This document shows, one piece after another, positions 1-39,166 of a DNA stretch of 39,166 bases. The position numbers and the translations under genes are program-made. The notes under the pieces are model-generated. The model was not told where the DNA came from, did not search any database, and worked only from the letters and a program-made list of their open reading frames with translations. The stretch comes from Methanococcoides sp. (GTDB taxonomy: Archaea > Halobacteriota > Methanosarcinia > Methanosarcinales > Methanosarcinaceae), in NCBI GenBank assembly GCA_021108185.1, contig JAIORJ010000034.1, forward strand, positions 1-39,166. Direction: 5' to 3'. The number at the start of each line of letters is the position of its first letter. Positions within the stretch are counted from its first letter, which is position 1.

Positions 1-1
1 G

Positions 2-166
2 GGATAGGTTACACGAAGTTGCAAAAATGCACTTCAAGACAGCATCCGAGATATGAGGATGCTAAGCCAAAAAAGAACATCCCAAACGGCAAATCAGATC
101 CAATTGGAGATGATTGAAATAATAGAACAAAAAAACATCATAGACTGTACAAACCTTGATGAGTAA
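2..166 (+). pseudogene. Possible degraded 3' end of an unidentified gene
   Basis: The first bases read as plausible protein (DRLHEVAKMHFKTASEI) up to a stop near position 55. After a frame change, codon-like sequence continues (RDMRMLSQKRTSQTANQIQL) to a TAA at 164-166. The second part faintly resembles the C-terminus of an archaeal tyrosine recombinase, but no catalytic residue can be placed, so this is only a guess. I see nothing interpretable from 167 to 311. The window edge cuts the upstream part. Confidence 0.2.
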
Positions 167-311
167 GTAATCTCCTATGCTAGAAAGCGTTTTGACGAGT
201 GTGTATCGCTTCCAACTATTCCTGAATTATCCACTCCATTATGGTTAGATAGGTGTGCCTTCCCATTAGGTTTGACAGGGGAAGGTACTTTCTTTCCACT
301 TGAGGATTGAG

Positions 312-640
312 TTACCTGTTCTTTTTGAGAAGTTTGTCCTTCATTAATCGGACTTCGTCAGCATATGGACCAATTTCTGGAATTCTATCATGGCATTCTA
401 TTGCTTCATCATCACGTTTCAGTCTACTCAAAGCATTGCCTTTTTCAAACAATACCATCTCGTTCAGCGGGTCTTCTGCATTCACACCTTCCTCCATAGT
501 AGGCACTCATCAGATTTCCAAGAATTTCAGGAGGAAACTCTGGGTTTTGCTGCATAAAAGGTGTGATATTGAATTGATTAAGTGCCTGTTTTCCTTTATT
601 ATGGAAAATTGGATAAGCTTTTTTAATATATGTTAGGTTT
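312..640 (-). pseudogene. Frameshifted TPR-like protein remnant
   Basis: The downstream part (312 to about 497) encodes a TPR-like helix pair (KGNALSRLKRDDEAIECHDR) ending in a Lys-rich tail and TAA. Upstream, a different frame gives continuous protein-like sequence (for example QQNPEFPPEILGNLMSAYYG) from about 640 to 498. The two parts join if one A is removed near 497, so a single-base insertion has probably broken the gene. TPR units of this form are common in methanosarcinal proteins of unknown role. No ribosome-binding site or convincing start was found upstream. An intact short protein starting at the GTG at 506 is possible but less likely. Confidence 0.45.
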
Positions 641-655
641 ATAATTTCATTTAGA

Positions 656-937
656 TCATTTCAACTCTGGAGATTTTAGAGAAACTCGAAAATCCCAATT
701 TAATTTATTTTTATTTACAGGTGAGAAATCACATCTGACCATCGCTTCTTTAAACTGCTTATTTGTGATGAAGAAACCATCTGGTGTTTGTTCAAAAAGA
801 AGTTTAAGTGCATAACTGGTGTAAATATCATTTGATATTTTTTGTGGGAGTATATTTAACGTTATCCAATTATCCAGGGCGTTTTTTTGAATATCGGGTA
901 ATTCGTATTCACTCGTATCTTTCTTTCTTTTTGTCAT
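656..937 (-). CDS. Small conserved-looking hypothetical protein (93 aa)
   Basis: Unrecognised 93-residue protein, starting at ATG 937 and ending in TGA. It has a basic N-terminus (MTKRKKD), a predicted helix-rich middle and the stretch FFITNKQFKEAMVRCDFSPV, which resembles the short winged-helix-like segments at the C-terminus of phage and plasmid replication proteins. That resemblance comes from memory of the pattern only. It lies just upstream of the broken TPR-like gene in a region rich in gene scraps, so it may itself be a remnant of a mobile element. No function is assigned. Confidence 0.45.
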   Translation of the reverse strand: MTKRKKDTSEYELPDIQKNALDNWITLNILPQKISNDIYTSYALKLLFEQTPDGFFITNKQFKEAMVRCDFSPVNKNKLNWDFRVSLKSPELK

Positions 938-1212
938 ATTGATACTGAATGATTTGGAAATATTTAATTCATATCCTCTATAACTAAGAACACTTCCTCT
1001 ATTCTTCTAAATAAAATCTCTCATCTGCTTTGACAAGTTCAAGGAAGGTGAAATAAACTTTTCTATGTTACTTCGATAAAAGCCTCAAGGCTATCGAAAA
1101 GCGCATTGATGATACGACTTATTCCGAAATTTATAAAGTAATTCTCCTTAGCTATACTAAAGACTGTAATGTATGCCTGGAAAACGTGTTAAAAGTGGAA
1201 ATAGGAGAGAAT
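938..1212. other. Gene-poor stretch with coding scrap
   Basis: No start-to-stop gene is supported here. On the plus strand, about 1042-1262 has an uninterrupted frame with a sensible composition (for example KAIEKRIDDTTYSEIYKVIL), but it is preceded by a stop and lacks a credible start codon. It is probably a decayed gene fragment. The AT-rich left part, 938-1000, may hold the promoter of the gene at 656-937. Confidence 0.3.
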
Positions 1213-1240
1213 AAAAGGCTTTATAGCCTTCTATTTTTTA
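1213..1240. terminator. Hairpin terminator after the Cys-rich gene
   Basis: AAGGCT (1215-1220), loop TTAT and AGCCTT (1225-1230) form a perfect 6-bp stem. It is followed by a T-run on the plus strand and by TTTTATT on the minus strand. The position directly after the minus-strand gene ending at 1245 suits a terminator that works in either direction. Confidence 0.5.
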
Positions 1241-1244
1241 ATAT

Positions 1245-1439
1245 TCATTTTGGAATTGGCTGATCGGGCGTGACACCGTAGTATTCGGTTCTTGCTTTAC
1301 CCCAGATACAACCGTTAGCACCCACTATCTTCAATTCAAGGTTCTGAAGTGATTTGCAAAAGCCATTGCCTGAACGTGCTCCTTTGCATATGAGGCAATA
1401 TTTCTCACAGAACACGGGAGCTTTTTTTTGGTCTGCCAT
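1245..1439 (-). CDS. Small cysteine-rich protein (64 aa)
   Basis: This short soluble protein has five cysteines: C11, C15, C18, C28 and C44. They include a C-x3-C-x2-C cluster (CEKYCLIC) that could bind zinc or an Fe-S cluster. The C-terminal motif ARTEYYGVTPDQPIP looks conserved in type, and I recall similar unnamed small proteins from methanogens. It starts at ATG 1439 and ends in TGA. It follows the flavodoxin gene on the same strand with a 64-bp gap, so the two may be co-transcribed, which would suggest a redox role. That role is inference only. Confidence 0.6.
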   Translation of the reverse strand: MADQKKAPVFCEKYCLICKGARSGNGFCKSLQNLELKIVGANGCIWGKARTEYYGVTPDQPIPK

Positions 1440-1503
1440 CTTATCTATCCCCTGTTCTTAATTACTGGATCCGCATGAATTGTAGATTATCAGAGATATA
1501 AGG

Positions 1504-2001
1504 TCACTGTACCTTTGCCTGAATTTCCTTTGCAAATTCCCTTGCCTTCTGTACATGAGCTTCGTCAGGCTGTCCCTTACCAGGAGCCACCATAGCAGCA
1601 AAACCCCTCATCTCTGGGTCATCGGACTTTTCGAGCATCTCCATAACAGGCTGTGCAAGTTCTCCCTGACATTCGAATGTACCAAGGTAATTTCCGCTAG
1701 CTGCAAAATCCTCGATGGAGCCAGTCCATGAATGTATGGCTTCAAATCCTTCAGGAGCAGCATGGGTCATGAAGAATGCCATGTTCTTACCAGCCACATT
1801 CTTTGAAATAAAATTTGTAACTTTCTGAGGTATGTTAAATTCCATTACTGGAGAACCCACGAATACAAGATCATAGCCTTCAAAATTGCTTACGTCCTTG
1901 ATTTCTTTAATATCCTTTTCACCGGTAATCTCATCATAAATAGCTTCAGCTATCTTCTTTGTGTTCCCTGTCTGTGAAAAATATGTTACTAATGTTTTCA
2001 T
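1504..2001 (-). CDS. Flavodoxin family protein
   Basis: A 165-residue soluble electron-transfer flavoprotein, cytoplasmic, expected to bind FMN. The N-terminus is a classical flavodoxin beta1-loop-alpha1 (MKTLVTYFSQTGNTKKIAEA), with the phosphate-binding loop S-x-T-G-N-T at residues 9-14. FVGSPVMEFNIPQKV is the usual second FMN-contacting segment. Length is typical for short-chain flavodoxins. The ribosome-binding site GGAAGGTGGG sits just before ATG 2001, and a TATA box lies at 2049-2056. The partner enzymes are not identifiable here. In methanogens such proteins are thought to replace or complement ferredoxins. Confidence 0.85.
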   Translation of the reverse strand: MKTLVTYFSQTGNTKKIAEAIYDEITGEKDIKEIKDVSNFEGYDLVFVGSPVMEFNIPQKVTNFISKNVAGKNMAFFMTHAAPEGFEAIHSWTGSIEDFAASGNYLGTFECQGELAQPVMEMLEKSDDPEMRGFAAMVAPGKGQPDEAHVQKAREFAKEIQAKVQ

Positions 2002-2048
2002 GTAATCCCACCTTCCTTATTATTTCAATAAGAATTACTCTCTACACA

Positions 2049-2056
2049 TTTATATA
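2049..2056 (-). promoter_or_regulatory. TATA box of the flavodoxin gene
   Basis: The minus strand reads TATATAAA, about 48 bp before the flavodoxin start. This predicts a transcript beginning near 2027 with a leader of about 25 nt that contains the strong GGAAGGTGGG ribosome-binding site. Confidence 0.5.
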
Positions 2057-2183
2057 GGCAAGGGTTAGTAAAATATACTTTTTCAATCTCGGTACAAAAT
2101 TATAACCTTCTTTTTGGAATTGTATCGAATATTCACTGAAGCTAAAATTAGAAATAGTAAACGTGTCAAATAACAATATGATA

Positions 2184-2202
2184 GTTAGTCCTGTGGACTA
2201 AC
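2184..2202. promoter_or_regulatory. Perfect 8-bp hairpin in front of pspA
   Basis: GTTAGTCC and GGACTAAC form a perfect 8-bp stem with a TGT loop. It ends 26 bp before the pspA start and just ahead of the GGGAGG ribosome-binding site. It could be a leader stem-loop or the dyad operator of a stress regulator; the sequence cannot tell these apart. Confidence 0.4.
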
Positions 2203-2228
2203 ATGCACATAATAATGGGAGGGAAAAT

Positions 2229-2927
2229 ATGAGTCTATTTAACAGGATGGAAACCGTCCTCAAAGCGAAGATGAACAAGATCGTCAATCGCATGGAGGAC
2301 CCCAGAGAGACACTTGATTATTCCTATGAGAAACAACTGGAAATGTTGCAGGGTGTAAAAAGAGGGGTGGCTGATGTCGCAACCTCTAAGAAAAGACTTC
2401 AGCTACAACGTTCAAAGCTGATGCAGAGCATTGATAAACTGGCAGGGCAGGCAAGAGCTGCCATCAAGAGTGACAGGGAAGATCTTGCAAGACTTGCCCT
2501 TGAGCGCAAGGGAGCACTGGAGATACAGGTACAGGGACTTGACCAGCAGATCGCGGACCTTGGAAAGGAGCAGGACAAACTTGTGGCTGCTGAGAAACGT
2601 CTTTCAACCAAAGTAGAGGTGTTCAGGACGAAGAAGGAGACGATCAAGGCACAATATACAGCTGCTGAGGCCCAGGTAAATATCAGTGAATCAGTATCAG
2701 GCATCAGTGAAGAGATGGCGGATGTGGGTCTTGCCGTTGAGAGAGCAGAGAACAAGACAGAAGATATGAAGGCACGTGCCTCTGCCCTTGATGAACTCAT
2801 TGATACAGGCACCCTTGATGACATCACAAGCAGTGGGGATGATATTGATAGGGAACTTGCAAAGATCAGTGCAGAATCGAATGTCGAAACGGAGCTGGCA
2901 AAACTCAGGCAGGAGGAAGGCAAATGA
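2229..2927 (+). CDS. pspA: PspA/IM30 (Vipp1) family membrane-stress protein
   Basis: A 232-residue ESCRT-III-like coiled-coil protein that polymerises on damaged membranes. The N-terminal amphipathic helix (MSLFNRMETVLKAKMNKIVN) and the hallmark D-P-R-E-T-L-D-Y segment (residues 24-31) are characteristic of the family. Residues 30-190 are almost entirely helical heptads. The GGGAGG ribosome-binding site is ideally spaced before ATG 2229. It overlaps the PspAA gene by 4 nt (ATGA), so the two are translationally coupled. The cognate PspAB and HtpX genes face it from the other strand. Confidence 0.93.
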   Translation: MSLFNRMETVLKAKMNKIVNRMEDPRETLDYSYEKQLEMLQGVKRGVADVATSKKRLQLQRSKLMQSIDKLAGQARAAIKSDREDLARLALERKGALEIQVQGLDQQIADLGKEQDKLVAAEKRLSTKVEVFRTKKETIKAQYTAAEAQVNISESVSGISEEMADVGLAVERAENKTEDMKARASALDELIDTGTLDDITSSGDDIDRELAKISAESNVETELAKLRQEEGK

Positions 2928-3202
2928 TAATCAGGATAATGGGTGAAGGGCAGTATGAGGTCCCTGGAAGTCTTTTCGATGAGCTCAACAGCATTGATAA
3001 CAGGATAGTGGAGCTTGTAGGCAAGGGAAATGAAGCTGATTACAGAACTGAACTTTTAAAGCTCATCAATGTGATCAAGTCAAATGGAAAGCAACTTGAT
3101 GATGCAAGTATCGTGGAATCCAACATCATTGTTCCGCCTGAAGACCTTAGTCTGGAAGAAGCAACGGAGATCTTTACCGGAAGCGGCCTACTCGAAGATT
3201 AA
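2924..3202 (+). CDS. PspA-associated protein, PspAA domain
   Basis: This 92-residue protein begins MIIRIMGEGQYEVP, the signature of the PspAA domain found beside pspA in archaea and actinobacteria. The remainder is acidic and helical. Its exact role is not established; the family is linked to PspA by gene neighbourhood and occasional fusion. It is translationally coupled to pspA through an ATGA overlap and ends in TAA at 3200-3202, immediately before a hairpin shared with the convergent PspAB gene. Confidence 0.85.
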   Translation: MIIRIMGEGQYEVPGSLFDELNSIDNRIVELVGKGNEADYRTELLKLINVIKSNGKQLDDASIVESNIIVPPEDLSLEEATEIFTGSGLLED

Positions 3203-3209
3203 AAAAGAT

Positions 3210-3782
3210 TTAGAATGGCATCCCCCAGAGGGGATACCATTTCTCCACATTTTTTTCAATTGGCAGCTCGGCATCCATGAAGGACTTGAGCCGCAACTCC
3301 ATGGGATTGTCCCTTTCCTGTTTCTTTAGTGGTACGAAAGGATAGTAGTTACCCTGCTTGAAACTATATATCCAGTAGACCGGTCCTTTGCTCTCAAACC
3401 GATAAACAGCGCACAATATCTGTTCTGAGAACCCCTGCTCTATCAGGGTCTGGCTGATCATGTGTATGTTTGTGACCAGGTCCTCGAAATCCTTATCATC
3501 CAGCATCACCCAGAGAAAGTTGTATTTATCCTTCTCGATGTGATACTTTGTCCCTGTTTCCTTTGTGCTGTAACTTAACAGGTCTTCTATCTCCTTTCTG
3601 GTGTTCTCATACTGGGAAAGGGACATGGACTTAAAACAGATGCCTGCCTGACCGGATGGCTGGAGGTTCAGGTTCACTTCCATTGTAACGACTGCAGTTG
3701 AGATGGAGAATAAACGGTCCGTATTCGATTCCGGCAACTTGCTCCTGCCAAGCAGGGAATCGAACATGCTTTTAAATCCCAT
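3210..3782 (-). CDS. PspA-associated protein, PspAB domain
   Basis: A 190-residue soluble protein. The N-terminus (FDSLLGRSKLPESNTDRLFSI) and later segments (LVTNIHMISQTLIEQGFSEQ, YYPFVPLKKQERDN) match my recollection of the PspAB family, which clusters with HtpX-type proteases and PspA in archaea and actinobacteria. It directly follows the HtpX gene on the same strand: its ATG at 3782 overlaps the protease stop codon, so the pair is coupled. A role in modulating protease or PspA activity under membrane stress is inferred from context. Confidence 0.8.
   Translation of the reverse strand: MGFKSMFDSLLGRSKLPESNTDRLFSISTAVVTMEVNLNLQPSGQAGICFKSMSLSQYENTRKEIEDLLSYSTKETGTKYHIEKDKYNFLWVMLDDKDFEDLVTNIHMISQTLIEQGFSEQILCAVYRFESKGPVYWIYSFKQGNYYPFVPLKKQERDNPMELRLKSFMDAELPIEKNVEKWYPLWGMPF
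3215..3240. terminator. Bidirectional terminator hairpin between convergent psp genes
   Basis: ATGGCATCCCC (3215-3225) pairs with GGGGATACCAT (3230-3240) with one mismatch around a 4-nt loop. T-runs follow on both strands: TTTTTTT near 3250 on plus, TTTTTT near 3203 on minus. The hairpin lies inside the last codons of the PspAB gene, so the C-terminal residues WGMPF are encoded by the terminator itself. Confidence 0.6.
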
Positions 3783-4666
3783 TATAGTTCAAGCTCCCTT
3801 TGTATCTTTTCGAGTGCTGCGATCCTTTTTTCTGTTGTAGGATGAGTTGATAACAGGCTCATGAAAGAACCTGAGACTGCCGGGATTATGAAAAATGCGT
3901 TCATCCCCTCCACTTCCCTCAGGTCATCCTTGGGAATACGAGGCATGATCCCGCTTATCTTAGTCAGTGCCGATGCCAGATTGGAGGGCTGACCTGTGAT
4001 AACAGCAGAACCCTTGTCCGCCGCAAATTCCCTGTATCTTGAAAGGGCGCGTATCAACAGGAAACTTATGATCCATACCAGCAATGAGACGATCCATATC
4101 GCAATAATGCCGCCTGTTTCTTTTCTCCTGCCACCCATGCCTCCCATACCCCCAAAGTAAAAACTGTACCTGACTATGTAGAATGCCAGGGTGGATATGA
4201 AACTGGCTATGGTCAGTATGGCCATATCCCTGTTCTTCACATGGCTCAGCTCATGTGCAAGCACAGCTTCAAGCTCTCCCTGGTTAAGTCGGTCCATCAA
4301 GCCCGTGGTCACGGCAACCACCGCATTTTTGGGACCTCGCCCAGTTGCAAAGGCATTTGGGATCGAGGTGTTCACCACTGCCACCCTGGGCATTGGCAGG
4401 TCCGCTATGGCACATAGCCGTGTGATGGTCTGGTGCAGGTCAGGAGCCTCCTGCGCAGTAACGATCTTGGCATGCATGGTCCAGAGCACCAGCCGGTCCG
4501 AGTAATAGTATTGTAATCCCATGAACGCGCCTATGAACAGCACCATGAACATCTGAGGCGCACCCGAATATACCAGGAATGCCAGAAATAATAGGTACAC
4601 CGCCGCCAGCAGGAACAGTGTCAACAACATCCTTACCTCAAGTCCCCTGTCATGTTTCCATTTCAA
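3782..4666 (-). CDS. htpX: HtpX-like M48 zinc metalloprotease
   Basis: A 294-residue integral membrane protease. Two N-terminal transmembrane helices (about residues 13-55) precede the zinc motif H-E-L-S-H in VLAHELSHVKNRD. A second hydrophobic pair follows (about 155-205), and then the third ligand region YREFAADKGSA. This is the standard HtpX layout and length. It degrades damaged membrane proteins, matching the Psp neighbourhood. ATG 4666 is preferred because the Lys/Arg-rich leader MKWKHDRGLEVRM is typical of the family. It is coupled to PspAB, and its promoter must lie in the 4667-4900 intergenic region. Confidence 0.92.
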   Translation of the reverse strand: MKWKHDRGLEVRMLLTLFLLAAVYLLFLAFLVYSGAPQMFMVLFIGAFMGLQYYYSDRLVLWTMHAKIVTAQEAPDLHQTITRLCAIADLPMPRVAVVNTSIPNAFATGRGPKNAVVAVTTGLMDRLNQGELEAVLAHELSHVKNRDMAILTIASFISTLAFYIVRYSFYFGGMGGMGGRRKETGGIIAIWIVSLLVWIISFLLIRALSRYREFAADKGSAVITGQPSNLASALTKISGIMPRIPKDDLREVEGMNAFFIIPAVSGSFMSLLSTHPTTEKRIAALEKIQRELEL

Positions 4667-5257
4667 ATTGATAACCCCTTATCTTAACATAAACTATGTT
4701 GACATCGCATTCATAAATGTATCTTAACTTGAACTTATACTGAACTGACACTTTATGAATATATGCAATGTTTTTGATCGGTATGATGGTAAAAGGTGCC
4801 AAAGAACACAAACTTAAGACGGAAAACAGAAGAAGAGACCTTTTTTAAGTTTAACATTTCTGCTAAGTTTAACAAAATTTAAAGAGATGTTAAGATTAAG
4901 ACTTGGATAGATTTATGGGTTCAAATCGCATCCCTAACATAGCAAGACGGGGATATAGGCAAATCTATTTTTTTGTACGGGGTTATGCACCTATTACGCA
5001 AAACTCAAATCATGAAAGTAACAGTTCAAACTGAGGAAAAAGCAAACTCCCTTGATTTTTTACAGTACTGTCATAAATATGCCTATCAATTTAAATTAAA
5101 TAAAATTCAATATAATTATTAGGGAAGTTTTGCTAATAAGTGATTTTTCGACAGATGGAAATGAATCTCAAACAAAATTTGCTACAAAGGATTTTGAAAT
5201 TCCAGATGAAATTTAAAGGCAAGCATTAATTTTAACTTTTGGGCTGAGGGGCGAATT
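4667..5257. other. 590-bp intergenic region with element copy and kinase promoter
   Basis: This divergent region carries no supported gene. It contains an 8-bp inverted repeat TTCATAAA/TTTATGAA (4709-4760) near the htpX promoter, the repeated element at 4917-4990, and very AT-rich DNA at 5085-5120 that probably holds the TATA box of the histidine kinase. A strong GAGGGG ribosome-binding site precedes the kinase start. A 36-codon ORF at 5012-5122 has no ribosome-binding site. Confidence 0.4.
4917..4990 (+). repeat. Intergenic repeated element, copy 1
   Basis: The first 49 nt align without gaps to 39093-39141 with 37 identities, including the fully conserved block CGGGGATATAGG and the blocks TTC-AATC and ATCCCT. 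After an AT-rich variable spacer the similarity resumes at the same offset (TACGG-GTT, 4976-4984). ATCCCT (4930-4935) can pair with GGGGAT (4949-4954) around a 13-nt loop containing the conserved CATAG and AAG, and ATAGG can pair with CCTAT at 4991-4995. It looks like a structured RNA leader or a mobile DNA element. I do not recognise the family. Confidence 0.6.
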
Positions 5258-7489
5258 ATGGAAAAAGAATTTGAAACTATATTTAATTCCGTAAACGATG
5301 GAATTCTTATCTATAGCCTTAAAGGACGTTTTTTGGAAGCAAACAGGATTATGTGTGATGATTTGGGATATCAAAAGGATGAATTACTACAAATGACGGC
5401 AATGGACATAACGCCTCCTGAATTTAGAGAAACAATACATGAACAAGTTGTTGGAGTATTGAATCGGGGAGGTGGAATTGTCGAAACCATGAGCAGATGT
5501 AAAGATGGTTCTTTGGTACCAATTGAACTTAATATTCGCCCAATCGAATACAAAGGAACTCCTGCCATTCTAGCCGTTGCCAGAAATATAACCGAGCGCA
5601 AGCAGATGGAAGAAGCTCTACGTAAGAGTGAGGCAAGTTTGTCCAATGCCCAGCGTATTGCTAATCTTGGTAATTGGGATTGGGACATCGCCAACAATGA
5701 GCTGTACTGGTCAGATGAGATCTATCGTATCTTTGGGGTGGAACCCAAGGAATTCGGGGCTACGTATGAGGCGTTTCTAAATTCCATCCACCCTGATGAC
5801 AGAATGTTTGTTCTGGAACATGTAAATAAGGCAATATCTGAAAATAAAACGTATAGTATTGACCACCGCATTCTTTTGCCCGATGGCTCAGAACGCATTG
5901 TTCATGAGCAGGCCGAAGTTACGTTTAACGAAACCGGTCAGGCCATTCGAATGGTTGGCACTGTGCAGGACATCACTAAGCGGAAGCAGGCAGAGGATGC
6001 TTTGCAAAAATCTGAAGAAAAATATCGTAATTTGACTGAAAGTTTTAATGAGTTAATCTACCGTGCAGACCCCGAAACGCTTGTGGCAACATACGTGAAC
6101 CAACCTGTCGAAAGAATCTATGGTCATACAGTGGAAGAGTGGCTTAATACTCCAAATTTGTGGGAGCAGACAATTTATCCTGACGACAGGGAAAGAGTGT
6201 TTGCAGAATTCACCGAATTACAAACAAAACTGGAAAGTGGCATTGTAGAATACCGTATTATAAAGAAAGACAAAACCATACGATGGGTGCAAGATCACGT
6301 CAGTTGGGAGAAAGATCAACAAGGCAAACCAATTTCGATGAATGGGATAATTTATGACATCAGCGAAAGTAGGGAAGCAGATAAGCTATTGAGGCAAAGT
6401 GAAGAGAAATTCAGAACAATATTTGAAAGCGCGAATGATGCAATCTATTTAACTAACCTTAATGGTCAATTCCTAGAAGTTAATCGGGTGGCTTGCGATC
6501 GGCTGGGATACAGCCGAAGTGAACTTCTTCAGATGGGGCCAAAGGATATCGATTCTTTTGATGATGCAGCACAGGTAGAGGATCGAATCAATCAGATGCT
6601 TCAACATGGGCATCTCCTCTTCGAGACTGTTACTGTTCGAAAAGATGGTTCTACGATTCCGGTTGAGGTTAATATTCGACTTATTGATTATATGGGGGGA
6701 AAGGCTATTTTGGGCATCTCACGAGACATCACCAAACACAAGCAAGCAGTAGAAGCAATGCTACAAGCAAAAATGCTGGCAGAGGATGCAAATAGAACCA
6801 AATCCGAATTTATAATGAACATGAGCCATGAGCTAAGAACTCCTCTTAATTCGATCATTGGTTTTACGGATGTGATTTGCAGTGAGAACTTTGGTGCCTT
6901 GAATGAATATCAGAAGAAATACACATCTACTGTTCTTAGAAATGGAAAGAATCTTTTGAATATCATCAACGACATCATATCCATCTCAAACATCGAAACC
7001 GGAAAGATGAAACTTCATATTAATGAATTCTTTGTATCCGATGCTATTGATGAAGTAGAAGCATTGATGATACCTATTGCATCACAGAAGAATATTGACC
7101 TGACATGTAACATCGACATTGAAACACCTACCATAAAAGCAGACACAAAAAAATTCAAGCAGATTCTTTACAACCTTGTGAGCAACGCCATTAAGTTCAC
7201 GGGTCAAGGTGGATCAGTGACAATCGGAGGGAAAATATCAGAGGACCTTGTGCATATTTCTGTAAAGGACAGTGGCATCGGCATTTCACCAGAGGATTAG
7301 AATAAACTGTTCACCCCTTTCTTTCAGGCAGATTCTTCAACTACCAGAGAGTATGGGGGTACCGGTCTTGGCCTTGCACTTATCAAGAAATTTGTTGAAA
7401 TGCACAGTGGGAAAATCTGGGTCGAAAGTGAAGTTGGAAAAGGAAGTATCTTCACGTTCGCAATTCCTATGGAGGGCAAAGTGCAATAA
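5258..7489 (+). CDS. Four-PAS sensor histidine kinase with one in-frame UAG
   Basis: A soluble multi-PAS sensor kinase. Four PAS/PAC modules lie at about residues 1-118, 130-248, 255-372 and 380-498; the first and fourth are close copies. The HisKA domain follows, with phospho-acceptor H524 in [17 protein letters not shown]. The HATPase has N639/N643 (N box) and D671 (G1, [10 protein letters not shown]). Codon 681 (7298-7300) is UAG. The same frame then continues for 62 residues with the missing end of the ATPase domain, [13 protein letters not shown] and the G2 box GGTGLGLAL, to TAA at 7487. Relatives usually have Q, M or L at the UAG site. Either UAG is translated (pyrrolysine or suppression) or the gene is a recent nonsense pseudogene; a 680-residue product would lack the G2 box and be inactive. 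The strong GAGGGG ribosome-binding site fixes ATG 5258. Confidence 0.85.
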
Positions 7490-7506
7490 AATACTATTCA
7501 GGAGTA

Positions 7507-7564
7507 TTAGTGATATTATCACCGGTTATATAGCACCGAGTGCTAATATCCGTAATATCACTAA
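7507..7564. repeat. Nested perfect inverted repeats downstream of the kinase
   Basis: TTAGTGATATTA (7507-7518) and TAATATCACTAA (7553-7564) are perfect 12-bp arms. Inside them TAGCAC (7531-7536) and GTGCTA (7540-7545) form a second perfect stem with a CGA loop. A separate 12-bp palindrome ATTACCGGTAAT lies at 7624-7635. There is no T-run directly after the structure. It could be a 3' UTR fold stabilising the kinase transcript, a miniature mobile element or an operator. Confidence 0.5.
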
Positions 7565-7726
7565 ACCTGTGATTGCGGTCGATATTATCTTCCATCAATA
7601 CAAACCCTGTTTATGCTACTGATATTACCGGTAATCAATAGGTTGTTAATTTTGCGGAAGGGATGACTCACCACCTAAAGAACGTTTGCCAAGGGACTTA
7701 CAAGATCACAACTCCATAGCTATCAC

Positions 7727-7848
7727 TCAACCAACAACTCGACTTAACCTCATCGTGTTATGAGCAGACAGAACAGAAGCACGCTTGTTAATACCAAGCT
7801 CTTTGAACGCTTTACCATACTGCTCAATAAAATAGTATTTATTGAATA
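7727..7848 (-). pseudogene. Unidentified gene remnant
   Basis: The minus strand reads as plausible protein for about 40 codons (for example IEQYGKAFKELGINKRASVL and SAHNTMRLSRVVG) before a stop at 7727. No start codon or intact upstream region is present. The flanking sequence 7636-7726 holds no gene. It may be a transposase or hypothetical-protein scrap; the family is not recognised. Confidence 0.25.
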
Positions 7849-7923
7849 TATATAATAGTATTCAAACCTAAATTCACATTAACAACAAAGAGTTGTGCCA
7901 GTGGCACAACTAAAAATAGAATT

Positions 7924-8247
7924 TCACTTTGCAACAACACGGGGACCACGCATCATGGTGGCCTTTGGTTGGTCGATCTGTTCTGAAAAGTCAAGTATGA
8001 TTGGCATATCGTATGTTTCAGATTCTGCTTTTGCTGATGCAATAAGAGATACGATGTTATCGATCTGTTCTTCTGCATTGATGGGCTTTCCAGCATATAT
8101 GCAGATCATGGACCCTACGTCTTCAGGATTTAGGGCCAGGAACACTTTGTTCTCTATGCAATGTATGTATTTGATGGCATCAACATTGACATTGCAAGGG
8201 GTGAAGATATTTTCATCTTTAACTGCTTTTATATATACGGTGTACAT
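7924..8247 (-). CDS. Hypothetical small soluble protein (107 aa)
   Basis: I do not recognise this protein. It begins MYTVYIKAVKDENIF, has a mixed alpha/beta look with no membrane segment, and ends in a basic tail (MMRGPRVVAK). I chose ATG 8247 over an upstream in-frame start at 8313. An AGAGG ribosome-binding site precedes 8247, and the TATA-like palindrome at 8281-8290 would place transcription start near 8260, downstream of the longer start. It stands alone, divergent from the MscS gene. Confidence 0.6.
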   Translation of the reverse strand: MYTVYIKAVKDENIFTPCNVNVDAIKYIHCIENKVFLALNPEDVGSMICIYAGKPINAEEQIDNIVSLIASAKAESETYDMPIILDFSEQIDQPKATMMRGPRVVAK

Positions 8248-8280
8248 TTTCCAATCCTCTATGAAGCTATTAGTTCTATG

Positions 8281-8290
8281 ATTATATAAT
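8281..8290. promoter_or_regulatory. Palindromic TATA box, possibly shared divergently
   Basis: ATTATATAAT is a perfect palindrome. On the minus strand it is correctly placed (about 34-43 bp) for the start at 8247. On the plus strand the same box would start transcription near 8310, ahead of the short ORF at 8346. One TATA element may therefore serve both directions. Confidence 0.4.
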
Positions 8291-8345
8291 ATAGCTACTT
8301 CAAGGATTCGCAAGCCTCTGTCTTTAATGATGTTTTGTGGGGTCT

Positions 8346-8486
8346 ATGTTATCTGTGGCACTTGGATGCGGTTGCACATGGACAGCACTCCAGTATTTTT
8401 TGGTTGAAAATAAGAGGGTGGTTGCAACAAGCAAAGAGCTACTTAAGACAATGCTGAATATTGTTTCGGATGGTTTATCCATATAA
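8346..8486 (+). CDS. Possible 46-aa small protein upstream of the MscS gene
   Basis: An ATG preceded by GGGG opens a 46-codon frame (starting MLSVALGCGCTWTALQYF) that ends with TAA inside the MscS TATA box. The composition is protein-like, with two adjacent cysteines and a moderately hydrophobic N-terminal half. There is no recognisable homology. It may be a real small protein, a leader ORF or the scrap of an older gene. Confidence 0.3.
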   Translation: MLSVALGCGCTWTALQYFLVENKRVVATSKELLKTMLNIVSDGLSI

Positions 8487-8491
8487 ATATA
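8482..8491 (+). promoter_or_regulatory. TATA box of the MscS gene
   Basis: TATAAATATA lies 28-37 bp before the ATG at 8519. This predicts transcription start within about 10 nt of the start codon. No Shine-Dalgarno sequence is present, so a leaderless or near-leaderless mRNA is expected. Confidence 0.55.
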
Positions 8492-8518
8492 TACTCTCTT
8501 TTCAATTGTATCATTGTT

Positions 8519-9604
8519 ATGCAAATCAATAATACCATATCTTTGTATGTCCAGCAGATGGCAGGATCTCTTTTTGATACAACGGGATCTAAACTGGCTG
8601 TGGCTGCACTGATAATTATTTCCTCGATCATCCTTGCTTTCGCTGTAGATTTCGTTTTTAAAAAAGTGCTTTTGCATTACACGGCAAAGACCAGGTTCAA
8701 GATCGATGATCTTGTTCTCCATGCTGTAAAACGTCCGATCTACTATACGTTGATATTCTTTGGGATATTTCTTGCCCTCTCCATAGTCGGTATTGGGGAG
8801 TATTTCCTGATTGTTATCAATAATCTCCTGCTGACACTTCTGGCTCTGATATGGCTATTTGCATTGGTTAATATAAACAAGATATTGTTTGACAACGTTT
8901 TCCCAGGACTTGTGCAGAAAACGGAAACCAAAATGGATGATGAGCTCCTGCCATTGCTAAAAGGTTTGTCTGATATCATAATCATACTTGTCGGGATAGG
9001 TATGGTCCTCGAAGGGATATGGGATATCAGTGTAGGTCCTCTCTTTGCATCTGCCGGGATCGTTGGTATCGCCATTGCTTTTGCTGCAAAGGATGCCATA
9101 TCCCAATTCTTTGGTGGTCTTTCCATCTATTATGACAAGCCGTTCAAGAATGGTGATCGTATAGAGATCGGTGATGGTCAGATAGGGCTCGTACAGGAAG
9201 TAGGTATCAGAAGTACCCGTATACTTGATTTTTACAACAATATGATAATAATCCCGAATAGTATCATTGCGAACAACAAGATCATCAACTACACGTCTCC
9301 TCAACCACAGATGATGGTAAAAATAACGATCGGGGTAGAATATGGTTCTGATGTTTCAAAGGTAAAGGAGGTCCTGCTCAAAATCGGAAATGATATCGAT
9401 CTCGTTCTGGATGATCCGGCACCTTCTGTTCGTTTTGATAATCATGGGGATTTCAGTCTTGATTTTGCTTTGATACTCTGGGTAACATATCCTTCCGATA
9501 AGTTCAGTGTCATCAACGAAGTAAATACCTTGATAGACATCGAGTTCAAAAAAGCAGGTATCGGGATTCCATTCCCCACATATACCTTGTTGAAGCCGGA
9601 ATGA
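8519..9604 (+). CDS. mscS: MscS-family mechanosensitive ion channel
   Basis: This 361-residue membrane channel releases solutes on hypo-osmotic shock. Four hydrophobic helices are visible: about residues 22-46, 72-92, 98-122 and 143-165. The pore-lining helix region GIVGIAIAFAAKDAISQFFG (about 180-200) follows. Next comes the MscS beta domain (DKPFKNGDRIEIGDGQIG...VQEVGIRSTRI), with the conserved IIIPNSIIANNKIINYT segment, and a C-terminal alpha/beta domain. This is a standard MscS layout with one extra N-terminal helix. It has its own TATA box and is probably transcribed alone or with the membrane protein 69 bp downstream. Confidence 0.93.
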   Translation: MQINNTISLYVQQMAGSLFDTTGSKLAVAALIIISSIILAFAVDFVFKKVLLHYTAKTRFKIDDLVLHAVKRPIYYTLIFFGIFLALSIVGIGEYFLIVINNLLLTLLALIWLFALVNINKILFDNVFPGLVQKTETKMDDELLPLLKGLSDIIIILVGIGMVLEGIWDISVGPLFASAGIVGIAIAFAAKDAISQFFGGLSIYYDKPFKNGDRIEIGDGQIGLVQEVGIRSTRILDFYNNMIIIPNSIIANNKIINYTSPQPQMMVKITIGVEYGSDVSKVKEVLLKIGNDIDLVLDDPAPSVRFDNHGDFSLDFALILWVTYPSDKFSVINEVNTLIDIEFKKAGIGIPFPTYTLLKPE

Positions 9605-9673
9605 TCCTGTATATGTCTCCTCATTAACAAAATTATATATGTGTGGCAACCAATCTATTTTTGAGGTGACATT

Positions 9674-10261
9674 TTGGATTATGAAGATATATTTAGTAGA
9701 TCTTGGAACGCTTTCAAGGGCAACGTTGCTGCCTTTATCGTAGCTACGATCATCGTGGTATTCGGTTCCATCTTCATTGTGACAATAGCTCCGCTATTCT
9801 ATGGTCTTACTTATATGGCTGTGAAAGGTTTGAGGGGTGAAAAGGTCGAGATAAATGATGTATTCGAGGGTTTCAATCGTTTTGTGAAAAGCTGGGTCCT
9901 TTTGCTTGTCTCCGTTATCCTTATTGGTATAGGCTACATGCTCCTGATACTTCCAGGTATTATTCTCTCAATTCTCCTTATCTATTCTTTTCCTCTGCTT
10001 GTCATAAAGGACTATGGCGCAATGGATGCAATAAAGGAAAGTATAGATATTTCAAAGCAGAATTTTGTGGACAGTCTGGTATTGTTTATCATTGTGGCTA
10101 TCATCAGTACAATTGGTGGAGTTACCTACCTCGGAACCTTTGTGACCACTCCGATCATAACACTTGCATTAGTTGCAGCTGCTGAGTCCTATCTCGGAAC
10201 TGAGGGTAATTATACTGCTGAATATACTGATGTATCAGATCAGGATGATGAAATCAATTGA
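9674..10261 (+). CDS. Multi-spanning membrane protein of unknown function (195 aa)
   Basis: A small integral membrane protein with about five or six hydrophobic segments: roughly residues 20-43, 72-95, 97-113 and 132-172. It has a short acidic C-terminal tail (YTDVSDQDDEIN). The layout resembles the uncharacterised DUF975/GDPD-membrane-like proteins, but I cannot assign a family. The start is a TTG at 9674, chosen because a GAGGTG ribosome-binding site lies five bases before it and no ATG in this frame fits. It follows the MscS gene by 69 bp on the same strand. Confidence 0.7.
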   Translation: MDYEDIFSRSWNAFKGNVAAFIVATIIVVFGSIFIVTIAPLFYGLTYMAVKGLRGEKVEINDVFEGFNRFVKSWVLLLVSVILIGIGYMLLILPGIILSILLIYSFPLLVIKDYGAMDAIKESIDISKQNFVDSLVLFIIVAIISTIGGVTYLGTFVTTPIITLALVAAAESYLGTEGNYTAEYTDVSDQDDEIN

Positions 10262-10376
10262 TCTTTAACAGATGTGGATATCTATGTCCTCATCTTTTTT
10301 AATTTATTTGATTTTTGCATATTGTTTTCATGGGAAATTATCGCCACACACCTCTGAGTAAAAGATATTTTTGTGA

Positions 10377-10497
10377 AAAGGGGGGTTTGGTATCGGCCTG
10401 TATCTGAAAACATGCTTTTAATTCATATGAAGGAAAGATATGGATGGAAAGTGGGGAAGGTGTTGGAACTGATATTCATATCACACTTCCTGTATGA
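10377..10497 (+). pseudogene. C-terminal stump of a histidine kinase
   Basis: GGFGIGLYL (about 10380-10406), a kinase G2 ATP-binding box, is followed after a frameshift by NSYEGKIWMESGEGVGTDIH and ITLPV with a TGA at 10495-10497. Together these are the last 40 or so residues of a HATPase_c domain. No upstream kinase sequence exists in 10262-10376, which holds only AT-rich DNA. This is the residue of a deleted or recombined sensor kinase, different in sequence from the kinase at 5258. Confidence 0.6.
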
Positions 10498-10505
10498 GAT
10501 CATTT

Positions 10506-11930
10506 TCAATCTGTTATCGCAACATCCATGTCATTTCTGGTAATGTGCAGGTAAGTGATCGCTCCTGGTCTTCCATCGTAATTGATCGTTATTTTTGATG
10601 TCTCATAATCCACAGGGTCTTGCTTCCCACCATCAATATAGAATATGATAGCTCCGTCCTTAGTGATAAGTTTCATATAATGTTGTGTGAGGTCGTTCAT
10701 CGAGAATGAAACATTGCCACTATTTATCTCAACATCAGGAAGTTCACTTATGGGGCCGTAAGGACCCCATGAAAAGTCCGGATCTGCATTTGTGTTAGGT
10801 GGATCATACCTCATCATGAATGTAGGATCCAGAAAATCTACAGTGGCATATTGGTCTGCCTTACTATCGCTTACCGGGTAAGTGGTAACCCCTTCCCATT
10901 CTTCGATATAGTCAGCTCCAGCTGCTGTATCCTTATAAGTTACATGGACTTGAAGCTGATTTGCACCACCTTTTTTTGCAAGGTTATATGTGAGCGTCCT
11001 TGTACCGGATGTTGCTCCTATCTCATATTTTGCGGGGTTCAATCCATTATTATTGGAATTCTCTGCTTCAAGATAAAATGAAAAATCATATATTGGCAAT
11101 GGGTTTGATGCATTCACTGCACCGAACTTTATCATGTCGTTAAGTGGCGATGTTCCCATTGGGGGCATGACATCGAGTTCGATGATCGCGGTCGTGTTCT
11201 CGTGGTCGAGAGTTGCAGTTGTGTAGATCATTGTATCAGCATAATCTGCCCAGGCGTCATAATACTGGCTCTTGATGTAGATATATACTTTATCTGAATT
11301 AATGGGATTTTTCCTTGAAGGTGATATTGAACTGTTAGGAAATAGTATGGAAGGTTTGTTGTCCGATGAAACTGAAATACTGGTGTCGCCGTTGCCGGAT
11401 GATGATGATCTGCCAGTGATGGACATTATTGGAAGTGTAAGTGTTTCTCCATTGTAATGGAACTCGGGTGGTGAGACCATAACTGATCCTCCGCTACCTT
11501 CATGTTTAGACCATACTCCTCCACCTTCATATGCTATCTTTTGGTTATCTTTTGTATATTCTATTGTACCAAAAGAGCAGTTGAAATCCTCTGATGCGCC
11601 CGGGTTCGTTAGATTGGTAATGACAATTCGAATGTTGCTTTTATCATCCCCAGTACCATCGTTCACGTTAATACTTCCGCCTATGAGTGAAACTGATGTT
11701 GTCTGAAGGGGTGACTCCCCAAGGGCAACTTTACTGGTACGAGAGTCCAGGATTGTGAAACCCTGTTCTATTTTCTGTGCCTGTGCATCATCCTGTAGGT
11801 CGGAGATCATAGGTACACTGTAAACAAGCATTGCACTTATTGAAGCGATAGTGAGTGCGAACATAAGCAGTACTCCGATAACGGCTGATTCAGCACAGTT
11901 GCATTCATATATCTTCCTGTTTTTCTCCAC
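10506..11930 (-). CDS. Archaeal pilin-like membrane-anchored protein (DUF7289-type)
   Basis: A 474-residue protein with a type IV pilin-like N-terminus: a short polar head (MEKNRKIYECNCAE), then a hydrophobic helix (SAVIGVLLMFALTIASISAM). The remainder is a large Ser/Thr/Asn-rich, beta-predicted extracellular domain. It resembles the haloarchaeal DUF7289 group as I recall it. GTG 11930 follows the ribosome-binding site AGGAG. It is a longer paralogue of the next gene upstream: GVWSKHEGSGGSVMVSPPEF matches GVWAKYENGGTVMVKEPEF there. Last gene of the pilin-like operon; it probably contributes to a surface filament or its assembly platform. Confidence 0.7.
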   Translation of the reverse strand: MEKNRKIYECNCAESAVIGVLLMFALTIASISAMLVYSVPMISDLQDDAQAQKIEQGFTILDSRTSKVALGESPLQTTSVSLIGGSINVNDGTGDDKSNIRIVITNLTNPGASEDFNCSFGTIEYTKDNQKIAYEGGGVWSKHEGSGGSVMVSPPEFHYNGETLTLPIMSITGRSSSSGNGDTSISVSSDNKPSILFPNSSISPSRKNPINSDKVYIYIKSQYYDAWADYADTMIYTTATLDHENTTAIIELDVMPPMGTSPLNDMIKFGAVNASNPLPIYDFSFYLEAENSNNNGLNPAKYEIGATSGTRTLTYNLAKKGGANQLQVHVTYKDTAAGADYIEEWEGVTTYPVSDSKADQYATVDFLDPTFMMRYDPPNTNADPDFSWGPYGPISELPDVEINSGNVSFSMNDLTQHYMKLITKDGAIIFYIDGGKQDPVDYETSKITINYDGRPGAITYLHITRNDMDVAITD

Positions 11931-11942
11931 CCTTTCTCCTCC

Positions 11943-12725
11943 TTATTCGATTCTGACACTCAGGGGTGAATACAGAATATAGACATCAATGTTCTCCAAA
12001 TAATCATCTTTTCGTACTTGGATAGTATTGTTGTTCTCATCCCTGCTTATGATTTTCATTCCAAAAGTATCATCAAGATATTTTTCCCATCCCTCGTAGT
12101 ACTGGCTCATTATTGTGATATCTACCGCGGAAACATTTGTGTACTTATATACTGATGATTCTCCACCATCCGCAACTGCACGCACAAGTCCCTTTCCGGC
12201 CTGACCGCTAACTCCTGTGATCGTGCTGGAAGGTATGAACAGCGTGTTATCAGAGAACACAAATTCCGGCTCTTTTACCATCACAGTTCCACCGTTTTCA
12301 TATTTGGCCCAGACTCCTGTATTCTCATAGGAAATAAGAGTCCCTTCATACTCATTCTGTATTTCCCTTGTCTGATGCTAAAATGTCTGTGATTCGATAG
12401 CCGGAGGCAGGAGCGACGAGTTCCATGTTTGAACGGTTATGTTGATGACACTATCTCCGGTAACCCATATTCCCCCTCCATACATTTTCAGTTCTACTGA
12501 TTGGGAAGGTGCAGTGCCAAAAACGACTTTGTTCATGTTCTCTGAAAGAACGATATAGCTTTGTTTTATGTTCTCTGTGTGACCATTCTCTTGCATGTTC
12601 TGAAGCAATGGATATCCTGAGGTTCCAATTAGGGATATTGCAATGAACATTATGCCTAGTATGAACACTACGTCGATGACCTCTGACACTGCATTTTCTG
12701 AATTGGACAGCCTTTTTGGTATCAT
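11943..12725 (-). CDS. Pilin-like protein (DUF7289-type) with one in-frame UAG
   Basis: The reading frame from ATG 12725 runs 115 codons to a UAG at 12380-12378. It then continues without further stops for 144 codons to TAA at 11943. Both halves align in order with the neighbouring paralogue: a pilin-like hydrophobic N-terminus (AVSEVIDVVFILGIMFIAIS), the VVFGTAPSQSVELKMYGGGI segment, and, after the UAG, YEGTLISYENTGVWAKYENG and a beta-rich domain. A single amber codon therefore interrupts an otherwise intact 260-codon gene. Translation of UAG as pyrrolysine or by suppression, or a recent nonsense mutation, are the options. It lies between two intact operon partners with short gaps of 12 and 21 bp. 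Confidence 0.8.
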
Positions 12726-12746
12726 TGTTTCAGTACCTTTTTTTCT

Positions 12747-13220
12747 TCAGTATATCTCGATCACATTCGAGGTACTATTGTAAAGTAGGAAATGGTCGCC
12801 TGAAGCACTACTCAATGTTGTGGACATTATGTTAGTATTTTCAATGTCGAAAGCAACCTGCACTCTTGTTTCAGAACGTTCATTGGACTCGAATATGATC
12901 TCACGGGTCTGGTTCGAGAATTCAACATAATAATATTCATTTGCGATCCGTATTGGTATCATGAGTTCTGACCTATGATCAATGATCTCTCCACCGCCGT
13001 TGTTCACTAAACCTACCATTGTGTCGATCTTTGTAAGTTGAAGTGCGATATTGTTTCCATGTATCTCAAATTCTTCGCGCATGACCGTATGTTCTGCCTG
13101 GTCCATTAGACCATATGAGGATTGCATGACAAGTATGAATGTAATAATTGTTATTACAAATGTAAGTATGAATCCAATTGACGTTGATACTGCTTTACTG
13201 TCTGTATATAACTGCTTCAT
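12747..13220 (-). CDS. Pilin-like protein (DUF7266-type)
   Basis: A 157-residue protein with a short basic head (MKQLYTDSKA), a hydrophobic N-terminal helix (VSTSIGFILTFVITIITFIL) and a beta-rich exterior domain. The S-T-S-I-G-F start of the helix and the motif NNGGGEIIDHRSELMIPI resemble the haloarchaeal DUF7266 group found in pilin clusters; this rests on pattern memory. It begins 10 bp after the preceding gene and is followed closely by the UAG-containing gene. It is expected to sit in the membrane as a minor pilin or pseudopilin. Confidence 0.65.
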   Translation of the reverse strand: MKQLYTDSKAVSTSIGFILTFVITIITFILVMQSSYGLMDQAEHTVMREEFEIHGNNIALQLTKIDTMVGLVNNGGGEIIDHRSELMIPIRIANEYYYVEFSNQTREIIFESNERSETRVQVAFDIENTNIMSTTLSSASGDHFLLYNSTSNVIEIY

Positions 13221-13230
13221 TTTTCACACT

Positions 13231-14070
13231 TCAGGGTACGGTAATTGGAAGGGATACATTGATCATGTTCTTGCTGGATGCGATGCTGATCGTTGTATTG
13301 ATCACTTTATACCTTTCACGGGAAAAATCACGTCCATCGGACAGAGTTCCGGTGATCGAATACAGACCCATGGCATTGCTTGAATTGAAATAATCTATCC
13401 TGTAGGTCTCACTTGCAGTTGATGTGGCAAAATGGAAATCTTTTGGAGTGTTATTTATTATGTTGAGGTAAATACTGCTATTGGATGTTCCTATTGTGTG
13501 TGTCTGATCGTCCACGGATACATTTATGTTACTACCATCATCGTATAGCTTCATTTTCCAGATTGGAACACCGGATTGGTTTATGGCATGTATTTCAAAG
13601 GGATCCGACAAGTTTGAAAGTTTGCTTGTATCTCCCATCTCTATTGTAAATTTGTTTGTATGGTCAATGTTATCTATGATCGTCCAGTTCGATCTTCCTG
13701 TAATTAATCCATTTTTTGTAAAGTATGCATCATTAAGGGTACTGTTTCCAAGGGAAAATGAAAAACCTCGATAAGCATAAAGGGTTGAGATCTCCTGGCT
13801 ATAAGTTTCAAGATAATTGAAATAAACATCATTCTCAAATTGGTTGCCAGTTGTAGCGTTATAATAGGCAGCATTTGATGCGTCTTGCGTGATCTGTGCA
13901 ATGTTCGATATCTCGAAATGGTTTATGTCGTTGCTTGATTCAGATGCCATATTGCTTGCATATATTATGTTGTTCAACATCACTGTTGATATTACTATCA
14001 TGAAACCTATTGCAAAGGCTGCAAGTAACAATATTTGTCCGGATTCATCGCAATGTTTCATCTTTTTCAT
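13231..14070 (-). CDS. Pilin-like protein (DUF7261-type)
   Basis: About 279 residues. A short polar head (MKKMKHCDESGQ) leads into a hydrophobic helix (ILLLAAFAIGFMIVISTVML) and then a Ser/Asn-rich extracellular region. The G-Q-I-L-L-L-A-A-F-A start resembles DUF7261-like proteins of haloarchaeal pilin loci. I prefer ATG 14070, or possibly 14061 with GGGATG as ribosome-binding site, over an upstream ATG at 14115. The longer version adds a cysteine-containing leader and overlaps the previous gene by 32 bp. The domain rich in NATTGN-type sequons may be N-glycosylated. Confidence 0.65.
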   Translation of the reverse strand: MKKMKHCDESGQILLLAAFAIGFMIVISTVMLNNIIYASNMASESSNDINHFEISNIAQITQDASNAAYYNATTGNQFENDVYFNYLETYSQEISTLYAYRGFSFSLGNSTLNDAYFTKNGLITGRSNWTIIDNIDHTNKFTIEMGDTSKLSNLSDPFEIHAINQSGVPIWKMKLYDDGSNINVSVDDQTHTIGTSNSSIYLNIINNTPKDFHFATSTASETYRIDYFNSSNAMGLYSITGTLSDGRDFSRERYKVINTTISIASSKNMINVSLPITVP

Positions 14071-14083
14071 CCCGTTTCGTTTT

Positions 14084-14698
14084 TCACATACGCCACATGG
14101 TAAGCTTAACATCAATTATGTTATAGTAATCAGTTGAACTATCCACGTCAGATATGCCGGTATCTGATGCAAAGGTGACAGCATCATCTATGTCTGTATT
14201 GGAGATCAGTACTTTTCTCGAAATTATCACTGCATTGTCGGACGGATCACCATTATAAATGAAATGCACTGTCTGGCTTGATCCTGTTTCGGTATTGAAA
14301 GTGAACTCTATATTGTGTGCAATTCCATTTTCGATCACTACGAGTTCGAGCATTTCTTTTAAAGGACCGGTCAAAATATCACTGCTATTTGTTCTGGAAC
14401 GATAATTTGTCGCAGTCCAAACGTATTCATCGCCATTCCAATCGATGATCTGATCTTTCAGGTATGAATTCGTTCCATACGCTGAGTGGTCAAGAACTGT
14501 TAACATGTCCTGCCCGATGGTGTGTATCTGTGATTCGATGTGAGCATTTGCAGTAGAAGATGTAAGTGGAGTAAGGGCAGTTGCTTGTACGGCAAATACG
14601 AGTACTGCGATCATTATGGTGGCGGCCATGATAGCTTCAAGGGTATGCATTTGGCCTTGTTCATCTTCCTTTATGTCGGGACCTTTACTGTGTCTCAC
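14084..14698 (-). CDS. Pilin-like protein (DUF7288-type)
   Basis: About 204 residues. The polar head ends in EDEQGQMHTLEAIM and continues as a hydrophobic helix (AATIMIAVLVFAVQATALTP). This agrees with the DUF7288 pattern G-Q-x-H-T-L-E-A remembered from haloarchaeal pilin clusters. The long possible start at 14818 overlaps the upstream gene by 119 bp. The GTG at 14698, one base after the upstream TAA and preceded by GGGTGTGG, is more economical; ATG 14728 is an alternative. The exterior domain is beta-rich and follows the common layout of the cluster. Confidence 0.65.
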   Translation of the reverse strand: MRHSKGPDIKEDEQGQMHTLEAIMAATIMIAVLVFAVQATALTPLTSSTANAHIESQIHTIGQDMLTVLDHSAYGTNSYLKDQIIDWNGDEYVWTATNYRSRTNSSDILTGPLKEMLELVVIENGIAHNIEFTFNTETGSSQTVHFIYNGDPSDNAVIISRKVLISNTDIDDAVTFASDTGISDVDSSTDYYNIIDVKLTMWRM

Positions 14699-14699
14699 C

Positions 14700-15260
14700 T
14701 TACCACACCCGCACTGAAAGGATTGCATTTTCTCTTTTACTGGATCCGATATCTTCAAGAAGGACAACTCTTTTGGTCTGTCCAATATTTCCGGTAGTTG
14801 GTAATGGTTTGCCAGCAATATGCATCAGAGATGTGCTATTAGCCATGGTTATGTTGAGCTCATAGCTTTGGAACCCTCCTCTCAATCCCAGATCTGATAC
14901 TGTATCTTCATAATCATATGTTAAAGAATAGAATAATGTGTCAGTATTGTTCTGGTCTACGAGATTCGGGGTGTTGATATCTCCGGAAGCTAATTCTATT
15001 TCTGTTATCGACGTTGCAACGCGATCTGCTACGAGTGTGACTTCATCTGAATCTGATTGGAAGGGGGTGAAAAGACCAGAGGTGTATTGGAAAACAAAAA
15101 AGACAGCAAACAGGAATATGGTAATTGCTATCAGATAATCAATAGTTATCTGAGCCCTGTCTGTTCTCAGGTGTTTATTATCTGATCGTTTGAATGGTCT
15201 TTCATTTATCCGGTCTGTGTGTTCAATACGATCTACGGTAATCGGTTGATCATATCCCAT
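14700..15260 (-). CDS. Pilin-like protein (DUF7287-type)
   Basis: A 186-residue protein with a long charged head (about 35 residues). It is followed by R-A-Q-I-T-I-D-Y and a hydrophobic helix (LIAITIFLFAVFFVFQYTSG), the layout of DUF7287-like archaeal pilins. The exterior domain is 120 residues, ending in LSVRVW. The ATG at 15260 overlaps the end of the ArlD/E-like gene by 11 bp, so translation is probably coupled. The long cytoplasmic head is unusual for a pilin and might contact the coiled-coil protein encoded just before it. Confidence 0.65.
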   Translation of the reverse strand: MGYDQPITVDRIEHTDRINERPFKRSDNKHLRTDRAQITIDYLIAITIFLFAVFFVFQYTSGLFTPFQSDSDEVTLVADRVATSITEIELASGDINTPNLVDQNNTDTLFYSLTYDYEDTVSDLGLRGGFQSYELNITMANSTSLMHIAGKPLPTTGNIGQTKRVVLLEDIGSSKRENAILSVRVW

Positions 15261-17229
15261 ATATCTCTGTACCCTTTATCACTTTTTTGATGTCCTTATC
15301 TATAATAGAGAGCCTGTTCTTATCTACCTTAAGACCTACAAGCTGTTCAATGAACCAGATGGATCTCACATGGTCATCAGGGGCGAGCTTCCAATCGGAT
15401 TTTTCAATATAGTAATCGATCCCTTCTGCATACCTGAGAAGTTCAATGCGTATATCTTCGCTTATCCATCCCAGCTCTTCATAGTAGGAAAGAATGTCTG
15501 AAAGGTGATTACATCCCACGAGTTCCATAAGGAATTCCAGCCATTCCATACATAGTTTCATATTTGTGGAATTTTTAATAATGGAGTTCAGCTGAACATT
15601 TCCTCCGTTACCTTTGTAGCTTCTGGCTCCGATCCCTTTTAATTCATTTTCTACATGATCAGTTAGTTCTTCCAGCTGATTTTTTAAAAGTTCATTATGT
15701 TCATCGGTATCAGTTTTGAACTCTTTGTTTGTATTGTGTGCCTTTTCTAAGCCCTTGATAAGGTCAGAAGCCACGTTTCTTAACTCTTGCACACTTTTTT
15801 GTGATTCACTTTGTATCTGGGTAAGTGATGTTAGGGACTCTTCCATTTTGTCGATGCGGTCGTTCGTTGCAAATATTTCTGCAGATCTTGAATTACCGAA
15901 TTCTGTTATTTTCTGTATCTGGGAGAGTATTATTGTATGTGAGCTTGTAAGTTCGGCAATGTTCTCTTCAATGGAGGAAAGTCCGGTCTTAAGTTCGCTA
16001 TTATCAGCGTGAATATTTTGCAGAGTATCTTCTAGTTCACTCAATCGTTCTTCGATCATGTTGATGTGACCTGTTGATCTATCTATCTTGACATTAATAC
16101 TGGAATTGGTGTCTCCACTCTCATTTTGGATGACGTTTAGTGATCTTTTCAGTTCCTCAATAGTTCCGGAAAGTTCATCGATGTTAGTAATAATATCCTC
16201 TTGAGAATGCTTTGAATCAGCAAGTTCATTTTTTATTTCTTCCATTTCTTCTGAAGAAACATCTGGAGCTGGACTTTCCATTATATCGATGGGTATTTCG
16301 AACTCATCAAGGTTTATGTTTGGATTTGTAGTGTTGTTCTCTACTGGCACTACTGTTCTTATATCTTCCAAAGGAACATTTTCAGTGATGGGAGTGGGAT
16401 GATATATCTTGGTCTCAGAACCTATGTTCTTAGGATCTTCTTTTGGGAATGTGGGATCTGTTTCCTTTCCATTTACATTTCCAGACGCAATAGGCTGTAG
16501 TTCTTCCATTCTGTCAATCAATTTTCTCTTTTGAGTGATCCTTTTCAATGTATTTGTGATTGAAAATAAGAATCCTTTCTCTTTTTTGTCGGGCATCGGG
16601 TGTGATGCTTCTTGAGCAGAGTTATTAATTGGTGGGAATGGAGGTTTACTTGTTCCGGCAGGTGTATCACTAAAAGGAGAGTTTTTATGAGGATCGAATG
16701 TCGAGTGATCACTACTATTCTCAACGAACGGCGGTGTATCAGTGTAAGGAATGTATGGTTCAAATAGTGGTAAAGGTGTTTCTTTTACCTTTGTTTTGTC
16801 TTCGGTGGTGGATATTCTGTTGGGAATGTCCATTGTTTCCTGGCTTTCCTCTACGGGCCTTTCAGGTGCAGTGGCTTTGATCCCATCAACGACCGCTATA
16901 TTCGATACAGTCCCCTCTACTGGATCGATGTGATCATCATCATTTTCAAAGGATGTGATGGCGGTTCTATTATCATCTTCATCGGTGGAATTTGATGTCA
17001 TCTTTGGGAGAAATGCCGGATGTACGGTTATTTCCGGTTTGTTATCTGGATCATTTGTTTCTCCGGAGGATCTGATGGTATTTGCAAAAATATCAGGGGT
17101 AACTTCAGACTCCATATCAGCAGATAGGTCATTCTTCATTTCAGATTCCCAAGGTAGCTCGGGCTCAGGTGAATGCTCATTAGAGAAATTTGCATTTTCT
17201 TTTTTATTTTCCCAGGGTAGTTCATTCAT
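15250..17229 (-). CDS. Coiled-coil protein with C-terminal ArlD/E (FlaD/E) domain
   Basis: A 659-residue soluble protein in three parts. Residues 1-240 are a Pro/Glu/Ser/Thr-rich, probably disordered acidic region that starts with a repeated motif (ELPWENK, ELPWESE). About 330-520 is a long coiled coil (EERLSELEDTLQNIHADNSE and similar). The C-terminal 120 residues (MKLCMEWLEFLMELVGCNHL, YYEELGWISEDIRIELLRYA) match the archaellum accessory domain ArlD/E. In archaella this family forms part of the cytoplasmic ring under the motor. As first gene of the pilin-like operon it probably plays a comparable scaffold role for a non-archaellum filament. Its promoter lies in 17230-17330, and its ATG lacks an obvious ribosome-binding site. 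Confidence 0.8.
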   Translation of the reverse strand: MNELPWENKKENANFSNEHSPEPELPWESEMKNDLSADMESEVTPDIFANTIRSSGETNDPDNKPEITVHPAFLPKMTSNSTDEDDNRTAITSFENDDDHIDPVEGTVSNIAVVDGIKATAPERPVEESQETMDIPNRISTTEDKTKVKETPLPLFEPYIPYTDTPPFVENSSDHSTFDPHKNSPFSDTPAGTSKPPFPPINNSAQEASHPMPDKKEKGFLFSITNTLKRITQKRKLIDRMEELQPIASGNVNGKETDPTFPKEDPKNIGSETKIYHPTPITENVPLEDIRTVVPVENNTTNPNINLDEFEIPIDIMESPAPDVSSEEMEEIKNELADSKHSQEDIITNIDELSGTIEELKRSLNVIQNESGDTNSSINVKIDRSTGHINMIEERLSELEDTLQNIHADNSELKTGLSSIEENIAELTSSHTIILSQIQKITEFGNSRSAEIFATNDRIDKMEESLTSLTQIQSESQKSVQELRNVASDLIKGLEKAHNTNKEFKTDTDEHNELLKNQLEELTDHVENELKGIGARSYKGNGGNVQLNSIIKNSTNMKLCMEWLEFLMELVGCNHLSDILSYYEELGWISEDIRIELLRYAEGIDYYIEKSDWKLAPDDHVRSIWFIEQLVGLKVDKNRLSIIDKDIKKVIKGTEIYGI

Positions 17230-17444
17230 TGTGGATCAACTTTTGAGTTCGATGAATTTATTATCTGGGAGAAAATATTATCTCTAATTTGAAAAAGCGT
17301 TTTGCTCCACAGATCGAAAGTATTTCTATATTTCAGCTATTATATGTCTGATATTTATTTAAGTATTACTGATATAATTCCAGTTTATCCTTATCAGAAC
17401 TATATTCGCTCGATACAAGAGCTGGAGAAACAGGAAAGATCTTC

Positions 17445-17624
17445 TTATGGTAAGAAGTTGATGTGGGATTTTACTTTAAAGTAAATAATAAGATAGCCTA
17501 AGATCAACATCCCAAGTGAAACTAACCACGCCCATCTTAATATGCGTGCCAGATTTTCAGGTCGAGTTAATAAAGAAAAAGCTCTGTCGACCAGGTTTGG
17601 CCGATCAGATGAGTTTTGTTGCAT
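17445..17624 (-). CDS. ahaG: A1AO ATP synthase small membrane subunit AhaG
   Basis: A 59-residue protein starting at ATG 17624, 9 bp after ahaD. It has a polar N-terminal half (MQQNSSDRPNLVDRAF), one hydrophobic helix (WAWLVSLGMLILGYLIIYF, residues 31-49) and a short basic tail. The Methanosarcina aha operon is known to end with a small hydrophobic ahaG after ahaD, and position, size and topology agree. Its role in the enzyme is unclear; it may aid assembly, like AtpI of bacterial operons. Easily missed because of its length. Confidence 0.75.
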   Translation of the reverse strand: MQQNSSDRPNLVDRAFSLLTRPENLARILRWAWLVSLGMLILGYLIIYFKVKSHINFLP

Positions 17625-17633
17625 GAGAAAGCC

Positions 17634-18254
17634 TTATGCTTTTTTGATTCTCTTCAAGCGGAATGTATTTTCTCTTTCCATTTCTTCAAGACGCAGGCGA
17701 ATGAATATCATTGCTTCTGTGAGTTCAGGTATGACCTTGAACTCAAGAGCATTGACACGCCTCTTTGTCTTTTCGATATCATCAAGAAGCTTCTTCATGG
17801 TTGTTTCGATCTCTGCTGCCAGAATTATCTTTTCAACCAGTTCTTCATATGAGTCGACAGCTTCGTCAATGTAAGAGCTTGTTCCGAGAAGTCCGTATCC
17901 ACGCTTGTTTATGGGTTTACGCACACTTGAGGATTCGATCTTTGGCACTACTACACCCATGATATTGTGGCTTTCGAGCTGGATCTGTGGTGCATCCTTC
18001 ATTGCAAATGCAGTGGATTTTACAGTTATTCTGCCTTCCACTGCTTCTGCGATACCGATCTTCACATTGGCCTTTTTATAGGCAGCATCCAACTCGGAGC
18101 GAACATCCTTTGCTTTGCTAAGAATTTCAAAGAACTCAAGGATAAGACCGTCCCTTTTCATTTTAAGCAGCTTGTGACCGCCTTCTGAAAGTTTGATCTT
18201 TTTCTTAAGCTCAATGAGTTCTGAACGAGTCGGTTTTACTTCTTTTGCGCCCAT
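17634..18254 (-). CDS. ahaD: A1AO ATP synthase subunit D
   Basis: Subunit D, 206 residues, is the coiled-coil central rotor shaft inside the A3B3 head. The N-terminal signature KPTRSELIELKKKIKLSEGG and the C-terminal ETTMKKLLDDIEKTKRRVNA helix are typical of archaeal and V-type D subunits. Length is normal. It lies 20 bp after ahaB in the operon. Confidence 0.95.
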   Translation of the reverse strand: MGAKEVKPTRSELIELKKKIKLSEGGHKLLKMKRDGLILEFFEILSKAKDVRSELDAAYKKANVKIGIAEAVEGRITVKSTAFAMKDAPQIQLESHNIMGVVVPKIESSSVRKPINKRGYGLLGTSSYIDEAVDSYEELVEKIILAAEIETTMKKLLDDIEKTKRRVNALEFKVIPELTEAMIFIRLRLEEMERENTFRLKRIKKA

Positions 18255-18274
18255 TGTGATCCCTCAATACCGAT

Positions 18275-19657
18275 TCACTCGCTTTTCTGGTGAGCAGGGT
18301 GGTACTTGTCAAGGTACTTGTTATCGATCCTGGTAAGCTGTGCTTCAGGCAGCTCTGCAAGGATCTCCCATGCGATTCTTAGTGTATCGTCGATGGTACG
18401 GTCCTCGTCTCTGCTCTGGCGTACAAACCTGTCTTCGAACAAGTCCGCAAACTCCAACAACATCCTGTCTCTTTCGGACAGTGCTTCTTTACCAACGATA
18501 GCAACAAGTCCACGAAGGTCACGGCCTTCTGCGTATGCTGCGTACATCTGGTCAGACACTGCCTTGTGATCTTCCCTTGTCTTACCTTTTCCGATACCGG
18601 AGTTCATAAGACGTGAGAGTGATGGCAATACATTGATCGGTGGGTAGATACCCTTCCTGTGAAGTTCACGGGAAACCACGATCTGTCCTTCGGTGATGTA
18701 ACCGGAAAGATCAGGGATCGGGTGGGTGATATCGTCACCAGGCATTGTAAGGATGGAGAACTGAGTAACAGATCCCTTAATTCCTTTGATAACTCCTGCC
18801 CTTTCATACAGTGATGCAAGGTCAGTGTACATGTAACCTGGGTAACCACGTCTACCTGGAACCTCTTCTCTTGCTGCACCCATCTGACGTAGTGCTTCAC
18901 AGTAGTTTGTGATATCTGTCAGAATAACGAGTACGTGCATATCATGTTCGTATGCAAGGTACTCTGCAGCTGTAAGAGCCATCCTAGGTGTAACGATACG
19001 CTCGACAGCAGGGTCATCTGCAAGGTTCAGGAAAACAACAGCTCTCTCAAGAGCACCGGTTTTCTCGAAATCTTCCATGAAGTACTGTGCTTCTTCGTTA
19101 GTGATACCCATTGCAGCGAAAACTACCGCAAATGGTTCATCGCTGCCAGGAACTTTAGCCTGTCTTGCGATCTGAAGTGCGATCTCGTTATGTGGGAGAC
19201 CTGATCCGGAGAAGATAGGAAGCTTCTGTCCTCTTACAAGGGTATTTGTACCGTCAATGGTGGAGATACCTGTCTGAATGAAATCTTCTGGTGGCATCCT
19301 GGAATATGGGTTCATTGATGCACCATTGATATCTACTCTCTTGTCAGGTATTATCCTTGGTCCGCCATCCAGTGGTTCACCGGCGCCTGAAAGGATCCTA
19401 CCAAGCATATCCTTTGATACAGGGAGTTTGATGGTCTCGCCACTGAATACTACACCGGATTCCTCGTTGAGTCCTACTGTACCTTCGAAGACCTGCACGA
19501 CTACCATGTCTGCAGAGGTATCGAGTACCTGTCCTCTCTTGGTGGTTCCATCAGGAAGGTTGATCTGGACAAGTTCACCATATCCTACAGGTTCGGTCTT
19601 CTCAAGGAAAATAAGTGGTCCGGAGACCTCTACGATCGTTTTGTATTCTTTGGTCAT
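18275..19657 (-). CDS. ahaB: A1AO ATP synthase subunit B
   Basis: A 460-residue non-catalytic nucleotide-binding subunit of the A3B3 hexamer. It begins [16 protein letters not shown] and carries the degenerate P-loop region [12 protein letters not shown] in place of a canonical Walker A, as in all B subunits. [20 protein letters not shown] and the C-terminal helical domain are conserved. It begins 2 bp after the ahaA stop codon, so translation is coupled. Confidence 0.97.
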
Positions 19658-19659
19658 GT

Positions 19660-21396
19660 TCAGTTGCCTCCGATCTGTGCAAATTCGTCATCCATCTTCT
19701 TCATGACTGCATCAACTGCTGCATCGAAGTCTTCCTCGTACTTTACTTTTGCAAGTTCATCCTTTGCCTTGATGGTGATGATCTTGTTCATTGGAACGCC
19801 TGCTTCGAGTGCAGCTGTTGCCATCTCTCCATATCTTGTGATGGATTTGAGAAGCTTGTACTGCTTGTCGAACGGACAGTATGTGTCAACAGGGTGGAAT
19901 GCGTTCTGCTGGAGGAAATATTCCCTTACCATACGTGCAACTTCAAGTGTGAGCTGCTGATCTTCCGGAAGTGCATCAGAACCTACGAGCTGCACGATCT
20001 CCTGAAGTTCGGATTCCTGCTGAAGAAGGTCCATTGCATCGTCCCTGAGCTGTGTCCAATCAGATCCAACGTTCTCGCTGTACCAGCCAGCAAGTCCCTG
20101 GGTGTACAGACTGTAACTTGTAAGCCAGTTAATGGATGGGAAGTGTCTTCTCTGTGAGAGCTTTGCATCAAGCGCCCAGAATACCTTTACGATACGGAGT
20201 GTGTTCTGGGTAACAGGCTCTGAGAAGTCACCACCAGGTGGTGATACTGCTCCAATTACAGTGATTGAACCGTCAAGTCCTGCAAGGGAGTTAACTGCTC
20301 CTGCACGCTCATAGAATTCAGAGAGTCTTGCAGAGAGGTATGCTGGATAACCTTCTTCTCCAGGCATTTCTTCAAGCCTTGAAGAAATTTCTCTCATTGC
20401 TTCTGCCCATCTTGAACTTGAGTCTGCCATGAGTGCTACATCGTATCCCATGTCTCTGTAATACTCTGCAATTGTGATACCAGTGTAAACAGATGCTTCA
20501 CGAGCAGCTACAGGCATGTTGGATGTATTTGCGATAAGAACTGTCCTCTCCATGAGTGGACGACCTGTCTTTGGATCCTCGAGTTCCGGGAACTCGTTCA
20601 ATACATCAGCCATTTCATTGCCGCGTTCTCCGCAACCGATGTAAACCACAATATCAGTGTCACTCCACTTAGCAAGCTGCTGCTGAGTAACTGTCTTTCC
20701 TGATCCGAATGGACCTGGAATTGCAGCTGTTCCGCCTTTTGCTATAGGGAACATACCATCAAGGATCCTCTGTCCTGTGATAAGAGGCTTGGTTGGCATG
20801 AGTTTCTTTGCTACAGGGCGTGGTCCTCGTACTGGCCACTTCTGCATCATTGAGATCTCTGTTCCATCTGTGAGAACACAGATAGTCTCATCTACCTTGA
20901 AGCTGCCTGCTTTTATCTCTTTGATAGTACCAGAGATCGATGGTGGGACCATGATCTTGTGCTCGATATTTTTGGTCTCCTGAACCAAACCGAGTATGTT
21001 ACCACCTTTTACCTCATCGCCTTTGCTTGCTGTTGGCTTGAACTCCCAGACCCTTTCACGGTCCAGTCCGTTAGCGGTAACTCCTCTCTGAATGAAGTTG
21101 CCCATCTGTTCCTGCAACACTGGCAGAGGTCTCTGAATACCATCATAAATACTTTCTAATAATCCTGGTCCAAGTTCAACGGACAAAGGCAGTCCGGTGT
21201 TCATTACAGGTTCTCCCGGTTTGAGACCGGAAGTATCTTCGTATACCTGAACAGTAGCCTGTTCGCCTTTGATCCTGATGACTTCTCCCATCAGTCCCTC
21301 GTGACCTACTTTGACCACGTCGTACATTCTCGGTTTAATTCCTATAACCGTTACAACAGGTCCTGCCACACGATAAATTTCACCATTTACTTCCAC
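19660..21396 (-). CDS. ahaA: A1AO ATP synthase catalytic subunit A
   Basis: The 578-residue catalytic subunit hydrolyses or makes ATP. The Walker A motif GPFGSGKT lies at residues 228-235. The archaeal/V-type non-homologous insert region is present (about 115-190, [12 protein letters not shown]), as are [17 protein letters not shown] and the C-terminal domain. It overlaps ahaF by 10 bp. No intein is present, unlike some archaeal A subunits. Confidence 0.98.
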
Positions 21397-21686
21397 AGAT
21401 CTACACCTACCGATTGTTTTATCTTTTCCCTTAAATTTGAACTTTCCCCAGTTCCTCCGAGAGTTACTACTGGTGGGTCAACAGACTCACTAAGAGTATC
21501 TCTCAAAATTTCCGGTAGTTTATTAAAGTCATCTTCATGTATCACAAAGATCCCTACATCTGAATCTTTGAGCACTTTTGTGACGACAGCTTCCAGTTCA
21601 TCACTTTTAGCTTCGTATATCTTCTTAATACCAGCTAGTCTGAATCCTGTTACAAACTCGCTGCTACCTACTACTGCTAATTCCAT
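21387..21686 (-). CDS. ahaF: A1AO ATP synthase subunit F
   Basis: A 99-residue central-stalk subunit with the Rossmann-like start [20 protein letters not shown] typical of archaeal and V-type F subunits, and [20 protein letters not shown] in the second half. It overlaps the ahaC stop codon by 1 nt and ahaA by 10 nt. It couples rotation to the catalytic head through subunit D. Confidence 0.93.
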
Positions 21687-22759
21687 TAGATCACCAACTG
21701 GTTCCTGATTATTTCTTCATCAAGATCTGCTGCTTTTCCGCGCAGAATGATACGCAAGTTGCGTACTTCGTTCGTCTTGTTCAGTATATAATCCATGATC
21801 GGAACAATGGATAATGGGTACACATGTGAAAAGCTTGAAGCGGATTTGATGTTGGACTTCGTGAGTTGAGTTTCCAGTTCTACCAGTGAATCCATTTCAG
21901 TTTTCACTATTCCAGATATATTCTCCCAATAAGGATACTTTTCAAGTGACTGAACAAATTCACTGAATGGAAGTGGTAATAGCTTTTCAATCTCTTTAAT
22001 GCTTAAATGAAGACCGCCTTCAAGAATCAGGTCTGCAATTTCATCCTTTTCCACACCGGCATTCTTCAACCTGAAAAGGGTACTCAGGTTCTTTATGTCG
22101 ATCTCAGTACGGATGAACTTTGAGAACAGTTTACTATCATTGGATTTTGGATTGTCTACTGTAGTGGACAGTCCGGTATAGTACATCTTATCAAGCTGGT
22201 TTTCGATCTCAGAGAGGTTTGTCCCATCATATCCTTTTAATGTTGGGTAATAATCGGTTCCACTGAGAGCATCGATGATGCTTTCATATGATTCTTTTTC
22301 TGAAAGGCTTGACAAAAATGGATAAGACAGTTGTCCGGCGGAAACTATGCTATCATTGATCTCTTCTACTGATGCATCACAGTACTTTCCACGTAGAATG
22401 GTCTTGATGCTCCATATATCATATTTCCTAAGATATTCAGAGATCAGATAGTTCAACTCTCCTTCGGAGATATTGATCAGTTTTGTAAAAGTGACCGCAA
22501 GATTCCTGTTCAATGCGTGTTCAAACAGATCCACACCGTCATATGTTCTTGCCAGTTCATCGACATCCTGCTTATACTGTGACTCTCCGATAAAACGGGT
22601 GATCTCGTCGATTCCCATGTTCATTAATCGAGGATATGTTTCCCTAGGGAGAAGATTGCTTTTCATCGCGCGAACGCGTGCAGTCACATAAGCGTAATTT
22701 GAGCCACTTCCGCTCTGCTTCGGACTACTTTTTCTTGTGAATTTTTGCAAAAGCCCCAT
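21686..22759 (-). CDS. ahaC: A1AO ATP synthase subunit C
   Basis: A 357-residue, mostly helical protein, the funnel linking the central stalk to the proteolipid ring (V-type subunit d homologue). The N-terminal region [20 protein letters not shown] and the terminal segment [20 protein letters not shown] are characteristic. It starts 7 bp after ahaE. Confidence 0.94.
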
Positions 22760-22766
22760 TTGGATA

Positions 22767-23318
22767 TCACCCGAACAAGATATCAGATGTTTGTTTCAAT
22801 GATTGCTCATTAACATTCTTCATGATTATATCGTATGTATAATCTAAACGAACTGTTCCATCATCGTTCTCCATGATCAATCCGCCAATACAATCGATAT
22901 TGCCGGTATATTCAAGGGAAGACAACTTTTTGACAAGTTTTTCTGAGTCCTTGTTTGAGTATATTTTACTGCCATTACTATCATTTTCATCAATGATCGC
23001 TTTTAGCAGCTCTTCCTGCTTTGTTTCAGGAAGGGATGCAATAGTCTCTATTGCATTATCGTATACTTTGTCAAGGACTTCTTTGCGAGCATTAAGCATT
23101 GTACGTTTGACTTCCAGATTTGCGCTGGAGATCTCCTGTTGGCGTAATCGCTTGATATCATCTTCGGCCTTCGCCAGACGGTTGCCCATGATCTTCTTTG
23201 CAGTCTGCCTAGCATCATCCAGTATCTGTGATACCTCTGCATCAGCATCTGCATTGATCATGTTTACTTCTGTCTGGGCAGCACCCATGATATCTTTTAT
23301 AACTGTTTCGAGTCCCAT
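22767..23318 (-). CDS. ahaE: A1AO ATP synthase subunit E
   Basis: A 183-residue peripheral-stalk subunit. The N-terminal two thirds form a coiled coil (DADAEVSQILDDARQTAKKI), and the C-terminal globular part contains GGLIMENDDGTVRLDYTYD, the usual E-subunit head motif. It pairs with subunit H. A 52-bp gap separates it from ahaK, the widest in the early operon. Confidence 0.93.
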   Translation of the reverse strand: MGLETVIKDIMGAAQTEVNMINADADAEVSQILDDARQTAKKIMGNRLAKAEDDIKRLRQQEISSANLEVKRTMLNARKEVLDKVYDNAIETIASLPETKQEELLKAIIDENDSNGSKIYSNKDSEKLVKKLSSLEYTGNIDCIGGLIMENDDGTVRLDYTYDIIMKNVNEQSLKQTSDILFG

Positions 23319-23370
23319 GCTCTGACACCTTAAAAGAATTTAAGAGCAATATGTTTGCTCTTAAATTAAC

Positions 23371-25547
<2,177 letters not shown>

Positions 25548-25555
<8 letters not shown>

Positions 25556-25874
25556 GTATTGTCCTCTCAAACTCTGTGACCAGATTTTCAACGGCTTTGT
25601 CAACGTTACCCTCAGCTTTGTCGCTGATCTTTTTGGCTTCGTTCACGCCTTTGGAGATAATATCTTCAGATTCGTGTTTAATAGTCTCTTCAGCTGACTT
25701 CAGTGCATTCTGGGCAGATTGTGCTGCATCAGTTTCCGCCTGTTTGATGATCTCTCTGGCTTCAGCACGAGCTGCTATAATGCGCTCGCTCTTGTTCTTA
25801 AGCCCTTCATCCACCATTTTGGCCGCACTTTGTTCTGCTTCCTTGATTTCGGATAAGATTTTGTCTTTAGCCAT
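25548..25874 (-). CDS. ahaH: A1AO ATP synthase subunit H
   Basis: A 108-residue, almost entirely coiled-coil peripheral-stalk subunit (KILSEIKEAEQSAAKMVDEG and Ala/Glu-rich repeats through the protein). It pairs with subunit E to hold the catalytic head against rotation. It is the first gene of the ten-gene operon. Confidence 0.92.
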
Positions 25875-25938
25875 GTAAATCCTCGATACATCTATAAAAT
25901 GATAACTTGGCGTAATTTACATTCCTAATAGCAAACTT

Positions 25939-25946
25939 GCATATAA
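25939..25946 (-). promoter_or_regulatory. Probable TATA box of the aha operon
   Basis: The minus strand reads CTTATATG, about 65-72 bp before the ahaH start. It predicts a transcript beginning near 25918 with a leader of about 45 nt. No other good TATA box is seen between ahaH and the terminator at 26033-26059. Confidence 0.4.
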
Positions 25947-26009
25947 GTTATTCGGTTATGCCTTTCTGTTTGCGGAAATGTTAATAATTTATCATTGAAA
26001 TTAAGAAGA

Positions 26010-26059
26010 AAAAATACTTAAGTTCTGACTATCTGCAAACCTCATGTGCAGTTTGCCAG
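26010..26059 (-). terminator. Probable terminator of the ccmDE-prenyl synthase-radical SAM operon
   Basis: CTGCAAAC (26033-26040) and GTTTGCCAG (26051-26059) form an 8-bp stem interrupted by one bulged C. On the minus strand it is followed about 20 nt later by TTTTTT near 26010. It lies between the radical SAM stop codon (26124) and the ATP synthase promoter. Confidence 0.4.
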
Positions 26060-26123
26060 AACAAACATGTACTAAAAAAGTATGGGGATATTTAATTCTC
26101 TTTATTTTTGCTCTATTTATAAC

Positions 26124-27317
26124 TTATTTTTTGTATTGCAGGTCAACCCTTAAAGGAATTTGAGCATCCTTTGGTATGGTATGTATATACTCCTTTCTGA
26201 ATTCCGGGTTACGCATCATACAATAATCTGCAGATCCCTTGTATGCCGCATGTTTTCCCATACGTTTCCATATTTCTGCAAGACCATCTTCTCTAACGTT
26301 TCCGAAGGAGAGCGGTGTATAAGCGCATGGCATAACGTCTCCGCCCGCAGCAACATGCATCCATCTCCTGCCTGCAAAGCAACCGAACTGCTCAGGTCCG
26401 TTGAAATACGGGAACGCGGTGACCCTGGGTCCGTCAGTTTCCTTGTTCTTGCTCTTCTGGAACCTTTCAAGCCTTACAACATCTTTCTTGGTGAGGGTCT
26501 CGTCTTCATGGTCCAGCCATCTTCCCACGGCAATGATCTCATATATCGACATTTCCTGCATGCCAAGATTATCTGCCAGGGTATAGAACTCCTCAAGGTC
26601 ATCAATATTATCCGGTGATACCACAACGAACATATCTGCCATGATCCCTGCATCCAGCGTATTCTTGATACCTGTCATACTGTTCTGGAATGCCCCTTCA
26701 CGACCCCTTACGCGGTCATGCTCTTTCTCATCCGGGCTATCTACACTGATATGTGCTGAATAAAGGCCTGCATTCTTAAGGTCCCGTGCCCTTTCAGGTG
26801 TCAACTTGAAGCCTGATGTAAAACATGTGGCTATTGCCTTTGTTTTATCAACACTTGCGACCATGTCCACAATATCGCTTCGAAGCATGGTCTCGCCACC
26901 ATCGAAAGATATCAGGTATGCTCCAAGGTCTACTGCCTCATCGACCACTCTGTTTATTTCTTCAAGCGTAAATTCAGGGTCTGCGACAATGCCGGCAGCA
27001 CCACAGTGTATGCAATTGTATGGACATCTGTCGGTGATCCCTATGGAGAACTGGTCAGGGATACGTTTTTTCATAACTGCGCCAATCTGTGCACTTATGA
27101 CCCTGTTGAATGCGGGACTTGGGACCGGTGGCACCCACGTGGAAAAAATGATATTCTCATCGTCCACTAATATTGGCTTCTCTTCCCGGAATATCTTATT
27201 AATGCGTTTTATCACAGGTTTTGATACAGCTGATAGTGGTCCTTCTGTATCGAGAACGACCTTTCCATTCTCTGTACTGGCATTTACTTTGATAACTGAT
27301 TTGTCATATACCCGCAT
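26124..27317 (-). CDS. Radical SAM protein with SPASM-like C-terminus, substrate unknown
   Basis: A 397-residue enzyme with the 4Fe-4S motif C-x3-C-x2-C in DRCPYNCIHCGAAG (about residues 92-105), the GGE motif (FDGGETML) and the radical SAM barrel. A C-terminal part contains GCFAGRRWMHVAAGGDVMPC and CAYTPLSFGNV, as in SPASM/twitch proteins. An N-terminal 85-residue extension has no recognised fold. I chose ATG 27317, which has an AGGTGA ribosome-binding site; a GTG at 27326 is the longer alternative. It overlaps the prenyl synthase gene by 14 bp, so it may act on a prenylated or membrane redox cofactor such as methanophenazine. That is inference from context only. Confidence 0.8.
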   Translation of the reverse strand: MRVYDKSVIKVNASTENGKVVLDTEGPLSAVSKPVIKRINKIFREEKPILVDDENIIFSTWVPPVPSPAFNRVISAQIGAVMKKRIPDQFSIGITDRCPYNCIHCGAAGIVADPEFTLEEINRVVDEAVDLGAYLISFDGGETMLRSDIVDMVASVDKTKAIATCFTSGFKLTPERARDLKNAGLYSAHISVDSPDEKEHDRVRGREGAFQNSMTGIKNTLDAGIMADMFVVVSPDNIDDLEEFYTLADNLGMQEMSIYEIIAVGRWLDHEDETLTKKDVVRLERFQKSKNKETDGPRVTAFPYFNGPEQFGCFAGRRWMHVAAGGDVMPCAYTPLSFGNVREDGLAEIWKRMGKHAAYKGSADYCMMRNPEFRKEYIHTIPKDAQIPLRVDLQYKK

Positions 27318-28206
27318 AATGTTCACCTGGATCTGATAGATTTTTCAATGTTTTCGGAAGCATTTCCGTTGTAATATGGTCTGTAACTTCCATGAGCTTG
27401 CTTCTTGAATCGGAAGGTTCGAAATCTTCCAATATGTCTTTTGCCATTCTCACGTTCTCCATTGCCAGCAAGGTCGCTTTTTCTACAGCGCTCTCATATG
27501 GCATGGTCCTTCTATATATCTGCAAGATCGATATGGACTCATTATCCGATCTCTTGTCATCGACATTCTCGGTATATTCCAGAATGTCGTCAACGATCTG
27601 ATATGCTCTTCCGAGCCTTTCTCCATAATCCTTCAATTTATTTACAGTCCTTTCATCAGCACCTACGATATATGCACCCATTGCCGCACTGGCTGCAAAG
27701 AGGGATGCGGTCTTCTTGTCGATGCAATCGAAATAGTTCATCTCTGCAAAATCCTCGGATGTGCTTTTTATGTCAATGGTCTCGCCCTCTGCCATTGCCA
27801 TTCCTGCACGTCCGAACTCTCGCACTACCGGTGTACTGTATATTGAAATAAGCTCAATGGACTTTGAGATCATATAATCTCCAGCAAGCATGGCAGCTGC
27901 TGGTCCGAACTTTTTATGTGCGGACTCTACTCCTCTTCGTATGACCCCTTCGTCCAGGATATCATCGTGTATAAGGGATGCGGAGTGGATAAGCTCAATG
28001 GCAAGTGCCGCATTTATGCTATTGTCGGATTCTCCTCCGCATATTCGGGAAGCCAGCAGTAATATTATAGGCCTGACCTTCTTTCCGCCCGATCTGCAAA
28101 TATGTCCGACGACGTTTTTCATCTGGGGTGAATCATCCATGTCGCTTATCATTTCGTTCATGGCATCGGTGATCTGCCGGTATTCATCCCATTGTTCGAT
28201 ATTCAT
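27304..28206 (-). CDS. Trans-polyprenyl diphosphate synthase
   Basis: A 300-residue chain-elongating prenyltransferase. The first Asp-rich motif is DDILD in SASLIHDDILDEG. The residue five before it is Ala rather than a bulky aromatic, which in this family favours products longer than C15-C20. The second motif is DDILEY, with Glu in the last Asp position, and the usual following G-K-x2-G-x-D is replaced by VDDKRSDN. That departure is uncommon. A role in making the methanophenazine side chain rather than the lipid C20 chain is plausible given the neighbouring haem and cytochrome genes, but unproven. A GAGG ribosome-binding site precedes ATG 28206. Confidence 0.85.
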   Translation of the reverse strand: MNIEQWDEYRQITDAMNEMISDMDDSPQMKNVVGHICRSGGKKVRPIILLLASRICGGESDNSINAALAIELIHSASLIHDDILDEGVIRRGVESAHKKFGPAAAMLAGDYMISKSIELISIYSTPVVREFGRAGMAMAEGETIDIKSTSEDFAEMNYFDCIDKKTASLFAASAAMGAYIVGADERTVNKLKDYGERLGRAYQIVDDILEYTENVDDKRSDNESISILQIYRRTMPYESAVEKATLLAMENVRMAKDILEDFEPSDSRSKLMEVTDHITTEMLPKTLKNLSDPGEHYAGI

Positions 28207-28239
28207 CGCATGTCCTCATAATGTAATATGTTCCAGGTT

Positions 28240-28620
28240 TCATTCAGAATACTTTGAAGGGCAGCCTATTACGATCTGTTCTGCCTCTATCTCTGATTCC
28301 GATATCATGGTCCCTGTAAGGCTAACGCTGTTCCCTTCTACAAGATTTGCAGGAAGGTCAGCTGTGTATTCAATATATATCTCCTGTTCCTCGTCTTCAG
28401 CATCCGTAAGGGTGAACGAGACCATTTCCGGTGAGATGCTCAATGTCCCATTTTTGACAAGTCCCATTGTACTGACTTTCTGCCCGACATGATCCTGTGG
28501 GCTGGTCGTGATCTCAGAGACCATCATATATCCCTGTTCGACATCAACGCCCCAAAGTCCGATCACCATAACTGCTACTATCGTAAAAATGGTGAGGATC
28601 GCCTTTCGTTTTTTTTCCAT
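28240..28620 (-). CDS. ccmE: Cytochrome c maturation protein CcmE, archaeal CxxxY type
   Basis: A 126-residue haem chaperone with one N-terminal membrane helix (AILTIFTIVAVMVIGLWGV) and an OB-fold exterior domain (HVGQKVSTMGLVKNGTLSIS, ...VSLTGTMISESEIEAEQIV). It ends in CPSKYSE. The covalent haem-binding motif of ordinary CcmE is H-x3-Y; here it is C-x3-Y, the variant known from archaea and some Desulfovibrio. I chose ATG 28620, with GGTG seven bases upstream; a TTG two codons earlier is the alternative. It follows ccmD by 12 bp. Confidence 0.9.
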   Translation of the reverse strand: MEKKRKAILTIFTIVAVMVIGLWGVDVEQGYMMVSEITTSPQDHVGQKVSTMGLVKNGTLSISPEMVSFTLTDAEDEEQEIYIEYTADLPANLVEGNSVSLTGTMISESEIEAEQIVIGCPSKYSE

Positions 28621-28632
28621 TTGCAAACACCA

Positions 28633-28761
28633 TCAATCTTTAAGCTTTCGGATCAGGGATGCAAGATGCATGCGTGTGCGTATCAGATAAACAATGTAGG
28701 AAAGTATTATTATCCATGTAATTGCGAATGCTGTCTGAAATGCCTGTTCTCCCATTGCCAT
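28633..28761 (-). CDS. ccmD: Small CcmD-like membrane protein (42 aa)
   Basis: A 42-residue protein with a short N-terminus (MAMGEQAFQT), one transmembrane helix (AFAITWIIILSYIVYLI) and a basic cytoplasmic tail (RTRMHLASLIRKLKD). Size, topology and position directly before ccmE match CcmD, which links CcmE to the CcmABC haem exporter. CcmD sequences are too short for a secure match, so the name rests largely on context. ATG 28761 is used; ATG 28755 is possible. Confidence 0.65.
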   Translation of the reverse strand: MAMGEQAFQTAFAITWIIILSYIVYLIRTRMHLASLIRKLKD

Positions 28762-28810
28762 ATCTTATCATCCTTAGCTCCAAAAAGGGCATTATATGTT
28801 GTTATTTTAT

Positions 28811-28862
28811 GTATCTTGACGATACGATTTATATGGGTTCTGTGTAGTATAGTTCCATACTA
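28811..28862. promoter_or_regulatory. Dyad elements between divergent ccmDE and ahbD operons
   Basis: The 175-bp divergent region contains GTATC-TTGAC-GATAC (28811-28825) and TAGTAT-AGTTCC-ATACTA (28845-28862). Both are short inverted repeats suited to a dimeric regulator. TATA-like sequence for ahbD lies near 28903-28915 and for ccmD near 28790-28797, with the dyads between them. Shared control of haem synthesis and haem export is plausible. Confidence 0.35.
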
Positions 28863-28936
28863 TTTAAGCAAATTGAAAGAATTGTCTTTGATAATAGCTT
28901 ACATTATATTAAGTAAATAGGAGTATTTGATCATAC

Positions 28937-29977
28937 ATGGTAAAACCTCCACGACTTATAGCATGGGAATTGACATGGGGATGTAATCTTGCATGTGTTC
29001 ATTGCAGAGGTTCATCTACATCGGAGATACCTGAGGGTGAACTTTCCACGTCTGAAGCAAAACATTTCGTCGATGAGATCGTAGAGATGGGAGATCCCAT
29101 TCTCATTCTGACCGGAGGCGAACCTCTTGTTCGTAAGGATGTCTATGAGATCGCAAGATACGCTACTGACAAAGGTCTGCGTGTGGCTCTTGCGACCAAC
29201 GGCACCCTTCTCAATGACGATGTTGTGAAAAAACTGAAAGATGCAGGAGTGCAGCGTGTCAGTATAAGCATCGATGGTTCAACGGCACAGACACATGACG
29301 ACTTCCGTGGAGTTCCCGGCGCATTCGAGAGCACAATGCGTGGTATCGAGTACCTGAAAGCAGGTGGTCTTGGTTTCCAGATAAACACGACCATAACAAA
29401 AAGGAACATCGATGAGATCCCTGCCATTCTTGAACTTGCAACCAAGATCGGTGCGGAAGCCCATCACATCTTCCTTCTTGTACCAACCGGCAGGGGCAAG
29501 GAACTCGAGAACGAAGAGATCCCGCCTGCTGAATATGAGCGCGTGCTGAACTGGTTCTATGATCAGCAGAAGCACGTCAAGATCCAGTTGAAGGCCACAT
29601 GTGCTCCTCACTATTTCAGAATAATGCGCCAGCGTGCAAAAAGAGAAGGTACTGAGGTTACTGTTAATACACATGGCTATGAAGCAATGACACGTGGCTG
29701 TCTTGGTGGCATAAGCTTTTGTTTCGTTTCCAGTACAGGGGATGTCCAGCCCTGTGGATATCTTCCTGTGGTCGCAGGCAACGTGAAGGAAAAGAGCTTC
29801 AAGGAGATCTGGGAAGACTCAGTCCTTTTCAACGATCTTCGCGATTATGATAAGCTCGGTGGTAAATGCGGAAGATGCAGCTACAATAATGTCTGTGGTG
29901 GTTGCCGTGCCCGTGCTTATGCAGCCACTGGTGACTACATGGCGGAAGAGCCATACTGTATATATAATCCCAGATGA
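28937..29977 (+). CDS. ahbD: AhbD haem synthase (radical SAM)
   Basis: This enzyme decarboxylates the two propionates of iron-coproporphyrin III to give haem b, the last step of the siroheme-dependent pathway. The 346-residue protein begins [20 protein letters not shown] with the C-x3-C-x2-C cluster motif, then [12 protein letters not shown]. It has [20 protein letters not shown] and a C-terminal SPASM set of cysteines ([20 protein letters not shown]...YC) for a second 4Fe-4S cluster. It starts directly with RLIAWE and lacks the longer N-terminus of AhbC, which identifies it as AhbD. First gene of the haem run. Confidence 0.93.
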
Positions 29978-30069
29978 ACTCTGGTTACGGGAAATATTAA
30001 TAATCTAATGATGGCATGAACTCTGCCTAGCATCCAGATCGATTGCAAATAAAAATGGTGTTAATTTAT

Positions 30070-30525
30070 ATGATAGAACTTGATGAGGTCGATAAGTCGA
30101 TCCTGAACCTGATACAGCTGGATTTTCCTCTTGATCCTCACCCATTTGAGAAATTAAGCAAGCAGCTTGGTATTTCTGAAGAGGACTTGCTGGAACGCAT
30201 GGAACGACTTAGCAGGGAAGGCGCAATACGGCGTATAGGTCCGATCATCAACACGAAAAGGGTTGGTGGCATCAGTACACTTGTTGCTCTGAAGGTGCCT
30301 GAATCACGCATCGATGAGGTCGCAGAATTGATCAATCGGCATCAGGAAGTTTCACACAACTATTTGCGTCAGGCAGATTATAACATCTGGTTCACGGTTT
30401 CCGCTGCGAGCCGGGAACGTTTGGAGCAGATAATAAACGATCTCAAGGATGAGACCGGTTGTCCACTGCTCGATCTTCCGACAAAACGCCTCTTTAAGAT
30501 CGGGGTGAAATTCGATGTCAGATAA
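30070..30525 (+). CDS. ahbA: Siroheme decarboxylase subunit AhbA
   Basis: A 151-residue AsnC/Lrp-like protein: an N-terminal winged helix (about residues 1-60) and a C-terminal RAM-like domain. In this pathway the fold serves as enzyme rather than regulator. With AhbB it removes two acetate carboxyls from siroheme to give 12,18-didecarboxysiroheme. The segment [20 protein letters not shown] and the [16 protein letters not shown] ending are the AhbA hallmarks. I chose ATG 30070, preceded by GGTG; in-frame upstream starts at 30043 and 30055 have poorer signals. Confidence 0.9.
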
Positions 30526-30994
30526 TAATGTTCAAATGGATGAGCTTGACACACGTCTTCTCAAATTGACCCAGGATGGAATTCCGCTCACTCATTCTCC
30601 TTTTGCTGATGTGGCAAAGGAGCTTGGCATGACCGAAGAGGATGTTGTCGATAGGATCAAACATCTTCAGGTGAACGGTTTTATTCGAAGGTTCGGTGCA
30701 TCTATCGGACATCGTGCCATTGGCATAACCGCAAATGCAATGTGCACCTGGAATGTTCCTGATGAGCTTGTCGAAGAGGTCGGTGCGGTCATGGCAGGTT
30801 TTACCGAAGTGACACATTGCTACGAAAGACCTCGTTACCCGGACTGGCCTTACAACCTCTTCACAATGGTACATTCATATACTCGCGATGACTGTGAGCG
30901 TATTGCTAAAGAGATATCCATTGCAACGGGGATCTCTGATTACAATCTTCTGTACAGTGTACGTGAATTCAAAAAGACTGGCGTGAGGCTGTAA
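30515..30994 (+). CDS. ahbB: Siroheme decarboxylase subunit AhbB
   Basis: The 159-residue partner of AhbA, with the same AsnC/Lrp-like fold. [20 protein letters not shown] and [20 protein letters not shown] are AhbB signatures; the latter contains the active-site histidine region. It overlaps ahbA by 11 bp and has a GGGGTG ribosome-binding site, so it is translationally coupled. The precorrin-2 dehydrogenase follows with no gap. Confidence 0.92.
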
Positions 30995-31675
30995 ATGACA
31001 GGGAAAGGCCTTGGTCGGAAATATATGCCTCTTTTCATTGACATGGAAGGTCGGAAAGTGGTGGTCTTCGGTGGAGGTTCTGTGGGATTTCGAAAAGCCT
31101 CCCTCTTTGCAGAATATGCAGAAACTGCTGTAATAAGCATCGATTTTTCTCCTGAACTTGAAGAGCTTGCTTCTTCTTCATCGGTTAAATTGATCGGGTC
31201 CGACCTTTCTTCTGTTTCCGATGGATCCATACTTGCCCTGATGGAAGATGCTTTTCTTGTAATTCCTGCAACGAACGTTCCTTCATTGAATGACAGGATC
31301 AGGGAACTTGCACAAGGGCGTGGGATCCTTGTAAACCGAATTGATATGGCAGGGGAGGTCGTAATTCCTTCTGTTATACAGCGGGATGGACTTTCCATAG
31401 GAATATCTACATTTGGTTCAAGTCCTGCGGTCTCAAAATATACTCGCAGGAAACTGGAATCTATAATCACTCCTCAATATGGGGAGATGATACGCTTGCA
31501 GGATGAGATGCGAACCTTGCTCAAAAGTAAAGTGGACTTGCAGAAAGAGCGTAAAGCCCTTCTCTGGAAGATACTTGAGGACAAGGCTATATGGGATGCC
31601 CTGGAAGTTTCGTATGAAAAAGGGTATAATGTAGCATACAATATAGTTCAGGAGCACTTAGACAAGAAAGGTTGA
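30995..31675 (+). CDS. Precorrin-2 dehydrogenase / sirohydrochlorin ferrochelatase (CysG N-terminal/Met8 type)
   Basis: A 226-residue NAD-dependent enzyme that oxidises precorrin-2 to sirohydrochlorin and may insert iron to form siroheme, the substrate of AhbAB. The Rossmann motif V-F-G-G-G-S-V-G-F-R-K lies near residues 24-35. LVNRIDMAGEVVIPSVIQRD and GISTFGSSPAVSKYTRRKLE are the family's conserved segments. The methyltransferase half of CysG is absent, so uroporphyrinogen methylation must be encoded elsewhere. ATG 30995 directly follows the ahbB stop. Confidence 0.88.
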   Translation: MTGKGLGRKYMPLFIDMEGRKVVVFGGGSVGFRKASLFAEYAETAVISIDFSPELEELASSSSVKLIGSDLSSVSDGSILALMEDAFLVIPATNVPSLNDRIRELAQGRGILVNRIDMAGEVVIPSVIQRDGLSIGISTFGSSPAVSKYTRRKLESIITPQYGEMIRLQDEMRTLLKSKVDLQKERKALLWKILEDKAIWDALEVSYEKGYNVAYNIVQEHLDKKG

Positions 31676-31768
31676 TGTTATCATGAAATATTACATTAGG
31701 TTTAAGTCCAATGCTCGTATTCATGTGGATATGTTACACTTATCACACGCCGTTCGTGGAGGCTTGGA

Positions 31769-33037
31769 GTGACAGAAATATCCAGTATGGTAATTACGCA
31801 CGCAAAGGCTACTGTTGAGGAAATGGAAGATTCCTGGCATGGTGACATAGAACTTGTCCTGAGCCAGCTTTACTCAAATGAGCTTGTTTATGAGTGTGCA
31901 GTCCTCAAGACCTGTAATCGTGTAGAGATATATGTGGTATCTTCAAAAGGTAGCAGTGTACTTTTCCATTATGCAAAAGAGATGGGCGTTTCTGCAAAGA
32001 TCGTGGAATTCTATGACCATGATGAATCGTTAAGACATCTGCTCAGGCTTGCATGCGGTCTCGAATCTATGATAATCGGGGAAGATCAGATCCTCGGTCA
32101 GATCAAGGACTTTTTCCTTTTGGCCAAAGAAGCCGGAACTGTTGGAAAAGTGCTGAGTACCGGATTCAGCAAGGCTATCCAGGTGGGCAAAAGGGTCCGT
32201 ACAGAGACCTTCATCAACAGGGGTGCAGTTTCCATTGCTTCGGCAGCGGTAGATCTTGCAGAGGATATCCTTCACGGTCTGAATGACAAGCACATTCTTG
32301 TGATCGGTACCGGTGAAATGGGGACCTTGGTCACGAGAGCACTTTCACACCGGGATATGCATGTTATCTATCTTGCAAATCGTACTTACGAGAAGGCAAG
32401 GGACCTTGCTGAAGAACTTGGCGGGGAAGCTGTCATGTTCGACCAGCTGGAAAAATACGTCCGTGCTGCCGATGTGGTTATCAGTGCTACTTCTGCTCCT
32501 CATTATGTATTGAAGGATGATCTCGTGGGTAAAGTGATGGAAGGCCGTGAGAACGACCTCCTCCTCATAGATATTGCAAGTCCAAGAGATATCGATCCTG
32601 CAGTCGAGGAAATCCCGCATGTAATTCTCCGTAATATCGACGGTTTACGTGTCATTAATGAAAAGAACCTTCAGATGAGGATGGTGGAGGCCAAGAAGGC
32701 CGAGATCATCATTGATGATGAATTGAAGCTATTGAAGGCTCAGTACAAACGTCAAAAGGCTGATGCTATCATATCTGATCTTTATAGCCAGTCCCATGGT
32801 CTCAGGCATAACGAGATGGAGCATGCCATCAATAAACTGAGTGCCTACCATACCATGGGTGATATTGAACGTAAGGTGCTTGAAGATCTCACGCATGCGA
32901 TCACGAACAAGATCCTTGCAGAACCCACCAAGAAATTACGCAACGCAGCGGAATATGATGACGATAAGTTCCTTGATTCCGTATCTCGTTTATTTGATAT
33001 ACGCCCAATTAAGAAGAACGATGGAATTACAAAATAA
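31769..33037 (+). CDS. hemA: Glutamyl-tRNA reductase
   Basis: A 422-residue NADPH-dependent enzyme that reduces Glu-tRNA(Glu) to glutamate-1-semialdehyde, the first committed step of tetrapyrrole synthesis. The catalytic Cys is C49 in KTCNRVEIY. GLESMIIGEDQILGQIK, the Rossmann motif VIGTGEMGTLVTRALS and the C-terminal dimerisation helix are all present. The start is a GTG at 31769, preceded by GGAGG. A 93-bp gap separates it from the previous gene. Confidence 0.96.
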   Translation: MTEISSMVITHAKATVEEMEDSWHGDIELVLSQLYSNELVYECAVLKTCNRVEIYVVSSKGSSVLFHYAKEMGVSAKIVEFYDHDESLRHLLRLACGLESMIIGEDQILGQIKDFFLLAKEAGTVGKVLSTGFSKAIQVGKRVRTETFINRGAVSIASAAVDLAEDILHGLNDKHILVIGTGEMGTLVTRALSHRDMHVIYLANRTYEKARDLAEELGGEAVMFDQLEKYVRAADVVISATSAPHYVLKDDLVGKVMEGRENDLLLIDIASPRDIDPAVEEIPHVILRNIDGLRVINEKNLQMRMVEAKKAEIIIDDELKLLKAQYKRQKADAIISDLYSQSHGLRHNEMEHAINKLSAYHTMGDIERKVLEDLTHAITNKILAEPTKKLRNAAEYDDDKFLDSVSRLFDIRPIKKNDGITK

Positions 33038-33049
33038 GAGTTGATACTA

Positions 33050-34024
33050 ATGTTCCCACAGGTTAGAATGCGAAGGTTAAGAAGTGGTAAGATACGCGAT
33101 TTGGTGCGGGAGACCTCACTTGGTGTAGATGACCTGATATATCCAATGTTCGTTGATGAGACCACTGATTCTTCCGTGGATATATCCTCTATGCCCGGAA
33201 TACAGCGCTTGCCACTGGACAAAGTGGTAGATGATGCTAAGGAAGCAGCGGATCTAGGTATTCCTGCATTGGTACTGTTCGGCATTCCTAAGCACAAGGA
33301 TGCTGTCGGGACATGTTCTCATGGCGAGGACGACATCGTACAACAGGCGGTCCGAAGCATCAAGGAAGACCTTGGTAAAGATATGGTGGTCATCACCGAT
33401 GTCTGTATGTGTGAATATACCGATCACGGTCACTGTGGGATTGTCGATATGGACACTGAGGACGTACTGAATGACCCGACTCTTGATATTCTCGGCAAGA
33501 TCGCCACAAGTCATGTTGAAGCCGGAGCGGACATAGTTGCACCGTCAGGCATGATGGATGGTATGATAGGTGCTATACGTAATTCTCTCGATGAAAACCA
33601 TTTTGAGAACACTCCTATCATGTCCTATGCTGCAAAATATACCTCTGCATTCTACGGCCCATTCAGGGAGGCAGCCGATTCCGGTTTCCAGTTCGGTGAC
33701 CGTTCAACGTATCAGATGGACCCTGCAAATTCAAATGAGGCTATTCGTGAAGCGGAACTGGATATTCTGGAAGGTGCTGATATAATAATGGTGAAGCCTG
33801 CTCTTCCTTATCTTGATATAATCTATCGCATCAAACATGAGTTCAAGATGCCTACTGCTGCGTACAATGTCAGTGGGGAATATTCCATGCTAAAGGCAGC
33901 AGCTGAAAAAGGCTGGCTTGACGAGAAGTTGGTCATGTATGAATCCCTCATGTCCATCAAGCGTGCCGGTGCTGATATGATACTTACATACTTCGCAAAG
34001 GACCTCGCTCGTATGCTTAAATGA
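33050..34024 (+). CDS. hemB: Porphobilinogen synthase (delta-aminolevulinate dehydratase)
   Basis: This enzyme condenses two 5-aminolevulinate molecules to porphobilinogen. About 324 residues. The zinc-site cysteines are in [14 protein letters not shown] (C-x-C-x7-C), so it is the zinc-dependent type. The Schiff-base lysines are in [15 protein letters not shown] and [14 protein letters not shown] prefer ATG 33050 ([11 protein letters not shown]) to a TTG three codons upstream because the shorter N-terminus is usual for archaea. It lies 12 bp after hemA. Confidence 0.96.
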
Positions 34025-34096
34025 GCTTTGTGGATATAAAAACGATATATTTCTAAGGAATACAAAATTTACAATTAAATATCAAATGGTGTTATC

Positions 34097-35365
34097 ATGG
34101 TTACTTTAGACAAGTCCAAAGACCTATTCGACAAAGCAAGAAAGATCCTTCCCGGTGGGGTCAGCAGTCCTGTTCGTGCTATCAAACCATATCCTTTCTA
34201 TACGGAATCTGCAAATGGTTGCCTTATAAAGGATATTGACGGGAACGAGTACATTGATTATTGTCTGGCATACGGCCCTAATATTCTGGGACATGCAAAT
34301 CCTGTCATCAAACAGGCCATCGTCGACCAGCTCGATAAAGGCTGGCTTTACGGAACGCCAACAGGTCTTGAAGTTACCCTTGCTGAAAAGATAGCTTCCC
34401 TTTATCCAAGCATTGATATGCTTAGATTTGTTTCCACAGGTACTGAAGCTACAATGAGCGCTCTCAGGGCTGCCCGTGGGTTTACCGGGAAGAACAAGTT
34501 CGTTAAGATCGAGGGTGGGTTCCATGGAGCTCATGACGCTGTCCTGGTCAAGGCAGGTTCAGGTGCAACTACACACGGCAAACCGGATTCCCTTGGCATA
34601 CCGGAAGATTTCACAAAGAACACCCTTCAAGTGGCTTACAATGATATCGAGGCAATGACAGAGGTCATCGAATCGAATCAGGATGATATGGCTGCTGTTA
34701 TCATAGAGCCTGTTCTGGGTAACATTGGTCCTATACTTCCAGATGGTGATTATCTCAAGGAAGTAAGGAAGGTAACGGAAGAGAACGATGTTGTCCTTAT
34801 ATTCGATGAAGTTATCACCGGTTTCAGGCTCGCAATGGGCGGAGCACAGGAATATTTCGGTGTGACACCTGATATGACCACTCTTGGAAAGATAGTCGGA
34901 GGCGGCTTGCCTATAGGTGTTTTCGGTGGTAAACGTGAGATCCTCGAGATGATCTCGCCATCAGGTTCAGTTTATCAGGCAGGTACGTTCAGTGGCAGTC
35001 CGGCATCCGTTGCAGCAGGTATTGCAGCTGTCGATGTACTGGAAAAGGAAAAGGTACATGAGAAACTCGAAGCTACCGGAAATATGCTTCGTGCCGGTCT
35101 TAATGATATAATCGCTGACAAAGGACTTGATTATCATGTGGGTGGTATTGCGTCCATGTTCAAGGTGTTCTTCGGTGACAAACCTCTGAATTATCAGGAT
35201 GTACTGAAATGCGACAAGGAAGGTTACCTTCAGTTCTTCCACGACATGCTTGACAGCAATGTTTTCCTCCCACCGTCCCAGTTCGAGACGAACTTCCTGT
35301 CAACCGCACACACAGAAGCTGATCTCGAGACAACACTCGAAGCTTATGCAGCTAACTTGAAGTAA
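34097..35365 (+). CDS. hemL: Glutamate-1-semialdehyde 2,1-aminomutase
   Basis: A 422-residue PLP enzyme that converts glutamate-1-semialdehyde to 5-aminolevulinate. The PLP lysine is K265 in [39 protein letters not shown] and the N-terminal [15 protein letters not shown] are family marks. It has normal length. A 72-bp AT-rich gap upstream (ATATATTT near 34047) could hold an additional promoter. Confidence 0.97.
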
Positions 35366-35378
35366 GGGGATGCTTAAG

Positions 35379-36308
35379 ATGATACTCGGAACCCGCGGAA
35401 GTGCTCTGGCGATCGCTCAGGCAGACCTTGTTACAAGGATGCTTGAAGAGAAAGGCCATGAACTTACAAGGAATGTGATCAAAACATCCGGTGATGTGTT
35501 CACGGACCGCCCACTCCATGAAGTTGCCGGAGTAGGCGTGTTCGTACGTGAGCTCGATGACAGGATGATCGAAGGCGAAGTGGACATTGCGGTCCATTCC
35601 ATGAAAGACCTTCCAACCGTAAGACCGCCTGAACTTGCTATTGCTGCGGTGCTAAAACGTGATTCTCCATACGATGTGCTTTTAACAGCAGACGGTTCCA
35701 CTCTGGATGAGCTTCCGGATGGTGCTATCATCGGAACCACATCCATGCGCAGAAGGGCACAACTGCTCAGGTATCGCCCTGATCTCAACGTAGAGGACCT
35801 TCGGGGTAACATTAATACACGTATACAGAAGCTTGAAGCAGGTCAGTATGATGGTATACTGCTCGCAGAAGCAGGTCTTCAGCGTATGGGCTGGGAAATG
35901 GATGTACAACGCCTTCCTGCCGAAGCTTTCTGCCCGTCTGCGAATCAGGGTACCATTGTGGTTGTCACAAGGGCCGAGGATGAGGCTGAGAGAGCATGTT
36001 CTGTTCTGAACCATGACCGTTCAAGGATGGAGACCGAAGTGGAGCGCCTTCTTATTACGGAGGTTGAAGGCGGTTGTATCGTTCCTATCGGTTCCTTTGC
36101 ACGGATGAACGAGGACGGGGACGAGATCCATGTGCTAGTGGAAGTGCTCGCAGTGGATGGTACACGTGAGATCCGTATCGAGGATGATATTCCTGTTAAG
36201 AACTATCGCGAACATGCTCTGAGTATTGGTAGGATGCTTGTGGAGATGGGCGGTAAAGAGCTTGTGCGGGAAGCGGTCTGCCTGATGTCCGGCTGCGATG
36301 AAGAATAA
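35379..36308 (+). CDS. hemC: Hydroxymethylbilane synthase (porphobilinogen deaminase)
   Basis: This enzyme polymerises four porphobilinogens to hydroxymethylbilane on a dipyrromethane cofactor. The cofactor cysteine is in EVEGGCIVPIG. The N-terminal GTRGSALAIAQADLVTRMLE and VHSMKDLPT are diagnostic. I chose ATG 35379 over ATG 35370 because the AGGGG ribosome-binding site (35365-35369) touches the first ATG but is correctly spaced from the second. 309 residues. The next step, uroporphyrinogen III synthase, is not in the window. Confidence 0.96.
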   Translation: MILGTRGSALAIAQADLVTRMLEEKGHELTRNVIKTSGDVFTDRPLHEVAGVGVFVRELDDRMIEGEVDIAVHSMKDLPTVRPPELAIAAVLKRDSPYDVLLTADGSTLDELPDGAIIGTTSMRRRAQLLRYRPDLNVEDLRGNINTRIQKLEAGQYDGILLAEAGLQRMGWEMDVQRLPAEAFCPSANQGTIVVVTRAEDEAERACSVLNHDRSRMETEVERLLITEVEGGCIVPIGSFARMNEDGDEIHVLVEVLAVDGTREIRIEDDIPVKNYREHALSIGRMLVEMGGKELVREAVCLMSGCDEE

Positions 36309-36331
36309 TTGATGATGGGAAGTAGAAGCTT

Positions 36332-37234
36332 ATGGTAACTATTACAGGTATAGATTTCAAGAATCCGACCATGCTCGCATCCGGTATAATGGGAACTACC
36401 GGGGCATCCCTGCTCCGCATTGCAGGATGTGGTGCAGGTGGGGTTGTGACCAAATCAATTGGACCGGAGCCCAAGGCAGGTCATCCGAATCCCAGCATGA
36501 TAGAACTGGAATGCGGTTTTTTGAATGCCATGGGTCTTCCAAATCCTTCCTATACTGAATTTGATGACGAGATAAAGATAGTTAGATCCGGCACCGATGT
36601 ACCGGTGATAGCAAGTATCTTCGGTGGCAATGCCGAGGATTTTGTAAAGGTTGCAGAAGGGCTTGCCGATTCTGAACCGGCCGCTTTTGAGCTTAATGTG
36701 AGCTGTCCCCATGCGGAAGGTTATGGTGCCACCATAGGTACCGATACCTGCATGGTGGAATCAATTACAGCCGCTGTTTGTGATGCTGTGGACGTGCCGG
36801 TGTGGGTAAAACTTACACCCAACGTGACCGATATCAAGGCCATAGGAAAAGCAGCGCAGAACGGTGGTGCGGATGCAGTTGTGGCCATCAATACCCTTCG
36901 TGGTATGGCCATCGATATCAATTCCGGTTATCCTATACTGGGCAATCGCTTTGGCGGACTTTCCGGTCCGGCTGTAAAACCGGTTGCAATAAAATGTGTC
37001 TATGATCTCTATGAAGCCCTCGATATTCCTGTTATCGGGGTTGGCGGTGTTTCTACATGGGAAGATGCAGTGGAAATGATGATGGCAGGCGCAAGTGCGG
37101 TTCAGATAGGTTCAGCGGTCCATGAAAGTGTGGATATCTTTTCAGATATCACATCAGGGATCGAGCTTTTCCTTCAGGACAAAGGCTACTCGGCTGTCGA
37201 GGATATTATTGGTCTTTCCCACGAGGTGTTCTAA
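36332..37234 (+). CDS. pyrD: Dihydroorotate dehydrogenase, class 1B catalytic subunit
   Basis: A 300-residue FMN enzyme of pyrimidine synthesis that oxidises dihydroorotate to orotate. [33 protein letters not shown] (the class 1B region around the catalytic cysteine), [11 protein letters not shown] and [20 protein letters not shown] are characteristic. It is paired with pyrK, as class 1B requires. It follows hemC by 23 bp on the same strand. Confidence 0.95.
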
Positions 37235-38013
37235 TGAAACCAGTAGATGCTAGAATAGTTGAGATAGTCGAGGAATCTCCTTCCATTAGGACGTTCCGTT
37301 TCGATGTTTCCTTTGATGATGCCCTGCCCGGCCAGTTCGTCATGGTCTGGGTACGTGGTGTGGATGAAGTTCCAATGGGCTCTTCATACCTGAACGGGAT
37401 CACCGTGCAGAAGGTGGGAGATGCTACTTCCAAGCTTTTCGATATGAAGGTTGGCGATTCTGTGGGTCTGCGAGGACCGTTCGGTAAAGGTTTCACTTTG
37501 CCTAAAAAAGATGAGCACATACTGATAATCGCAGGCGGTGTTGGAGCTGCACCTCTGGGACCCCTTGCCGACTATGCATCAGAATGTGGTGCAAAGGTCA
37601 CTACTATCCTGGGTTCAAGGGAATGTTACGAACTGGTTTTCGAGGACCGTTTCTCTTCAGCAGGGGAACTCCATATAACCACAGATGACGGTTCTGCCGG
37701 AACATGCGGTTTTGTTACCACAGTGCTTGCAGACATGGATGTTTCTGTATATGACAGGATATGTGTTTGCGGCCCTGAGATAATGATGGCCAATGTCATG
37801 AAAGTGTTACAGGAAAAGGATGCACTTGACCGCTCAGAGTTCAGTATGCACAGGTATTTCAAATGTGCGATCGGAGTTTGCGGCGCTTGCTGTATGGACC
37901 CTCAAGGTTTGAGGGTATGTAAAGATGGCCCGGTGCTAAACGGTTCCCTCCTCATTGATTCCGAACTGGGTGACCACAAAAGGAATTCCAGCAGTCAGAG
38001 AGTACGGGTCTAA
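37234..38013 (+). CDS. pyrK: Dihydroorotate dehydrogenase electron-transfer subunit
   Basis: The 259-residue iron-sulfur flavoprotein passes electrons from PyrD to NAD. It has an N-terminal FAD-binding barrel (about residues 1-95), an NAD-binding domain ([20 protein letters not shown]) and a C-terminal 2Fe-2S site with C-x4-C-x2-C and a later C ([19 protein letters not shown]). One additional cysteine lies beside the third ligand. The ATG overlaps the pyrD stop by one base (TAATG). Confidence 0.95.
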
Positions 38014-38032
38014 TAGACCCTGTACATCTATC

Positions 38033-38395
38033 TTAATGAGCTACCATCCTTTCCTCCAGATTTTCCATTGTTCTGGAAAGCAATATGTTGAAAATGGACA
38101 GCAAATTGCCTTCAAAGACCATCATGTCGATGTTGAGGTGCTCATTCATGTGTGCATAAAGAGCTGCAATTTCCAGATCATTTTCAGCCTCGGTCTTTAT
38201 GGATTCGAAGGGCTGGTCCCAGTGTTCTGAATTCTTGTAAACAATAATGTTCTCAAGCATATTCTCATCAAGATACGTGCCTACCCAATTGAGCAATTGC
38301 TTCCTGTATTCATTTGAGATCCTACAGTTGTGCAAGTATGTCATTGCATAGGTCTTTGCTTCACTAGAGCTTTCTATACCATCAATTTCTATCAT
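38033..38395 (-). CDS. Hypothetical protein (120 aa)
   Basis: I do not recognise this acidic, helix-rich protein (ISNEYRKQLLNWVGTYLDEN, ENDLEIAALYAHMNEHLNID). It has no membrane segment or metal motif. I chose ATG 38395, with GGTGGT six bases upstream, over an in-frame GTG at 38410. It is convergent with pyrK, the two stop codons being 19 bp apart, and divergent from the ABM-domain gene. Confidence 0.6.
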   Translation of the reverse strand: MIEIDGIESSSEAKTYAMTYLHNCRISNEYRKQLLNWVGTYLDENMLENIIVYKNSEHWDQPFESIKTEAENDLEIAALYAHMNEHLNIDMMVFEGNLLSIFNILLSRTMENLEERMVAH

Positions 38396-38501
38396 GGTTA
38401 CCACCACCACTTTTAGTATTTTAAGGTACGATTTGAAATATCTGCAGAGACAATTGTATTATTTATACATTCTTTTGCACAGAATATATATGTTTTTCTT
38501 T

Positions 38502-38541
38502 GGGAGGAATTTTAGTGGCGGATGGAACACTTTATTCGTAG
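38502..38541 (+). other. Orphan translation start (ribosome-binding site plus 8-codon ORF)
   Basis: A strong GGGAGGA ribosome-binding site is followed by GTG at 38515 and only eight codons (MADGTLYS) before TAG at 38539. A TATA-like ATATATATG lies upstream near 38483-38491. It looks like the beginning of a gene whose body has been lost or replaced, next to the apparently foreign ABM gene. A leader peptide is possible but less likely. Confidence 0.35.
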
Positions 38542-38604
38542 CAGATACTATTGTGAGCGAACTTTTTAAATAATTTCATGACACAATTTCAAAGGGGGAG
38601 TAAA

Positions 38605-38991
38605 ATGACCAGACAAGAGATTACCGTAACGTACAAGTGGACAGCTAAACCTGGAAAGGGGAATGAACTCAAGGCGTTGTATCAGGTCGTCGTCGAGGAG
38701 GCGAAGGCCAACGAAGCCGGTACTTGTAGTTTCAACGTCTTTGAAGTAGAGGGATCGGGAGATCTACTCGTTGTGGACGTATTCCGAGATGGCGATGCGT
38801 TGGGAGCGCATCTTGGTGGAACAGCTGCGAAGTTCTTCCCAAAGTTGCTGGAGGTTGCTGATCCCGGCCCCTTCTTCTTCTGCGGTAACGTGCCGGATGA
38901 ATTGGTGCAGGTCGCCAATGGCATGAACATGGGGGCCATCTTCGCAACCCGATCCTTTGGTTTCTCTCGAAGCCCGTCCGAGAGGGCGTAA
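38605..38991 (+). CDS. ABM-superfamily monooxygenase-like protein
   Basis: About 128 residues with a dimeric alpha/beta-barrel (antibiotic biosynthesis monooxygenase) look. ITVTYKWTAKPGKGNELKAL is the first strand and helix, EAGTCSFNVFEVEGSGDLLV the central strands, and a helix follows. Members act on quinones or haem or are of unknown function; no catalytic residue can be assigned. I chose ATG 38605, with GGGGGAG upstream, over an in-frame ATG at 38578. GC content and codon use (GTCGTCGAGGAGGCG and similar) are clearly higher than in neighbouring genes, suggesting horizontal acquisition. Confidence 0.7.
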   Translation: MTRQEITVTYKWTAKPGKGNELKALYQVVVEEAKANEAGTCSFNVFEVEGSGDLLVVDVFRDGDALGAHLGGTAAKFFPKLLEVADPGPFFFCGNVPDELVQVANGMNMGAIFATRSFGFSRSPSERA

Positions 38992-39092
38992 GCCCACAGC
39001 GGGTCGGGTTCGTTGAGCGCATCGTCGCACTTTTATTTTGGGATATGGGTATTTCGTAAAAATGCCACTCTTATATATTTTTTATAAGCATT

Positions 39093-39166
39093 GAGTTCGA
39101 ATCTAATCCCTCGCATAGAAAGTCGGGGATATAGGTAACAGCAAAAAACACTACGGTGTTGGGTAC
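39093..39166 (+). repeat. Intergenic repeated element, copy 2 (cut by window end)
   Basis: Ungapped counterpart of 4917-4990, with 37 of the first 49 positions identical and a further TACGG-GTT block at the same offset (39152-39160). It retains the ATCCCT/GGGGAT pairing with CATAG in the loop. A clear TATA-like sequence (TTATATATTTTTTATAA, 39071-39087) lies just before it, so it may be transcribed from within the element. The remainder is beyond the window. Confidence 0.6.

Follow-up and report, generated by a model that had tools for sequence, protein, structure and literature searches.

We confirmed that a pilin-like gene of Methanococcoides sp. carries a genuine in-frame UAG codon within the window, the stretch of 39,166 nucleotides analysed here. 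The gene probably encodes one 260-residue protein with pyrrolysine (Pyl) at UAG codon 116, in a genome in which UAG is essentially a sense codon and in which this particular UAG is neutral and lineage-specific. We directly observed an intact reading frame, orthologues devoid of stops, a set of pyl genes and the rarity of TAG as a stop, and we infer insertion of Pyl at codon 116 from the sequence.

A pilin-like gene with a single internal UAG

The gene is encoded on the minus strand, from 12725 to 11943; its strand was absent from the original prediction. When TAG is read as a residue, the gene forms a single frame of 260 codons that starts with ATG and ends with TAA. Its only TAG is located at codon 116 (12380-12378), and neither another stop nor a frameshift was found, exactly as first proposed. 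Codons 1-115 (12381-12725) form the N-terminal half, with a predicted anchor helix at residues 10-33, while codons 117-260 and the terminal TAA (11943-12377), delimited by frame and orthologue alignment, form the C-terminal half. Under translation table 11 the gene is split into two ORFs, as anticipated: the first (12378-12725) encodes 115 aa including the N-terminal hydrophobic helix, and the second (11943-12284) encodes 113 aa from a GTG codon and lacks an anchor.

The 260-codon product matched DUF7289 (PF23960) with 83.1 bits (gathering cut-off 27) over residues 12-222, a span that crosses the TAG. The match to Pilin_N (PF07790) scored below its cut-off (16.8 vs 25.2 bits) and was found at the expected place, residues 11-56. 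The neighbouring gene at 10506-11930 (minus strand, 474 aa, Pfam match to DUF7289 and DUF7308) is an uninterrupted paralogue that shares 33% identity with the pilin-like protein over query residues 12-236. The alignment is colinear, so that the claim of colinearity with an intact neighbour past the UAG also stood. A DUF7289 paralogue from another genus of the family (L167, G034) contains a single TAG at codon 105 of a 472-codon frame, which gives this protein family a further, independent UAG.

The predicted structure of the pilin-like protein has low confidence (mean pLDDT 60.5) and assigns residue 116 to a predicted strand that spans 109-126. A fold search with this structure returned no significant match, and no claim is drawn from it.

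Both genes belong to a cluster (10506-17229) that is a putative pilin-like surface system, judging from its predicted products, all encoded on the minus strand. The head of the cluster encodes a coiled-coil protein with an archaellum FlaD/E domain (PF04659, 15250-17229, 90.8 bits). It is followed by genes for a DUF7287 protein (14700-15260, 121.5 bits), a DUF7288 protein (14084-14818, 156.5 bits), a weak DUF7261-like protein scoring below cut-off (13231-14115) and a DUF7266 pilin-like protein (12747-13220, 31.6 bits vs a cut-off of 27.6).

Orthologues carry sense codons at codon 116

Alignment of orthologues at this codon, which the original prediction had put forward as a check, revealed only sense codons in relatives. 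The orthologues of M. seepicolus LLY (G007) and M. alaskense DSM 17273 (G001) show 95% identity, are uninterrupted, and carry TCG and CAG, respectively, where the window genome (G000) has TAG. Six remoter Methanococcoides orthologues encode D, Y, D, D, L and T at this position, with indels nearby. All eight full-length Methanococcoides orthologues are free of interruption, and in two of the 11 genomes of the genus the orthologue is either missing or represented only by a distant relative. Conservation of UAG, as expected of a functional Pyl site, was not found among pilin orthologues. Scattered stops elsewhere in the gene, which the original prediction had considered as counterevidence, were likewise not encountered, the G000 copy being the only one with a stop among the approximately 70 full-length family orthologues listed. 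Because coding-like sequence flanks the TAG on both sides and the 95%-identical orthologues cross the codon without an indel, the pilin TAG is not a chance occurrence.

A single base change separates TAG from CAG and likewise from TCG. The sites shared within the window among G000, M. seepicolus and M. alaskense (673, 625 and 459) gave no clear order of the species, and TAG at codon 116 may be ancestral or derived.

A recent nonsense mutation, leaving a young pseudogene from which only the 115-residue fragment is made, would account for a TAG that is unique to G000, all the more as CAG to TAG is a single transition. Furthermore, loss of the gene appears tolerable given its absence or divergence in two members of the genus, and a very recent lesion would leave few traces. 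However, we found no second lesion, and the changes unique to G000 after the TAG were mostly synonymous (8 synonymous, 4 non-synonymous), no worse than in relatives. The use of TAG in the rest of the genome also bears on this explanation.

TAG is nearly absent from gene ends and recurs inside genes

The genome contains a complete pylTSBCD cluster, in which the genes for tRNA-Pyl (anticodon CUA), pylS (434 bits), pylB, pylC and pylD are contiguous, together with one normal-looking aRF1. ORFs of at least 200 aa in 1.196 Mb (n = 733) ended with TGA in 375 cases, TAA in 347 and TAG in only 11; over all frames, TAG represents 18% of stop triplets. Moreover, the majority of these 11 TAG-ended ORFs correspond to internal stops of longer proteins, among which are MttB, two PAS histidine kinases, an S-layer/PKD protein and a HAD hydrolase. 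The shorter ORFs include a GNAT that likewise has an internal TAG. The S-layer/PKD protein (L057:6067-8871, plus strand, 935 codons), with its in-frame TAG near codon 913, is a second surface-type UAG protein of the same genome. MtmB was considered as a positive control; its full-length homologue (L130, contig C44) lacks a TAG, and MttB was used instead. Other MtmB matches in the assembly were short, and two of these lay at the end of a contig.

We then compared the ends of orthologues between G000 and 0.8 Mb of M. alaskense (320 pairs). In 307 pairs the two genes share their end position, the stop being TAA or TGA in each species and TAG in none. The only TAG shared by the two genomes in these pairs is the internal one of MttB.

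In addition, we searched for stops with in-frame coding signal on both sides, using a codon-usage filter since the unfiltered open-frame version was swamped by antisense frames. This analysis recovered 6 TAG, 47 TAA and 29 TGA sites in G000, and 9, 38 and 12, respectively, in M. alaskense. At TAG sites, the codon in the other species was a sense codon (mostly CAG) or TAG (MttB), never another stop. At TAA and TGA sites, the partner in every aligned orthologue but one (38% identity) was again a stop, because one gene ends there and the next begins.

When orthologues were compared at sites flanked on both sides by coding signal, internal stops amounted to about 8 TAG versus 1 TAA and 1 TGA, for mutational opportunities of about 0.39-0.47, 0.30-0.39 and 0.22, respectively. 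A TAG was also observed at codon 366 of the DNA polymerase II (D) small subunit gene of M. alaskense (C3:39379-41005, minus strand), where G000 has CAG; the family was assigned on the G000 orthologue. Both the imbalance among internal stops and the occurrence of TAG in a close relative's replicative polymerase subunit argue against a nonsense mutation in the pilin-like gene, an explanation that we consider improbable.

The pylB gene (L030:8907-9968, minus strand) has an apparent TAG end followed by 42 open codons that overlap pylC. The pylB gene of M. burtonii likewise ends at TAG (PMC2933860), and such an end appears in the literature for M. burtonii, M. mazei and M. acetivorans. Feedback by Pyl supply is a possible explanation, and UAG may retain its stop function in at least one gene, pylB. 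Altogether, the TAG usage data are hard to reconcile with UAG acting as a normal stop, and depletion of TAG stops alone does not prove insertion of Pyl.

Pyrrolysine as the likely residue at codon 116

With Pyl as the favored residue, tRNA-Pyl(CUA) and PylS would insert it at UAG codon 116 to produce the 260-residue protein. A special insertion signal would be unnecessary because UAG is essentially a sense codon in this genome, where almost no gene relies on a UAG stop. A stable RNA structure 3' of the pilin UAG was looked for and not found (z = 0.03), and current thinking attributes the insertion of Pyl to competition with the release factor, with no mRNA element required (PMC9499178). The full-length form would probably be the main product. 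The single aRF1 presumably still terminates some translation at UAG, and some truncated 115-residue product is to be expected since UAG is not exclusively sense, as pylB indicates, and the one aRF1 looks normal. In M. acetivorans, readthrough of a UAG reporter was only 20-30% (PMC2933860). Because the site varies in relatives and the gene is dispensable, UAG 116 itself is best read as neutral and specific to this lineage; it lies in a variable stretch and probably encodes a residue without function.

The suggestion that this pilin contains pyrrolysine thus held in part. The pylTSBCD cluster, the near absence of TAG as a terminator, the sense codons of orthologues and the constraint downstream of the UAG point to Pyl as the most likely residue. 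Its presentation as something special was not supported, given that the site is variable, that many unrelated genes of the genus contain TAG and that the S-layer/PKD protein also has an in-frame TAG. Among the papers searched, none linked pyrrolysine with archaeal pilins. A functional role for pyrrolysine in the pilin is unsupported.

Methylamine-dependent regulation of the pilin is equally unsupported. If the amount of full-length pilin were set by Pyl supply, the surface structure would track the growth substrate. Pyl supply can in principle limit the reading of UAG, and for Sifarchaeia it has been hypothesized that Pyl synthesis is active only with methylamines (PMC9499178). However, the pilin UAG is not conserved in any relative, no folding signal follows it, and many other UAG genes would be affected too, which makes such a switch very unlikely. 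Finally, a sequencing or assembly error at this single base of a fragmented genome (230 contigs) is just as improbable here, and it is unlikely as a general explanation because in-frame TAGs recur in many other genes of G000 and its relatives, some at conserved positions.

A conserved UAG in a subfamily of histidine kinases

The window contains a further gene with an in-frame TAG, encoding a PAS-HisKA-HATPase sensor kinase of 743 codons (5258-7489, plus strand). Its TAG (7298-7300) is replaced by CAG in a 98%-identical copy in G008 and also in M. seepicolus. This kinase stretch falls outside the segments alignable with M. seepicolus and M. alaskense at the DNA level, a pattern suggestive of an insertion specific to this lineage.

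Using this kinase as a query against the genus, we found many kinases that contain one TAG. The members of one subfamily have it at an identical HATPase_c codon, within the context ...FTPENG(C/S)(I/V)-O-(I/V/L)... (in G000, C2:16448-16473 and C55:7049-7074; also L148-L166). A profile of this subfamily retrieved 20 members across all 11 Methanococcoides genomes with scores of 469-499 bits, every one with one TAG, and the next match, at 354 bits, had none. The profile was built from TAG members, and a gap of more than 100 bits is not explicable by one position. Mean amino-acid identity in the subfamily is 73%, and TAG is among the 9 invariant columns of the 238 fully occupied codon columns. Such an invariant column would look like the outcome of selection keeping UAG, or like a frozen codon with harmful neighbours. 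Furthermore, a DNA pattern scan of 112 genomes of the family found the exact kinase motif only in Methanococcoides, with one one-mismatch match carrying TAG in another genus (G025).

The kinase-subfamily UAG is a stronger and more striking case than that of the pilin, and may be the newer result. Taken together with the pilin, it raises the tentative possibility, on which we place less than even weight, that UAG means Pyl throughout the proteome of Methanococcoides, drifting neutrally in genes like the pilin while serving as a conserved functional Pyl in the ATP-binding domain of the kinase subfamily.

Comparison with known pyrrolysine systems

The archaeal 'Pyl code', in which all TAG codons are reportedly read as pyrrolysine, is said to have been described by Kivenson et al. 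in Science in 2025. The genome studied here resembles it in that TAG is nearly cleared from gene ends and present inside many genes, and differs in that pylB still seems to end in TAG.

A neutral Pyl is also known from the tRNA-His guanylyltransferase Thg1 of Methanosarcina acetivorans (Heinemann et al. 2009, according to the summary in PMC2933860). Like the pilin, Thg1 is an unrelated protein whose single in-frame UAG is specific to one lineage, translatable as Pyl and not essential. The pilin differs in being a pilin-like, surface-type protein of another genus, described here at the sequence level. MtmB, MtbB and MttB also have an in-frame UAG in genomes with pyl genes (seen here for MttB, and for MtbB and MttB in M. 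alaskense); their UAG is conserved and catalytic, whereas that of the pilin is variable and without known role. Because neutral Pyl in Thg1 and the reported genome-wide Pyl code precede it, the pilin UAG is an additional case of a known phenomenon.

For the kinases, a histidine-kinase iORF of cluster 16 (M. acetivorans, M. mahii and M. barkeri) was predicted to contain an in-frame UAG (PMC3639795). Both this cluster and the Methanococcoides subfamily consist of histidine kinases with an in-frame UAG; the former belongs to other genera.

At the sequence level, these observations trace the conversion of UAG into an ordinary codon: TAG first disappears from gene ends and afterwards comes and goes by drift at non-essential positions, as in the pilin, where three sister species have CAG, TAG and TCG, and it even enters a replicative polymerase subunit. 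Standard annotation truncates or splits all such UAG genes. With the conserved UAG of the kinases, the use of Pyl beyond methyl transfer becomes directly testable, and if this reading is true, the kinase subfamily would represent a conserved functional Pyl outside the methylamine methyltransferases.
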